From Roseobacter litoralis Och 149 (GTDB lineage Bacteria; Pseudomonadota; Alphaproteobacteria; Rhodobacterales; Rhodobacteraceae): a stretch of DNA of 64,000 nt. Position 1 is the stretch's first letter, and every line of letters starts with the position of its first letter. Position numbers and translations under genes: made by a program. The stretch covers positions 2,604,001 to 2,668,000 of the forward strand of contig NC_015730.1 of assembly GCF_000154785.2 (NCBI RefSeq). The letters run 5' to 3'. The notes beneath the pieces were generated by a model. That model searched no databases. It saw only the letters and a program-made list of their open reading frames with translations, and was not told the DNA's origin. Shown here in pieces: positions 1-64,000 of this stretch.

Positions 1-231
1 GCCGTATTCCTCAGGGTGCACATTGGGCCGCCCGCCGGTGAACAAAAAGCCGTCGCAGACCTCAAGCAGATCAGGAACGCTGACGTAGCTTGGGTCTGAG
101 GGCACGATGAAAGGGATACATTCGGACACCTCAGCGATGGCTGCAGAATTCATCGTCCCCCCCGCGTGCACGGGGTATTCATCATGCAACATGTAAGCGT
201 TGCCAATAATTCCGATGACCGGACGAGCCAT
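1..231 (-). CDS. PuuD-like class I glutamine amidotransferase, partial
   Basis: The first 77 residues of a gene whose 3' part lies beyond the window edge. It begins MARPVIGIIGN at 231 and contains FTGGRPNVHPEEYG, which resembles the conserved GG-NVHP-Y segment of gamma-glutamyl-gamma-aminobutyrate hydrolases (PuuD, peptidase C26 family). Those enzymes cleave the gamma-glutamyl bond in putrescine catabolism. The catalytic Cys and His-Glu pair would lie in the missing part, so activity cannot be judged. A weak GGGATGC lies just before the ATG. The family is fairly secure; the substrate is inference. Confidence 0.75.
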   Translation of the reverse strand, partial: MARPVIGIIGNAYMLHDEYPVHAGGTMNSAAIAEVSECIPFIVPSDPSYVSVPDLLEVCDGFLFTGGRPNVHPEEYG

Positions 232-529
232 TCTGCATCCCTCTTGTAGCTTTCAGGTACTATACCTTCGACGAAACTAGGTTAACAGACCGTGTTCACA
301 ACGCCGATGACACGAATTAGAAATACCAGACCATCTGCCAGATTTTCGCACACGCAGCCTTCGCCCGGCCAGAGTCTTATCCGATTGCGACAGGGGGCTG
401 TCGCGCGGTTGCGCCAAAAATGCGCTCCATCGAGAAACCCCGTTACAGCGAACGCGCGGGTTCGTTCATCCATACGATGAAAAAGGGCCCGCGCTACTCT
501 CACTGTGATCGTCGACTTTTCGCAGACCC
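232..529. other. Intergenic region between PuuD-like gene and glcB
   Basis: Just under 300 bases between two minus-strand genes. The short frames on both strands have no family resemblance and no good ribosome binding site. It probably holds the promoter of the PuuD-like gene and the 3' end of the glcB transcript. I see no clear hairpin with a T tract. Confidence 0.4.
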
Positions 530-2677
530 TTAGTCCTGAGCAAGAGCCTTCAACTCCAGCCGGCGTGCATGCAAGACAGGCTCTGTGTAGCCCGAGGGCT
601 GAACACGGCCCTTGAACACCAGATCACAGGCGGCCTGAAACGCAATGCCATCATAGCCCGGTGCCATGGGCATGTACGCAGGGTCGCTGGTGTTCTGCGC
701 GTCCACCACCTCTGCCATCTTGCGCAGCGCGGCCATGACATCCTGCGCATCGACCACACCGTGGTGCAACCAGTTCGCAATATGTTGCGCCGATATGCGG
801 CAGGTTGCGCGGTCTTCCATCAGACCAACGTTGTTCATATCAGGCACTTTAGAACAGCCCACCCCCTGATCGACCCAGCGCACCACATAGCCCAGAATGC
901 CCTGCGCGTTGTTTTCAACCTCGCGGCGCACCTGCTCGGTCGTCCATTTCTGATAGGTTGCCAGCGGGATATCCAGCACCGTGTCGACATAGGCTCGCCG
1001 ACCGCCCGCGCGCAGTTTTTCCTGCACTGCGAAGACGTCGACCTTGTGATAGTGCAACGCATGCAGCGTGGCCGCTGTCGGGCTTGGCACCCAGGCACAG
1101 TTTGCACCCGATTTGGGGTGTTCGATCTTTTGCTCCAGCATCGCGGCCATAAGGTCCGGCATGGCCCACATTCCCTTGCCGATCTGCGCGCGCCCCGAAA
1201 GACCACATTCCAGCCCGATATCGACATTCTGGTTTTCATAGGCGCCAATCCACGCCTTGCGCTTGATGAAGTCCTTGCGGCTGAAGGGCCCTGCCTCCAT
1301 CGAGGTGTGGATTTCATCGCCCGTCCGGTCAAGGAACCCGGTATTGATGAAGGCGACCCGCGATTTGGCGGCGCGAATGCATTCTTTCAGGTTCACGGAC
1401 GTACGCCGCTCTTCATCCATAATGCCCAGCTTGACCGTGTATTGCGGCAGGCCAAGCACGTTCTCGACATGCGTGAACGTGCGATCCGCAAAGGCGACCT
1501 CTTCGGGTCCATGCATCTTGGGTTTGACTACATAGACGGACCCGGTCAGAGAATTGCCGCCCGCCCGTTTGAGATCATGCATCGCGATCAGCGTGGTGAT
1601 CATAGCGTCCATCAGGCCCTCAAAGACCTCATTGCCATCGCGATCAAGAATGGCGGGGTTCGTCATCAGATGACCGACGTTTCGTACCAACATCAAGGCC
1701 CGGCCTTTCAGCACGACGTCCTGCTCTTGCGGACCGGTCAGCGTCACATCATCGTTGAGACGCCGGGTGAGTATCTTCCCACCCTTTTCAAAGGAGTCCT
1801 CGAGGTCTCCCTTCATCAGACCAAGCCAGTTGGCATAGGCCACGACCTTATCCTCGGCATCGACGCATGCGACAGAATCTTCGCAATCCATGATCGCGGA
1901 CACCGCACTTTCCATCTGCACATCGGCAAGGCCTGCCTGATCGCGCCCGCCAATCGCATGCGTGCGGTCAAAGACCAGTTTCACATGCAGGCCGTTGTTG
2001 CACAGCACGATGCTGTCGGGCGCTTTGGCATGGCCCGTGTGTCCGATGAATTTTTCCGGGCTGACAAGCGGTTGATCATCCACCAGCAAGGCCCCCTTGT
2101 GCACGATATACCGCCGGGCATCCGCATGGCTGGTGCCGACAATCGGAAATGCCTCGTCCAGAAACACCCGCGCACGTGCTACAACCCGCGCGCCACGCCC
2201 CTGATCATACCCACCCTTAGGAGCCGGGCTGCCCATGGCATCGGTGCCATAAAATCCGTCATACAAGCTGCCCCAACGCGCATTGGCCGCATTGAGCGCA
2301 TAGCGCGCATTGGTAATGGGCACCACAAGCTGTGGACCCGGAACGCTGGCAATCTCGGGATCAACATTTGCCGTATCGATTTCAAAGGCGGGACCGTCCT
2401 CAACCAGATATCCGATCTCCCGCAGAAAGGCCGAATAGGCTTCATGATCGTGGGGTTGGTCGCGATGCGCAATATGCCAGTCATCTATCTGTGATTGGAT
2501 TTCTGCGCGCTTGTCCAGCAAGGCCCGGTTTTCGGAGCCGAACCCATGCACGAGGTCAGAAAATCCGGACCAGAAGGTCGACACCTCTATGCCCGTACCC
2601 GGCAATGCGCTGTCCTCTATGAAAGAGACAAGTACATCAGCGACCTGCAGTTCACATTTTGTCTGAAATCCGGTCAT
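530..2677 (-). CDS. glcB: Malate synthase G
   Basis: Condenses glyoxylate with acetyl-CoA to give malate, completing the glyoxylate cycle or glycolate use, in the cytosol. At 715 residues it matches the single-chain G isoform (about 720), not the shorter A isoform. Conserved segments seen: DCEDSVA in the TIM barrel, [18 protein letters not shown], and [11 protein letters not shown], all hallmarks of GlcB. Translation starts with [12 protein letters not shown]. No isocitrate lyase gene is nearby, so whether it serves the glyoxylate shunt or glycolate metabolism cannot be decided here. Confidence 0.97.
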
Positions 2678-2775
2678 GCGCGCGCTTCCTTTTGTGCAGT
2701 CTTTTCACCACAAGCGCTTTAGGCAGTTTGCCACGATGAGGCAACCGGATCAGTGTCCGGAAACAAAAAGATATG

Positions 2776-2928
2776 TCATGTTGCAGGGGGCTTGCGCTGC
2801 CCACTGCATTTTTTCGAGCAGTAGCGCACCTCATCCCAAACTTTTTCCCATTTCTTGCGCCATGCAAACGGCCTGCCACAGGTGGCGCAGATTTTCTGCG
2901 GCAAATCCCCTTTTCGGCGCGTTTTCAT
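2776..2928 (-). CDS. DUF2256 zinc-ribbon-like small protein
   Basis: A 50-residue protein, [20 protein letters not shown] and onward, with paired cysteines CATC and CSKKC around the [17 protein letters not shown] core that defines DUF2256. The four cysteines probably bind zinc. Function is unknown; in many bacteria the family sits near photolyase or cryptochrome genes, but no such gene is seen here. It lies upstream of glcB on the same strand with about 100 bases between. Confidence 0.88.
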
Positions 2929-2939
2929 GATCCAGTACC

Positions 2940-3107
2940 CTACGATTCAGGTGGGATGGCGTCTTGCAGATCGGCACCAAACCCAAAGATGGCGATCACG
3001 GCGGCGATACCGACCAAGCCGGCGATAGCCACACCAATCCAAATACCTAAAACCATTCTGCGATGCCGGTGTTTTTGTTTTTCGAGGTTAACGTCAGGCG
3101 CTGACAT
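2940..3107 (-). CDS. Small single-pass membrane protein
   Basis: 55 residues starting [17 protein letters not shown], followed by one strongly hydrophobic helix (about residues 18-42) and a short acidic tail. A good ribosome binding site (AAAGGAAG) precedes the ATG at 3107. Basic residues before the helix suggest the N-terminus is cytoplasmic. The same frame remains open far upstream through pepN, but that part is antisense shadow. No family recognised. It is divergent from pepN, and the 102 bases between probably contain both promoters. Confidence 0.6.
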
Positions 3108-3209
3108 GGAGCTTCCTTTCAAGTTCTTGTGTAAACCCACCTTGTCGGCGGGCCCTTGTGGACCTAACGTCTGGCGCAACCCAATCGTTCCCAGAAAGAT
3201 GCAGGACCT

Positions 3210-5759
3210 ATGCGCGACGCAGCCCCCACCACGATTTATCTGAAAGACTATACGCCATTTGGGTTCGACGTTGAGAAAGTCGAGCTGACTTTTGATCTGC
3301 ACCCTACAAAGACGCGGGTCAAAAGCCGTATTTCCTTTGTGCCAAAGCCCGGTGCACCCTCTGATATGTTCCTTGATGGTGAGAACCTCACATTGGTGTC
3401 GGCAAGTATAGATGGCACCCCTGTTCACCCTGAGGTTTCTGCAGAGGGGCTGACCTGCCCGGTGCCTGACGCGCCCTTTCTGTGGGAAGCAGAGGTCGAG
3501 ATTGACCCCGAAAACAACACCGCCCTCGAAGGGCTTTACATGTCCAATGGCATGTATTGCACGCAATGCGAGGCGCAGGGATTTCGCAAGATCACCTATT
3601 ACCCGGACCGTCCCGATGTGATGAGCGTTTTCAACGTCGAGATCAACGGGCCCCATCCGGTGCTGTTGTCCAATGGCAATGTGATCAGCACGTCGCAAGG
3701 CCATGCCGCATGGCACGACCCATGGCCCAAACCCGCCTATCTCTTTGCGCTGGTCGCCGGTGATCTGGTGGCGCATTCGGACAGTTTCGTCACTGCTTCA
3801 GGCCGCAACGTCGATCTGAACCTCTATGTGCGTCCCGGCGACGAGGGCAAATGCGCCTTTGGCATGCGCGCCCTAAAGGCGTCGATGACATGGGACGAGG
3901 AAGTCTATGGCCGTGAATACGACCTTGATCTGTTCAATATCGTGGCGGTGGATGATTTCAACATGGGCGCGATGGAAAACAAGGGCTTGAACGTGTTCAA
4001 TTCCTCAGCCGTTCTTGCCTCGCCTGAAACCTCCACCGACGAAAATTTCTTGCGGATTGAGGCGATCATCGCGCATGAGTATTTCCACAACTGGACAGGC
4101 AATCGCATCACCTGCCGCGACTGGTTCCAGCTGTGCCTCAAGGAAGGGCTGACGGTCTATCGCGACAGCCAGTTCACCTCTGACATGCGCTCGGCGCCGG
4201 TGAAACGCATCACGGATGTGATTGATCTGCGCGCACGGCAATTCCCCGAAGATCAGGGCCCGCTCGCTCATCCGGTACGGCCCGAAAGTTTTCAGGAAAT
4301 CAATAACTTCTATACCGCCACTGTCTATGAAAAAGGCGCTGAGGTCATTGGCATGCTGCGCTGTCTGGTGGGGGCTGAGGCTTATGGCAAGGCGCTGGAT
4401 CTCTATTTTGAACGACACGACGGTCAGGCCTGCACCATTGAGGATTGGCTAAAGGTGTTTGAAGACACCACCGGGCGCGACCTCGGCCAGTTCAAACGCT
4501 GGTATTCGCAGGCAGGCACCCCGCGCCTGACCGTCAAGGACGCATGGTATAACGGCACCTATATCCTGTCCTTTACCCAGAACCTCCCGGCCTCGGAAAC
4601 AACGCCGGACCCGCAGCCACAGGTCATCCCGATTGTGACCGGGTTGCTCAGACCTTCAGGCGAGGAAGTCGTGCCCAGTCAGGTACTCGAGATGACGCAA
4701 GCGACACAGTCCTTCACCTTTGAAGGGCTTAAGGAACGGCCCGTCCCTTCGGTGCTGCGCGGTTTTTCGACCCCCGTCGTGCTTGAAAGTGAACTCGCAG
4801 CCGAACATACCGCGTTTTTGTTGGCCCATGATACGGACCCGTTCAACCGTTGGGAGGCAGGGCGCAGTCTTGCGCGCGCCAGCCTGCTCAAGATGATCAC
4901 GGACGATGCCGCACCCGATCCTGCCTATCTGGATGGCATCCATGCGGTCGTGGGGGACGCAACACTCGATCCCGCCTACCGCGCGCTGATGCTCAACCTG
5001 CCGGGGCAATCCGATCTGGTCAAATCACTTTGTGACATGGGCGAAACGCCTGATCCGCAGGCCATCTGGGACGCCTGCCGCGCCATGAGCCACGCACAGG
5101 CGGAGCGGTTGCAAGATATGTTACCCGCCCTCTTCGATGCCCATCAGGTAACAGAGCCCTACGAGCCAAATGCCGATCAATCCGGGCGGCGCAGTCTGGC
5201 CAATGCGGCCCTGCGGCTGGTGTCGCTGATCGACGGCCCTGACCGCGCGCGCGCGCAGTTCACCAGTGCCGACAATATGACACAGCAACTTTCAGCACTT
5301 GGCGTGTTGTTGCGCATCAATGAGGGCGCGGATGAGCTTGAGGCTTTTGAGCAACAATGGAAACATGACCGGCTCGTGATGGACAAATGGTTCGGGATGC
5401 AAGTGATCCATGCCGACCCCAACGAAACTGCTGCGACCGCCGCCCGCCTGACGGAACATCCGGATTTCAATTGGAAGAACCCCAATCGCTTCCGCGCCGT
5501 GATGGGCAGCCTTGCCGCGCATCATGCGGGCTTTCACTTTGCCGACGGGCAAAGCTATGGCCTGCTGGCTGACTGGCTGATCCGGCTTGACCCGGTCAAC
5601 CCGCAGACAACCGCGCGCATGTGCTCGGCTTTGCAGACATGGCGCCGCTATGACGACGCGCGCCAACAGAAAATCGCGGCAGCCCTCGACCGTATCCTCG
5701 CCACGCCCGATCTGTCGCGTGACACCACTGAAATGCTGACCAGAATAAGAGGGAGCTGA
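3210..5759 (+). CDS. pepN: Aminopeptidase N (M1 zinc metallopeptidase)
   Basis: Cytosolic aminopeptidase that removes N-terminal residues from peptides. 849 residues, close to the E. coli enzyme. The exopeptidase motif GAMEN is near residue 253, and the zinc site HEYFH spans residues 289-293 with the third ligand Glu at about 312 (LKEGLTVYRD). The C-terminal helical domain is complete. It starts at an ATG read as MRDAAPTTIYLKDY. It is followed after 3 bases by a short-chain dehydrogenase, so the two are probably cotranscribed. Confidence 0.97.
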   Translation: MRDAAPTTIYLKDYTPFGFDVEKVELTFDLHPTKTRVKSRISFVPKPGAPSDMFLDGENLTLVSASIDGTPVHPEVSAEGLTCPVPDAPFLWEAEVEIDPENNTALEGLYMSNGMYCTQCEAQGFRKITYYPDRPDVMSVFNVEINGPHPVLLSNGNVISTSQGHAAWHDPWPKPAYLFALVAGDLVAHSDSFVTASGRNVDLNLYVRPGDEGKCAFGMRALKASMTWDEEVYGREYDLDLFNIVAVDDFNMGAMENKGLNVFNSSAVLASPETSTDENFLRIEAIIAHEYFHNWTGNRITCRDWFQLCLKEGLTVYRDSQFTSDMRSAPVKRITDVIDLRARQFPEDQGPLAHPVRPESFQEINNFYTATVYEKGAEVIGMLRCLVGAEAYGKALDLYFERHDGQACTIEDWLKVFEDTTGRDLGQFKRWYSQAGTPRLTVKDAWYNGTYILSFTQNLPASETTPDPQPQVIPIVTGLLRPSGEEVVPSQVLEMTQATQSFTFEGLKERPVPSVLRGFSTPVVLESELAAEHTAFLLAHDTDPFNRWEAGRSLARASLLKMITDDAAPDPAYLDGIHAVVGDATLDPAYRALMLNLPGQSDLVKSLCDMGETPDPQAIWDACRAMSHAQAERLQDMLPALFDAHQVTEPYEPNADQSGRRSLANAALRLVSLIDGPDRARAQFTSADNMTQQLSALGVLLRINEGADELEAFEQQWKHDRLVMDKWFGMQVIHADPNETAATAARLTEHPDFNWKNPNRFRAVMGSLAAHHAGFHFADGQSYGLLADWLIRLDPVNPQTTARMCSALQTWRRYDDARQQKIAAALDRILATPDLSRDTTEMLTRIRGS

Positions 5760-5762
5760 GCG

Positions 5763-6503
5763 ATGAAACCTATCATGCTGATCACCGGAGCCTCTGCCGG
5801 AATAGGCGCGGCCTGCGCCACCATCGCCGCCAAGCGCGGTTTCGATCTGGCGCTGAACTATCGCTCGGATGATGCGGGGGCTGAAGCCGTGGCCCAAAGC
5901 TGCCGCGCCGCAGGTGCTGAGGTGCTGATGTGCAAGGGCGACGTATCTGACCCGGTGGCCATTGATGCGATCTATGCCAGCATTGATGCGACCTACGGGC
6001 GGCTGGATGCACTGATCAACAATGCAGGTGTGGTCGATCAGACCGCCAAGGTCACCGACATGACCTACGAGCGTCTGCGCCGCATGTTCGACATCAATGT
6101 CATCGGGGCCATTCTGGTGGCCAAAGCCGCCGTGCAGCGGATGCAGGCGCAGGGCGATGGCGGGGTAATTGTAAATATATCCTCGGCGGCGGCGCGTCTG
6201 GGGTCGGGCAATCAATACGTGGATTACGCTGCCTCCAAAGCGGCCATCGACACCTTTACCAAGGGGCTGTCGGATGAGGTTGCCGCCGATAATATCCGCG
6301 TCATGGCCATCCGCCCCGGCCTGATCGAGACCGAAATCCACGCCAAGGGCGGCGAGCCGGGACGCGCCGACAAGCTGGCCCATATGGTCCCGATGAAGCG
6401 TAAAGGCTCTGCCGAAGAAGTGGCGCAGGCGATCCTGTGGCTGTGTTCTGACGAGGCGAGCTATGTCACGGGGTCCACGCTGGATGTGACGGGTGGACGC
6501 TGA
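5763..6503 (+). CDS. Short-chain dehydrogenase/reductase
   Basis: Classical SDR of 246 residues with the cofactor motif TGASAGIG at residues 8-15, NNAG, and catalytic YAASK. The NYRSDD stretch after beta-2 resembles NADP-preferring members such as YgfF and glucose/3-oxoacyl reductase relatives. The substrate cannot be inferred. It starts 3 bases after pepN, and its stop codon overlaps the start of the next gene by 11 bases, which supports a small operon. Confidence 0.93.
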   Translation: MKPIMLITGASAGIGAACATIAAKRGFDLALNYRSDDAGAEAVAQSCRAAGAEVLMCKGDVSDPVAIDAIYASIDATYGRLDALINNAGVVDQTAKVTDMTYERLRRMFDINVIGAILVAKAAVQRMQAQGDGGVIVNISSAAARLGSGNQYVDYAASKAAIDTFTKGLSDEVAADNIRVMAIRPGLIETEIHAKGGEPGRADKLAHMVPMKRKGSAEEVAQAILWLCSDEASYVTGSTLDVTGGR

Positions 6504-6930
6504 CGATTTCAGCTTTCGACGTCAGGGACGCAGCCGCGCCGCTCTTTTGACCGTTGCGGGCGTATGGAGCGTGCTGATCGTGTTGAGTGTCACGGTGGAT
6601 GCCGCGCTCTGGCTGATGCTGGCCATCGCGGCTTTTACCCTGCCCGCACTTTGGGAACTTTACACGAACCCGGCCTCGGGCCTCGATTTTCGCCCCGATC
6701 AGATAACGTGGTTCACCGGGCGCAGGCAGGCGGCGATCAACTGGTCCGAGATTGACCGCTTTCGCCTTGATACCCGGCTGGATTTTTCAGTGCGGGCGAC
6801 GGCTGTTCTGACCAGCGGGCGCAAGATCAGACTGCCCTATGAATGCACGCCGCATCACGAATTGCTCGAAGCGGCGCTCAACGCCCGGGGCATCCTTACC
6901 GAGCGGCATCATTTTTCGCTGATTGGCTGA
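6493..6930 (+). CDS. Small membrane protein, unknown function
   Basis: 145 residues from a GTG start inside the last codons of the preceding SDR gene. A basic N-terminus (FRRQGRSRAA) is followed by two hydrophobic helices at about residues 17-35 and 38-52, then a roughly 90-residue polar domain with ITWFTGRRQAAINWSEIDRF. This two-helix-plus-beta layout is like bacterial PH-domain-like membrane proteins, but I cannot assign a family. Translational coupling to the SDR is likely. Confidence 0.65.
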   Translation: MDADDFSFRRQGRSRAALLTVAGVWSVLIVLSVTVDAALWLMLAIAAFTLPALWELYTNPASGLDFRPDQITWFTGRRQAAINWSEIDRFRLDTRLDFSVRATAVLTSGRKIRLPYECTPHHELLEAALNARGILTERHHFSLIG

Positions 6931-6942
6931 TCCGGCGGCAAT

Positions 6943-7563
6943 CTACTCGCTTTGACAAAAGGGCTGATCGTTGAGCCATCCGGCAATGTCACGCTTTTTG
7001 GAGGGCACGCGCAACGGCCCCCAGTCCGCTGCCACACCACGCCATCGCCCGTCATAATCCTCGATCACGCCATCGCGCGGCACGGTCACCGCCATGATCC
7101 GGATTGCGCAACTGAGGTTTGCGCCGCCGTCCTTGAGTGCCTCGCCCGAACCTGCCTGACAGTCATATCCGCGCGCGGTCGCGGGCGATATCTGGAGCAG
7201 CCCGAACCACTTGCCATTCGGGTTCACGGCGGTGGGTTTGTAGGTGCTTTCGTGTTTGGCCAGTGCGGACATGAAGCCGATCCAGAAGGCTTCGCGTCCC
7301 GCTTCGTCGGCCTCAGGATAGGCCGGGCACCATTTTTCTATGTCTTCCGGCACCATCTGAACCAGCGGCGCGCCGTGGCCATCAAGGGCCTCAAGTGCGG
7401 CCTCATTCCATTCTGCCTGTCCGGGGGCGGCACTCCAGCGCATCTGCGGCAAGTCCGTGTCTGACAAGGCCCCGGCATTACTGCTTGCTTCCTGACACCC
7501 TGCCACCAAAAGAGCACTCAAACTTATAACAATCGCGTATTTCATAATCTGATATGCGTCCAT
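6943..7563 (-). CDS. Lytic-transglycosylase-like lipoprotein
   Basis: 206 residues with a lipoprotein signal (hydrophobic stretch ending LLVAGC, predicted lipidated Cys at residue 23). An SLT-like domain carries KHESTYKP, where Glu would be the catalytic acid, and GKWFGLLQISPATARGYDC, typical of goose-type lysozyme and Slt folds. It would cleave peptidoglycan in the periplasm. An AGGA about 8 bases before the first ATG favours the long start over the internal MKYAIV. It converges on the upstream plus-strand operon. Confidence 0.82.
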   Translation of the reverse strand: MDAYQIMKYAIVISLSALLVAGCQEASSNAGALSDTDLPQMRWSAAPGQAEWNEAALEALDGHGAPLVQMVPEDIEKWCPAYPEADEAGREAFWIGFMSALAKHESTYKPTAVNPNGKWFGLLQISPATARGYDCQAGSGEALKDGGANLSCAIRIMAVTVPRDGVIEDYDGRWRGVAADWGPLRVPSKKRDIAGWLNDQPFCQSE

Positions 7564-7787
7564 TTTTGTTGTCCTGACAAGACACTACACAACTGATCGG
7601 CGGCAATCCGCAGGCGTATTCAAGGCGAGACCATGTCAACCCGCTGACATCGTTCGTGATCCGGGAACAACCCCTGCATATTGTTCACCTTTCGGGGTCA
7701 ATCATCGTGATATCTCCGCGCGCGCGCCTTCTTTCGGCCCCAAACCAACGGCAGTTTAAGGGCTGTTGAAGCTGAGGACGCGGGTAG

Positions 7788-9083
7788 ATGGTTTTGTCGA
7801 CAATGCTTGGATTGAAAGACCTGTTCAGACCGGTGCGCCATGCCACACCGGCACCGGCGCTGTTCGGGCAGGATGATCCGGCAGAGCATGCGCTCGATGC
7901 CTTGACTGTTCCCTGCCCTGATCCAACCGAAGAAGAACGCATTCGCGATGCTCACCAGATGCGCGGACAATTCCTCGCCCGACAGGAGAAGTGGCAAACA
8001 CTGAGCCGGGAAATCGCCGTCGCAGACCTGACGCGCTCAATCACGCCGGCAGCGATGCCCGTGGCAGAATTGTTGTGCTACGGCGCGCGTGCCGATGTGG
8101 TGGCGGCTGTTGAACATGCCTTCGTGGATGGCTGCCCGCCGCGCGGCGCACCGCTGTTTGAGGGGATCGACGCGCTGGAACGGATGATCGCGAACGCGCC
8201 GGGCGACCCGTACCGGGCCATTACCGTGGCACAGGCGCATATGGACATCGGCTGGGCCAGTCGCCGAAGCGAAGGCAAACTCCGCGGATCACCCCGGAAG
8301 CAGCCGGCTTTTGACACGCATTTCGAGCGGGCCCGCGCCATTCTCGCGCCATTCCTGCATCTGTCCGAGAGTTCCCCGCTGTTTTACACAACGTGGTGCA
8401 TGCTCAACGCGCAAAGCATATCGCCACAGTCGCGTCTGGCGCGGGATTACGAGACGCTGATTGACCTGAACCCGTTGAACCCGGCGTCGATGCGCGCCTT
8501 GGGGACCTATCTTTCGCCGCGCTGGTACGGCAGCCATGAAGACGTCGAGATCGAAGCCCGCCGCACGGCGGCGCGCACGCATAATGCGTGGGGTGCTGGT
8601 GGGTATACCTGGGTGATGTTCGACACACTGACCGATGACCCTGTGGCCTGCGCCAATCTGGATGTGACATTCTTTATCGAGGGCCTCGAAGATATACTGA
8701 CTCGTCAGACCGATCAGCACACAGCGAATATGGCGGCGGCCTATTGTACCCAGACGATTGGCGCACAGCGGACCGGCAACCCCAAGGCGGATGGCGTGCG
8801 TACACAGATCGCAGATTGCGCACACTGGATCGTGCGCAAGCATCTGAAAGAAGTGCACCCCATGGTCTGGGCGCACGCCGCCTGCGGATTTGATAACGCT
8901 GCGCGCGTGCGCTCATCACGCTGGTTCGCAGCCAAGGGACGGCAGACAGCACTGCGCACCCTGGCAAAATTGTTCCGGCACGAGATCGGCAAGGGACAGC
9001 ACATCACGTTTACCGTCGACGGACCCGTCGCCGCAGATTGCACAAGCAAGCAGGAAAGGACACATCATGGGACAGATACCTGA
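7788..9083 (+). CDS. Conserved-looking protein of unknown function
   Basis: 431 residues, soluble, no signal peptide, no recognised domain. It begins MVLSTMLGLKDLFRPV with a GAGGA ribosome site 8 bases upstream. The central part (ARAILAPFLHLSESSPL and LARDYETLIDLNPLNPAS) has the helix-turn-helix rhythm of TPR-like solenoids, which is suggestive only. Its 3' end overlaps the start of the next gene, also unknown, by 17 bases, so the two are probably translated together. Confidence 0.6.
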   Translation: MVLSTMLGLKDLFRPVRHATPAPALFGQDDPAEHALDALTVPCPDPTEEERIRDAHQMRGQFLARQEKWQTLSREIAVADLTRSITPAAMPVAELLCYGARADVVAAVEHAFVDGCPPRGAPLFEGIDALERMIANAPGDPYRAITVAQAHMDIGWASRRSEGKLRGSPRKQPAFDTHFERARAILAPFLHLSESSPLFYTTWCMLNAQSISPQSRLARDYETLIDLNPLNPASMRALGTYLSPRWYGSHEDVEIEARRTAARTHNAWGAGGYTWVMFDTLTDDPVACANLDVTFFIEGLEDILTRQTDQHTANMAAAYCTQTIGAQRTGNPKADGVRTQIADCAHWIVRKHLKEVHPMVWAHAACGFDNAARVRSSRWFAAKGRQTALRTLAKLFRHEIGKGQHITFTVDGPVAADCTSKQERTHHGTDT

Positions 9084-9549
9084 CGACGCCGCCCATTGGG
9101 ACACTGGCGATTGGATAGAATGGCATCGTACCTCTCTGGGGGTCGATGACAGCCCTTGCGCGGCTGCAGCACAGGACAAGCTGGCGCAGATCACGGCGCT
9201 TCACATCAGCCTGTTGCGCGCCGCCAAAGGGTATTTCGAGATGACAGGCCACCACCTGCCGGTCTACCAGCACATCGCACATGTACATGCCGCGATTTTC
9301 TGTGACCTTCCGCTGGAGGGGCCAGACCGTACCTGCGCGCAGACAGGTGTGGAAATAAGCTGGCTGGCGCCGCACAGCCGATCAGACGACGTGGAGGTCG
9401 ATCTGTCGCAACCCTTTGTGACTTTGATCGTTGTGAAAATTTCGGATGATTTCTCGTCAAAGGCCCGGATGATCAGCCGCGCTGATCTGCCCAAATCCAA
9501 AGACGGGCCCTACCGCGTCGCATGGAAATCGCTGCCTCATGCTTTTTAG
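9067..9549 (+). CDS. Unknown protein, coupled to the preceding gene
   Basis: 160 residues starting MGQIPDDAAHWDTGDWIEWH. A strong AGGAAAGGA at 9051-9060 decides this start over an upstream in-frame ATG. The N-terminal half is rich in His, Trp and Asp (TGHHLPVYQHIAHVHAAIF), which could bind metal, but there is no recognised family. The start lies inside the previous gene, which implies coupled expression. Confidence 0.6.
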   Translation: MGQIPDDAAHWDTGDWIEWHRTSLGVDDSPCAAAAQDKLAQITALHISLLRAAKGYFEMTGHHLPVYQHIAHVHAAIFCDLPLEGPDRTCAQTGVEISWLAPHSRSDDVEVDLSQPFVTLIVVKISDDFSSKARMISRADLPKSKDGPYRVAWKSLPHAF

Positions 9550-9675
9550 GCCGGACCGTCCCTGTCAAAACACCCGGCATGCGACGCGCCCAGCCGCACA
9601 CAACAGACACTTGCAGCAAGTGGCCCACTGGCCTAAACCCTCGGTCGATGACGTGTGACCTGAGGGAGACTGCCC

Positions 9676-11187
9676 ATGCTCGATCTGACTTATGAGACCC
9701 CCGCACCCAAGGTGATTTCCGGGGCGAAACATGACTGGGAACTGGTCATCGGTATGGAGGTGCATGCGCAGGTCAACTCCGCTGCGAAGCTGTTTTCGGC
9801 GGCCTCGACCCAATTCGGAGCCGAGCCGAACAACAACGTGTCCTTCGTCGATGCGGCCATGCCCGGCATGCTGCCCACGATCAACGAATTCTGCGTTGAG
9901 CAGGCCGTGCGCACCGGACTTGGCCTGAAGGCAGAGATCAACCTGCACAGCGCGTTTGATCGCAAAAATTACTTTTACCCCGATCTGCCGCAGGGCTATC
10001 AAATCAGCCAGTTGTACCACCCGATCGTGGGCGAAGGCGAAGTTCTGGTAGAAATGGGCGATGGCACCGCGCGCTTGGTCCGTGTCGAACGCATTCACCT
10101 TGAACAGGACGCGGGCAAGTCCATCCATGATATGGACCCGAACATGTCTTTTGTGGACCTGAACCGCACAGGCGTTGCCCTGATGGAGATCGTCTCCCGC
10201 CCCGACATCCGCGGGCCCGAAGAGGCTGCGGCCTATCTCGCCAAATTGCGGCAAATCCTGCGCTATCTCGGCACCTGTAACGGCGACATGCAATCGGGTG
10301 CCATGCGCGCCGATGTGAACGTGTCGATCTGCCGGGCCGGGCAATATGAAAAATACCAGGCCACGCAGGATTTCAGCCATCTGGGCACGCGCTGCGAAAT
10401 CAAGAACATGAACTCAATGCGGTTCATACAGCAGGCCATTGACGTCGAGGCGCGCCGCCAGATCGCAATTGTCGAGGCAGGTGGAACGATTGATCAGGAA
10501 ACCCGCCTCTATGATCCGGACAAGAATGAGACACGCTCCATGCGCTCCAAGGAAGAAGCGCATGATTACCGCTATTTCCCCGACCCCGACCTGTTGCCGC
10601 TCGAGATCGAACAAGCTTGGGTGGATGACATCGCCGCCAACCTGCCCGAATTGCCTGACGCCAAAAAGGCGCGGTTCCGGGATGATTTCGGGTTGTCGGA
10701 CTATGATGCCTCAGTGCTGACCGCCGATCTGGATTCGTCGGGCTATTTTGAGGCTGTGGCGGCTGGCCGGGATGGCAAGATGGCGGCCAATTGGGTGATC
10801 AACGAACTGTTCGGGCGTCTCAAGAAAGAAGACCACGCCATTACGGACAGCCCGGTCAGCCCCGCACAACTAGGTGGCATCATTGATCTGATCGCCTCGG
10901 ATGCGATATCTGGCAAGATCGCCAAGGATGTCTTTGAAATTTGCTATACCACCGGGCGTGACCCGGCGGAGATTGTCGAAACCGAAGGCATGAAGCAGGT
11001 CACCGACACAGGCGCAATCGAAGCCGCCGTGGATGAAATCATCGCCGCCAACCCCGATCAGGTGGCCAAGGCGCGCGAAAACCCGAAACTTGCCGGCTGG
11101 TTCGTGGGACAGGTGATGAAAGCAACGGGCGGCAAAGCGAATCCCAAGGCCGTCAACCAACTGGTCGCCAAAAAGCTGGCAGGCTAA
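9676..11187 (+). CDS. gatB: Asp/Glu-tRNA amidotransferase subunit B
   Basis: Subunit B of GatCAB, which converts misacylated Glu-tRNA(Gln) or Asp-tRNA(Asn) to the amide form. 503 residues. Seen: [16 protein letters not shown] near the N-terminus, the cradle domain with MREI-type surroundings ([12 protein letters not shown]), [32 protein letters not shown], and the C-terminal helical/YqeY tail ending [10 protein letters not shown]. gatA and gatC are not adjacent; in this group they lie elsewhere. Confidence 0.97.
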
Positions 11188-11661
11188 CGCCGTCGACGTC
11201 AGGCGCGCTTTGCAATCATATGTCACAACTCTTGTCCGATGTATCGTCAACTTCCTCGGCGGCGTCCGTTGTCGTTGGCTAGATCACCGCGCATTGTGCT
11301 TCCCCGGTGTCCGGCATGATATTCAAGCCAGCTCCTACGGCACCCGTGAGTATCGCTGTGGTACCCTTTGATGTGCTCTACGGGGTGCATGACCCTCATC
11401 CATGACCACCTCGGACAGGTTTTCGGCAAGAGCGATGGCGTTTAAAGTCATAAGCATATAACGCCAATTATAATACGCGGCATTCGAGCGGTGGACTCAC
11501 ACCCGTGGTACATTCATCATTCATGCGGGGTTTGAACGGTCACGATTTACACCGCTCAATTGCAAAGCCCTCGCAGGGAGAAAACCTTTTGAGCAGTGCT
11601 TCGACTTTGCTTAGTCTTTCGCCTCAGCGCAAATGTCGTAATCTTTTTGTGGAGGCCTGAA
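11188..11661. other. Long intergenic region after gatB
   Basis: About 470 bases without a convincing gene. Its second half is AT-richer than its surroundings, with TATAATAC near 11469 that could be a -10 element for the downstream thioesterase. There is a short direct repeat CATGACC-N6-CATGACC near 11390-11410. A 60-codon minus-strand frame at 11247-11429 shows no family features. I looked for SRP RNA and 6S RNA cores and did not find them. Confidence 0.35.
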
Positions 11662-12135
11662 TTGTCCCTCTCTGTTCCCTTCCGATCCTCCGTTGCACGC
11701 GTGCGCCCCGAATGGATCGACTATAACGGTCACATGAACATGGCCTATTACGCGGTCTTGTTTGACGAGGCTGGCGATGAAATCTATCCGGAAATTGGAT
11801 TTGGGCCTGACTATCAGAAAACCGGATTTACGACCTACACGGCGGAATTCCACATTTGCTATCTGCGCGAACTTCACCTCAATGATGCTGTTACGGTAAC
11901 GCTGCAACTGATCGATTTTGATGAAAAGAGATTTCACTTCTATCAGGAAATCTGGCACGAGGACGGCTGGTGTGCCGCCACAGGCGAGGCGATGGGCCTG
12001 CATGTCGATCAGTCCGGGCCGAAGGTCGCAGCCATGCCGCCCCATGTATTAGCAAACCTGAAAAAGCTGCATGACGCCCATGCCAAATTGCCACGCCCGC
12101 ACAGGGTTGGCCGGCGGATCGGAATTCCGCGATGA
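11662..12135 (+). CDS. Hotdog-fold acyl-CoA thioesterase
   Basis: 157 residues from a TTG start placed 6 bases after a perfect GGAGG. A GTG at 11596 in the same frame is possible but has no ribosome site and would add a poor N-terminal tail. Hotdog features: EWIDYNGHMNMAYYAVLFDEA near the N-terminus (the Asp/Asn-Gly-His region of 4-hydroxybenzoyl-CoA thioesterase relatives) and FHICYLRELHLND. It would hydrolyse a thioester such as acyl- or betainyl-CoA; the substrate is unknown. Confidence 0.83.
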   Translation: MSLSVPFRSSVARVRPEWIDYNGHMNMAYYAVLFDEAGDEIYPEIGFGPDYQKTGFTTYTAEFHICYLRELHLNDAVTVTLQLIDFDEKRFHFYQEIWHEDGWCAATGEAMGLHVDQSGPKVAAMPPHVLANLKKLHDAHAKLPRPHRVGRRIGIPR

Positions 12136-12269
12136 CATGCAATTGCGACGCCGCGTCCCGATTGCGCGGCACCCACAAATACAACACGCCCAACACCTGT
12201 TGCGCATGAGACTTTCCGCCTTCACAATCCGTTGTTATAGACCAACGGGATAAAGCCGTTGGAGGGTGC

Positions 12270-12734
12270 ATGCAAAGATATGAATACCGGGTCGTTGCCG
12301 CCCCGACACGCGGCTTGAAAGCCAAGGGTGTTAAAACAGCGGAGGCGCGGTTCTGTCATGCGCTCGAAGAGGCGATGAACACGATGGCAGCAGAGGGTTG
12401 GGAATACCTCCGCGCAGAAACGCTGCCCTCGACCGAACGGGCGGGATTGACCTCGACAACCACCAAATGGCGAAACATGCTGATCTTCCGTCGACCGGAG
12501 GCCTCGAGCGCAGTATCGGAGACCGTTGAAGAAACCCTCACGGATGAACCCGAGGTAGAGGTTCTGCCAGAGACAACGACACCAGAGACACCACAAGACG
12601 ACGCTTCGCAAAGCGCCGGTGCCAGCCGAATGCTGCGTGACAATGGCGTTGAGGAGGTCAGCGATGTCTCCGGCGTCACCACGTCTTTGAAACAACTGGC
12701 AGAGACGCGAAAAACAGACAAATCAGATGGTTAA
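12270..12734 (+). CDS. DUF4177 domain protein
   Basis: 154 residues. The N-terminal 75 residues (MQRYEYRVVAAPTRG, EAMNTMAAEGWEYLRAET, WRNMLIFRR) match the small DUF4177 beta-alpha fold. The rest is a low-complexity acidic and Thr-rich tail, probably disordered. GGAGGGTG precedes the start. Function is unknown. It converges with bolA, with 9 bases between the stops. Confidence 0.8.
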   Translation: MQRYEYRVVAAPTRGLKAKGVKTAEARFCHALEEAMNTMAAEGWEYLRAETLPSTERAGLTSTTTKWRNMLIFRRPEASSAVSETVEETLTDEPEVEVLPETTTPETPQDDASQSAGASRMLRDNGVEEVSDVSGVTTSLKQLAETRKTDKSDG

Positions 12735-12743
12735 AACGCCTTC

Positions 12744-13001
12744 TTAAACGTTTACATCAAGTGCCAAAGCGTGAATTTTCGCAATCAGCTCAGGCCCGAG
12801 AGCGCTATGGATGGCACGATGTCGCGCGACGCGGCTCATCGAGGCGAAATGATCGGACCGGATCATGACGTTGAAATGGCTCTCTACACCCTCGGTAAAG
12901 CCCGCATGTCCCCTGTGGCTTTCGGTATCGTCCACCACCTCCAGCACGCGCGGCGCGAAGGCTTTTTGCAAACTGTCCTCAATATCTTGCCGTTTCGACA
13001 T
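12744..13001 (-). CDS. bolA: BolA family protein
   Basis: 85 residues with the class II KH-like BolA fold: SHFNVMIRSDHFASMSRVARHRAIHSAL includes the conserved RHR and the invariant loop. BolA proteins bind monothiol glutaredoxins with an iron-sulfur cluster and affect iron regulation and morphology. ESHRGHAG before the core is the typical variable His/Cys loop region that supplies cluster ligands. Confidence 0.92.
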   Translation of the reverse strand: MSKRQDIEDSLQKAFAPRVLEVVDDTESHRGHAGFTEGVESHFNVMIRSDHFASMSRVARHRAIHSALGPELIAKIHALALDVNV

Positions 13002-13077
13002 TTTTTTCTCTCTGCCCCCTTCAATCTTTCTTCAGTCAGTCTAAACTATGCAACCTCGACTCGTATAGGTGCCAATG

Positions 13078-13704
13078 ATGACAAAACCTGATCCATTCGG
13101 ATTCGACATGTCCGTTTCTTCGTCCAAGAAGAAAAACCCACGCAGCAGACGCGGCATGTCGGGCGCATCCGAGACGTCAAGACGCATCTGCGACAAAGAG
13201 GGCTGCAATGACCCGGGCAAATACCGCGCGCCCAAAGCGCCTGATGTTCTGGATGACTATTTCTGGTTCTGCCAGACGCACGTCCGTGAGTACAACCTGA
13301 AATGGAATTTCTTTGACGGCACCACAGAGGCCGAGATGAACGCCCAGATGTCCAAGGACAAGGTGTGGGAACGCAACACAAAACCGATGGGCGACCCCGA
13401 AGCGCGGGCATGGGCCCGCCTTGGCATTGAGGATCCGCATCAGGTGCTGGGGTCGAACGCGACGCAGAACCCCGGCAAAGGGGCGCAGGCCGGGCGTCGC
13501 CTGCCACCAACCGAACGCCGTGCGCTGGAGATCCTCGAGGCAAAGGATACGTGGAGCAAGCCGGATGTGCGCAAAGCCTATAAAGCGCTCATCAAGGTAT
13601 TGCATCCGGACATGAACGGGGGCGATCGCAGTCAGGAAGAACAATTGCAGGAAGTCGTTTGGGCGTGGGATCAGATCAAGGGCAGCAGGAACTTCAAAAG
13701 CTGA
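13078..13704 (+). CDS. J-domain (DnaJ-like) protein
   Basis: About 208 residues with a C-terminal J domain (DTWSKPDVRKAYKALIKVLHPDMNGGD), including the HPD motif needed to stimulate Hsp70 ATPase. The N-terminal part has a CDKEGCNDPGKYRAP segment and a WFCQTHVREYN stretch, a conserved Cys/His element of alphaproteobacterial J proteins. The start is ambiguous among GTG 13069, ATG 13075 and ATG 13078; the AGGTG at 13067-13071 fits the last best. The partner is presumably DnaK. Confidence 0.88.
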   Translation: MTKPDPFGFDMSVSSSKKKNPRSRRGMSGASETSRRICDKEGCNDPGKYRAPKAPDVLDDYFWFCQTHVREYNLKWNFFDGTTEAEMNAQMSKDKVWERNTKPMGDPEARAWARLGIEDPHQVLGSNATQNPGKGAQAGRRLPPTERRALEILEAKDTWSKPDVRKAYKALIKVLHPDMNGGDRSQEEQLQEVVWAWDQIKGSRNFKS

Positions 13705-13825
13705 CGGGTAATCATTGCCCATAATTGGCACGCCCCTTTCCCTTGCACCTCACTGCAATATGTTGCACGAGATGGCGCAGGTTTGCACCTGCTCCTCAAC
13801 CAAGTTATTCGAAGGACCAAAGCTC

Positions 13826-14812
13826 ATGGCCGATGGCGCACTGGACATTAATACAAAGCCCACCGAAGACATTAATGTCCGCGACGTGTTTGGCATCGAT
13901 TCCGATATGATCGTGAAAGGTTTTGCGGAACCCAGCGACCGCGTTCCCGATGTTGATTCCACTTATAAATTCGATCCCGATACGACCCTCGCGATCCTTG
14001 CGGGCTTTACGCACAACCGGCGGGTCATGATCCAAGGGTATCACGGGACAGGTAAATCGACTCACATCGAACAGGTGGCCGCGCGTCTGAACTGGCCCGC
14101 CGTGCGCGTAAACCTCGACAGCCACATCAGCCGGATCGACCTGATCGGCAAGGATGCGATCAAGCTGAAAGACGGCAAGCAGGTCACCGACTTTCAGGAG
14201 GGCATCCTGCCCTGGGCGCTGAGCAATCCGACCGCCATCGTGTTCGATGAATATGACGCGGGCCGTGCGGATGTGATGTTCGTGATCCAGCGGGTGCTGG
14301 AAGTGGATGGCAAGCTGACCCTGCTCGATCAGAACAAGGTCATCACCCCGCACCCCTATTTCCGCATTTTCGCGACGGCAAACACTGTCGGGCTTGGCGA
14401 CACGACCGGCCTTTATCACGGCACACAGCAGATCAATCAGGGCCAGATGGACCGCTGGTCGCTGGTGGCTTCGCTGAACTATCTCAGCATTGATGCCGAA
14501 ACTGCCATCGTGCTCAGCAAGAACCCGCACTACAACACCGAAAAGGGGCGCAAAACCGTCAAGCAGATGGTGACCGTTGCAGACCTCACACGGACCGCCT
14601 TCATGAATGGTGATCTGTCCACCGTGATGTCCCCGCGCACCGTGATCGCATGGGCCCAGAACGCCGAGATTTTCCGCAACGTAGGCTATGCTTTCCGCCT
14701 GTCCTTCCTGAACAAATGCGACGAGCTGGAGCGTCAGACCGTGGCCGAGTTCTACCAACGCCTGTTCGACGAAGAACTGCCCGAAAGCGCGGCAAGCCTG
14801 AGCTTAGGGTGA
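13826..14812 (+). CDS. cobS: Aerobic cobaltochelatase subunit CobS
   Basis: AAA+ ATPase subunit that, with CobT and CobN, inserts cobalt into hydrogenobyrinate a,c-diamide in the late-insertion cobalamin pathway. 328 residues from [15 protein letters not shown], the usual CobS length; the frame is open upstream but GAAGGA 9 bases before this ATG supports it. Walker [10 protein letters not shown] is at about 71-79, Walker B IVFDEYDA, and sensor/arginine segments follow. Its stop overlaps the start of the next gene by 4 bases. Confidence 0.96.
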
Positions 14813-15261
14813 CCCACCGCGCCCTATATGCCGTTGCGGTCGGTCTCGCTGGATGCACAAGCTTGCAGGAACAAAACAACAAACCCCTCGCCTACGTGCC
14901 ACGTGCGGAAAATCCGATCTGTGCCGTTATCAGGGTCGTTGACGGAGATACGATTGACGTCGCCTGTCGAGACGGACGGGCGAACGTGCGTCTCACCGGT
15001 TACGATAAGCCCGAGACGTTTCGACCGGGTTGCGCGCTCGAAAAGCAGATGGGCACGCGAGCCGCGCAACACCTTGAAGACAGGCTTAGGGGGGCAACAC
15101 TTGTCGGCCTGTCGCCTGAAGGTATCGACAAGTACCGACGCCCATTGGCCAATGCGGTCATTGACGGCGTTCCGGTATCGGAAATAATGGTGAAAGCAGG
15201 GCTGGCCGTGCGGTATGATGGCGGCAAAAGGATAAACTGGTGCGAAAGATTGAAAGCCTGA
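14809..15261 (+). CDS. Staphylococcal-nuclease-like lipoprotein between cobS and cobT
   Basis: 150 residues from a GTG that overlaps the cobS stop (GTGA). It starts [16 protein letters not shown], a short lipoprotein signal with lipobox LAGC. The SNase-like fold is shown by [38 protein letters not shown] and the final WCERLKA. It retains Asp in the DGDT calcium loop and Arg in YRRPL. It would act outside the cytoplasmic membrane. Placement between two chelatase genes is odd; the stop is 1 base from the cobT start. Function in cobalamin synthesis is not implied by the family. Confidence 0.83.
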
Positions 15262-15262
15262 C

Positions 15263-17140
15263 ATGACCAAACCATCCGACAATCCCGCAGATGCCTTTAA
15301 AAAGGCACTGACCGAGGCGACGAAGGTCATGGCGGATGATCCTGAGCTGTCGGTCAGCTATTCGGTGGACCCGGCGGGCCTGTCCGGGGATGCGATGCGT
15401 CTGCCGCAGGTCAGTCGTCGTATGACGCGCGCCGAGGTTCTGTTGGCGCGCGGCACGGCGGATGCTCTGGCGCTGAACCGGCGCTATCATAATGGCGAAA
15501 CACACGCACGCTATGCGCCGCAGGGCGAAATGGCGCGCGAGTTGTACGAGGCGATGGAAACCGCCCGCTGCGAGGCTGTGGGCGCGCGCGACATGCCGGG
15601 CACAGCGGGCAATATTGACGCCAAGATCGCGCATGAAGCGATGCGAAAGGGCTATGATCAGGTCACGCAGGCGGCGGATGTGCCGCTGGCCACGGCGGCG
15701 GGGTATCTGATCCGTCACCTTGCGACGGGGCGCGATCTGCCTTCCGGGGCGCAAAACGTCATGGATCTGTGGCGCGGTTTCATCGAAGAGCAGGCGGGCG
15801 GTACGCTTGACGCATTGGATGAGACGTTGGCGGATCAGGCCGCGTTTGCCAAGTTTGCACGTCAGATGATCTCTGATCTTGGCTACGGTGACCAGCTTGG
15901 GGATGATCCCGATCAAATCGATGAGGATCAGGAAGACGACGCCGAAGATGGCAGCGAGGATCAGAACGAACCCGACAGCACCGGGCAGGATGATCAGGAC
16001 GAGGAAGACGCAGACGCCTCCCCCGAACAGAGCCAGGAAGATCAGCAAGATGCCGCGCAGGCACAGGTCTCCATGGATGACATGGCCGATCAGGAGATGG
16101 GCGACGAAGCGGAAATGCCCGAGGGCGAGGCCCCGCTTGAACCGCCCGCCCCGCAGCCGGTGTCGGATGCGGATCCGAACTACATGGTCTACCTCGGAGA
16201 TCATGACGAAGAGATCAACGCCGAAGACCTTGCCGAACCGGTTGAGCTGGAACGCCTGCGCGCCTATCTCGATCAGCAGCTTGAGCCGCTCAAAGGGGCC
16301 GTGAGCCGCCTTGCGAACAAACTGCAACGACGCCTTCAGGCGCAGCAGAACCGGTCATGGGAATTCGACCTCGAAGAGGGGATGTTGGATGCGGGCCGAT
16401 TGGCGCGCGTGGTGGCCAACCCGACCACGCCGCTCAGCTTCAAGGTCGAGAAAGACACCGAGTTTCGCGATACCGTGGTGACACTGCTGCTGGACAACTC
16501 CGGCTCCATGCGGGGGCGTCCCATTTCGATTGCAGCGATTTGTGCCGATGTGCTGGCGCGCACGCTGGAGCGCTGTAACGTCAAGGTGGAAATCCTCGGC
16601 TTTACCACCCGCGCGTGGAAAGGCGGACAGGCCCGTGAGGCTTGGCTGAACGATGGCCGCCCCCAACAGCCCGGCCGTCTGAACGACCTGCGCCACATCA
16701 TCTACAAATCAGCGGATGCGCCTTGGCGGCGGACCCGTCCCAATCTGGGCCTGATGATGAAAGAAGGGTTGCTCAAGGAGAACATCGACGGTGAAGCGCT
16801 TGAATGGGCGCACCGGCGTATGCTGATGCGGGCCGAGGCGCGCAAGATCCTCATGGTCATCTCGGATGGTGCGCCGGTGGATGACAGCACGCTGTCCGTG
16901 AACCCTGCGAACTATCTGGAAAAACACCTGCGCGACGTGATCGCCTTGGTCGAAAAGCGCAAAGCGGTTGAGCTTTTGGCCATCGGGATCGGTCACGATG
17001 TCACCCGCTATTATGAGCGGGCGGTCACCATTACCGATGTCGACCAGCTTGCCGGGGCGATGACTGAACAACTGGCGGCTCTGTTTGACAGTGATCCACG
17101 CGCACGCGCACGCGTCATGGGCATGCGCCGCGCAGGCTAA
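15263..17140 (+). CDS. cobT: Aerobic cobaltochelatase subunit CobT
   Basis: 625 residues. It forms the scaffold ring with CobS and binds the CobN subunit. The layout is a helical N-terminal region, a very acidic linker at about residues 210-300 (runs of Asp, Glu and Gln), and a C-terminal von Willebrand A-like domain with the metal-site motif [10 protein letters not shown] at about 408-417 and later ISDGAPVDD. This order is diagnostic of CobT. No cobN is present in the window. Confidence 0.96.
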
Positions 17141-17186
17141 ACCCGGCTACAGTTCTATCGCGGCAAAATCAAAGGGACCCATCGCT

Positions 17187-18977
17187 ATGTTTCAGTCATT
17201 TGAAGTCACAGCCCGCCCGGAACAGGGCCCCCCGCGTCTCGCCGCACTGCGCGACCGTATGGCAGAGGCCGAGTTGGACGGTTTTCTGGTGCCTCGGGCA
17301 GATGCGCATCAGGGCGAGTATGTAGCACCGCATGACGAACGGCTTGCATGGCTGACAGGCTTCACCGGATCAGCCGGGTTCTGCGCGGTTTTGCAACCGG
17401 TGGCGGGCGTGTTCATAGACGGGCGGTATCGCACGCAGGTCAAGGCACAGGTCGCGGCAGACTTCACGCCCGTGCCCTGGCCCGACGTATCCTTGGGCGG
17501 CTGGCTGAAAGAGCAGATGCCCAGTGGCGGTATCGTCGGATTTGACCCATGGCTACACACGCCCGGCGAAATCGAAACGCTGGAAAAGGCGCTGAAAAAC
17601 AGCGGTATCACCTTGCAGCCTTGCGCCAATCTGGTGGATGCGATCTGGCATGACCAACCCGCGCCGCCGATGGCACCTGCCAAAGTGCACCCCCTTGAAT
17701 TTGCAGGCGAAAGTCACGGCGATAAATGCGCGCGCCTCGGCGCGACCCTGAAAGAAGCAGGCGAAGCGGCAGCGCTGATCACCCTGCCCGACGCCCTGTG
17801 CTGGCTGTTGAACATTCGCGGTGCGGATATCGCGCGCAACCCTATCGCGCAGGGCTTTTGCGTATTGATGGCGGATGGTCATGTGCATCTGTTCATCGCC
17901 GAGGCCAAATTGAGCGAGGTACGCGCGCATCTCGGGGACGGCGTTACGATCCACGCACCGGACAGGCTGCCGGGCTTTCTGGACGATCTTGCAGGGCCGG
18001 TGCGCGCGCACAAAGCGACCGTACCGCTTTATCTGGCGGAACGTCTCGGAGACGGCGTGGTCTGGGGGGATGATCCCTGCGCATTGCCCAAAGCCTGCAA
18101 GAATGAGGCCGAAATAGAAGGCGCGGCGGCGGCCCATTTGCGCGATGGTGCGGCTGTGGTGGAACTGCTGGCATGGCTGGATCAGCAAGCGCCGGGGAGC
18201 ATCACCGAAACGCAGGTGGTCACACGGCTTGAAACGCTCCGGCGCAGTGACAATGCCTTGCAGGATATCAGTTTTGAAACCATTGCGGGTACCGGGCCAA
18301 ACGGGGCCATTATGCACTACCGCGTCACCGAAGAGACCGACAGCCTGCTGCAGGAGGGGGAGTTGATCGTGCTCGACAGCGGGGGCCAGTATCTTGACGG
18401 CACGACCGATATCACCCGCACGATCCCCATCGGCGCCCCGCCCCGCGCCGCTGCCGAAGCCTTTACCCGTGTGTTGCAGGGCATGATCGCCATGAGCCGC
18501 CTGCGCTGGCCCGTCGGTCTTGCCGGACGCGAGATCGAAGCGGTCGGACGCGTGCCGCTCTGGCTGGCCGGGCAGGATTTCAACCACGGGCTGGGCCATG
18601 GCGTCGGCGCATATCTGAGCGTGCATGAGGGGCCACAGCGGCTGAGCCGGGTGAGTTCGGTGCCCCTGCAACCCGGTATGATCCTGTCGAACGAGCCAGG
18701 CTATTACCGCGAAGGCGCATTCGGCATCCGGCTCGAAAACCTGATTGTTGTGATCAAGGCCCCCGCCCTGCCCGACGGCGATGCGGAACGCGAGATGCTG
18801 GAATGGCGCACCTTGACCTATGCCCCGATTGACCGACGCCTGATCGTCAAGGAGATGATGACAAGACCGGAAATCGACTGGATCAACAGCTATCACGCGG
18901 ATGTGGCCGATAAAATCGGCCCACGGGTCAGTGCAGATACGCGGAAATGGCTGGAGGCTGCGACCGCACCTCTCTGA
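17187..18977 (+). CDS. pepP: Xaa-Pro aminopeptidase (M24B)
   Basis: 596 residues from MFQSFEVTARPEQG, with AAAGGGA upstream; the longer open frame reaches into cobT and is rejected. It cleaves the bond before a penultimate proline. The large three-domain layout matches the aminopeptidase P1 type. Two creatinase-like domains precede a pita-bread metal domain with LDSGGQYLDGTTDITRT (two Asp ligands), GLGHGVGAYLSVHEG (His ligand) and SNEPGYY and GIRLEN (Glu ligands). Confidence 0.93.
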   Translation: MFQSFEVTARPEQGPPRLAALRDRMAEAELDGFLVPRADAHQGEYVAPHDERLAWLTGFTGSAGFCAVLQPVAGVFIDGRYRTQVKAQVAADFTPVPWPDVSLGGWLKEQMPSGGIVGFDPWLHTPGEIETLEKALKNSGITLQPCANLVDAIWHDQPAPPMAPAKVHPLEFAGESHGDKCARLGATLKEAGEAAALITLPDALCWLLNIRGADIARNPIAQGFCVLMADGHVHLFIAEAKLSEVRAHLGDGVTIHAPDRLPGFLDDLAGPVRAHKATVPLYLAERLGDGVVWGDDPCALPKACKNEAEIEGAAAAHLRDGAAVVELLAWLDQQAPGSITETQVVTRLETLRRSDNALQDISFETIAGTGPNGAIMHYRVTEETDSLLQEGELIVLDSGGQYLDGTTDITRTIPIGAPPRAAAEAFTRVLQGMIAMSRLRWPVGLAGREIEAVGRVPLWLAGQDFNHGLGHGVGAYLSVHEGPQRLSRVSSVPLQPGMILSNEPGYYREGAFGIRLENLIVVIKAPALPDGDAEREMLEWRTLTYAPIDRRLIVKEMMTRPEIDWINSYHADVADKIGPRVSADTRKWLEAATAPL

Positions 18978-19052
18978 AGGCGCTCCACGGATGCCGCGTT
19001 TACAATCATGTGGCGTGAAAATAGAGTGGCGCACAACATGGAAGGAACCAAG

Positions 19053-19397
19053 ATGGCACAACATATTACGATACGGAAAGCAGACGGAACATGGTCTGTG
19101 CGTGCAGGCGGTGCGGTTTTGGGCGAAAGCAGCGAAGCTTTGGAATTGATCGAAGGGGATTACCCGCCGGTCATCTACTTCCCCCGCGACGATATTGCGA
19201 TGGCTTTTCTGGATACGTCAGAAAAATCAACGCATTGCCCCCATAAGGGCGATGCCAGTTACTTTTCGGTCGTCACCAAAAGCACGACACTGAAAGACGT
19301 CGTGTGGAGCTATGAGGCCCCTGCCGAAGCTGTGTCGCGCATCAAGGGCCATCTGGCATTTTTCACAGATGGGGATGTCACTGTCGAACAGATCTGA
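19053..19397 (+). CDS. DUF427 domain protein
   Basis: 114 residues starting MAQHITIRKADGTWSV after a GAAGGA ribosome site. It carries the DUF427 core: YFPRDDI, CPHKGDASYFSV and WSYEAPAEAV, with a conserved HKG loop. The fold is a small beta barrel of unknown role. It converges with the ClC gene, 6 bases between stops. Confidence 0.88.
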   Translation: MAQHITIRKADGTWSVRAGGAVLGESSEALELIEGDYPPVIYFPRDDIAMAFLDTSEKSTHCPHKGDASYFSVVTKSTTLKDVVWSYEAPAEAVSRIKGHLAFFTDGDVTVEQI

Positions 19398-19403
19398 GCA
19401 GGG

Positions 19404-21089
19404 TCACGAATGCTCTTCTGCGGCAGTGGCGGCAAGGGCGCGATTATAGACCTTGAGGGCGTCAACATGGAACAAGGCTCCCACCAGCTCTGGTGGCCCC
19501 TCCCCTGAGGCTTTCGAGGCGACTGGCACAAAACTACGCCCGTCTTCAAACAGTGGCATTGCCGCTTCCAAGGTTGCGTTCGGGCTGAGAAAAACGCCTT
19601 CTTCGATCATCGACATGCAGGCGGATTCATCTGCCGCATTCGGATCACCCCGTCCGCGCACAAGGCCACTGACCCGGAACATAGCCAGCAGATAGGCCTG
19701 CGGCCCCGCCGCAAGGTGAATGTTGCGCCGTTCAAGCTGGGACAGGAAAAAACTGCGCGCCACAAGCTGCGTCGACAATGCCGTGGACAGCGACACCGCG
19801 ACCATCACCGCAAGACCTGTTTGCCAGTCACCGGTCAATTCAAACACGATGAGTGTCGTCGATATCGGCGCGCCCAGCACAGCGGCAGCCACCGCCCCCA
19901 TGCCCGCCAAGGCGTAAAGGGATATTGACCCGGACACATCCGGGAAGATGCTTGTTGCGATCAGACCAAAGCTCAGCCCCGTCAACGCACCGATCATCAG
20001 CGAAGGCGAGAAGACTCCGCCCCCCATGCGCCCGGCCATGGTGATTGCCACTGCCGCCGTCTTCAGCATGGCAAATACAATCGCATCCCAGAGCAATAAC
20101 TGCCCGTCCAGTGCGAGAAAAGTCGTCTCATAGCCGACGCCGATGATGTGGGGAAAGTAGATTGCGATGCCCCCGAGCATGGCACCCGCAATCGCAGGGC
20201 GCAGCCATCGCGGGATTGAAAAGCGGTCTTGTATCTTATTGCCCACATCTTCGGACCAGAACACAGCCTTCATCAAGGCCACCGCAACCAAGCCACTGAC
20301 CAGTCCGAGAATGATATAGGCGGGTAATTCCTGATAGAATTGTACTTCGTTCACAGTCGTCAGCGTGAATTCGGTCACGCCGCCAAATTCAAGCCGGTTG
20401 ATCACGGTGCCCGCGGCACTGGCAATCACAATTGGCGCGAAGGCATGGACCGCGAAATGACGCAGCACAACCTCAAGCGCGAATAATGCCCCGGCGATGG
20501 GCGCATTGAAACTCGCTGAAACCGCCGCAGCAACGGCACAGCCCAGAAGGTCGCGCCCCGTGATGCCGTCGGCAAGGATACGGCGGTTGACCCACGTCGA
20601 AATCACTGCCGCCAGATGCACGACAGGCCCCTCGCGTCCGGTAGAGCCGCCCGTGCCCAATGTGATCATCGACGCCAGCGCCGACGCGAGACCGGCTTTG
20701 GTTTCCACCCGACCATTGTTCATCGCGGCCCCGTGGATCACATCCGCAACCGAACGGGCACGGCCATCGTTCGTAAAGAGATGCAGGATGATCCCAACCA
20801 CCAAACCGCCGCCAATCGGGATGATCAAAATCATGTACCACGGCAGTGACTCCGCAAAGCTGTGCAGCAGACGTACGTCTTCGGTCCCGTAAAGATAAGT
20901 TTGTAACGCATTGATCCCTTTGCGGAAAAACAACGCCGCAAAGCCGGCGGCCACGCCCACTGCCAAAGCGATAAACCAAAACTGTATCTGGCTCGGCCCA
21001 CGGTGGCGCAACAATCGATACGCCTCCCCGAGGAAGGTCTTCAGCCTTTCGACCTGCTGGCTGAAAAAAGATCGTTTATCCCCGGACAT
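19404..21089 (-). CDS. ClC-type chloride channel or Cl-/H+ antiporter
   Basis: 561 residues, polytopic inner-membrane protein. Signature GTGGSTGREGPVVHLAA carries the gating Glu of the GREGP motif; GAPISTTLIVFELTGD is the conserved later helix. After the membrane part lies a cytoplasmic tail (about residue 485 on) that looks like a CBS-type domain (MIEEGVFLSPNATLEAAMP, GRSFVPVA). It could be a channel or an exchanger; the proton glutamate was not resolved by eye. Confidence 0.92.
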   Translation of the reverse strand: MSGDKRSFFSQQVERLKTFLGEAYRLLRHRGPSQIQFWFIALAVGVAAGFAALFFRKGINALQTYLYGTEDVRLLHSFAESLPWYMILIIPIGGGLVVGIILHLFTNDGRARSVADVIHGAAMNNGRVETKAGLASALASMITLGTGGSTGREGPVVHLAAVISTWVNRRILADGITGRDLLGCAVAAAVSASFNAPIAGALFALEVVLRHFAVHAFAPIVIASAAGTVINRLEFGGVTEFTLTTVNEVQFYQELPAYIILGLVSGLVAVALMKAVFWSEDVGNKIQDRFSIPRWLRPAIAGAMLGGIAIYFPHIIGVGYETTFLALDGQLLLWDAIVFAMLKTAAVAITMAGRMGGGVFSPSLMIGALTGLSFGLIATSIFPDVSGSISLYALAGMGAVAAAVLGAPISTTLIVFELTGDWQTGLAVMVAVSLSTALSTQLVARSFFLSQLERRNIHLAAGPQAYLLAMFRVSGLVRGRGDPNAADESACMSMIEEGVFLSPNATLEAAMPLFEDGRSFVPVASKASGEGPPELVGALFHVDALKVYNRALAATAAEEHS

Positions 21090-21157
21090 TCATTTTGCCC
21101 CTTGCGCCTTTCCTGTCTAGGTCAAGCCAGACGCAGGTGAAAGCCCTTTAGTGCCAG

Positions 21158-22807
21158 TCAGCCTGCCAACAATGCCCGCGCAGCCCCGCGCGCCTCTTCG
21201 GTGATCGTGTCTCCGGCGAGCATGCGCGCGATTTCATCGACACGCGCAGGGCGCGGCAAAGCGGTCACAGTCGAGGTCGTCATGCCGTCCGAGACATGCT
21301 TTTCCACCCGCCAGTGATGCGTGCCCAAAGCTGCAACCTGCGGCGAGTGGGTCACGACCAGAACCTGCCCACCATCTGCAATCGCCGCAAGCCTGCGCCC
21401 CACAGCATCTGCTGTCGCCCCCCCGACGCCCCGGTCTATTTCGTCGAAGATCATCGTGACACCGCTCTGGCTTTTGCTGAGGCAGACCTTGAGCGCCAAC
21501 AGAAACCGGCTGAGTTCCCCGCCCGAAGCGATCTTGTTCAACGGGCCGGATGGCGCGCCGGGATTGGTCGCAACGCTGAACGCGACAAGATCGACACCAT
21601 CAGGTCCGGCGGCGTCTTCAGTGATCCCGGTTGTAAAGATGGCCCGTTCCATTTTCAAAGGAGCAAGCTCGCCCGCTACAGCTTTATCAAGTCGAGCCGA
21701 CGCTTTGCGCCGCGCCGCCGTCAGCTTGGCCGCAGCATCAAGATACTGGTCCTCGGCCTCCCTGGCCGCTATCTGCAAGGCGGACAAATCCGCATCCCCG
21801 GCATCCAATGCGTCCAACTTTTGACGCAGGCTATTGGCATATTCCGCCAGATCATCCGCCAAAACATCATACTTGCGTGCCAAAGCACGGATGGCGAAAA
21901 GGCGTTCTTCGGTGTCTTCCAACTCGGCAGGGTTGAAGGTCAACCCTTCAATTGCGCCGACGATGCCGTCCATGGCCTCGTCCAGTTCCGTCATGGCGCG
22001 GGCCAAAGCCGCCATCGGTGCCTCCAAAGCGCCCTCTGCACGCTCCGCTGCGCCATCAAGCCAACGCAGTGCATCCGAAAAAGCGGCCTCTGCCCCCTGA
22101 TTTCCCAAAACTTCATGCGCGCGGATCACATCATTTCGGATTTTCTCAGCACCCTGCATTGCGCGGCGTTGCTGATCCAGTTCTGCCTCTTCGCCGGGCA
22201 ACGGCGCGAGCGTATCCAATTCTGCCACCGCGTGCCGCAAAAAGTCCTCTTCGTCGCGAATAGCTGCCATCGCAGCCTCTGCCGCAGCCAGTGCCTTTGC
22301 CGCTTTTCCTTTTGCGGCCCATGCTTTGCGCACTTTTGATTTCAGCGCATCAAGCTTGCCAAATTCGTCCAAAATGGCCTTGTGACCACGGGGGTTCAAC
22401 AGCCCACGGTCATCATGCTGCCCATGCAGCTCCACCAGCGTTTCCGACAAGGCCCGCAGTACCTCGCCCGAACATCGCCGATCATTGACCCAAGCGGTCT
22501 TGCGGCCATCTTGCATGTTCATGCGGCGCAACAACAGCTCATCACCGTCCGGCAGCCCCGCCTCCTGCAGAATGGCATGTGCGGGGTGATCCTCGCTCAG
22601 GTCGAACCATGCTGTCACCTCCCCCTGCTCCGCCCCCTGACGCACCAGATCAGCGCGACCGCGCCAGCCCAAAACAAAGCCGAGCGAATCCAACAAAATG
22701 GACTTGCCCGCACCGGTTTCACCAGTCAGCACGTTCAGACCCGGCTCGAAGGCAAGCTCAAGCCGGTCGATGATCAGCATGTTTTGAATATCCAGCCCGC
22801 GCAGCAT
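21158..22807 (-). CDS. recN: DNA repair ATPase RecN
   Basis: 549 residues from MLRGLDIQNMLIID, the standard RecN start; the frame is open 17 codons further into bamD. SMC-like protein in double-strand break repair. Walker A GETGAGKS at 29-36, long coiled-coil-prone Ala/Glu-rich arms in the middle, and the C-terminal signature SGGELSRFLLALK and Walker B MIFDEIDRGVGG. It is last of the lpxC-bamD-recN run downstream of the dcw cluster. Confidence 0.96.
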   Translation of the reverse strand: MLRGLDIQNMLIIDRLELAFEPGLNVLTGETGAGKSILLDSLGFVLGWRGRADLVRQGAEQGEVTAWFDLSEDHPAHAILQEAGLPDGDELLLRRMNMQDGRKTAWVNDRRCSGEVLRALSETLVELHGQHDDRGLLNPRGHKAILDEFGKLDALKSKVRKAWAAKGKAAKALAAAEAAMAAIRDEEDFLRHAVAELDTLAPLPGEEAELDQQRRAMQGAEKIRNDVIRAHEVLGNQGAEAAFSDALRWLDGAAERAEGALEAPMAALARAMTELDEAMDGIVGAIEGLTFNPAELEDTEERLFAIRALARKYDVLADDLAEYANSLRQKLDALDAGDADLSALQIAAREAEDQYLDAAAKLTAARRKASARLDKAVAGELAPLKMERAIFTTGITEDAAGPDGVDLVAFSVATNPGAPSGPLNKIASGGELSRFLLALKVCLSKSQSGVTMIFDEIDRGVGGATADAVGRRLAAIADGGQVLVVTHSPQVAALGTHHWRVEKHVSDGMTTSTVTALPRPARVDEIARMLAGDTITEEARGAARALLAG

Positions 22808-22841
22808 AGGCCCTATCCGTTTTTCGGTAATGCAGGTCGCG

Positions 22842-23708
22842 TCAGAGCCATTCGCCACGTACGGTCTGACGGTACACCTGGCCGAGCCATCCGTCCCCAG
22901 TTGCCTCCGGGCGCAACCCCTGCCCGGTCAGCAGTGCAAAACTGTCCTGATACCAAATCGTGGATTGATAGTTGTATCCGAGGATAGCCCCCGCCGTTTG
23001 CGCCTCATCCGTCAGACCAAGTGACAAATAGGCCTCAACCAGCCGGTGCAGCGCTTCTGGCGTGTGCGAGGTGGTTTGAAAGTCTTCTACCACAACGCGG
23101 AAGCGGTTGATCGCAGCGGCAAAATGGTCGCGACGCAGGTAGTAGCGGCCGATTTCCATTTCCTTACCCGCAAGGTGATCAAAGGCGAGGTCGAATTTCA
23201 GGATGGAGGCGCGCGCGTACTCGCTGTCGGGATAGCGTTCGATCGTTTGGCGTAACGCCTGAAGCGCCTGAAAGGTCAGCCCCTGATCGCGCCCGACTTC
23301 GTCGATCTGATCGTAATAGCTGAGCGCCAGCAGGTACTGCGCATAGGCGGCATCATCATCATCGGGATAAAAGTCGATGAACCGCTGCGCGGCTGACCTG
23401 CTGTTGGGATAGTCCTGATCTTGATGATACGAAAACGCCTGCATGATCAACGCGCGGCGCGCCCAATCCGAATAGGGGTACAGCCGCTCGATCTCAGCGA
23501 AATAGAAGGCAGCATCGTCAGGGCGGTTACGGGTCAGTTCGAATTCGCCGCGTTCAAAGATCTGCTCGGCCTCGAAAGCCTCCAGCGGCACTTCCTGCGG
23601 ATTGAAGAAGGTACCGGTTGTACGACCGGGATCGCTGGTGCACCCGGCAATGCCGACAACCACGAGCGCAATCGCTGAAAAACGCTGTGCAGATCCTCGC
23701 CAACTCAT
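22842..23708 (-). CDS. bamD: Outer membrane assembly lipoprotein BamD
   Basis: 288 residues from MSWRGSAQRFSAIAL, with GAAGG upstream. Lipoprotein signal ending VVGIAGC, then five TPR-like repeats (FERGEFELTRNRPDDAAFYF, YLLALSYYDQI, YYLRRDHFAAAINRF). It is part of the BAM complex that inserts beta barrels into the outer membrane. The recN reading frame begins a few dozen bases beyond its stop. Confidence 0.94.
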   Translation of the reverse strand: MSWRGSAQRFSAIALVVVGIAGCTSDPGRTTGTFFNPQEVPLEAFEAEQIFERGEFELTRNRPDDAAFYFAEIERLYPYSDWARRALIMQAFSYHQDQDYPNSRSAAQRFIDFYPDDDDAAYAQYLLALSYYDQIDEVGRDQGLTFQALQALRQTIERYPDSEYARASILKFDLAFDHLAGKEMEIGRYYLRRDHFAAAINRFRVVVEDFQTTSHTPEALHRLVEAYLSLGLTDEAQTAGAILGYNYQSTIWYQDSFALLTGQGLRPEATGDGWLGQVYRQTVRGEWL

Positions 23709-23885
23709 GCCCAGATACCTTCGATTCTTCCTCCGCAGCAGACTTTCACCCACCGCGCCCGCTTGTCCTAGCATAGAATTTCGGGAGGCAAAATGCCATT
23801 TGCGTTCACGAAGTGTATAAGCTTGTGTGACCTACCAAAGAATTTACCGGGTGATGCCGACAGGACATTCTGCAAGTGGAATTAT

Positions 23886-24809
23886 TCACGCTACGGCGGG
23901 AATTTCATCCCACACCAGACCGTATCCCGGCAGGCGTGACGCCGCAGCCTCATCGCAGACGATCATGCGTACCGCATCCGGCGTCGCGAACAGGGTGCGC
24001 AACAGTGTGTTGGTCAGGGAATGACCGGCACGCACGCCTTTGTAGTGTCCGATCAAAGGCGCACCAGCCAAGGCCAGATCGCCCAGAGCGTCGAGCATTT
24101 TATGGCGCACAGGTTCGTCGCTGTGACGCAAACCGCCCGGGCTCAGCACGCGATCCCCTTCGAAAACAACCGCGTTCTCACCAGAGTTGCCGCCCAATGC
24201 CAGACCGTTTGCGCGCATCGCATCCACGTCGGCCTGACGGCAGAACGTACGGCTGTCGCACAGTTCGCGCGCGAAGCTGCCGTTGTTCATGACCAGAGAT
24301 TTCTTTTGGTGCCCGATGGCCACGTCTTCGAAATCGATCTCGAAATCGATCTTCAATGTTTCAGCAGGCGCGAGAGTGGCCGAAGCAACTCCATCCGTGA
24401 CGGTTACCTGTTTCAGAACTTCGAAAGCACGCACCGGTGCGTTCAATGTCCGCAACCCGCGCTGCATGATCCCGCGTACGAAGGGGGCCGCCGATCCGTC
24501 AAGAATAGGCACTTCGGGACCGTCGATTTCGATCAGAGCGTTGTGCACACCACATCCCGCAAGAGCAGCCATCACATGCTCAACGGTCGATACCTGCAGA
24601 CCGGTTGCGTTCTCAAGCTTCGTGCACAGGGGTGAGCGCAACACCGCATCCCAGCGGGCCGGGATCATCCGATCGCCAACAGCAACATCGGTACGCGCAA
24701 ACCAGATCCCGTGCTCTGCCGAAGCGGGGCGGATAATCATGCTAACGCGCTGGCCTGAGTGCAGACCATAGCCGAAAAAGCTGATCGATGATTTGAGCGT
24801 CGTTTGCAC
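23886..24809 (-). CDS. lpxC: UDP-3-O-acyl-N-acetylglucosamine deacetylase LpxC
   Basis: 307 residues. Zinc deacetylase that commits UDP-GlcNAc to lipid A synthesis. Conserved STVEHVMAALAGCGVHNALI carries one zinc His, and HKMLDALGDLALAG carries the second His and Asp. The C-terminal HYKGVRAGHSLTN supplies the catalytic His. It is separated from ftsZ by a strong terminator, so it probably has its own promoter. Confidence 0.97.
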   Translation of the reverse strand: MQTTLKSSISFFGYGLHSGQRVSMIIRPASAEHGIWFARTDVAVGDRMIPARWDAVLRSPLCTKLENATGLQVSTVEHVMAALAGCGVHNALIEIDGPEVPILDGSAAPFVRGIMQRGLRTLNAPVRAFEVLKQVTVTDGVASATLAPAETLKIDFEIDFEDVAIGHQKKSLVMNNGSFARELCDSRTFCRQADVDAMRANGLALGGNSGENAVVFEGDRVLSPGGLRHSDEPVRHKMLDALGDLALAGAPLIGHYKGVRAGHSLTNTLLRTLFATPDAVRMIVCDEAAASRLPGYGLVWDEIPAVA

Positions 24810-24964
24810 GTGGCCTCCAAAAACGGCGGACTACTGTCCGGTTGCTTAGGTAACTAAGGACTGGCGAGCAAAGGCTCAACTCAATCTTTGCAACCGTCTG
24901 AAACACAACTGTTACAATTGAGCGCAAACACGCCATCATAATATTAAGCGCATGATATAAAACG

Positions 24965-24990
24965 AAAAAAGACCACCCTAAGGTGGCCTT
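24965..24990 (-). terminator. Rho-independent terminator after ftsZ
   Basis: On the minus strand GGCCACC-TTAG-GGTGGTC forms a 7-bp stem with a 4-base loop followed by six T. It lies 23 bases after the ftsZ stop. On the plus strand the same stem is followed by TTTT, but no plus-strand gene enters it. It marks the end of the dcw transcript. Confidence 0.9.
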
Positions 24991-25012
24991 TTAACGTCAT
25001 TTCGTGATCGGT

Positions 25013-26632
25013 TTAGTTGGCTTGACGGCGCAAAAACGCGGGAATTTCGATGCGTTCCTGATCCGAGTCATCGTGGTCTTGCGGCACTGCAGCGGGCGCT
25101 GCGGCCCGGTTCTGCATTTGCGGCTGTTGCCGCGGCGCAGCAGGCTGCCCCGCCTCCGCGTGCCCGGTCATGCGATTGATCAGGGAATTGATCCCGAACC
25201 GAGGGCGCTCTTCCGTGGCATCGGCTGCCACGGCTTGTGGTCTCACCTGGCCACGTGGAGCGGATTTTTCCGCCGCTGCGCGCAGGCGTGCCATCGCTTC
25301 CGGTGACGGTGTGCCCGGCGCGGGTGCGCGGGGTGCCACGAAACTGTCAGCCGCTGTGTCGACCATGTCCCGTGCCGGTTCGAATGCAGGTACATGTGGC
25401 TGATACGCAGGCGGCGGCAGATCGTTGACTTCATCCTGCGCCGGTTGCACGTCGAAAAAACCATCGTCGCTTGCAGGGGCTGCATCGCCCGCACCGTCAA
25501 GGCCTTCGAACAAGGAAGGCTCTTCCACGTGTTCGGCACTGGCTGCTACTTCCTGCGGGATTTCTGCCGCTGGCATGGTCTCTTCAAGTGGTTCCTGCAC
25601 GACAACGGGAGGAGAAAGCGGTTGCGACATGGAGCGGCGCGGCACTGGAATATCCGTATTCACATCCACCGCATCGATACCGGTTGCCACAACGCTGACC
25701 CGCATCAATCCGCCCATGTCCGTGTCGAGCGTTGAGCCAACGATGATGTTTGCATCGGGGTCGACCTCTTCGCGGATGCGGTTGGCCGCCTCGTCCAGTT
25801 CGAACAGCGTCAGATCGTGACCACCGGTGATGTTGATCAGAACACCCTTGGCACCGCGCAAAGAAATCTCGTCCAACAGCGGGTTGGCAATGGCTTTTTC
25901 AGCGGCCTGAATGGCGCGATCCTCACCGTCTGCTTCACCGGTGCCCATCATCGCCTTGCCCATTTCATCCATGACAGCGCGCACATCCGCGAAATCAAGG
26001 TTGATCAGGCCAGGGCGCACCATCAGATCGGTGACACCCTTGACGCCTTGGTACAACACATCATCCGCCATGGAAAACGCCTCGGTGAAGGTTGTTTTCT
26101 CGTTGGCAAGCCGGAACAGGTTCTGGTTCGGAATGATGATCAGCGTATCCACGACCTTTTGCAGCGCCTCAACGCCGTCTTCGGCCTGACGCATCCGCTT
26201 GCCGCCTTCAAACTGAAACGGTTTGGTCACAACGCCAACAGTCAGCACACCCAGTTCGCGCGCGGCCTGCGCGATGATAGGCGCGGCCCCCGTCCCGGTG
26301 CCGCCGCCCATACCAGCGGTGATGAAACACATATGCGCACCCGCCAGATGATCGACGATCTCTTCAATGCTTTCTTCGGCAGCTGCGGCGCCAACTGTTG
26401 CGCGCGCGCCGGCGCCAAGACCTTCGGTTACCTTGACGCCCAGTTGAACCCGGTTGTCTGATTTGGCCTGCTGCAGCGCCTGCGCGTCTGTGTTCGCGAC
26501 CACGAAATCGACGCCGTCGAGCGCTTTTTCGATCATGTTGTTTACCGCATTACCACCAGCGCCGCCGACGCCGAAAACTGTAATGCGTGGTTTGAGTTCC
26601 GCCTGTCCCGGCATCGATAAAGTAAGTGTCAT
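25013..26632 (-). CDS. ftsZ: Cell division GTPase FtsZ
   Basis: 539 residues from [17 protein letters not shown]. Tubulin-like GTPase that forms the Z-ring. The nucleotide signature GGGTGTG is at 109-115. The globular core ends near residue 315. A long low-complexity linker of about 210 residues, rich in Pro, Ala and Glu, leads to the C-terminal peptide [10 protein letters not shown] that binds FtsA. The length is well above the 383 of E. coli because of the linker, which is usual in alphaproteobacteria. Its stop is followed by a terminator. Confidence 0.97.
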
Positions 26633-26962
26633 GATCAAATCCGCCTGTGCTGCTGCCCGCATTCGCGGGCGTTTTTTTCTGCCAATCCCGTAGCAGTGTA
26701 CCGCCTGTGCGCCAAAGGGTCACGCAAAAAACGCATAAACACCACAAAATATGGGGAATTTTAGTGCTTTGGCCGCTCAGAGTTGACCTGATCGGCAATA
26801 TCTTGCGAAAAGTTGCCGTGCTGCCATAGGCCGGCGCGCAAAGCCTTGGCGCCGGTCCCTTGAAGCACCGGGGTATTTTCGTCTGTGCGGGCGGACTGCT
26901 CGGTCTGCCTTTGGGGTGTTTTCAGCGTCTGTCAGGTCGATTCGACCCCTGCGCCGTTATTG
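26633..26962 (-). promoter_or_regulatory. ftsA-ftsZ intergenic region, probable ftsZ promoter region
   Basis: 330 bases between two genes that are tightly packed in most bacteria. It holds a GC-rich inverted repeat (CCGGCGC at 26831-26837 and GCGCCGG at 26849-26855, 11-base loop) without a T tract, and an AT-richer part at 26720-26790. The length suggests ftsZ has its own promoter or post-transcriptional control. No -35/-10 pair is convincing by eye. Confidence 0.4.
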
Positions 26963-28300
26963 TCACCAGTTGTCACGGAACCACTTGACCGCGCGCTTCA
27001 AAGAGCGGTGCGGGTAGCTGTCCGTCGGAATGTCAAAATCCCACCATTCATCCTGCGGGTGAGCGGCAAACAGCGACAGGCCGACCACCGAGGAAAACGC
27101 GGGGCCGGTGGCGGCTTGCGGCAAACCATGAACCCTGAGCGGGCGACCAAGGCGCACCTGTTGACCCAGAATTTTGCTGGCCAGACCATCAAGCCCGGGG
27201 ATTTGACTGCCCCCTCCTGTCAACACGATCTGCTGGCTTGGCAGATGCTCAAAACCCGCAGCGTCCAATCGCGCGCGCACCTCTTCGAGTATTTCTTCGA
27301 CGCGCGGGCGCATGATGCCAATCACTTCTGCGCGGCTTGCCGTGCGTCTGTCGTGTTCGAAATCGCCCGTGTCCCCCCCGATTTCGATCATTTCGCGGTC
27401 ATCAACACCCGTGGCATGGACACCGCCGTAAAATGTCTTGATCCGTTCCGCATTCGTCATGGGAATTTGCAACCCCATCGAGATATCCGAGGTGATATGA
27501 TCCCCACCCATGCGCACGGTATCCGCATAAATCATGTGCTTTTTGATAAAGATGGACACGCCCGTCGTGCCCCCGCCCAGATCAATACAGGCCGCACCGA
27601 GTTCCTGCTCATCCTCCACCAGCGAAGAGATGCCGCTGACATACGCCGAAGAGGCAATCCCCGCGAGTTCCAGATCACATCGTTTGATACAATGGGCAAG
27701 ATGTTGAATGGCGTCACCGTCCACCGTCAACATGTGCATATCAACCGACAGGCTGTTGCCCAACTGTCCGCGCGGATCGCGCAGGCCGGAGCGGTGATCC
27801 AGTGCGAAATTTACCGGCTGCGCATGCAGCACTTCGCGCCCGGCCCCATAATCCGGCACATCGCAGGCTGCCAAAACGCGCGCCACGTCATTTTCACCGA
27901 CCGCCTCACCTTCCAGCGGCACCTGCGCGTCCAAACCATAAGACCGCGGCTCAGCCCCGGCAAAACAGGCGATTACATGATCCACACGGATCCCCGCCAT
28001 CTTCTGAGCGCCCTGCAAGGCGGTGCGAATAGCTCTTTCCGTTTCGGGCATGGCGCTGATCTCACCGAACCTCACCCCGCGCGAGCGCGTCGTGCCCACG
28101 CCGATCACCCGAAACCCGGACTGCCCGGCCAGCGAGCCAATCTCCCCCTCATCCCCAAGAGGGGGCGCGCCATCAAATCGCAAAACGAGGCTGGTAATTT
28201 TGCAGGTGCCAACGTCAAGAATGGCCACCACACCACGTTGCATCGCGGCTTGGCGCATGTTGCGCATTTGTCGTTGGCTGTCATATAGATCGGTCATCAT
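26963..28300 (-). CDS. ftsA: Cell division protein FtsA
   Basis: 445 residues, actin-like ATPase that tethers FtsZ to the membrane. Seen: GVVAILDVGTCKITSLVL (phosphate 1), CIDLGGGTTGVSIF (phosphate 2), IVLTGGGSQIPGL (adenosine motif). The C-terminal residues KRAVKWFRDNW form the amphipathic membrane-targeting helix. The start is an ATG pair directly at the ftsQ stop. Confidence 0.96.
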   Translation of the reverse strand: MMTDLYDSQRQMRNMRQAAMQRGVVAILDVGTCKITSLVLRFDGAPPLGDEGEIGSLAGQSGFRVIGVGTTRSRGVRFGEISAMPETERAIRTALQGAQKMAGIRVDHVIACFAGAEPRSYGLDAQVPLEGEAVGENDVARVLAACDVPDYGAGREVLHAQPVNFALDHRSGLRDPRGQLGNSLSVDMHMLTVDGDAIQHLAHCIKRCDLELAGIASSAYVSGISSLVEDEQELGAACIDLGGGTTGVSIFIKKHMIYADTVRMGGDHITSDISMGLQIPMTNAERIKTFYGGVHATGVDDREMIEIGGDTGDFEHDRRTASRAEVIGIMRPRVEEILEEVRARLDAAGFEHLPSQQIVLTGGGSQIPGLDGLASKILGQQVRLGRPLRVHGLPQAATGPAFSSVVGLSLFAAHPQDEWWDFDIPTDSYPHRSLKRAVKWFRDNW

Positions 28301-29182
28301 TTATTGCCTTGATACCTGCCGGATTTCCCACCAGACATTGGTGGCATAGTCACTCATTTTAACGGTCGGCCGCGCGCCCAGACGTAGATCCACCCGGTTG
28401 ACATCGCGGCTTAAGATATCTTGCGCAGTATCCAGAGCGATCACACGGTCGAGCGCTTCGACCGGGCCTTCTTTGGGCAGCATGATGCGCTGGTCACGGT
28501 CAAGCACGATGTCCCACCTGCGCTCTCCAACCCGCACAATCCCCCGCAGACGCGTCCCCAAAGGACCCGCCGCGCGATAAAGGTTCAGGGCCTCTTTGAC
28601 ATGTTCCGTAGCACCCGTTCCAGCAATCAATGGCAGGTCAGGCCGGTCCATGCGCTGCGCGATCGGACCCACGTGTATTCCGTTGACATCCACCGCCGTG
28701 AGGCCCTGCGGATTGCGCCAGATGACCACCGGGATACGTGGCTCCACATCAATATGCAGAACACCACCCGGCCGGATACGCACGGTGGCAGATTTCACCG
28801 GATCAAGTGCTACGATACGGTCGCGCATATCACTCAGGTTGAGATCAAATGAACTCAGCGGGAAGTCCAGCGGCACTTCCTTGCGAATTTCTGCGGCCAG
28901 CGCGTCTGTCGCGCCATCAACAGCCATCAGTTGCACCATGAACTCTGGTCGTGTCTCGAAACTGGCGCGCGCTTCGGCCACCGTTTCCCAGATGGCGGCA
29001 CGTCGGTCCGTATCCGACAGCCACCAGGTCGCCGCACCAAAAAGCACCAGAACAGGCACCCCGGCACGCAAGAAAAGCAGAAACGCAGGCGTCAGCAACA
29101 ACCGCTGCATGCGCCACGCCCACCGCGAAGGGGCCGGATCAACGCCGCGCTCTGACGCTCTGTTTCGCATCAACGGTCGCAT
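28301..29182 (-). CDS. ftsQ: Cell division protein FtsQ
   Basis: 293 residues from [13 protein letters not shown]; a GGAGG 7 bases upstream of this ATG decides against the GTG seven codons earlier. Cytoplasmic basic N-terminus, one membrane helix (about residues 30-55), then a POTRA domain ([20 protein letters not shown]) and the FtsQ beta domain. It recruits FtsB/FtsL in the divisome. It overlaps the ddl 3' end by 13 bases. Confidence 0.94.
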
Positions 29183-30090
29183 GAGGCGTCCTCCACCATC
29201 CACGCGCAGAGCTTGCCAAAGGGCATGCCCGTGGCCGCTGCCTGCTCAGGCGAAAGCGACGTGGCCGTCATGCCCGGCTGCGTGTTTGTCTCAAGCAGGA
29301 TCAGGCCCGCGGCACCCTTTGTTTCATCCCATCGGAAATCCGTGCGGCTGACACCGCGACAGCCCAAGGCATGATGCGCGCGCAGGGCATAATCCATGCA
29401 CATATCAAAGATATCGGCAGGAATATCCGCAGGCACAACGTGATGGGACCCACCGGGTTTGTATTTGGCATCATAGTCATACCAGCCGTCTGTCACGATG
29501 TCGGTGACGGTCAGCGGTCGATCCCCCACCACCGTTGTGGTCAATTCACGCCCCGGGGCAAAGGCTTCGACCATGACCTCTTGTGGCATATCCTCCGAGA
29601 GCTGTGGCGGGCCGTTCGCGGCCTCATGAACGAGGTAAACGCCCACGGAGGACCCTTCGTTATTGGGTTTGACCACATAGGGGGGCTGCATCACATGGCC
29701 TATACGCACATCGGCCGCCTTGGCGATGACGCTCGGGACCACTGGCAAGCCTGCCGCGACGAAAGCCTCTTTGCTGCGCTGCTTGTCCATCGCGAGGGCG
29801 GAGGCCAGAACACCGGAGTGGCTATAGGGCACGCCCATCCACTCCAGTAGGCCCTGCACGCAACCATCTTCGCCCCAACGACCATGCAGGCAATTCAAGA
29901 CGGCATCCGGGCCCACGTCGATCAAACGCGCGCCAAGATGCTGGCCCGCGTCAATTTCGACGACGTCATATCCTTCGTCCCGCAAAGCGGCAGCGCAGGC
30001 TTGCCCACTGGACAGCGACACTTCGCGTTCAACCGAAGGTCCGCCCAATAATACTGCCACTTTCGGGGGTGTCCTGCTCGACTGACCCAC
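29170..30090 (-). CDS. ddl: D-alanine--D-alanine ligase
   Basis: 306 residues from a GTG with AGAGG 7 bases upstream, which matches the family length; the frame is open 26 codons further but that stretch is basic and lacks a ribosome site. ATP-grasp enzyme making D-Ala-D-Ala. Seen: [48 protein letters not shown], and [10 protein letters not shown] with metal-binding Glu and Asn. Confidence 0.95.
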
Positions 30091-30197
30091 CTTGGTGCCT
30101 CTGGTATGAGCCCATTCAGGGCCCGTTTTATTTTTAGTCGTCCGACTTTTGCGCCGGTTCACCGTCAATTTACATGCGGATTTTAATTCAATTTGAG

Positions 30198-31127
30198 TTA
30201 ATCTGGACTTAACTTCTCACCGATCCGCATAATTTCCCATTCTAGCGTGATACCACTGGAATCGTAAACCTTTTTTCGCACCTCTTCGCCCAATCCTTCC
30301 AGATCGGCGGCGGTTGCCCGCCCGGTGTTAACCATAAAGTTCGAATGCATCTCGCTCATCTGCGCACCGCCAAGCCGCGCCCCGCGCATTCCTGCATCGT
30401 CAATCACTTTCCACGCCTTGAGGTCATGCACATCGTCGCTTCTACCTGTGGATGAAAATCCCGACGGGTTGCGAAAGGTCGACCCCGCACTTCGCTCTTT
30501 GGTGGGTTGCGTCGCATCGCGTTTGGCCAGTTGGTCGGCCATCCGGGCATGTAACGTATCAGGATCGCCGCGCGGGGCATCAAAGATCGCTTTTGTCAGA
30601 ACGGCCCCCTCGGTCAACGTGCTGTGACGATATCCGAAGTGCAGATCACTGGCCGACAAGGTGCTGACCTCGCCCGTGCGGCTGACAACCTGCACTTCGA
30701 CCAGCACGTCAGCTGTATAGCTGCCATAACATCCCGCATTCATACGCACAGCCCCGCCAATGCTCCCCGGGATCGTGCGCAGGAACGTCAGATCAAGCCC
30801 GGCATCCGCCGCTTTGCGCGCCACATGCGCATCCAGCGCCGCAGCCCCGGCGACAACACGGGAACCGGTAATTTCAATCTGGTTGAACCCCCGCCCAAGG
30901 CGTATGACCACGCAGCGCAATCCGCCGTCCCGCACAATCAGGTTTGATCCCACACCCATGGGAAAAACCTCGACATCCGGTGGCAAGCTGACCAGAAATG
31001 CATACAAATCCTGCATATCCGCGGGCTGAAACAGCCAATCTGCAGGCCCGCCCACACGCAACCATGTCAGATCGCTCAAGGGCCGTCCCTGCGTCAGGCG
31101 GCCCCGGACTGCTGGCATATCACTCAT
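30198..31127 (-). CDS. murB: UDP-N-acetylenolpyruvoylglucosamine reductase
   Basis: 309 residues, FAD enzyme producing UDP-MurNAc. Conserved [32 protein letters not shown]-type loop seen as [18 protein letters not shown] (flavin contact) and GSTFRNP with the catalytic Ser, in the type I layout. The C-terminal Glu is in EMHSNFMVN. Upstream is the small DUF2484 gene in the same run. Confidence 0.96.
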
Positions 31128-31136
31128 GTGCGCTGT

Positions 31137-31385
31137 TTAACGCAACGTGCGGCGTTTGATCCAGCGCCCAAAATAAATGACCGGCCATCTCAGCACCGAC
31201 ATGCCTGCACCAAGGATCAACATGCCGACCCAAGGGCCATGTTGCGAGGTGACATAGCCCACGATCGGGATGCCCACCGCGATCAGCATATAGGCGTTGC
31301 GCCAGTGGTGATCCCGACTGGGCGTCATTGCAAGAACGTTTGCCAAAACAGCCCACAAAGCCGCCAGTGTCAGAGAAATGCTCAT
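31137..31385 (-). CDS. DUF2484 small membrane protein
   Basis: 82 residues from MSISLTLAALWAVLANVLA, with GGAG about 8 bases before the ATG; the longer frame upstream is shadow of murC. Three hydrophobic helices fill most of the protein and it ends in the basic KRRTLR. DUF2484 is known mainly from Rhodobacteraceae and sits between murC and murB. A role in envelope growth is inferred from position only. Confidence 0.82.
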   Translation of the reverse strand: MSISLTLAALWAVLANVLAMTPSRDHHWRNAYMLIAVGIPIVGYVTSQHGPWVGMLILGAGMSVLRWPVIYFGRWIKRRTLR

Positions 31386-31404
31386 GAAGGAAACTCCTGC
31401 GCCA

Positions 31405-32811
31405 TCAAGCGGCCCCTTTTTGCAATCGTGCCGGCAGACCGTTGGCCCAGGTGCTGATCGTCCCCGCCCCAAGGCAAACAACCATATCACCGGGGCGGGT
31501 TTGTTCGCGCACCAGACGTTCCAGATCATCTTCGCCGACCACGGCGCGTGCGTGTCGATGCCCGTGGCGGATCAACCCTGCGACCAGATCGTCACGACCG
31601 GCGCCCGGAATGGGGTCTTCGCCCGCCGCGTAAACCTCGGCAATACCGACCACATCCGCATCGTTGAAACAGGCGCAGAAATCATCAAAAAGGCTTGAGA
31701 GACGGGAATACCGATGCGGCTGGTGCACCGCAATCACGCGACCCTCCGTGGCCTGCCGCGCAGCTTTCAATACCGCCGCAATTTCAACGGGGTGGTGGCC
31801 GTAGTCGTCAATAATCGTCACACCGTCAATTTCGCCCACACGGGTAAACCGACGGTTAACGCCGCCGAACGCGGCCAAGGCTGTCTTGATCACCTCGGCC
31901 TTCATGCCCAGATGGCGCGCCACCGCAATGGCTGACAGCGCGTTGGAGACATTGTGATCCCCCGGCATGGGCAGGCTGCAATCCTCGATCACGATGCCTT
32001 CGGCCTGAAGGGCAACATCGAAGTGCGCGACACCTGACGCATAGCGCAGATTGACAGCGCGCACGTCGGCCTGCGCGTTAAACCCATAGGTGATCACCCG
32101 CCGGTCGGTGATCTTACCCACCAAAGCCTGCACTTCGGGATGATCCGTGCAGCACACCGCAACGCCGTAGAATGGGATGTTGGAGACAAAATCGAGAAAC
32201 CCTTGGCGCAGCGTGTCAAAATCCCCCCAGTGTTCCATATGTTCGGGGTCAATATTCGTGACGATCGCAATCGTTGCAGGCAAACGATTGAACGTGCCAT
32301 CGCTTTCATCGGCTTCGACCACCATCCATTCGCCCTCGCCCTTGCGCGCGTTTGAGCCATAGGCGTGGATTATCCCGCCATTGACGACAGTTGGATCAAA
32401 CTCCCCCGCATCCAGAAGCGTCGCCACCATGGTTGTCGTGGTGGTTTTGCCATGGGTACCCGCAACTGCGATATTTGATTTCAAACGCATGAGTTCAGCT
32501 AACATCTCAGCGCGGCGCACAATGGGTAATCCACTGGCACGGGCCGCATCGAGCTCCGCATTGCCCGGCTTGATCGCGCTTGAGATGACCACAACTTCAG
32601 CGTCTTCAATGTTTTCGGCCCGCTGGCCTTCGAATATACGCGCGCCAAGCTCTTCAAGGCGCCGCGTGATGGGTGTAGGTTTCAGATCAGAACCCTGAAC
32701 ACGGTAGCCGTGGTTAAGCAAAACCTCGGCAATGCCAGACATACCGATGCCGCCAATACCGACGAAATGAATGAGCCCAACATCGCCGGGCAGTTTTGTT
32801 GCTGCGTTCAT
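31405..32811 (-). CDS. murC: UDP-N-acetylmuramate--L-alanine ligase
   Basis: 468 residues. First Mur ligase, adding L-Ala to UDP-MurNAc. [15 protein letters not shown] (UDP-binding) at the N-terminus, ATP loop [11 protein letters not shown], and [13 protein letters not shown] in the C-terminal domain. Its start overlaps the murG stop by 4 bases (ATGA), so translation is coupled. Confidence 0.97.
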
Positions 32812-33908
32812 GTCCCTTGCCCTTTTTCTGCCAGCCCTTCGACCATTTGTGCCAACATTTCAGTGGCCTCAGGTCTGCCAAATCGCGCGGCAGCGGTCGC
32901 CATTTGCATCGCAGCGGTCGGATTGTCCAGCACTGAAAGTATCTGGGTGGCCAGCGCCTCTGGGGATGCCTTGGATTCGGGCACCATGATGGCACCACCT
33001 GCCTCAACCAGCCCGCGCGCATTCGCGGTTTGATGATCCCCGGTGGCTGCGGCAAAGGGGATCAATATGGACGGCCGTCCGATCACAGAAAGGTCCGCGA
33101 CAGAGGAAGCACCGGAACGGCTGATCACCAGTTGCGCCTCGGTCATACGACGCGGCACATCCTGAAAGAAAGGCTGCACCTCGGCCTGCACGCCATTGTC
33201 CGCATAGAATTTCGCCACACGCTCTTCGTCTTCATCGCGCGCCTGATGGCTGACCCGGAGGTTCCTGAGCATCGCCATCGGCAGCGATGCGATGGCTGGG
33301 GGGATCACATCACTCAGGATGCGCGCACCCTGACTGCCGCCGATCACGAGCACTTCCATCGGATAATCGCCGGGGCAGATATATCCCGCCTCCGCCCGCT
33401 CCAGAATGGCTTTGCGCACCGGGTTGCCGGTGTGATATCCCTCAATGCCTTCGGGTAAATCGGTCGGCCAAGTACCGCAGGCAATCGCATCAACACGGCT
33501 GGCAAAGGCGGTATTCACCCGCCCTAAAATCCCGTTCTGTTCATGGATCATGCGGGGCAGCTTCATCACAAAGGCCGCAGCAAGCGCCGGGATTGTCGGA
33601 TAGCCGCCAAAACCCACTACCACGGCTGGTCGATCCCGCCGAAAGCTCAGCAAGGCGCGCAAAACACCTGCACCGATCTTGAATGGAGCGACGATTTTTG
33701 AGGCGATACCGCCGCGCGCGAAGGTCGCGCTGCTGATCTCTTCGATTTCTGTCGAATGCGGAAAACCGCTGGTGTAGCGTGCGCCACGCGCATCCGTGGT
33801 CAGCTTGACGCGCCAGCCTCGGTTCAACATCGCCTCAGCCAGGGCCTGCGCGGGAAACATATGCCCGCCCGTGCCCCCGGCGGCGATCAACAAGAGCGGC
33901 GCGCTCAT
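32808..33908 (-). CDS. murG: Undecaprenyldiphospho-muramoylpentapeptide N-acetylglucosaminyltransferase
   Basis: 366 residues. GT28 glycosyltransferase that makes lipid II from lipid I on the inner face of the membrane. [12 protein letters not shown] near the N-terminus and [13 protein letters not shown] and [14 protein letters not shown] in the donor-binding domain. It overlaps ftsW and murC by 4 bases each. Confidence 0.97.
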
Positions 33909-35074
33909 CGGGTGCGTCCACGCGACAACAAATCGCTGATCTCACCCTGAGGGCGCGTGCGCGTAAAGGCCAGCAACATGCCAACGGCGATCCCGGATGC
34001 AATCACGGATGAGCCCCCGTAACTGACAAAGGGCAGCGTCATGCCCTTGGCGGGCAACAGACGCACAGCCACGCCCATGTTCACCATCGCCTGCACGCCG
34101 AGCATGCAGGCAAGACCGGTTCCAGCCAGACGAATGAACGGATCACGCTCACGCACCAGACGCATCAGCGAGCGTACAACCACACAGGCATAAAGCGCGA
34201 TCACGACAAGCACGAGGATCAGCCCGTATTCTTCGGCGGCAACAGCGATGATAAAATCTGTATGCGCATCAGGTAGGGACCATTTCACTTGCCCCTCGCC
34301 CACACCGACACCGAAAAAGCCACCTTCCTGAATGGCATTGGTGGCGTAGCCAAGCTGCGTTGTCGGGTCCACCTCAGCGCTCAGGAAACCATCAATGCGC
34401 CGCGCAAAGTGTTCCGAGTTGGAATAGGCAATCGCCCCACTTGCCACCACAAGCGCCGCCATGCCGACCAGCAAGAGCATCGGCGCACCCGCAACAAAAT
34501 AGATGACACCCCAGCCAAACAGCACCAGACAGGCCTGTCCAAAATCAGGTTGCAAGGCCAGCATCAGTACGATCGTCACGCATAAAACAAACGACCATGT
34601 CTTGCCGGGCGGACCGTTCACATCAGCCGAAGCCGCCATCATCCATGCGGTGACAACCACAAAACCGGGCTTTAAAAACTCTGAAGGCTGCAAGGACGCA
34701 AAGCCCAAGCCGTACCAGCGCACAGCCCCTTTGCCGAAATCTGTCCCGAAGAAAGGCAACAACGCCAAGGCGATGAAGGCGCAAATAAAGCCAATAACCG
34801 CCAAGCGCCGCACCAGCGTCGGCAGCATCATGGAGGTGATGATCATTGCCAGCAGCGCAAATGTGCCAAAAAACGCCTGTCGCTGCACATAATGAAAGGG
34901 CTCAAACCCGTTTTTGGCTGCGAGCGGCGGCGAGGCTGCAAGCCCCAGCAAAAGGCCCACGGCAAAGAGGATAAGCACGCAGGACAGCGACCACTTATCG
35001 ATTGTCCGCCACCACTTGGGGAGGATCGGTTCGCCATCACGAACCGGTACCGCGCCATAGACCATTTCCGTCAT
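33905..35074 (-). CDS. ftsW: Lipid II polymerase FtsW (SEDS family)
   Basis: 389 residues with about ten membrane helices. Peptidoglycan glycosyltransferase of the divisome, paired with FtsI. Conserved [20 protein letters not shown] and the C-terminal [17 protein letters not shown]. The catalytic Asp lies in the large loop after the seventh helix ([18 protein letters not shown]). It is separated from murD by an oppositely directed flavoprotein gene. Confidence 0.97.
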
Positions 35075-35206
35075 GGATGTCTGCCTTAGTAATTCACTGC
35101 CGATGCGCCCCGTTTTCGAGGTCTATTCGCAGAGCATAGCCTGATTTGAACCGCAAAGCTAGCCTCAAGCCTTGTAATATCTGTCGTTTCAGGCCAGTTG
35201 GCCGCC

Positions 35207-36379
35207 ATGCAAGTTGATGTGGCAATAATTGGCGCAGGTGCCGCCGGCATGATGTGCGCCGCCTATGCGCCGGGGCGCATTCTGCTGGTGGATCACGCCC
35301 GCGCGCCCGGTGAGAAAATCCGTATCTCCGGCGGCGGGCGGTGCAATTTCACGAATATGCACTGCGGCCCGCATGCCTTCCTGTCAGAGAACCCACATTT
35401 CGCCAAATCCGCCTTGGCGCGTTACACGCAGTGGGACTTTATCGATCTGATTGATCAACACGGGATCGCTTGGCACGAAAAAACACTGGGCCAGTTGTTT
35501 TGTGACACTTCCGCGAAAGAGATCATCGCCATGCTGCGCGGTCTTATGCAAGAGAACGGCGTTGATTTGCGTTTACAAACACAGGCGCAGGACTTTGTGA
35601 AGACCGTCAATGGCTATGAATTCAACCTCGTAAAGGACGGCCAGACCACCCGGGTGCACTGCAAAACGCTGGTGATTGCCAGCGGCGGAAAATCCATTCC
35701 CAAGATGGGAGCGACCGGGCTTGCCTATGATATCGCACGCCAATTCGGGTTGCGCGTCACTGAAACCCGACCCGCGCTGGTGCCATTCACCTTTCCCGAA
35801 GGGCGTTTTGCCCCGCTCGCGGGCGTGGCGGCGCCTGCACGCGTCACAACAGGTGGCACAAGTTTTGACGAAGCGGTTCTTTTCACCCACCGCGGGCTGT
35901 CCGGACCGGCCGTCTTGCAGGCTTCCTCCTATTGGCGTGAGGGCAGCCCGATTGATGTGAACCTGATGCCAGACACCAATCTGTTTGAGGCCCTGAAAGA
36001 AAAACGGAGCCAGTCGGGCGCGCGCAAGCTGACCAACGAGCTGTCGCATTTCCTGCCCGCGCGGCTGGTGGAGACGCTGGCGCAAACCCTCGACCTGAGC
36101 GGCAATATCGCGGATCAGTCCGATGCAAAACTCGCCGGCATTACCGGAGCGCTGGAAAAATGGACATTGCACCCCTCCGGCACGGAAGGTTACCGCACAG
36201 CCGAAGTGACCTTGGGCGGCATCGATACCGATGATCTGTCGTCAAAAACGATGGAGGCCAAGAAGGTCCCCGGTCTGTTTTTCATAGGTGAAGCCGTGGA
36301 TGTCACCGGCTGGCTCGGCGGATATAACTTTCAATGGGCGTGGTCGTCCGCCATGGCGACCGCCCGCGCGCTGGCATGA
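35207..36379 (+). CDS. BaiN/HI0933-like flavoprotein inside the dcw cluster
   Basis: 390 residues from MQVDVAIIGAGAAGMMCAAY (Rossmann FAD motif). A TTG nine bases earlier is also possible. Conserved KIRISGGGRCNFTN, ASGGKSIPKMGATG, and the C-terminal FIGEAVDVTGWLGGYNFQWAW place it in the HI0933 (YhiN/BaiN) family of FAD oxidoreductases with unclear substrate. It is the only gene reading opposite to the dcw cluster, between murD and ftsW, with convergent 9-base spacing to murD. Confidence 0.9.
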   Translation: MQVDVAIIGAGAAGMMCAAYAPGRILLVDHARAPGEKIRISGGGRCNFTNMHCGPHAFLSENPHFAKSALARYTQWDFIDLIDQHGIAWHEKTLGQLFCDTSAKEIIAMLRGLMQENGVDLRLQTQAQDFVKTVNGYEFNLVKDGQTTRVHCKTLVIASGGKSIPKMGATGLAYDIARQFGLRVTETRPALVPFTFPEGRFAPLAGVAAPARVTTGGTSFDEAVLFTHRGLSGPAVLQASSYWREGSPIDVNLMPDTNLFEALKEKRSQSGARKLTNELSHFLPARLVETLAQTLDLSGNIADQSDAKLAGITGALEKWTLHPSGTEGYRTAEVTLGGIDTDDLSSKTMEAKKVPGLFFIGEAVDVTGWLGGYNFQWAWSSAMATARALA

Positions 36380-36388
36380 AACCGGCGG

Positions 36389-37783
36389 TTAAAGGTACTT
36401 GGCGACCTCTTGGGTGAAATCGTCGCCACGTTGCTCAAAATTGTCATATTGATCAAAGCTCGCCGCCGCCGGTGCCAGCAGCACAACATCGCCCGCCTCG
36501 GCCTCGCGCGCCGCTTTTTCCACGGCCTGCGCCATCGTTGTGCAAATCTCGGCCTCAACCGGGAGCTTCATGGCAAAAGCCGCCGCTTCGCGACCGATGA
36601 CATAGGCTTTGACCACTGAAGCGCTCGCGTCGCGCAAGGCGTCCATCCCGCCATCTTTTTCCAGCCCGCCGCAGATCCAGCGGATGGATGGAAAGGCCGC
36701 CAGCGCCTTGGCGGCGGCATCGGCATTTGTCGCCTTGCTGTCGTTCACAAAGCGCACACCGTCTTTTTCGCCGACCAGCTGGCTGCGGTGCGGCAGCCCT
36801 TGAAACGAATGCAGCGCCGCCTCGATCACTTTGGGCGCAAGACCCAAGGACCGGCACACAGCATAAGCCGCGCAGGCATTCTGGTGATTATGAACGCCCG
36901 GCAGGCCCGGCACAGACCGCAGATCAATCGACGCGATCTGCTTGCCCTTGCGGTATTCAGACAAAAACCCTTTGCGCGCAAAAACCTGCCAACCGGGTCC
37001 GGTCAGCTTTTGCGCAACCGAAATGCGAATAACACGATCATCCGCGCGACCCTCCGCAAGCTGCCCCGCCAGAGACAGCCCTTCGTCCTCGTCAACCCCA
37101 ACGATCGCACGGTCCGGCCCGCCTTCGGCAAACAGCCGGCGCTTGGCCGCAAAGTACCCGCCCATACCCCCGTGCCGATCCAGATGATCTTCGGACAGGT
37201 TGGTAAACACCGCCACATCGGGCGTCAGACTGCGCGCAAGGTCCGTCTGATAACTGGACAGTTCCAGAACCACGACTTCGCCATCATGGGGCGGGTCAAT
37301 ATCAAGCACCCCGCGGCCTATGTTTCCAGCCAAGGTCGCCGGGCGGCCCACATGTTCCAGAATATGGTGGATCAGCGCGGATGTTGTCGATTTTCCGTTG
37401 GATCCGGTGACGGCCACAACGCGGGGGGCGATGTCAAAATTGGACCAATCCTCCGTCGCGAAGGACTGAAAGAACAGGCCGATGTCGTTGTCCACCGGCA
37501 CCCCTGCCTGCAACGCGAGACGAACAACAGGGTTCGGGGCGGGATAAAGATGCGGAATACCCGGGCTGACGATCAGCCGGGCGATGTCGTCAAAATCAGA
37601 CACCGAACGAAACGGTGTGCAGTCAAAGCCCTCGTTTTGCGCACGTGCGCGGGCGTCCGGGTTGTCGTCCCAGCACAACGCCAGCGCGCCCCCTTCTTTC
37701 AGGGCACGCGCGGCACTCATGCCTGTCCGACCAAGCCCCAGCACAGCGACTTTTGCGCCTCTCAGCCCCTGAACCGGGATCAC
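36389..37783 (-). CDS. murD: UDP-N-acetylmuramoylalanine--D-glutamate ligase
   Basis: 464 residues. Adds D-Glu to UDP-MurNAc-L-Ala. N-terminal [15 protein letters not shown] binds UDP; ATP loop [14 protein letters not shown]; central ELSSYQTDL and the carbamylated Lys region; [13 protein letters not shown] in the C-terminal domain. It starts [14 protein letters not shown]. About 55 bases separate it from mraY. Confidence 0.97.
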
Positions 37784-37838
37784 TTCAGAGCCCCGTTGCG
37801 GGTCAGGTCCAGAATTTTGTTCCGCACGATACCCAGCA

Positions 37839-38921
<1,083 letters not shown>

Positions 38922-38930
38922 CGCGAATTC

Positions 38931-40361
38931 CTATTCTTCGTCGAGCGGGGCATGTCCCATTTTGCGGATGGCGTCAACGACGCAGGCGAGCTTCATGCTC
39001 AGTGACCCCTTGGCAAGGACCACATCACCGCTGTCGATATGTGTTTTTACGCGGGTGGCGGCCTCTTCAGCGGTTTCAAACCACGTGCCGCGCTGCGGCT
39101 CCGGCAGAGCGTCGTAGAGCGCACGCATGACCGGGCCGATGCAGTGGATCACGTCGATTTCTTTTGTGGCGGGTAAATGCGCAAGGCCCGCATGCAACGC
39201 GACTTCATCAGGTCCAAGCTCTTTCATGTCGCCGAGATAGGCAATCCGCCGCCCCTTCGAGACGCGCCCGATGTCGTTTGTCACCTTAGCGGCAGCGAGC
39301 ACCTCAAGGGCTGCCGCCATTGAGGTCGGGTTGGCGTTGTAGCTGTCATCAATCAGATCTACGAAAAGCCGCGTATCGACGCTGTCGAGATAAATGCGTT
39401 CCCGCTGGCCGCGGCCCTTATAGGGTGTCCAGCGCCCAAGCGAGCCCAAAGCCAGCGCCACATCCGTACGCAGGGCGGCCATAACAGCCACTGCCCCCAG
39501 CGCATTCATCGCAAAATGCCGCCCCGGCGAGTTGATCTTGTACAGGATCGGCACCTCGCCCATCTGCGCGCGCACCACAGTTGTGTCGCCTTGCAAATCC
39601 GCGCGCATCAATTTGAAATCATACCCGTGTTCGCCAAACGTAATGTCGCGCAACCTGCAGTCCTGTGCCTTGGCCATCAGAATTGCGGATGTTTCGACAT
39701 CTGCGTTCAGGATCGCGACACCGTTCGGCACGACGCCCTCAAAGATGGATGCTTTTTCGACAGCAATCCCCGTGATGTCCTCAAAGGCTTCCAGATGCGC
39801 CGCCGCAACCGTGGTAATCAGCGCCACATGCGGCGCGGCCATCTTGGCGAGCGGTGCGATCTCTCCGGGGTGGTTCATGCCGATTTCGATTACCGCGAAT
39901 TCCGTGTCACGCGGCATGCGCGCCAGCGTCAGCGGCACCCCCCAATGGTTGTTGTAGCTTGCAACCGAAGCATGCGTTTTGCCTTGATCGGACAACATCG
40001 CGAGGAGCATTTCCTTGGTCGAGGTCTTACCGACACTTCCCGTCACCGCGACCACTTTGCCGCCCACGCGGGCGCGGCCCGCCCGTCCAAGGTCTTCGAG
40101 GGCCCTTTGAACATCCTTGACCATCAACAGAGGCGCGTCCTCGGGCACACCTTGCGGCACATGGCTGACCAGTGCTGCTGCCGCCCCTTTGTCCAACGCT
40201 TGTTGCACAAAATCATGCCCGTCCCGCACATCGCTCAGAGCGACGAATATATCCCCCGCTTGCAGGGTGCGTGTGTCAATGGACACACCTGTGGCCTGCC
40301 ACTCCGGCGTCGTTGTGCCGCCGGTGGCCGCTGCCGCCTCTGCGGATGTCCAAAGGGTCAT
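38931..40361 (-). CDS. murF: UDP-MurNAc-tripeptide D-alanyl-D-alanine ligase
   Basis: 476 residues. Adds D-Ala-D-Ala to complete the pentapeptide. N-terminal domain with SIDTRTLQAGDIFVAL, ATP loop VTGSVGKTSTKEML, ASYNNHWGVPLTL, EIGMNHPGEI, and DDSYNANPTSMAAAL in the last domain. Its start overlaps the murE stop by 4 bases. Confidence 0.97.
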   Translation of the reverse strand: MTLWTSAEAAAATGGTTTPEWQATGVSIDTRTLQAGDIFVALSDVRDGHDFVQQALDKGAAAALVSHVPQGVPEDAPLLMVKDVQRALEDLGRAGRARVGGKVVAVTGSVGKTSTKEMLLAMLSDQGKTHASVASYNNHWGVPLTLARMPRDTEFAVIEIGMNHPGEIAPLAKMAAPHVALITTVAAAHLEAFEDITGIAVEKASIFEGVVPNGVAILNADVETSAILMAKAQDCRLRDITFGEHGYDFKLMRADLQGDTTVVRAQMGEVPILYKINSPGRHFAMNALGAVAVMAALRTDVALALGSLGRWTPYKGRGQRERIYLDSVDTRLFVDLIDDSYNANPTSMAAALEVLAAAKVTNDIGRVSKGRRIAYLGDMKELGPDEVALHAGLAHLPATKEIDVIHCIGPVMRALYDALPEPQRGTWFETAEEAATRVKTHIDSGDVVLAKGSLSMKLACVVDAIRKMGHAPLDEE

Positions 40362-41839
40362 GCCAGCCTCCCGTCCAGAGCAGCGACCGCCACGCTTGCC
40401 TGTTCCGCATCATCAAAGGGCAGCACATCATCGCCCACAACCTGCCCGGTTTCATGTCCTTTGCCCGCGATCAACAAGGCATCCCCCGGCCCCAGCGCGT
40501 CAACGCCGCGCAGGATCGCCTCCGCCCGGTCGCCGACTTCGATCGCTTCGGGCGCACCGAGCAAAACCGCCGCGCGGATGGTGGCTGGGTCTTCGGAGCG
40601 CGGATTATCGTCTGTCACAAACACCACATCCGCATTTTCCGCCGCTGCCTGCCCCATCAGGGGGCGTTTGGTCGCGTCCCGATCCCCGCCTGCACCGACA
40701 ATGGCGATCAAACGACCGACAACATGCGGTCGCAGCGCCTTGAGTGCCGTGGCAATCGCATCGGGCGTATGGGCATAATCGACAAAGACCGTGGCCCCAT
40801 TGTCGCGCGTGCCCGCAAGCTGCATACGGCCCCGCACGGTGCTCAGATGCTCCAGCGTGTCAAATACGTGCGGCGGTTCTTCCCCGCAGGCGATCACCAA
40901 AGCCGCCGCCAGCATCACGTTTTCGGCCTGAAAGCCGCCGATCAACCCAAGGCGGCGCACATATTGCTTGCCATGATGCATGAAACATACCACCTGCCCG
41001 GTAGCATCGACCTGAATATTCCCCAGATGCAGATCGCCACTATCCCGTCCTACGGTAATCACGGGACAATTGCGGGCTTTGGCAATCGCGGCCATATCGA
41101 CACCGCGATCCACATCAATGTTGATGACGGCCTTGGCGTCTTCGGGCAGCACGCGCGCAAACAGCCCCGCCTTGGCGGCAAAATAATCCTCGAAGGTGGC
41201 GTGGTAATCCAGATGATCCTGCGTGAAATTCGTGAACCCGGCGGCGGCCAGCGTCACGCCGTCCAGCCTGCGCTGATCAAGCCCGTGGCTTGAGGCCTCC
41301 ATCGCGGCATGGGTCACACCCTCCCGCGCGGCCTCAGCCAACGCGCGGTGCAGCGTGATCGGTTCCGGAGTGGTGTGGGCTAGCGGCGCGCTCCATGCGC
41401 CTTCGACGCCCGTTGTGCCCAAATTGATCGCCTCATGCCCCAGCAGCGTCCAGATTTGCCGCACAAAGGTCGCAACGGATGTCTTGCCGTTCGTCCCTGT
41501 CACCGCGATCATGGTTTTTGGCTGCGCCCCGAACCATAAAGCTGCCGTGCGCGCCAGAGCTTCGCGCGGATCATCGGATATCACGAGGGCCGCGTCGCTT
41601 GCGCCCAGTTCGGTGGCCGCCAACCGCGCGCCAACGATATCCGTCAGAATGGCTGACGCGCCCATGCGCAAAGCGTATTGGATGAACTCAGCGCCGTGGA
41701 TCCTCGACCCGGGCAAGGCCGCAAAAAGATATCCGTCTTTCACATCGCGGCTGTCAACGGCAAGCCCCGTCAGCGCCGCCTGCCGCCCATCGCGCGCTGT
41801 GAGCCCCAGTTGGGAAAGTGTTTTTGTCTGCCCGAGCAT
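40358..41839 (-). CDS. murE: UDP-MurNAc-L-Ala-D-Glu meso-diaminopimelate ligase
   Basis: 493 residues. Adds meso-diaminopimelate. VDSRDVKDGYLFAAL at the N-terminus, ATP loop VTGTNGKTSVATFV, MEASSHGLDQRR, FTNFTQDHLDYH, and DDNPRSEDPATIRA, the DNPR motif that marks the diaminopimelate-specific rather than lysine-specific enzyme. Confidence 0.97.
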   Translation of the reverse strand: MLGQTKTLSQLGLTARDGRQAALTGLAVDSRDVKDGYLFAALPGSRIHGAEFIQYALRMGASAILTDIVGARLAATELGASDAALVISDDPREALARTAALWFGAQPKTMIAVTGTNGKTSVATFVRQIWTLLGHEAINLGTTGVEGAWSAPLAHTTPEPITLHRALAEAAREGVTHAAMEASSHGLDQRRLDGVTLAAAGFTNFTQDHLDYHATFEDYFAAKAGLFARVLPEDAKAVINIDVDRGVDMAAIAKARNCPVITVGRDSGDLHLGNIQVDATGQVVCFMHHGKQYVRRLGLIGGFQAENVMLAAALVIACGEEPPHVFDTLEHLSTVRGRMQLAGTRDNGATVFVDYAHTPDAIATALKALRPHVVGRLIAIVGAGGDRDATKRPLMGQAAAENADVVFVTDDNPRSEDPATIRAAVLLGAPEAIEVGDRAEAILRGVDALGPGDALLIAGKGHETGQVVGDDVLPFDDAEQASVAVAALDGRLA

Positions 41840-41857
41840 TGCACCCGCCTTTGCGGT

Positions 41858-43639
41858 TTAATTACTGGTCAGGGTTATATCGCGCGTGGCCAAGGGTTCA
41901 ACGGTTGGTCTTAGCCCAAGCAAAGGTGCGACGCGGCGGATCATTTCAGCCGCGACAGGTACGGCCGTCCAGCCCGCTGTCCTGCGTGGTTCATCGCTGG
42001 TGGTTTCCACCGGTTCATCAAGGGTGACAATCAGAACATACTTCGGGTCATCAATCGGGAAAATGGAGGCAAATGTGGCGATGACCTTGTCTTCATAATA
42101 TCCGCCCCGACTGCCCGGTTTATCCGCTGTGCCGGTTTTGCCGCCGACCGCATAACCTTCCACATTGCCAAAGCTTGCCGTGCCTTCGGTGACAACCTGA
42201 CGCAACATCTTGCGCGACGCGGCGGATGAGCTTTCGCTGAACACACGCGGCCCTTTTTCAGGGTTGGTCGCTTTCAAAATAGTCGGCTGCACGCGGTAGC
42301 CGCCATTCGCAATGGCCGCGTAGCCCGCCGCCAGATGCATAGGAGACGTGGACAAACCATGCCCATAGGAAATCGTCATCGTGCTCAATTCAGACCAGTT
42401 GGGCGGCAAAAGGGGTCTGCCGGTTGCGGCTTCGACAATCTCAAAGCCAGTGGTTTCAAGCATCCCAAGTTCGCCGAGAAATGCCTTTTGTCTCGCAACG
42501 CCAATATCTTGCGCGATACGCGCCGTCCCGATGTTCGAACTTTTGACAATCACCTTTGTGACCGACATCTCATCGCCGTAATTGCGGAAATCGCGAATAC
42601 GGTGCTTGCCCCAGCGCAGCGGGCCTTTGGTGTCGATTATGCTGTCAGGATTGACAAGGCCAAGGTCCATCGCCTGTGCCACTGTGAATATTTTGAAGGT
42701 TGATCCCAATTCGTACACGCCCTGCACCGAGCGGTTGAAAAGCGGGCTGTCCGACGCATCACCAGAGGTCGCGGGGCGCGGCCTGTTGTTGGGGTCAAAG
42801 GTGGGCAAGGACACAACGCTGATCACTTCGCCAGTGTGCACGTCCATCAGAATTGACGTGGCGCCCTTTGCATTCATCAGTTTCATGCCACCATAAAGCA
42901 CGCGCTCAGCTGCTGCCTGCACAGTCAGATCAAGCGATAATTGCAAGGGTTGGCTGACCGTTGCAGGATCGCGCAGATACTCGTCAAAGTATTTCTCGAC
43001 CCCTGCGACCCCGATGACCTCGGCCGCTTTGACGCCTTCCTTACCAAAGCTGGCACCGCCCAAAACATGCGCAGCAAGTTGACCGTTGGGATAAAGACGC
43101 ATGTCGCGCGTCGCAAAAAGCAGGCCCGGATCGCCAATTTCATGCACGGCTTGCATCTGCTCGGGGCTGATCTTGCGCTTTACCCATAAAAACTTGCGCT
43201 TGCCGGTGAAGTCTTCGAGCAAGTCCGCCGCATCCAGATCGGGAAAGACCTTGGCAAGTTCCTGCGCTGCGTGCTCGGGGTCGATCATTTGCGGCGGTTG
43301 CGCGTAAAGCGCGTGGGTTTCGAAATTCGTCGCCAAGAGGTTGCCGTGACGATCCACGATATCTGCCCGCGCGGCATGAATTTGCGCACCGGGTGCGTCG
43401 ACGCGCGGCTCGGTCGGTTCGGAGGTGGCCAGCATCCCCATGCGCAGGCCGACAACACCAAAGGCCACAACGAAAAACAGCCCTAACACCAAGAGCCGCC
43501 CCTCGGCACGCTGGCGCGCCTGATCGCGCATCTGTTCGTGGCGGATGCGGATATTTTCACGCTCAATGGCATCGGGGTTTTCGCCCTTGCTGCGCGCATC
43601 AAGTATTCGGGCAAGCGGGCGTAGCGGTGTCCGGATCAT
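41858..43639 (-). CDS. ftsI: Penicillin-binding protein 3 (FtsI)
   Basis: 593 residues. Septal transpeptidase. One membrane helix at about residues 49-68, dimerisation domain, then transpeptidase motifs: STFK with nucleophile Ser at 313, SSN at 367-369, KTG at 501-503. IRAA-type RADIVDRHGNLLATN at the start of the periplasmic part is typical. It overlaps ftsL by 4 bases. Confidence 0.97.
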   Translation of the reverse strand: MIRTPLRPLARILDARSKGENPDAIERENIRIRHEQMRDQARQRAEGRLLVLGLFFVVAFGVVGLRMGMLATSEPTEPRVDAPGAQIHAARADIVDRHGNLLATNFETHALYAQPPQMIDPEHAAQELAKVFPDLDAADLLEDFTGKRKFLWVKRKISPEQMQAVHEIGDPGLLFATRDMRLYPNGQLAAHVLGGASFGKEGVKAAEVIGVAGVEKYFDEYLRDPATVSQPLQLSLDLTVQAAAERVLYGGMKLMNAKGATSILMDVHTGEVISVVSLPTFDPNNRPRPATSGDASDSPLFNRSVQGVYELGSTFKIFTVAQAMDLGLVNPDSIIDTKGPLRWGKHRIRDFRNYGDEMSVTKVIVKSSNIGTARIAQDIGVARQKAFLGELGMLETTGFEIVEAATGRPLLPPNWSELSTMTISYGHGLSTSPMHLAAGYAAIANGGYRVQPTILKATNPEKGPRVFSESSSAASRKMLRQVVTEGTASFGNVEGYAVGGKTGTADKPGSRGGYYEDKVIATFASIFPIDDPKYVLIVTLDEPVETTSDEPRRTAGWTAVPVAAEMIRRVAPLLGLRPTVEPLATRDITLTSN

Positions 43640-43995
43640 TGGCCTACCTCGGCGTCTGTCTCTGTGAGGTTCGCCAGTTCAACGATGTCGCTGATCTCAA
43701 TCAGGGGGTCTGGCGGATAAGCGACCTGATCCACATGACCGAACTGTTCAGGGCGCAGCGGCAACAAACCAAGGCGGTCAAAATTAATCTCGGCCAGATC
43801 GCGCAGCCTGTCCGGACGGTTCAGATAGGCCCATTCCGCCTTGAGCATCGACAGGCGTTCATGCGCGGCACGGATGTCCTGCCGCAATTCGCGTGTTTCC
43901 GCCAGCGCTGCCTGCGTTGCGTAGTTCTCACGATAGGCCCAGAACGCCAGCGCGATAACGCCGAGGGTGGTCACAATAAACAAGAATGTCCGCAT
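43636..43995 (-). CDS. ftsL: Cell division protein FtsL
   Basis: 119 residues: short cytoplasmic start [18 protein letters not shown] with one membrane helix, then a coiled-coil heptad stretch (ATQAALAETRELRQDIRAAHERL) and an acidic tail. It forms the FtsQLB complex. Sequence conservation is low in this family, so position between rsmH and ftsI carries much of the assignment. Confidence 0.88.
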   Translation of the reverse strand: MRTFLFIVTTLGVIALAFWAYRENYATQAALAETRELRQDIRAAHERLSMLKAEWAYLNRPDRLRDLAEINFDRLGLLPLRPEQFGHVDQVAYPPDPLIEISDIVELANLTETDAEVGQ

Positions 43996-44987
43996 CAGTT
44001 CCCCGCTTTCACGACCGGCATGCCGACCGATTTTGCATCTATCTCACCCGCTGGCGCATCCGTGCGCACCGCGATGCGCAATTTGGCCGACCGCGCGCGC
44101 GGGTTTGCCGCGACTTCCGCGTAGTCCGCCACGATTGCCTTGCGCGAGCGCAGAGTAAAAGCGGGCGCATCCCGCTGCACTTCGGGTGCGAAACGGTTTG
44201 CATTGCCGCCCGCGCCTGCCCGCGCGGTCAAAAACCGCTTTACCATGCGATCCTCAACCGAATGAAACGTGACAACGGCCAACTGACCACCCGGTTTCAA
44301 GGCCCGTTCAGCGGCCATAAGCCCCTGATACAACTCACCGTATTCATCGTTCACCGCAATCCGCAGGGCCTGAAAGCTGCGCGTTGCGGCGTGCGATTGA
44401 CCCGGCTTGGAGCGCGGCAGACAACGCTCAATTATTCCGGCCAGATGCAGCGTCGTCGTGATCGGCGCGATGGCACGCTCGGTCAGGATGGCCTTGGCGA
44501 TCCGTCGGCTTGCGCGCTCTTCGCCGTATTGGAACAAGATGTTTGCGATGGTTTCAGCGGAGGCCTCATTGACGATATCCGCCGCAGACGGGCCCTCCTG
44601 GCTCATCCGCATGTCCAGCGGACCATCGCGCATGAAGGAAAACCCGCGCTCCGCCAGATCCAGCTGCATGGAGGAGACACCAAGGTCGAGCACCACACCG
44701 TCAAGCGCGTCGGCATATGTGTCCATCTTCGAGAAAACACCAAGTTGCTGCACCAGCCGCGCGCCATATGCGTCAGCCCAATCGGCCGCCATTTCGAAGG
44801 CCAGCGGATCGCGGTCGACCGCGATCACACGATCTGCACCAGCCTCCAGAAGCCCGCGCGTATATCCGCCAGCCCCGAACGTGCCATCCAGCCAATCGCC
44901 GTGTACGGGGGCAACCGCGTCCAGAATGGCGGACAGCAAAACAGGGATATGGGGCGGTGTCGTGTCAGCTGTGGCAGCAGCAGCCAT
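43995..44987 (-). CDS. rsmH: 16S rRNA (cytosine-1402-N4) methyltransferase RsmH
   Basis: 330 residues. SAM-dependent methylase of C1402 in 16S r[16 protein letters not shown] at the N-terminus, [14 protein letters not shown] as the SAM loop, [18 protein letters not shown], and [15 protein letters not shown] are all family hallmarks. It is second in the dcw cluster, 3 bases after the mraZ stop. Confidence 0.97.
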
Positions 44988-44990
44988 ACC

Positions 44991-45524
44991 TTACCCCCCC
45001 TGCTCACCAGTGCTGCGCACATCGTCAAGACGCGCACCGTCCAGCAAAATCAGTGGGTCGAAATCATCCGGCAGATCGTCAAGCAGGGCTTCGGTCTTGG
45101 CGGTTTCTTCTGTGTCATATGTGTCTGGGTTCCAGATCTGGAACGTATCGCCCGCAGCGATGAAAAACGCTTCCTTGTCGAGGCCAATCTTTTGACGCAG
45201 CTTTGCTGGCAAGACCAGCCGACCGGTTTCGTCCACCGCAATCGTCAAAGACTGCCCCTGAAAAAGCCGTTGCATGATCTTGCGTTCGGGTGTTCCGCGC
45301 GCAAGATCGGCGATCTTGGCATCCACCTCATCCATCGCTTCGATGGTGTAGCATTCCAGAAAACTGCGGCGATGATCGCCATAGACGATGACAAGCTCAG
45401 GTGCCGCGCCGGACGTCCAGTTCGGGTCACAAGCCTCAATCACACGGCGAAAAGAGGCTGGAATAGACACTCGCCCCTTTGCATCGACCTTGTGATGGCT
45501 CTCGCCTCTGAACCTGCGGCTCAC
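44991..45524 (-). CDS. mraZ: Transcriptional regulator MraZ
   Basis: 177 residues from a GTG start (MSRRFRGESHHKVDAKGR). Two AbrB-like repeats with the paired motifs DAKGRVSIPASFR and DETGRLVLPAKLR. MraZ forms rings and represses its own operon by binding direct TGGGN repeats 10 bases apart, as known from E. coli. The protein is longer than the usual 150 residues because of an acidic C-terminal tail (DDLPDDFDPLILLD), common in alphaproteobacteria. Confidence 0.95.
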   Translation of the reverse strand: MSRRFRGESHHKVDAKGRVSIPASFRRVIEACDPNWTSGAAPELVIVYGDHRRSFLECYTIEAMDEVDAKIADLARGTPERKIMQRLFQGQSLTIAVDETGRLVLPAKLRQKIGLDKEAFFIAAGDTFQIWNPDTYDTEETAKTEALLDDLPDDFDPLILLDGARLDDVRSTGEQGG

Positions 45525-45589
45525 TGCCTTATCCCAATCTCATGCGTCACTTTAAGATTGACGCTTATCCCCCTGTCTTGAAATGGAAA

Positions 45590-45625
45590 CGGCGGGTTGA
45601 TCTGCTGCCACTGATCAACCCGCCG
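45590..45625 (-). promoter_or_regulatory. Perfect 13-bp hairpin in the mraZ leader
   Basis: CGGCGGGTTGATC at 45590-45602 pairs fully with GATCAACCCGCCG at 45613-45625, leaving a 10-base loop. It lies 66 bases upstream of the mraZ GTG, in the predicted untranslated leader. No T tract follows on either strand, so it is not a standard terminator. It may stabilise the mRNA, slow polymerase, or be a protein site. Confidence 0.5.
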
Positions 45626-45802
45626 CCCTCGTCCCGCTGTGCGGGGAAGTCCAGCTGCGCGCGCCACCTGGGGGGATGTCTGCTCGCTCACGCGCCGGAT
45701 CTCTGTCGTGATGAAAGCGAGATGCCTGTATGAAACCTGCTAGAGTTTTTATCTGCGTGGGGTCGTTTGATGCCCCGGTCCCGTTCTCATCTTGTGAGGA
45801 CA

Positions 45803-45832
45803 GGTATAGTATGGGAATTCATGGTGAAGCAA
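45803..45832 (-). promoter_or_regulatory. Candidate mraZ promoter
   Basis: On the minus strand TTGCTT (45832-45827) is followed after 18 bases by TATACC (45808-45803), or after 15 bases by TACTAT. The surrounding 300 bases are much AT-richer than the coding DNA. It would give a leader of about 270 bases. It is chosen by eye, so only a candidate. Confidence 0.4.
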
Positions 45833-45836
45833 GGGA
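45812..45836 (+). promoter_or_regulatory. Candidate MraZ box array A (three units)
   Basis: TGGGA-ATTCA-TGGTG-AAGCA-AGGGA: three units of five bases with five-base spacers, period exactly 10, overlapping the candidate mraZ -35 and spacer. This matches the known TGGGN-N5 layout of E. coli MraZ boxes, with one weaker middle unit. It reads on the strand opposite to mraZ, which is unlike E. coli. Confidence 0.45.
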
Positions 45837-45981
45837 ATTTTTTGAAATTTATCACAACTGTGGCCAATTCACGCTGAGCGATCATTAGCAATAATTCCGA
45901 AAATCGCAACAGCCTAATACATATTGGCATCAACCTGCAGATGACACACCATATGTGGTCCGAAATAGCGCATCATGAAAT

Positions 45982-45996
45982 TTCCCCTCAATTCCC
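45982..45996 (-). promoter_or_regulatory. Candidate MraZ box pair B
   Basis: On the minus strand GGGAA-TTGAG-GGGAA, two units with period 10, about 150 bases upstream of the candidate promoter. It lies in AT-rich DNA. Same unit as arrays A and C but in the mraZ direction. Confidence 0.35.
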
Positions 45997-46114
45997 GGAA
46001 ATCCTAAGAGATACGCGTGAAATCTGGGAAAACGAGTACATTTTGCAGCCTTTACACAGATGAATACAGCAGTCGACCAGAATCAAATCACAGAACCAGC
46101 AGCATTTTAGCCAG

Positions 46115-46129
46115 TTCCCATAATTTCCC
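46115..46129 (-). promoter_or_regulatory. Candidate MraZ box pair C
   Basis: On the minus strand GGGAA-ATTAT-GGGAA, two units with period 10. It lies just downstream of the mrp stop codon (46174) in the same direction, far from the mraZ start. It could mark a second, distal promoter or be chance. Confidence 0.3.
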
Positions 46130-46173
46130 GTGTCAGCACAAAGAGGCGCATGCGCGACGAAAATTCACGTAGG

Positions 46174-47247
46174 TCAAGCCATACCGCCTTTGATAAGACC
46201 GTCCGCGATACGGCCATAGGCCTGCGCCATGGCACTTTCTCCCACCGCAATTGGTGTGCCGCCATCCCCGGCAAGCCGGGTTTCGAGGTCAATCGGTAGC
46301 GTACCCAACAATGGCACGCCAAGCTTGTCCGCCTCGGCGGCCACACCGCCCTGCCCGAAAATCTGGTGTTCCGATCCGCAGTCGGGACAGACGAACATCG
46401 ACATGTTCTCGATCAACCCGAGCACAGGTGTCTTGAGCGTCGCGAACATATCCAGTGCTTTGCGCGCGTCGATCAACGCCACATCCTGAGGGGTCGACAC
46501 GACAATTGCGCCCGTCAGTTCCGACTTTGTACATAGCGTCAGTTGCACATCACCCGTACCGGGCGGCAAATCGACCAGCAACACGTCAAGCTCGCCCCAC
46601 TCTACCTGCCCCAACATTTGCTGCAGTGCGCCCATCAACATAGGACCCCGCCAGACAACCGCCTTGCCCTCTTCCATCATGAAGCCGATCGACATCAGCG
46701 TCACACCATGGGCGTGCAGTGGGATGATGGTCTTGCCGTCCGGGCTGGCGGGCCGCTTGTTCACGCCCATCATGCGCGGCTGGCTGGGGCCATAAATATC
46801 CGCATCCAGCAATCCAACCTTGCGCCCCGCCTTGGCCAGAGCAACAGCAAGGTTAGAGGACACCGTTGATTTCCCGACGCCGCCCTTGCCTGAACCAATG
46901 GCCAAGATGCGCTGCACGCCGCTCGGCTTGGTCGGACCGGCTTGCGGTTTGGGGTGCCCCCCGATTTTTAGGCTCGGCGCTGCGGGTTTCGCCTCTGCAG
47001 GACCATGCGCTGTCAGTGCGACGGATGCCGATTGCACGCCGGGCAATTGGGACACGGTCTTTTCAGCCGCGTCGCGCAGAGGGCCCATCTGGCGGGCAAC
47101 CTCGGGGCTTGGCGCTTCGATCACAAAGCGCACAGTGCTGCCATCAATCGCCAAAGCGCGAATCAAATCATGCGCAATTAGACTGCGCCCATCCGGCAGC
47201 AGGACACGATCCAGCGCGGCTTCGATTTCAGCTTTCGTGATAGACAT
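46174..47247 (-). CDS. mrp: Mrp/ApbC iron-sulfur carrier ATPase
   Basis: 357 residues. P-loop protein that carries and delivers Fe-S clusters. N-terminal FSCA/DUF59-like domain (about 1-85), a Pro/Lys linker, deviant Walker A GKGGVGKST at about 120-128, GLLDADIYGPSQPRM, and the cluster-binding CxxC in MFVCPDCGSEH. It starts MSITKAEIEAALDRV. It lies directly upstream of the mraZ control region in the same direction. Confidence 0.95.
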   Translation of the reverse strand: MSITKAEIEAALDRVLLPDGRSLIAHDLIRALAIDGSTVRFVIEAPSPEVARQMGPLRDAAEKTVSQLPGVQSASVALTAHGPAEAKPAAPSLKIGGHPKPQAGPTKPSGVQRILAIGSGKGGVGKSTVSSNLAVALAKAGRKVGLLDADIYGPSQPRMMGVNKRPASPDGKTIIPLHAHGVTLMSIGFMMEEGKAVVWRGPMLMGALQQMLGQVEWGELDVLLVDLPPGTGDVQLTLCTKSELTGAIVVSTPQDVALIDARKALDMFATLKTPVLGLIENMSMFVCPDCGSEHQIFGQGGVAAEADKLGVPLLGTLPIDLETRLAGDGGTPIAVGESAMAQAYGRIADGLIKGGMA

Positions 47248-47465
47248 GCCTAATTACCCCTCATATTCGCCACTCCATATAGCAACTGAAAACCGAAGTA
47301 CCACCGGCAGCATTCAATTGCCTAAAAGTTGGGCGACACGCACAGCATTCACCCTCTTCCCCCATGCAATTGCTGCATAGCAGAAATGTTGACGGTAACC
47401 ATTGTGCAAGCGCAGCATTATCCTAAGTATGGTAGCAAGACATGACCAGTTGAGAGTACGAGCAA

Positions 47466-47705
47466 ATGACATATTACAACGACATCAAATCACCGAGCGC
47501 GCTTGAGCGGTTGCTGGCGCGGGTTGCTCACGGGTTGGAACAGACAGCCGTGACGCACGCGCGCTACAGAATTTATCGCAACTCGCTGAATGAGCTGCGC
47601 GCTCTGAGCGATCGTGAACTCGAAGACCTTGGCTTGAGCCGCTATGCGCTGAAGGACATAGCGATGCAGGCTGCAACGAAACAAATGGCTCACCGGGCCT
47701 ACTGA
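47466..47705 (+). CDS. DUF1127 small RNA-binding-type protein (CcaF1-like)
   Basis: 79 residues; the C-terminal half NELRALSDRELEDLGLSR is the Arg-rich DUF1127 core. The next 220 bases hold four CCUCCUCCC hairpins. The same arrangement in Rhodobacter sphaeroides is the ccaF1-ccsR1-4 operon, where the small protein affects RNA maturation and the locus responds to oxidative and heat stress through RpoH-type sigma factors. The homology is by architecture plus motif; the regulator here is inferred. Confidence 0.88.
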   Translation: MTYYNDIKSPSALERLLARVAHGLEQTAVTHARYRIYRNSLNELRALSDRELEDLGLSRYALKDIAMQAATKQMAHRAY

Positions 47706-47709
47706 CGTT

Positions 47710-47738
47710 CGGGCTTTATCTCCTCCCTGAGACGCCCG
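47710..47738 (+). ncRNA. CcsR-like sRNA hairpin 1
   Basis: CGGGC (47710-47714) pairs with GCCCG (47734-47738). The loop contains CTCCTCCC at 47720-47727. It begins within 5 bases of the DUF1127 stop. The stem is shorter and the motif lacks the first C compared with hairpins 2-4, so it is the most degenerate copy. Confidence 0.6.
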
Positions 47739-47747
47739 CATGTTGGC

Positions 47748-47778
47748 GGCGGCATCTATCCTCCTCCCAGATGTCGCC
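47748..47778 (+). ncRNA. CcsR-like sRNA hairpin 2
   Basis: GGCGGCATCT pairs with AGATGTCGCC (9 of 10 Watson-Crick pairs, one G-T position) and presents ATCCTCCTCCC in an 11-base loop, the full CCTCCTCCC at 47760-47768. Such C-rich loops are anti-Shine-Dalgarno-like and can pair with ribosome sites of target mRNAs. Confidence 0.8.
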
Positions 47779-47848
47779 GTTCACAAACAAATGCATGTGG
47801 TTTTACCCATGCGCTTACCGACGACAGGGTCGTTCGTAAGAACCGGAT

Positions 47849-47882
47849 CAGATCATTCCTTCCTCCTCCCTGGGATGGTCTG
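47849..47882 (+). ncRNA. CcsR-like sRNA hairpin 3
   Basis: CAGATCATTCC (47849-47859) pairs with GGGATGGTCTG (47872-47882), with two G-U wobbles, and presents CCTCCTCCC (47862-47870) in the loop. Stem sequence differs fully from the other copies while the loop is kept, which points to selection on the loop and on pairing. Confidence 0.8.
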
Positions 47883-47888
47883 TTACAA

Positions 47889-47925
47889 GGCGGTGGCGCC
47901 TATCCTCCTCCCGGGCGCCACCGTC
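47889..47925 (+). ncRNA. CcsR-like sRNA hairpin 4, possible terminator
   Basis: GGCGGTGGCGCC (47889-47900) pairs with GGCGCCACCGTC (47914-47925) and presents CCTCCTCCC (47904-47912). The strong GC stem is followed by CCTTTTC, so this copy may also end transcription before the convergent gene at 47998. Confidence 0.8.
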
Positions 47926-47997
47926 CCTTTTCAAGCACATAAGAGACAACATCCCCTCTCGGGGTTACCGCCGTACGGTAGTCGCGTTTGGGAAAGA

Positions 47998-48699
47998 TCA
48001 GGCGCGCAAAACCAACAGTTCTTCAAACCGCGTCATATCCGCAAACCTGCTGAAGGCGGGGGTTTTAAGGGGCACCACGGGCGCTTCTTTGACAAGGTCT
48101 GCGTGGATGGATTTCAAAGCGCTCTCCCAAATCGGCACTTCGTCGTCGCTCAGCCAGTCAATGCAATAGCCAAACGTCATATGAAATTCATATGTGTCGT
48201 GCGTTTTGTGCCTGTACCCAAAGGGTTTGGTCAATGCGTCACGCCATGCACGCAGTATCTTTTCGTCCCGCACTGTCGCCCCCTTCAGAGCGAGCCCTGT
48301 GGGTACAACCTTCCCGACACGCACAGAAAATGCAGGCGGTGGCGCAAAGTTGGAAAGCCGTTCAATCACATGCGCCGTCACATCGTCCATGTCCGCCTGC
48401 CGATCGAGGCCAGACGGCCATGCATCTGCGGTGCGGCGGGTTTCGATGGCACCTTCAAACACGGTCATATGCAAGCTGGAAGCTGGCGTGAACAGAAACC
48501 GTTTGGCACCGGGCAGCGCTTGAATTCTTGATCGCGCATGCAGTATCGCGCGATGGCCCGGGTGGTCTGTATCGAGATGGCAGATGACCGTATTGCCAGC
48601 TTCGGGTAGAAAAGCGGTATGACTATAACGCTGGCCAAGCCGCGCCGGTTCGTTAGGGTTGTTGCGTTTGGCTACTTTGAGAATATGGGGGTTCGTCAT
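47998..48699 (-). CDS. DUF1868 2H-phosphoesterase-like protein
   Basis: 233 residues from MTNPHILKVAKRNNPNEP. Two His-x-Thr type motifs, HMTVFEG and HMTFGYC, spaced about 110 residues apart, give the two active-site histidines of 2H phosphoesterases (LigT relatives). The domain matches DUF1868. It would cleave cyclic phosphate in RNA or nucleotides; the substrate is unknown. A GGGAG lies a little far (13 bases) from this ATG, and the frame opens 24 codons earlier. Confidence 0.8.
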   Translation of the reverse strand: MTNPHILKVAKRNNPNEPARLGQRYSHTAFLPEAGNTVICHLDTDHPGHRAILHARSRIQALPGAKRFLFTPASSLHMTVFEGAIETRRTADAWPSGLDRQADMDDVTAHVIERLSNFAPPPAFSVRVGKVVPTGLALKGATVRDEKILRAWRDALTKPFGYRHKTHDTYEFHMTFGYCIDWLSDDEVPIWESALKSIHADLVKEAPVVPLKTPAFSRFADMTRFEELLVLRA

Positions 48700-48836
48700 A
48701 ATGTACTTGTGCTCCCATAGGCAGTACCGTTTCAAGCCCAACGATAATGGGTTTCGATTATCATCGGGCAAGCTGTTCGTGGCTCACGGCAATCACCCAA
48801 CTGCTACCGTAATGCATATCTACAGAGACTATTTCC

Positions 48837-51443
48837 TCAAAATGGGATGTCATCTGCTGCGGTGATAAACTTGGCAACGACCTTTTTGGTGCCCGCCTTT
48901 TCAAACCCGATCTCCAGCTTATCCCCTTCGATCCCGGCTATGGTACCGTAACCGAACTTTTGGTGAAAAACGCGCTCTCCAATTACAAAACTGGACAGTG
49001 CCGATGCGTCGATGACCGTGTTTTTTATTTCGCGTGGCTGAGCAACAGAACGCTCCTGACTGCGCGCCTGCAACCGTCGCCAACCGGGGGAGTTATATAC
49101 ATTCGCCTCCGCCGCCTGATCATGCAAGGTGCTGCGCGGCGCGGCTGCCCCGTATCCGCCCCCATAAAGTCCGGGCGGCGTCAGCACTTCCACATGCGCT
49201 TGCGGCAACTCGTCGATAAAACGGGACGGCATAGCGTTTTGCCACTGCCCGAAAACGCGACGGTTCGACACGAAGGATATGGTGCAGACCTCTTCAGCGC
49301 GGGTGATCCCCACATAGGCCAGCCTGCGCTCCTCTTCGAGGCCCTTGAGCCCGCTTTCATCCATGGAGCGTTGCGAGGGGAAAAGCCCGTCTTCCCACCC
49401 CGGCAGAAATACCATGGGAAATTCCAATCCCTTGGCCGCGTGCAACGTCATGATCGACACTTTAGCGCCGCCATCATCGCTTTCATTGTCCATGATCAGG
49501 CTGACATGTTCCAGAAATCCCTGCAGGTTTTCGAAGTTTTCCAGTGCTTTGACCAGTTCCTTGAGGTTTTCCAGACGCCCCGGCGCCTCGGGTGTTTTTT
49601 CGTTTTGCCAATGGGTCGTATACCCGCTTTCGTCGAGGATAACCTCAGCAAGCTCAATGTGAGAGAACGCAAGCGCGCCCTCGCCCCCGTCGTCAATGAC
49701 CACATCCCCGTCCACATGTTTGCGCTGATGCAGCATAGCGATCCACCGATCGATCCCCTCAACCAGTTTGCGCAGTTCTGTGCCACCCTTGCCTTTGATC
49801 AACCCTTGGGCAACGGCCAGTCGCGCGCCTTCAAAGAGGGAAACGCCATTTGCGCGCGCTGTCACCTGAATGGTCTGTTGCGCCTTGTCGCCAAGGCCGC
49901 GTTTGGGAGTGTTCACGATCCGCTCAAACGCCAGATCATTATCCGGGCTGACGACGACGCGGAAATAGGCCATCGCATCGCGGATCTCCATCCGCTCATA
50001 AAAGCGCGGGCCACCGATCACGCGGTAGGGCAGACCGATGGTCAGGAAGCGATCTTCAAAGGCACGCATCTGGTGGCTGGCGCGCACAAGGATCGCGATT
50101 TCTTCTGAATTGAACCTAAGAAACACTGGCTCCAACGACAGGCCTTCTTGTTGCCGAGTTGTTAGTTCCCACAACAAATCACGGTTTTTTTCCTTTGAAA
50201 GAAAGCTCTCGTGCTGCTTCAAACGTTCCAAGAGTTGCTCAATACTGTTGAGGCCCAAAAGCGCATCGTTATTATCAAGACGCTTCACTTCTTCCATAAT
50301 TTGCTGAGACCGCGAATTCTGCCTTCTCTTAGCGAGGTAAGAACTACCATCACAAAGTGCTTCGATGTCTTCCCCTATCCAGCGGGCCTCTTCCTCGCCG
50401 TCCCAATGACCGATGAGACGAATTCTCTCGCCTTCGTCAGCAGCAGTCCAAAGTGTCTTGCCCAACCGCCCTTCGTTGCCTTCGATAACGCCGGATGCGG
50501 CCGCCAGAATATGCGGGGTGGAGCGGTAATTTTGCTCCAAACGGACCACATGGGCGCCGGGGAAGTCTTTTTCGAACCGCAAGATGTTGCCCACCTCCGC
50601 CCCGCGCCAGCCATAGATCGACTGATCATCATCCCCCACACAGCAGATATTCTTATGCCCCGCCGCCAAGAGCCGCAGCCACAGATACTGCGCGACGTTC
50701 GTATCCTGATACTCATCCACGAGGATATAGGCGAACCAGCGCTGGTATTGTTTCAGCACGTCGTCATGCGTCTGAAATATCGTCACCATATGCAGCAGCA
50801 GATCGCCGAAATCGACCGCGTTCAGCTCGATCAGGCGTCGCTGATACTGTGCGTAAAGCTTGACGCCTTTGTGGTTATAAGCTCCCGCATCCGCCGTCGG
50901 CACCTTTTCAGGGGTAAAAGCGCTGTTTTTCCAGCCATCTATGATGCTGGCCAGCTGCCGGGCAGGCCAGCGTTTGTCGTCAATGCTTTCGGCAGACACC
51001 AATTGCTTGAGCAAGCGCAACTGATCATCTGTGTCCAGAATGGTGAAGTTCGACTTCAATCCAACCAGTTCCGCATGGCGGCGCAGCAGTTTGACACAAA
51101 TCGCATGAAAGGTGCCAAGCCATGGCATGCCTTCGACCGGTTGGCCCAACATTGCACCAACGCGGTTTTTCATCTCGCGCGCTGCTTTATTGGTGAAGGT
51201 CACCGCCAGAACTTCGTTCGGGCGTGCGCGCCCTGTGTTGAGCAGATGCACGATCCGCGCAGTCAGCGCCCGCGTCTTGCCCGTCCCTGCGCCGGCAAGC
51301 ATCAGGACCGGCCCGTCCAATTGCTCCACGGCTTCTCGTTGCGCGGGGTTCAACCCGTCAAGATACGGCTGCGGGCGCGCGGCCATCGCCTGCGCGGAGA
51401 GCGAAGCGCCCTCAAAAGCGTCCATGTCATCAAAATTGCTCAT
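48837..51443 (-). CDS. uvrD: UvrD/PcrA-type DNA helicase with unusual insert
   Basis: 868 residues, superfamily 1A 3'-5' helicase acting in excision repair. Walker A GAGTGKT at 51-57, TFHAICVKLLRRH, DEYQDTN at 243-249, DDDQSIYGWRGAE, EQNYRST, and motifs V-VI with TLHAAKGLEFPMVFLPGWEDG and RLAYVGITRA. Residues about 365-446 (SYLAKRRQNSRSQQ to FLRFNSE) form an insertion where E. coli UvrD has some 16-20 residues; the DNA there (50110-50350) is AT-richer. The insert is in frame and helical in look. The C-terminal KFGYGTIAGIEGDKLEIGF tail is typical. Confidence 0.95.
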   Translation of the reverse strand: MSNFDDMDAFEGASLSAQAMAARPQPYLDGLNPAQREAVEQLDGPVLMLAGAGTGKTRALTARIVHLLNTGRARPNEVLAVTFTNKAAREMKNRVGAMLGQPVEGMPWLGTFHAICVKLLRRHAELVGLKSNFTILDTDDQLRLLKQLVSAESIDDKRWPARQLASIIDGWKNSAFTPEKVPTADAGAYNHKGVKLYAQYQRRLIELNAVDFGDLLLHMVTIFQTHDDVLKQYQRWFAYILVDEYQDTNVAQYLWLRLLAAGHKNICCVGDDDQSIYGWRGAEVGNILRFEKDFPGAHVVRLEQNYRSTPHILAAASGVIEGNEGRLGKTLWTAADEGERIRLIGHWDGEEEARWIGEDIEALCDGSSYLAKRRQNSRSQQIMEEVKRLDNNDALLGLNSIEQLLERLKQHESFLSKEKNRDLLWELTTRQQEGLSLEPVFLRFNSEEIAILVRASHQMRAFEDRFLTIGLPYRVIGGPRFYERMEIRDAMAYFRVVVSPDNDLAFERIVNTPKRGLGDKAQQTIQVTARANGVSLFEGARLAVAQGLIKGKGGTELRKLVEGIDRWIAMLHQRKHVDGDVVIDDGGEGALAFSHIELAEVILDESGYTTHWQNEKTPEAPGRLENLKELVKALENFENLQGFLEHVSLIMDNESDDGGAKVSIMTLHAAKGLEFPMVFLPGWEDGLFPSQRSMDESGLKGLEEERRLAYVGITRAEEVCTISFVSNRRVFGQWQNAMPSRFIDELPQAHVEVLTPPGLYGGGYGAAAPRSTLHDQAAEANVYNSPGWRRLQARSQERSVAQPREIKNTVIDASALSSFVIGERVFHQKFGYGTIAGIEGDKLEIGFEKAGTKKVVAKFITAADDIPF

Positions 51444-51549
51444 AAACGCACCCTAGCGCGCGGTTGTCCGGAGATAAAGAGAAGTTCACACTCTGTTCTG
51501 CAGCTTTTCCGCTCTGGACAATCCTCTGATCTGGCAGGCAAATAGGCGC

Positions 51550-52707
51550 ATGAGCCTGCACAACCGCTATCCCGCGATTGCTGATCTGCGGACCCGCGCA
51601 CGCACCCGCATGCCGAAATTCGTGTGGGAGTATCTTGATTCGGCGACAGGCACCGAGGCAACCCAGCGCCGAAACCGCAGCGCGCTCGACTGGATCGGCC
51701 TGCATCCCTCGATCCTGCATGGCGAATTCACCCCGGATCTCGGCACGCAATTCCTTGGTGTCGAACGCCCCCTGCCCTTCGGGATCGCCCCGGTGGGCAT
51801 GTCCGGGCTGATGTGGCCCGATGCCGAAGGGCATCTGGCCCGCGCCGCTGCCCGCGCGCAGATCCCCTATTCGCTGTCCACCGTTGCAAGCCAATCCCCC
51901 GAAGACGTCGCGCCGCATCTGGGTCCGGATGCGTGGTTTCAGATGTACCCGCCGCGCGACCAAGCCATTCGTACCGACATGCTGAAGCGCGCGCGCGCTG
52001 CTGGTTTCAGCACCTTGGTGCTGACGGTGGATGTGCCCGTCGCCTCGCGCCGCGAGCGTCAGACCCGGTCTGGCCTGACACAGCCCCCCCGCCTGACACC
52101 GCGCCTGCTGGCACAGGTGGCGACGACACCGGCATGGGCCTGGGGGATGGCACAGCGCGGCATGCCCCGTATGCGCGGGCTTGAGAAATATACCCCGAAA
52201 ACCGAAAGTGCGCTGTCTTCCACACAACACGCCGGATATCTTTTGCGCACCTCCCCCGACTGGGAGTATGTCAGTTGGTTACGCGACGCCTGGGATGGGG
52301 CTTTTGTACTCAAAGGCGTGCTGCGCGCCAGGGATGCACAGCCCCTTAAATCACGCGGCGTTGATGCGATCTGGGTCTCAAATCATGCGGGTCGCCAATT
52401 TGATGCAGCCCCTGCCAGCATTGACGCCTTGCGTGAGATCCGCGCCGCGACGGACCTGCCGCTGATTTTCGACAGCGGCATTGAGGGAGGCCTTGATATT
52501 CTGCGCGCCTATGCATGCGGTGCAGATTTCGTCATGCTGGGAAGGGCGTTCCACTATGCGTTGGCCGCCCTTGGACCGATCGGCGTCGATCATCTGATTG
52601 AGATTCTGACCAAGGATATTGAGGCCAATATGGGACAGCTCGGCGCGCGAACGATCAGAGAATTGCCGTCGCCGTTTGATCTGAGCGCCTCCGGACCTGT
52701 GGCTTGA
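51550..52707 (+). CDS. lldD: FMN-dependent alpha-hydroxy-acid dehydrogenase (LldD-like)
   Basis: 385 residues. Oxidises L-lactate or a related 2-hydroxy acid at the membrane face. TIM barrel with PFGIAPVGMSGLMWPDAEG, YSLSTVASQSPED, LVLTVDVPVASRRERQTR and the active site SNHAGRQFDAAPAS (His and Arg; the family consensus has GG, here AG). FDSGIEGGLDILRAYACGAD binds the FMN phosphate. L-lactate is the most likely substrate but not proven. Confidence 0.88.
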   Translation: MSLHNRYPAIADLRTRARTRMPKFVWEYLDSATGTEATQRRNRSALDWIGLHPSILHGEFTPDLGTQFLGVERPLPFGIAPVGMSGLMWPDAEGHLARAAARAQIPYSLSTVASQSPEDVAPHLGPDAWFQMYPPRDQAIRTDMLKRARAAGFSTLVLTVDVPVASRRERQTRSGLTQPPRLTPRLLAQVATTPAWAWGMAQRGMPRMRGLEKYTPKTESALSSTQHAGYLLRTSPDWEYVSWLRDAWDGAFVLKGVLRARDAQPLKSRGVDAIWVSNHAGRQFDAAPASIDALREIRAATDLPLIFDSGIEGGLDILRAYACGADFVMLGRAFHYALAALGPIGVDHLIEILTKDIEANMGQLGARTIRELPSPFDLSASGPVA

Positions 52708-52852
52708 AGGGATGAGGGTCTCTTGGTGCTTTACTTTACGTCAGCGAAATGCTGCACTGCGGCAGCGCGAAAACCATCCGTTAGTACGCGTTTACGATAC
52801 ACCCAAACCCGCCTAGACAGGGTAACGACACCGCTGAAATCAAGAGAGTCAC

Positions 52853-55800
52853 ATGCCTGAATTCAAAAAAATCCTCATTGCCAACCGGGGCGAAATCGCG
52901 ATCCGCATCATGCGCGCCGCAAACGAGATGGGCAAGAAAACCGTCGCCGTTTTTGCCGAAGAGGACAAACTGGGCCTGCATCGTTTCAAAGCGGACGAAG
53001 CCTACCGGATCGGCGAAGGCATGGGGCCGGTTGCCGCCTATCTCAGCATTGATGAGATCATTCGTGTCGCCAAGGAAGCGGGCGCGGATGCCATCCACCC
53101 CGGATATGGGCTGTTATCGGAAAACCCCGATTTTGTGGATGCCTGCGATCAAAACGGCATCGTCTTTATTGGACCGCGGGCCGAAACCATGCGTGCGCTT
53201 GGGGACAAGGCCTCTGCCCGTCGGGTGGCTGTTGAAGCAGGCGTGCCCGTGATCCCCGCCACCGAAGTGCTGGGCGATGACATGAAGGCGATCAAGGCCG
53301 AGGCGAAACAGGTTGGTTATCCGCTGATGCTCAAGGCGTCATGGGGCGGCGGGGGGCGCGGCATGCGTCCAATCCAGCAAGAGGACGAGCTGGAAGAAAA
53401 GGTCCTTGAGGGGCGGCGCGAGGCGGAGGCTGCCTTTGGCAATGGTGAGGGCTATCTGGAAAAGATGATCCTCAGGGCGCGCCACGTGGAGGTTCAGATT
53501 CTGGGCGACAAACATGGCGACATGTATCACCTGTTTGAACGGGATTGCTCGGTCCAGCGGCGCAACCAAAAGGTCGTTGAGCGCGCGCCTGCGCCATACC
53601 TGACGGAGGCGCAGCGTGCTGAAGTTTGCAAACTGGGCTATGATATCTGCAAACATGTGAATTACGAGTGCGCGGGCACGGTCGAATTCCTGATGGATAT
53701 GGATGACGGCAAATTTTACTTCATCGAGGTAAACCCGCGCGTACAGGTTGAACATACCGTCACCGAAGAGGTGACAGGCATCGACATCGTGCAGGCTCAG
53801 ATCCTGATCGCAGAGGGCAAAACCATTGCCGAGGCGACGGGCAAGCCGACACAAGCTGATGTCCAGCTGACGGGCCATGCGCTGCAAACCCGGATCACCA
53901 CCGAGGACCCGCAGAATAACTTCATCCCTGACTATGGCCGCATCACTGCCTTTCGCGAGGCAACGGGCATGGGCATCCGCCTTGATGGTGGTACTGCATA
54001 TTCCGGCGGCGTGATCACGCGCTATTACGACAGCCTGCTGGTCAAGGTCACCGCCAAGGCGCAAACACCGGACGCGGCCATCGCCCGGATGGACCGCGCC
54101 CTGCGCGAATTCCGTATTCGGGGCGTGTCCACCAATATCGCCTTTGTCGAGAACCTGCTCAAACACCCGACGTTTTTGAACAATGAATACCACACCAAAT
54201 TCATTGACGAGACGCCTGAGCTTTTCCAGTTCTCCAAACGGCGTGACCGCGGCACCAAAGTGCTGACCTATATCGCGGACATCACGGTGAACGGCCATCC
54301 CGAGACCAAAGCGCATCCGCGCCCGCCAGCCCATGTCAAAGACCCACGCGCCCCAAAGGAACGCGCAGAGCCTATGATGGGCACGCGCAACCTGCTTGAA
54401 CAAAAAGGTCCGCAAGGGGTTGCGGACTGGATGAAACAGCAACGCCAGCTCTTGATCACCGACACCACCATGCGCGACGGGCACCAGTCTCTGCTGGCCA
54501 CGCGGATGCGGTCCATTGATATGATCAAGGTGGCGCCGAGCTATTCGGCCAATCTGCCGCAACTCTTTTCGGTTGAATGCTGGGGGGGCGCGACGTTCGA
54601 TGTGGCCTATCGGTTCTTGCAGGAATGTCCATGGCAGCGCCTGCGCGATCTGCGTGCCGCGATGCCAAACCTGATGACCCAGATGCTGCTGCGCGCCTCA
54701 AACGGGGTGGGATATACCAACTATCCCGATAATGTTGTGCAAGAATTCGTGCGCGTTGCCGCCAGCACAGGGGTGGACGTTTTCCGCGTTTTCGACAGTC
54801 TCAACTGGGTTGAGAACATGCGCGTTGCGATGGATGCCGTGATTGAGAACGGCAAGGTTTGTGAAGGGTCCATCTGCTACACCGGCGACATCAATGACCC
54901 GGATCGGGCAAAGTATAACCTGAAATACTATGTGGACATGGGCAAGGAACTGCGAGACGCGGGGGCCCATGTTCTCGGCCTCAAGGATATGGCGGGCCTG
55001 CTCAAACCCGCCGCCGCGCGCCAGTTGGTCCGCACCCTGAAATCCGAAGTCGGCCTGCCCATTCACTTTCATACGCATGATACCGCCGGGGTTGCCTGTG
55101 CCACGATCCTTGCCGCGTCCGAGGCTGGTGTGGATGCCGTGGACTGCGCGATGGATGCGCTCTCGGGCAACACCTCACAAGCGACGCTGGGGTCTGTCGT
55201 TTCGGCGCTGAAACACACCGATCGCGACACCGGGCTGGATATGTCCGCGATTCGCGAAATCTCTGATTATTGGGAAGAGGTGCGCAATCACTACGCCGCC
55301 TTTGAAACAGGTATGCAGGCCCCCTCCTCCGAGGTTTATCTACATGAAATGCCCGGTGGTCAGTTCACGAACCTCAAGGCGCAGGCGGCAAGTCTGGGGC
55401 TTGCCGACCGCTGGCATGAGGTCGCACAGACCTACGCCGAGGTGAACCAGATGTTTGGCGATATCGTTAAGGTGACGCCATCCTCCAAGGTAGTGGGCGA
55501 CATGGCCCTGATGATGGTATCGCAAGGGCTAAGCCGCGCAGACGTGGAAAACCCGGATACGGATGTTTCCTTCCCGGACAGTGTTGTGGATATGATGCGC
55601 GGCAACCTCGGCCAACCGCCCGGCGGTTTTCCGGAAGCCATTGTCAAAAAGGTGCTCAAGGACGAGCAGCCCGTCCTTGACCGCCCCGGCAAACACCTGC
55701 CCCCCGCTGATCTGGAAGCCCTGCGCGCAGAGGCCTCCAATCTGATGGAAGGCAAGCTCGTTGATGATGAGGACCTGTCGGGATATCTGATGTATCCCAA

Positions 55801-56293
55801 GGTGTTCCTCGATTACATGGGCCGTCACCGGACCTATGGGCCGGTACGGGCACTGCCGACCAAGACGTTCTTTTACGGCATGGAACCGGGCGAAGAAATC
55901 AGCGCTGAAATCGACCCCGGCAAGACGCTTGAAATACGTCTGCAGACGGTCGGCGACACCGGCGAAGACGGTGAGGTTCGGGTATTCTTTGAACTCAACG
56001 GCCAACCCCGCGTGATCCGGGTGCCCAACCGCCTCGTGGCGGCGACAACCCAAAAACGCCCCAAAGCCGAGACTGGGAACGCCAAACACATTGGTGCGCC
56101 GATGCCGGGGGTTGTAGCGTCGGTTGCAGCCAAGGGAGGGGGCAAGGTCAAGGCGGGTGATCTGTTGCTCACAATCGAAGCCATGAAAATGGAAACGGGC
56201 ATCCACGCCGAAAAGGCGGCCACGGTCAAAACCGTACATGTCAGCCCCGGCGGGCAAATTGACGCCAAGGATCTGCTTATCGAATTTGAGTAA
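52853..56293 (+). CDS. pyc: Pyruvate carboxylase
   Basis: 1146 residues, complete. Makes oxaloacetate from pyruvate, an anaplerotic entry that many roseobacters use. N-terminal biotin carboxylase domain (ILIANRGEIAIRIMRAANE; ATP-grasp KASWGGGGRGMR), carboxyltransferase domain with TTMRDGHQSLLATRMR and FHTHDTAGVA, and C-terminal biotinyl domain with biotin Lys at about 1112 in EAMKME. A purine-rich AAGAGAG precedes the ATG. Confidence 0.98.
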   Translation: MPEFKKILIANRGEIAIRIMRAANEMGKKTVAVFAEEDKLGLHRFKADEAYRIGEGMGPVAAYLSIDEIIRVAKEAGADAIHPGYGLLSENPDFVDACDQNGIVFIGPRAETMRALGDKASARRVAVEAGVPVIPATEVLGDDMKAIKAEAKQVGYPLMLKASWGGGGRGMRPIQQEDELEEKVLEGRREAEAAFGNGEGYLEKMILRARHVEVQILGDKHGDMYHLFERDCSVQRRNQKVVERAPAPYLTEAQRAEVCKLGYDICKHVNYECAGTVEFLMDMDDGKFYFIEVNPRVQVEHTVTEEVTGIDIVQAQILIAEGKTIAEATGKPTQADVQLTGHALQTRITTEDPQNNFIPDYGRITAFREATGMGIRLDGGTAYSGGVITRYYDSLLVKVTAKAQTPDAAIARMDRALREFRIRGVSTNIAFVENLLKHPTFLNNEYHTKFIDETPELFQFSKRRDRGTKVLTYIADITVNGHPETKAHPRPPAHVKDPRAPKERAEPMMGTRNLLEQKGPQGVADWMKQQRQLLITDTTMRDGHQSLLATRMRSIDMIKVAPSYSANLPQLFSVECWGGATFDVAYRFLQECPWQRLRDLRAAMPNLMTQMLLRASNGVGYTNYPDNVVQEFVRVAASTGVDVFRVFDSLNWVENMRVAMDAVIENGKVCEGSICYTGDINDPDRAKYNLKYYVDMGKELRDAGAHVLGLKDMAGLLKPAAARQLVRTLKSEVGLPIHFHTHDTAGVACATILAASEAGVDAVDCAMDALSGNTSQATLGSVVSALKHTDRDTGLDMSAIREISDYWEEVRNHYAAFETGMQAPSSEVYLHEMPGGQFTNLKAQAASLGLADRWHEVAQTYAEVNQMFGDIVKVTPSSKVVGDMALMMVSQGLSRADVENPDTDVSFPDSVVDMMRGNLGQPPGGFPEAIVKKVLKDEQPVLDRPGKHLPPADLEALRAEASNLMEGKLVDDEDLSGYLMYPKVFLDYMGRHRTYGPVRALPTKTFFYGMEPGEEISAEIDPGKTLEIRLQTVGDTGEDGEVRVFFELNGQPRVIRVPNRLVAATTQKRPKAETGNAKHIGAPMPGVVASVAAKGGGKVKAGDLLLTIEAMKMETGIHAEKAATVKTVHVSPGGQIDAKDLLIEFE

Positions 56294-56358
56294 CCCCCAA
56301 AAGACACCGGCGAGACGCACGGTTTATTCGCCTTTCACGCGAAAAACCGCTTCTATGA

Positions 56359-56376
56359 TGTCAACTTTTGTTGACA
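56359..56376. promoter_or_regulatory. PpsR/CrtJ-type operator palindrome
   Basis: TGTCAACTTTTGTTGACA is a perfect inverted repeat and fits TGT-N12-ACA (more exactly TGTC-N10-GACA), the binding pattern of PpsR/CrtJ, the redox and light repressor of photosynthesis genes. Its right arm is the -35 TTGACA of the promoter below, the classic repressor layout. It lies 85 bases upstream of the B12-binding regulator. Confidence 0.7.
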
Positions 56377-56400
56377 CAGCTCATCGGTAGTCTGTACGCT
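56371..56400 (+). promoter_or_regulatory. Candidate promoter of the B12-binding regulator
   Basis: TTGACA at 56371-56376 is a consensus -35; TACGCT at 56395-56400 is a weak -10 after an 18-base spacer. It overlaps the palindrome above, so occupancy there would block polymerase. Confidence 0.5.
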
Positions 56401-56461
56401 ATGGCCAAGGCACACGATGATTGTCGAAGGATGCATTGAACTACGGCCTTGGGGGGACTAA

Positions 56462-57295
56462 ATGTCGGATCAGAATTCCCCGCGCGCGGCGAGAGATGAG
56501 GATCGGTATCGCCAGGTTCAGACGGATGTTTTGCAGCTCAAGGCGCGTCTTCCCGAGGCTGATGTCGGTGATATCGTTTCAGAAGTATTGAACCGCGTTA
56601 CTGCGCTCAGAAAAGTAAACGGCGACAGAGTCAACCTGCCAACGCGGGAAAAAGTTGAAAAACTCTGCTATGCGCTGATTTCAGACGACATGAATGAAGG
56701 TGCCGCGTTCATTCATGATGTGCAGGAAGAAGGCGCGACCCTCGAAGCAGTCTATCTGAACTATCTCGCCGAAGCCGCCGGAGTTCTGGGCGAGTGGTGG
56801 GATGATGATCACGTCACTTTTCTTGAGGTCACGATTGGCAGCAGTCGGATCTACGCAATCATGCGCGACCTTGGCTATCTGTTTGTGCCCGATCGCCTTG
56901 TTGAGGTGAAATCAGCAATCTTCGCAACTACCCCGAACGAAACGCATGTTCTTGGCGTACAGATGGCGGCGGACCTTTTTGGCACCGAAGGCTGGAATAT
57001 CGACGTCATGACTGGCCTGTCCCATGAAGCGCTTGTCCAACAGATCACGCAAAGCCCCTATCACATTCTGGGCCTGTCTGCAGGTGGCGCACATTCTGCC
57101 GGTGCATTGGCACGGTTGATTGTCGCTGTACGACTGGCCCGACCTGATATGCGGATTTTCCTAAGCGGACAGATTGTGCAAGCTTGCCCCGACCTTGTTA
57201 CCGTCATGGACCTTGACGGTGCTGCCGATGATATCGAAGACGCCAAGCGTATTCTGCAAGAGCTTTGGTCGGAGTCGTGCGCACAACCGTCCTGA
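56462..57295 (+). CDS. B12-binding regulator, AerR/PpaA-like
   Basis: 277 residues, soluble. After a helical N-terminal part (about 20-100) comes a four-helix cap with LGEWWDDDHVTFLEVTIG at 109-126, the Trp-Asp pattern of light- and B12-sensing proteins of the AerR/PpaA type. The Rossmann cobalamin domain follows: NETHVLGVQMAADLF with the lower-ligand His at 162 and Gly at 165, then ILGLSAGGA and FLSGQ. AerR/PpaA in Rhodobacter acts as antirepressor of CrtJ/PpsR. A PpsR-type operator lies upstream. No DNA-binding domain is visible. It could also be a corrinoid protein of another pathway, but no methyltransferase gene is near. Confidence 0.78.
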   Translation: MSDQNSPRAARDEDRYRQVQTDVLQLKARLPEADVGDIVSEVLNRVTALRKVNGDRVNLPTREKVEKLCYALISDDMNEGAAFIHDVQEEGATLEAVYLNYLAEAAGVLGEWWDDDHVTFLEVTIGSSRIYAIMRDLGYLFVPDRLVEVKSAIFATTPNETHVLGVQMAADLFGTEGWNIDVMTGLSHEALVQQITQSPYHILGLSAGGAHSAGALARLIVAVRLARPDMRIFLSGQIVQACPDLVTVMDLDGAADDIEDAKRILQELWSESCAQPS

Positions 57296-57355
57296 TCCTG
57301 AACGAAGACGTCTTCCGTAGGGGCCAAAAAAATATACTTATCGTCGATTTACCTC

Positions 57356-57384
57356 TTGCAGCATATGGCTCCTGTATGTATCTC
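57356..57384 (+). promoter_or_regulatory. Candidate tRNA-Gly promoter
   Basis: TTGCAG (57356-57361), 17-base spacer, TATCTC (57379-57384). The predicted start would be about 10 bases before the mature tRNA 5' end. Spacing is ideal, bases only partly consensus. Confidence 0.4.
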
Positions 57385-57400
57385 AACCTCACCCAAGGAT

Positions 57401-57475
57401 GCGGGCGTAGCTCAGGGGTAGAGCATAACCTTGCCAAGGTTAGGGTCGGGCGTTCGAATCGCCTCGCCCGCTCCA
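57401..57475 (+). tRNA. tRNA-Gly (anticodon GCC)
   Basis: 75 bases with encoded CCA. The acceptor stem GCGGGCG pairs with CGCCCGC; D arm GCTC-AGGGGTA-GAGC; anticodon loop TTGCCAA gives GCC; T loop TTCGAAT. A complete cloverleaf. A strong terminator follows, then insertion-sequence debris, so its 3' side is an insertion hot spot. Confidence 0.97.
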
Positions 57476-57478
57476 AAA

Positions 57479-57536
57479 TTACCAAAGCCTTACAGTTGTT
57501 TAGCTTAAAACACCTGTAAGGCTGGTAAATTTTTTA
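57479..57536 (+). terminator. Rho-independent terminator of tRNA-Gly
   Basis: AGCCTTACAG (57486-57495) pairs with CTGTAAGGCT (57514-57523), extended by TTACCA and TGGTAA outside, followed by TTTTTT. The 18-base loop is long, but the stem is near perfect. Confidence 0.85.
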
Positions 57537-57585
57537 CTTCATGCGAACGTTTGACCGGCCCCACTTGAGTGGTGCAATTTGAAAG

Positions 57586-57882
57586 TTAGTGCATGATTGG
57601 CCTTTGGTCCATCGGAACGATGGCTTCTGGCGAGGGTGGGCGGTAGCCCAATGCACTGTGCGGTCTCTTTGTGTTGTAGTGTTCCCTCCATTCTTCAATG
57701 ATGATTGGTGCTTCTCTGAGCGAGTAGAAAATTTCGCCGTTGAGGAGTTCATCCCTGAAGCGACCATTAAAGCTTTCACAATACCCGTTCTCCCAAAGTG
57801 ATCCTGGCTTGATGTAGGCAGTCTTGGCACCGACAGCGGCAATCCAATCCCGAACGGTCTGAGCAACGAACTCAGGGCCATA
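57586..57882 (-). pseudogene. IS3-family transposase C-terminal remnant
   Basis: The last 100 codons of an OrfB integrase: YGPEFVAQTVRDW (remnant of DNGPEF with the second catalytic Asp changed), ENGYCESFNGRFRDELLNG with the catalytic Glu, HYNTKRPHSALGYRPP, then stop. Homology ends at the GPEF motif, and the upstream sequence belongs to an IS110 element on the other strand, so the 5' part was lost at that junction. Non-functional. Confidence 0.88.
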
Positions 57883-58016
57883 ACACCTTCGGAATAACGC
57901 TGATTGAGAGGCTGTGATTGCCTGCGCAGCCATCAAATAGCGCAGCAGGTGGTCATAGCCGGGTCTCAGGTCCCTACAGTGGTTTTGCACAAACCACACC
58001 GCAAAGGAGACCGACT

Positions 58017-58286
58017 ATGACCGAGATGACTATTGCACAAGATACACCTGTTTTGGTTGCCATCGACATTGCCAAAGCGCGGCATGAAGTTTTGATTGCT
58101 GTTCCAGATAAGAAACGCCGACGCCGTTTAACCGTCTTGAACAGCCTTGCCGACTTTAACCGCCTCGTCACCGCGTTGAAGGAATACGGACGTCCAGTTC
58201 GTGTAGCCTTTGAGGCGACCGGTAATTATTACCGGGTCTTGGCGTACCATCTGGCAACCGCAGGCTTTGGAGCTGTCCCGCTTTAG
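58017..58286 (+). pseudogene. IS110-family transposase N-terminal fragment
   Basis: 89 residues from MTEMTIAQDTPVLVAIDIAK, with AAAGGAGA upstream. The DEDD motif begins with AIDIAKARHEVL (first Asp) and FEATGNYYRVL (Glu). It is cut at 58286 by the IS3 element that begins at 58287; no continuation is found after 59523, so the rest was deleted or lies elsewhere. Confidence 0.88.
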
Positions 58287-58305
58287 TGCCGCCCCTAGTG
58301 CTCGT

Positions 58306-59207
58306 TTAAGCCACCTTCCGTTCGAATGCGACAGGGCTTTTCCATCCCAGTGCTGAGTGACGGCGGCGTGGACTGTAGAAGCCGTTGATGTATTCAAAGA
58401 TTGCCATCTCAGCGTGCCGCCTGGTTTCCCATGACCGCCGCCAGATCAGCTCGGCCTTGATGGTTTTGAAGAACGTCTCGACAGCCGCATTGTCGTAGCA
58501 ATTGCCCTTCCCAGGCATCGACACCTTGAACCCATGTTGGCGCAGAATCTTTTGATAGTCGTGAGAACAATATTGGCTACCGCGATCCGTGTGATGGATG
58601 CAGCCCTTTGGTGGCGCACGGAATACGATGGCCATGTTCAACGCCCGTATCGCTAGATCACGCTTCATGCGGTTACTGACGGCCCAGCCGATGACACGGC
58701 GAGAATGCAGGTCCAAGATCACAGCCAGATACACCCAGCCTTCACGGGTCCAGACATAGCTGATGTCGCCCGCCCATTTCTGGTTTGGCGCATCTGCCGC
58801 GCAGTCACGATCCAGTAGGTTCGGTGCTATATTGAACTTATGATCTCTATCCGTCGTGACCTTGTGTTTGCGTGTTCTGACCACTGATATGCCGTTCTGG
58901 CGCATCCACTGCCCGACAGGCGATTTGGCAAAGCCAAATCTGCCGAGAGGGGGCGGCCAACACGGCGGTGACCGATATCCAGGCCAATCTCTTTCAACTC
59001 CTCAGTCATGCGCGGCCTGCCATAGCTGCCAAGGCTCAGACGAGATTGTTCTTTGATGTGCGCCAGCGTGACCAAATCAGACCGCTGTCTGCGACTGGCT
59101 GGCCGGCTTCGAAATGCGCGTAGCCCGCGTGTGCTGACGCCAACGACATCACACAGCCGATTGGTGGGGAAGCTCTCGCTGTGTTCTTCAATGAACCTAA
59201 ATCTCAT
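58306..59207 (-). pseudogene. IS3 OrfB (DDE integrase), frameshifted
   Basis: The 5' part (59207 to about 58950: MRFRFIEEHSESFPTNRLCD) and the 3' part (about 58905 to 58306: MRQNGISVVRTRKHKVT) are in different frames. A net gain of about 44 bases with a palindrome separates them. Catalytic D (WAGDISYVW), D (HHTDRGSQY) and E (NAAVETFFKTIK) are all intact in the 3' part. The insertion makes the gene dead unless the frame is restored. Confidence 0.88.
58922..58940. repeat. Palindrome inside the broken orfB
   Basis: GATTTGGC-AAA-GCCAAATC, perfect 8-bp arms. With one bulged base the arms extend to GGC(A)GATTTGGC. It sits in a roughly 44-base segment (about 58906-58950) that is extra relative to the expected continuous VGRLMRQNG reading. 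It may be a small mobile palindromic repeat or a remnant of another element. Confidence 0.6.
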
Positions 59208-59479
59208 TGCTTTAGGCCCGCGAAGAACTGGGTGGCCTTTTTTAAGATCTCCCTCTCCTCCTTGAGAATACGGTTCTCGCGGCGCAGCCGGTCATTCTCT
59301 TGAACGAGGCTCATATCCTCTTTTGACACCACATCCGTGTCTCGATGCGCTGTGATCCACTTGTTCAGTGTGGACATACCTACACCCAGATCGTCAGCCA
59401 CCTGTTTGCGTGTCAGCCCACTGGTCAGCGCGATACGCACCGCATCTTGGCGAAATTCGTCCGTCCGTTTCAGTCCCAT
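59204..59479 (-). CDS. IS3-family OrfA (helix-turn-helix protein)
   Basis: 91 residues. Helix-turn-helix (FRQDAVRIALTSGLTRKQVA, LGVGMSTLNKWI) followed by a leucine-zipper-like stretch (ENDRLRRENRILKEEREIL). It normally binds the element ends and is joined to OrfB by -1 frameshifting. It overlaps orfB by 4 bases. Intact itself, although its partner is broken. Confidence 0.92.
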   Translation of the reverse strand: MGLKRTDEFRQDAVRIALTSGLTRKQVADDLGVGMSTLNKWITAHRDTDVVSKEDMSLVQENDRLRRENRILKEEREILKKATQFFAGLKQ

Positions 59480-59523
59480 AGTCAGTCTCCTTTGTTGCAG
59501 TAAATGCTATCAAAGGGGCGGCA

Positions 59524-60340
59524 TCAAACCGCGACAGGTCCAAGGTTGCATCAGAGAGGCGCGGATGATGACGCAACGTAGGCGTCGCAAATTTCTATGG
59601 TGTTCGTTCACACTGCCCCTCATTGATGGGCGTTTCATCTTGTTCGGCCACAGAAGCCGGCAGATCTTCGAGCCATAGCTCCTGTCTCTGTATCGCGTTC
59701 GATCTTTCCCGAAGGTTTGCTAAATGCCAGTTTCTACAACTTGGTGATGCGCAAACCAAGCGCTTAAGCAGCAAAGAATAAGGTCAGATCACCACGCAAA
59801 CAATGCGAATGGGGGCGCTAGACCACCCGAGATATGCAGGCGGTGCGCCCCGTTTTAGACGCCGTCAATGATCCTCCCCCAAAGCATCGAAAGCTGTGGG
59901 CAGGTCAGGTGGGCAGGGCAATCTTTTGCGCTCGGCCATGAACACCGGCTCCGTTGCAGAGCATTATAAATCAGGCAGAATCCTTGGCCATCCCAATACA
60001 GCAGTTTGATTCAATCGCCGCGTTGGCCCAAGGACGCAACTACCGCCCGTTGGCCAGCAACGACACCTACGACCACCAGCCGCATCTGCGCTAAACTCAA
60101 TCGTACCACCCAACGAGAAATACCCTAAATTCCATGAGGAACAAACTCGTAGAAAGCACACGGCTTCGAATGGTGTGGTCTAATCCATGGATACAGCTGT
60201 GCGAGAAGCAATAATCTGTCTACAATATCACGCCTTTATGTCGAGGCCTCCGTGGCGAGGGCAGTGTTGGTGAACTTTGCCACCGGGCGTAGCACAGACT
60301 AAGCATTCACTGCAGTTGATTTGAAACCCAACTCTTCTCG
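59524..60340. other. Degraded region without recognisable genes
   Basis: About 800 bases between IS remnants. Short frames only. Plus-strand stretch at about 59965-60093 reads AIPIQQFDSIAALAQGRNYR and then stops; it has natural-looking composition but I cannot place it. There is no long frame, hairpin terminator or RNA gene. Probably decayed mobile or accessory DNA. Confidence 0.45.
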
Positions 60341-60349
60341 ATCGTATTG

Positions 60350-60840
60350 GAGACTCCGATTGCTGAACTTCGACCCCATGCGGCCTGCTTTTACAACTTG
60401 GCATTGCGCACGAACTCGGCAGGTATGAGATCGCTCAGCGACGGATGCAGCCAGATTATTTGCTCCTACTTTCATCATGTGATCTTTGATCGGGTTGATG
60501 CGAGAGACAAAAAATGGGTCTCGTTCACGTATGCGTTGCGAAAGCTGCCGTTGGAATTCTGAATGAAAGCATTCTGTGTCGGCTTGCCCGGAACAATATT
60601 TTCAATCGATCTTCGTTTTCTGACATCATTTCAGCACCGCCGACCAAGCGCTTTCCGCCAGGTTATCACTGACAATTGCTTAGGACATTCTGCGCGCCCA
60701 AATGACTGCTTTCAGCGTGCGGGTACGTGCACCCGAGACAACAATGTACCTAGAAAAATTGCCATACGCACCCGGCTGAAATCATCCACTACGGTCAGCA
60801 GACGGAACCGACATCAACACTCCGTAACATTCGGTTCATG
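60350..60840 (-). pseudogene. Decayed IS3-family (IS407-like) OrfB
   Basis: Read on the minus strand across several frames with stops: VDDFSRV near 60780, IVPGKPTQNAFIQNSNGSFR near 60550-60600, then NAYVNETHFLSLASTRSKI and, further on, IPAEFVRNAKL. These match the order of the IS407-type integrase core (VDDFSRE, QPGKPTQNAFIESFNGSFRDE, LSLADAR, TPAEFA). The catalytic Glu is replaced (IQNSNGSF). Many frameshifts and stops. Confidence 0.75.
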
Positions 60841-60902
60841 ATATCCGTGTCGTTGGTACTGACAGTGCCGGCACCCTTGCCGTTTCCAAGTCGATTGCCA
60901 GA

Positions 60903-61418
60903 TCAAAACAGCTCCAAATCGTTTCCGCTCGGCTGGGATTGGACGGGTACTTCTTTGGGTAAAGCCTCATCCGCTCGTACTTTTTGCATGACACGACCCG
61001 ACGCAGGCCAGAACATGATGTGACGTGCCGAGTCTCCTCCAAGCGAGTGCCCTTCACAGGCAATGCTCTCTTGTCGAAGAAAGTCCAATGTAAACTGACT
61101 ATTGAGCAACCCGACATCACTGAGCCCGGCCACCATGCGAGCGCCACCAAAGGCTTTTGCGCGCAGCCGACTTCGTGCGCCACCAAGCTTGAGAATATCG
61201 TTTATCAGCAGTTCCATGGCGTTGATGCCTGCCAGATTACAAGCACCCGAGCTTCTGGTGCTGACCGTCAAGAGCATGTGGTTCATACCACCTACTTTGG
61301 CAACAGGATCCCAAAGACAACACGAGACACAAGATCCCAAAATTGTTGATATCGCCCGCTCAGGATCAGCTGAGACAGCCCACTCACCCTGCGTTATATG
61401 TTTGCGGTTTTTTGTCAT
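60903..61418 (-). CDS. cheD: Chemoreceptor glutamine deamidase CheD
   Basis: 171 residues. Deamidates receptor glutamines in chemotaxis. Active-site Cys at 30 in [11 protein letters not shown] and His at 47 in GGMNHMLL are both present, and KAFGGARM follows. The start overlaps the cheB stop by 4 bases. Downstream lies a decayed IS element, so the original operon may have been cut here. Confidence 0.94.
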
Positions 61419-62548
61419 TGCAAAGGCACCTTGGTCGTTCTGTGGGACGTCTTCGCCGTTCTATTTTTACTCTCACGAAGCGCGTCACCGATTTTGTGTA
61501 TTGGTAGTTGATGCTGAACAGCGCCAAGACTGAAGGCCACGCGCGGCATACCGTAAACCACTGACGTTTCTTCATCTTGACCGAATGTAATGGCGCCACC
61601 CTCTGCGAGTTCGAGCAGACCTTGCGCGCCGTCCCGACCAAGGCCAGTCAGGATCGCAGCCGAGACATTTTTGGCCTCTGAGGTTGCAGATAAAAACAAG
61701 GTGTCAACAGACGGGCAATGTAAGGCAGCAGGCTCATTCTCGACGAACCGACACTGCCAGCCATCTACCCTCCTAACGACCTGTGTATGCTTGCCAGTCC
61801 CCGGCGCAAGGATCACATCTCCTCGACGCAGCGGCACACCTTCTTGGGCGAGTTTTACGTTTTGAGGCAATTGTCTTTCCAACCGTTGGGAAAAGCTTTC
61901 CAGAAAGTTGCCGGGCATGTGTTGTACGATGACGACGGGCGGCCCGTCGGGTTCAAGCTGGGGCAATACGGCCTCGAGAGCGGAGACACCGCCGGTCGAT
62001 GCGCCAATCAATATCAGCGAGCCGCGGCGACAGCTCTGGCCCAGTGCCGGCGCATGGCGCGCAACAGCCTGTCGACCGGGTTGCACCGCACCTTCCCCAG
62101 CGCTTATGCGGGCGGGGCGCGTGCAGGCCGCCTGAAAAACGCGCTCACAAATGTCGCGCGACAGATCCAGATCGTACCCGTCTGTCGGTTTCAAAATACA
62201 GTCAATTGCCCCTCTTGAAAGCGCTTGAATGGCGGCGTCGCTGCCTTTGCTTGTCAGACTGGACAACATCACGACGGGCATCGGGCGCGCTCGCATCAGG
62301 CGCGTCAGAAATTCCAGACCGCTCATGCCCGGCATTTCAATATCAAGCGTCACGACATCTGCGGCATTGGCCCGTAAAAAATCGCGCGCCTCTACGGCGT
62401 CACTTGCCTCTCCCACAACCTCAAGGCGTCTGTCCGAAGCCAATACAGTGCGCAACCACATCCGGATCACCCGCGAATCATCAACGATCAAGACCTTTTT
62501 GACCGATTCGTTGGATTGATGCCCGTTCGTATCGCTATGCAAAACCAT
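61415..62548 (-). CDS. cheB: Chemotaxis methylesterase/response regulator CheB
   Basis: 377 residues from [13 protein letters not shown]; a frame extending 36 codons upstream is open but has no better start. Receiver domain with [14 protein letters not shown], phospho-Asp at about 69 ([13 protein letters not shown]). Methylesterase domain: [12 protein letters not shown] (Ser), VQHMPGNF (His), [11 protein letters not shown] (Asp). It removes receptor methyl groups when phosphorylated by CheA. No cheA, cheW or cheR is in the window. Confidence 0.94.
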
Positions 62549-62675
62549 GCTCTGTTCCGTTTGGAGACCCGCAGCGCGCCCTACCTCAGACGCGCCTTTC
62601 CCAGATATGCCGCACAGATGTAAATTGAGGCTTAATGGCCCACGACCGCTTTTCAAAAAATCGCTGAAGCGAACG

Positions 62676-63824
62676 TCAGGTGCCGTGCTCGGCGATCATC
62701 TGGCGCGAAATAATGACGCGCATGACTTCGTTGGTGCCTTCAAGGATCTGGTGCACACGCAGATCACGCACGATTTTTTCGATACCATAATCGGCCAGAT
62801 AGCCATATCCGCCATGGAGTTGCAGCGCATCGTTTGCGACATCAAAAGCAACGTCCGTTACATACAATTTTGCCATCGCACAGTATTTAGTAGCGTCCGA
62901 CGTCTTGTTATCCAGTTTTGAGGCCGCCTGCCGCAGGAATATCCGTGCGGTCTGCAACTTGACTTCCATATCCGCCAATTTGAACTGCAGCGCCTGAAAC
63001 TGATCCAGCCGTTGCCCGAAAGCCTTGCGCTCAGCGGTATAGGACAGGGCCGCATTCAGGGCCGCCTGCGCGCCACCAAGGGCGGATGCGGCGATGTTCA
63101 GTCTGCCTCCATCAAGGCCCGCCATCGCATAGGCAAACCCCTGCCCTTCCTCCCCGACCAGATTGTCCGCCGGGATCGCACAGTCATCAAACTGCACCTG
63201 TGCTGTGGGTTGCGCGCGCCAGCCCATCTTGTTTTCAAGAGCGCCAAAGGACAGACCCGCCCGCCCGTTTTCGATCAGCATGGCGGAAATACCCTTGGGG
63301 CCTGCATCCCCTGTGCGCACCATCGTCAGATAGGCGTCAGAATATCCGCCACCGGAAATAAACGCCTTCGTGCCGTTCAACACGTAGCCTGCGTTGCTGC
63401 GCTCCGCACGCGTGCGCAGGGCGGCGGCGTCCGACCCTGATCCGGGTTCGGTCAGGCAATAGGAAAACACGGTTTCCATCGCACATAGTTTGGGCAGCCA
63501 GTGTGTTTTCATGGCGTCAGAGCCATAGGTGTCGATCATTCCGCCGCACATGTTGTGGATCGACAGAAAGGACCCGACCGAGGGGCAGGCCATGGCCAGC
63601 GCTTCGAAAACCAGCGTGGCATCGAGCCGGGACAGCCCCGAGCCGCCGTGCTCTTCTGAGACATAGATCCCGGCAAGGCCAAGTTCAGCCACTTTGGGCC
63701 ACAGCGCCTTTGGAATGGTTCCGGCGGTTTCCCATTCTTGGGCAAAGGGTGCGATGTTTTCCTGGCCAAAAGCATAGGCCATGTCGAAAATCGCTTGCTG
63801 TTCTTCGGTGAGCGAAAAATCCAT
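62676..63824 (-). CDS. Acyl-CoA dehydrogenase (isobutyryl-CoA type likely)
   Basis: 382 residues from [19 protein letters not shown] 6 bases upstream favours this ATG over one 6 bases earlier. FAD enzyme oxidising short or branched acyl-Co[17 protein letters not shown] and [11 protein letters not shown] are substrate/FAD loops; [17 protein letters not shown] and [11 protein letters not shown] are the C-terminal signature. Overall it reads like isobutyryl-CoA dehydrogenase of valine breakdown, which is inference. Confidence 0.92.
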
Positions 63825-63903
63825 TGGCATCCTCAAATGATCGTGTGGCCCAAGCAGCCCAGTCCAAGGCATATCATCCCAGTCAGACGCTGCAAGGGGC
63901 CGC

Positions 63904-64000
63904 TCAGTACCCCGTCATCTCAAGATAGCCGCGCCCGCCGTGCGATCCCGTGATCTGAACGGGGCCCTCCCAATAGGGAATGGACGTGGTCATCCAGGCC
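63904..64000 (-). CDS. Lipocalin/CrtC-like protein, C-terminal end
   Basis: Only the last 31 residues are in the window: [20 protein letters not shown] and the final EMTGY before the stop at 63904. This strand-loop ending is typical of the AttH / hydroxyneurosporene synthase (CrtC)-like lipocalin family, often carried beside ABC transporters. The body of the gene is beyond the window edge. Confidence 0.6.

Follow-up and report, generated by a model that had tools for sequence, protein, structure and literature searches.

A paralogue of AerR and PpaA behind a predicted PpsR-type operator on the chromosome of Roseobacter litoralis

The photosynthesis genes of Roseobacter litoralis OCh149 have been reported to be plasmid-encoded (PMC3141670), and a chromosomal gene of this organism whose product resembles the B12-binding regulators AerR and PpaA raises the question of which system the gene belongs to and whether the photosynthesis repressor PpsR controls it. 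An earlier note, made from the DNA letters alone, had described in front of this gene (hereafter X) a TGTC-N10-GACA palindrome overlapping a TTGACA hexamer, and had proposed a PpsR-type operator before a phototrophy-linked gene. Here, we analysed the surrounding stretch of 64,000 nucleotides (the window) together with the rest of the genome and the X loci of related organisms. The genome of strain Och 149 (OCh149) examined here comprised 4,745,450 bases in four contigs, and the window is located on the chromosome (contig C3). The replicon sizes published for this strain are 4,505,211, 93,578, 83,129 and 63,532 bases (PMC3141670).

The palindrome was found as described, overlapping TTGACA and separated by 85 bases from the ATG of gene X at 56462 (Table 1), and it is stronger than the TGTC-N10-GACA of the earlier description because its arms extend over 7 bp around TTTT. 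TGTC-N10-GACA alone is unremarkable, with two occurrences in the window versus 0.90 expected and 90 in the genome versus 56 for a reversed control. The longer form TGTCAA-N6-TTGACA has exactly four matches in the 4.75-Mb genome; when two mismatches were allowed, 168 places were obtained versus 104 for the reversed control, so that such weak matches are mostly due to chance. We also built a matrix from 12 Rhodobacter sphaeroides PpsR sites determined by ChIP-seq (PMC4344238, Table 2, with rows 12 and 14-19 omitted). The palindrome scored 22.5 bits with this matrix, whereas the runner-up in the window was 13 bits lower (9.1) and the 12 sites themselves reached 9.0-21.6 bits in a leave-one-out test, all below the palindrome; its score was not matched in 40 Markov-simulated sequences of 64 kb. 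The second TGTC-N10-GACA of the window (37585-37602) scored 8.7 bits and is probably a chance occurrence. The palindrome is therefore real and far above chance, and in sequence it is a predicted PpsR-type operator that conforms to the TGT-N12-ACA consensus known from photosynthesis promoters (PMC10890935).

Table 1. Predicted promoter elements, gene X with its domains, and neighbouring features (window positions)
Feature	Position	Strand	Basis or remark
Upstream neighbour of X	52853..56293	+	91-92% match also precedes X in L077-L080; presumably outside the system
PpsR-type operator (predicted) TGTCAACTTTTGTTGACA	56359..56376	+	7-bp perfect arms TGTCAAC-TTTT-GTTGACA; TGT-N12-ACA
-35-like hexamer TTGACA, within the right arm of the operator	56371..56376	+	Invariant in 6/6 aligned Roseobacter promoters
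-10-like box TACGCT, 18 bases after TTGACA	56395..56400	+	Consensus match; TA and CT invariant (6-sequence alignment)
GGGGGG, putative ribosome-binding site, 5 bases 5' of the ATG	56451..56456	+	Inspection only
Gene X, 277-aa AerR/PpaA-related paralogue with B12-binding domain (binding predicted)	56462..57295	+	
Four-helix cap, residues 62-138, with W113, F120 and T124	56645..56875	+	Alignment and predicted model
Rossmann B12-binding domain, residues 152-254, with E160-x-H162-x-x-G165 and G236	56915..57223	+	PF02310, alignment and predicted model
tRNA-Gly(gcc), downstream of X	57401..57475	+	Neighbour only; also within ~2 kb downstream of X in L077-L080

The other three exact TGTCAA-N6-TTGACA sites stand before bchE, before bchC and between ppaA and bchF. 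The latter two are on the plasmid, and the first lies on the chromosome, 42 bases upstream of the bchE start. With this site in front of it, bchE (L002, C3 around 3078209) is located away from the plasmid cluster, together with a frame that we take to be HemN from the likeness of its sequence. Allowing one mismatch yielded 12 places genome-wide. Two of them precede crtI, and one (L066 1501-1518, C3:2675452, approximately 7.5 kb past the end of the window) is situated 116 bases before a pucB-like LHC gene that is followed downstream by a PUCC gene. Five are inside open frames (L063, L064, L068, L069 and, within hemC, L070); for the remaining four (L065, L067, L071 and L072), whose neighbours were read by eye, no photosynthesis neighbour was recognised, and they are probably due to chance. 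The hemC place, at C3:3550875, was considered as a hemE/hemC promoter site and ruled out, since according to a Pfam match the hemC frame includes it and hemE starts 338 bases away. The chromosomal puc operon is thus 15 kb from gene X and just outside the window, in which the earlier note had seen no photosynthesis gene.

A ppsR gene was found on C4, the 93,578-base plasmid (TIGR02040, 400.4 bits; cut-off 275.4), where it is adjoined by bchF, bchN, bchG and the gene of a PpaA-type protein, so that gene X on C3 is not beside ppsR in R. litoralis. Hence ppsR, ppaA and a photosynthesis cluster, which the earlier note had suggested looking for, are all present on the 93.6-kb plasmid. The same could not be said for appA: the sole BLUF match of the genome (C3:3116558-3116830) is a frame of 162 aa, which is too short for AppA, whose constructs have 406 residues. 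The main text of the genome paper mentions neither ppsR nor ppaA, and it reports that B12 biosynthesis genes are present (PMC3141670); cobT, which the earlier note had placed in the window together with cobS, was located at 15290-17092.

Comparable arrangements are known from other species. The ppaA gene of R. sphaeroides is also behind a PpsR site according to ChIP-seq (PMC4344238). In Dinoroseobacter shibae, one TGT-N12-ACA motif of bchF covers the predicted -35 box, and altering two bchF motifs relieved repression (PMC10890935). On the other hand, PpsR sites can be idle, because RSP_2095 and RSP_3000 of R. sphaeroides were bound by PpsR and yet unchanged in a ppsR mutant (PMC4344238).

We then asked how far the operator is shared by orthologues of X. 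It was kept in all five close Roseobacter-type relatives (L077-L081), at positions -99 to -104; four of them have intact six-base arms or better, and in L081 the left arm reads TGTAAA. The promoter alignment revealed that the arms and the -10-like box are invariant or nearly so and that the spacing from TTGACA to the box and the TAnnCT pattern are kept in the five relatives, whereas the sequence 5' of the operator drifts. For a wider scan, a matrix was derived from eight sites of the own genome, excluding the site in the window, and applied at a cut-off of at least 8 bits to the 250 bases before each gene. PpsR-type sites were detected in 39 of 79 orthologue promoters (L126 was omitted as its upstream sequence is missing), with about 1.3 expected at a rate of 0.017 per promoter, a rate estimated from the remainder of these loci with their coding sequence. 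When each cluster at 80% identity was represented by one locus, 32 of 64 had a site; a second set, consisting of the 29 best-scoring family loci without the own genome and partly from the same organisms, gave 13. A photosynthesis gene was present within 10 kb in 22 of the 40 loci that lacked a site at the 8-bit cut-off and absent in the other 18. Viewed from the gene side, 37 of the 55 X copies that have no photosynthesis gene inside 10 kb possess a PpsR-type operator, compared with 2 of 24 copies that have such a gene nearby (Fisher p 1e-6). We considered a trade-off between a photosynthesis gene nearby and an own site; however, only five independent pairs were left after correction for kinship and significance was lost, so that it is retained as a pattern only.

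The sequence of X itself points to a B12-binding protein. PF02310 matches residues 152-254 with 39.9 bits (cut-off 32.1), and both LGEWWDDDHVTF and E160-x-H162-x-x-G165 are present, which confirms the cobalamin domain with His162 read from the letters by the earlier note. The cap family PF02607 remained below threshold (15.8 vs a cut-off of 23), no BLUF match was obtained with Pfam, and no DNA-binding (MerR) domain was found among the Pfam matches up to E 1. The predicted model (pLDDT 87, pTM 0.86) consists of two extra N-terminal helices, the four-helix cap and the Rossmann domain; a fold comparison, which rests mainly on the B12 domain, did not tell the B12 families apart, and the absence of CarH from the 50 rows listed carries no weight. 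A profile of 18 relatives ranked AerR first among the solved structures (5.4e-19), followed by AppA (1.9e-10), the cobalamin-binding photoreceptors named photocobilins (5e-8) and corrinoid proteins (1.6e-7). H162, G165, G236 and W113 are found in all 69 aligned X rows; E160 is found in 64 (Asp in five) and F120 in 56. In the columns aligned to Glu141-His142 of CarH, which we take to be a motif of that protein, X has Val-Thr, as does AerR.

The known systems most similar to X are AerR and PpaA of R. capsulatus, R. sphaeroides and D. shibae, which likewise combine a four-helix cap with a B12 Rossmann domain, stand behind a PpsR-type site (ppaA of R. sphaeroides) and have a genomic link to ppsR, which for X is seen in 20 of 80 loci and not in R. 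litoralis. X shares with AerR the E-x-H-x-x-G motif, the cap Trp and Phe and the conserved Gly (AerR numbering and B12 residues as given in PMC9144470 and PMC6199135). In contrast, Asp171 and Trp178 are specific to X, each being present in 69/69 X rows and in at most one of 26 PpaA rows. Residue 131, Tyr in the X of the window and Tyr or Phe in 65/69 rows, corresponds to AerR Gln112, which is Gln in all 26 PpaA rows, in AerR and in AppA. Thr105, Ser109 and Gln112 are the AerR residues proposed to contact CrtJ (PMC9144470); among the X rows, the Thr (T124, in helix 4) is kept in 56/69 and the Ser in 22/69. This suggests that the PpsR contact of X may differ from that of AerR or be absent, whereas in the PpsR of R. 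litoralis itself all six Q-linker residues at which AerR is proposed to dock (PMC9144470) are kept. Compared with LAerR, which has His10, the X of the window has no His before residue 85, although a His occurs among the first 60 residues in 48 of 69 X rows. X also differs from PpaA in being chromosomal, while ppaA and ppsR are on the plasmid. The SCHIC domain of R. sphaeroides AppA is related to X as well. It differs in that X has no BLUF match and keeps its B12 His in register, whereas the heme His of AppA is shifted by two residues (PMC9144470). CarH and LitR are MerR-B12 photoreceptors with an AerR-like B12 module including the cap Trp (PMC9144470), and X differs from them in its lack of a DNA-binding domain match.

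To place X relative to AerR and PpaA, we built a quick tree of 98 rows, namely 69 X (after 13 near-duplicates had been thinned), 26 PpaA-type proteins, AerR, AppA and one corrinoid protein as the root. The five groups need the minimum of four changes on this tree, and AerR falls among PpaA; a single X row (L131) branches basally on the PpaA side, where support is not starred. The name of one PpaA-type row (L094_PpaA) is doubtful in view of its length and of the lack of ppsR in its locus. X and PpaA+AerR form the two sides of one branch with an SH-aLRT of 88, not starred, in a quick tree built without the two long rows and a further ten X rows. A grouping of AerR with X apart from PpaA was rejected at an AU p of 0.003, a nominal value, as the grouping had been chosen with a tree already in view. 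As judged from these sequence trees, X falls outside the PpaA+AerR branch and is a separate paralogous branch rather than an AerR/PpaA orthologue. The AerR/PpaA likeness claimed earlier thus stands for the B12 residues and for the profile, which is nearest to AerR, but X is a paralogue, and the PpaA of R. litoralis itself sits beside ppsR.

The distribution of X also links it to PpsR. X matches at E<=1e-20 were found in 57 of 295 family genomes, and 55 of these 57 have PpsR, compared with 123 of the 295 overall (Fisher p 1.3e-22, kinship not corrected). Conversely, 68 of the 123 PpsR genomes have no X match at this level. Matches were cut by E-value, X and PpaA were not told apart by a tree in all 295 genomes, and this co-occurrence cannot separate PpsR from phototrophy at large. 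One of the two exceptions, G006 (100% complete), has an X match (E 4e-28) without PpsR and without a TGT-N12-ACA in the 4 kb examined; the other, G021 (79% complete), keeps the operator. Two genomes, G240 and G068, have two PpsR matches each, and in G240 one PpsR copy contains an internal TAG, and the X match beside the other ppsR copy is itself interrupted by a TAA. RSP_3000 was considered as a possible X of R. sphaeroides; with the X of Cereibacter changlensis as query, no R. sphaeroides protein appeared by name among the 120 matches listed out of 267, and most of these were nameless.

At the level of gene neighbourhoods, ppsR is within 10 kb of X in 20 of 80 loci; it is directly downstream, tail to tail with X, in 14 and elsewhere within 10 kb in the other six, and 18 of the 20 loci also contain a PpaA-type frame. 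In Sulfitobacter guttiformis, S. alexandrii and Sulfitobacter sp. S190, the photosynthesis plasmid carries X next to chlG and the gene of a c-type cytochrome, and the annotation of X reads hypothetical or cobalamin-binding/-dependent. On a plasmid of strain SC52 (CP049031.1, 60621-61472), its neighbours encode a 4Fe-4S protein and a methanol/ethanol dehydrogenase dependent on PQQ, and no photosynthesis gene is annotated in the stretch of 14.8 kb examined. In the window, the frame upstream of X is presumably pyruvate carboxylase, judging from its translation. Downstream, after the tRNA gene, 57534-59479 is occupied by frames that we assume to be insertion-sequence transposases, some of them truncated, and frames with the same beginnings recur in L065.

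Considering the sites in the genome, the ChIP-seq matrix and the association with ppsR, which support the proposal of a PpsR-type operator before a phototrophy-linked gene, it is probable that X is a second B12-binding co-regulator of PpsR whose gene is PpsR-controlled across replicons, closing a feedback loop. PpsR made from the plasmid would cover the palindrome including the -35 hexamer and thereby block RNA polymerase. Relief of PpsR would allow X to be made together with bchE, bchC, bchF/ppaA, crtI and puc, as suggested by their shared sites. X is predicted to bind cobalamin through His162 under the Trp113/Phe120 cap, to contact PpsR through the fourth cap helix, by analogy with AerR and AppA, and to tune PpsR according to the B12 form or light; the loop across the two replicons would be closed because PpsR controls X. 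By analogy with PpaA, X is more likely to be an antirepressor than a co-repressor. The PpaA of D. shibae interacts with PpsR only in the presence of cobalamin (PMC10890935), and for AerR both directions of effect on CrtJ are known, depending on the isoform (PMC9144470, PMC6199135). There are precedents for a second partner: AppA acts on PpsR beside PpaA, which is the role we propose for X, and in D. shibae the LOV antirepressor LdaP is an extra PpsR partner in a roseobacter, although it belongs to another protein class and uses FMN LOV rather than B12 (PMC10890935).

An unlikely but serious alternative is that X, although a true member of the PpsR regulon, has a target other than PpsR, sensing B12 or light, for instance in balancing cobalamin against bacteriochlorophyll synthesis. 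The operator evidence is independent of the partner of X, and BchE, whose gene shares the exact operator form, itself carries a B12-binding domain. The residue of X at the proposed Gln contact, unlike that of every PpaA, AerR or AppA in the comparison, would also fit, as would the dehydrogenase neighbour on the SC52 plasmid. However, this reading leaves out of account that ppsR is close to X in a quarter of the loci, being in 14 of them the next matched gene downstream, and that Thr124 of helix 4 is largely kept.

It is very improbable that the palindrome serves another regulator or is a -35 box that is palindromic by chance. The right arm does equal a consensus -35 hexamer, and TGTC-N10-GACA alone is common. 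Nevertheless, both arms are kept in close relatives, apart from the one mismatch in L081, while the preceding sequence drifts, the three remaining exact sites are at photosynthesis genes, and the match to the ChIP-seq matrix is far above the next in the window.

A role of X as the corrinoid protein in a methyltransferase system is still less probable. Several sources name relatives of X 'methanogenic corrinoid protein MtbC1', and the tree cannot test a corrinoid placement because it was rooted on such a protein. In contrast, the profile is nearer to AerR and AppA than to corrinoid proteins, and the association with PpsR points in the same direction. The cap Trp common to AerR and all X rows is Phe in the MetH-like corrinoid protein of R. 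litoralis, and no methyltransferase gene is annotated beside X in four plasmid stretches. Least probable of all is that X is the AerR/PpaA orthologue moved to the chromosome: it shares the domain layout and B12 residues of these proteins, but R. litoralis has a PpaA beside ppsR, in 18/80 loci a single ppsR has both X and a PpaA-type frame in its vicinity, and the tree branch and the nominal AU rejection separate the two.

Taken together, X represents a paralogous family of its own, whose mode of action is probably similar to that of AerR/PpaA and which would be wired to PpsR across replicons. More tentatively, and with somewhat less than an even chance in our judgement, X may represent a second, hitherto unrecognised family of PpsR B12 sensors in Rhodobacterales beside PpaA. 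Its members would dock differently, with Tyr/Phe in place of Gln, and both families would compete or add up on PpsR, which would set the dose of X in a light/B12 loop tying the plasmid cluster to the chromosome. In our literature search, a second family of the AerR/PpaA kind was not described for Rhodobacterales, and papers from 2010 and 2015 that deal with PpaA/AerR may contain an earlier mention; in the sources, X proteins are named hypothetical, cobalamin-binding or methanogenic corrinoid protein. Models of photosynthesis control in aerobic phototrophs comprise PpsR, PpaA and one LOV or BLUF protein. If our reading is true, these models would lack a component, namely a second B12-binding family, found alongside ppsR in approximately 50 genera of our sample. 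The PpsR-type site at X also hints at the way in which a repressor encoded on a plasmid acts on chromosomal genes such as X, bchE and puc, and the regulation of photosynthesis clusters that move between replicons becomes testable.
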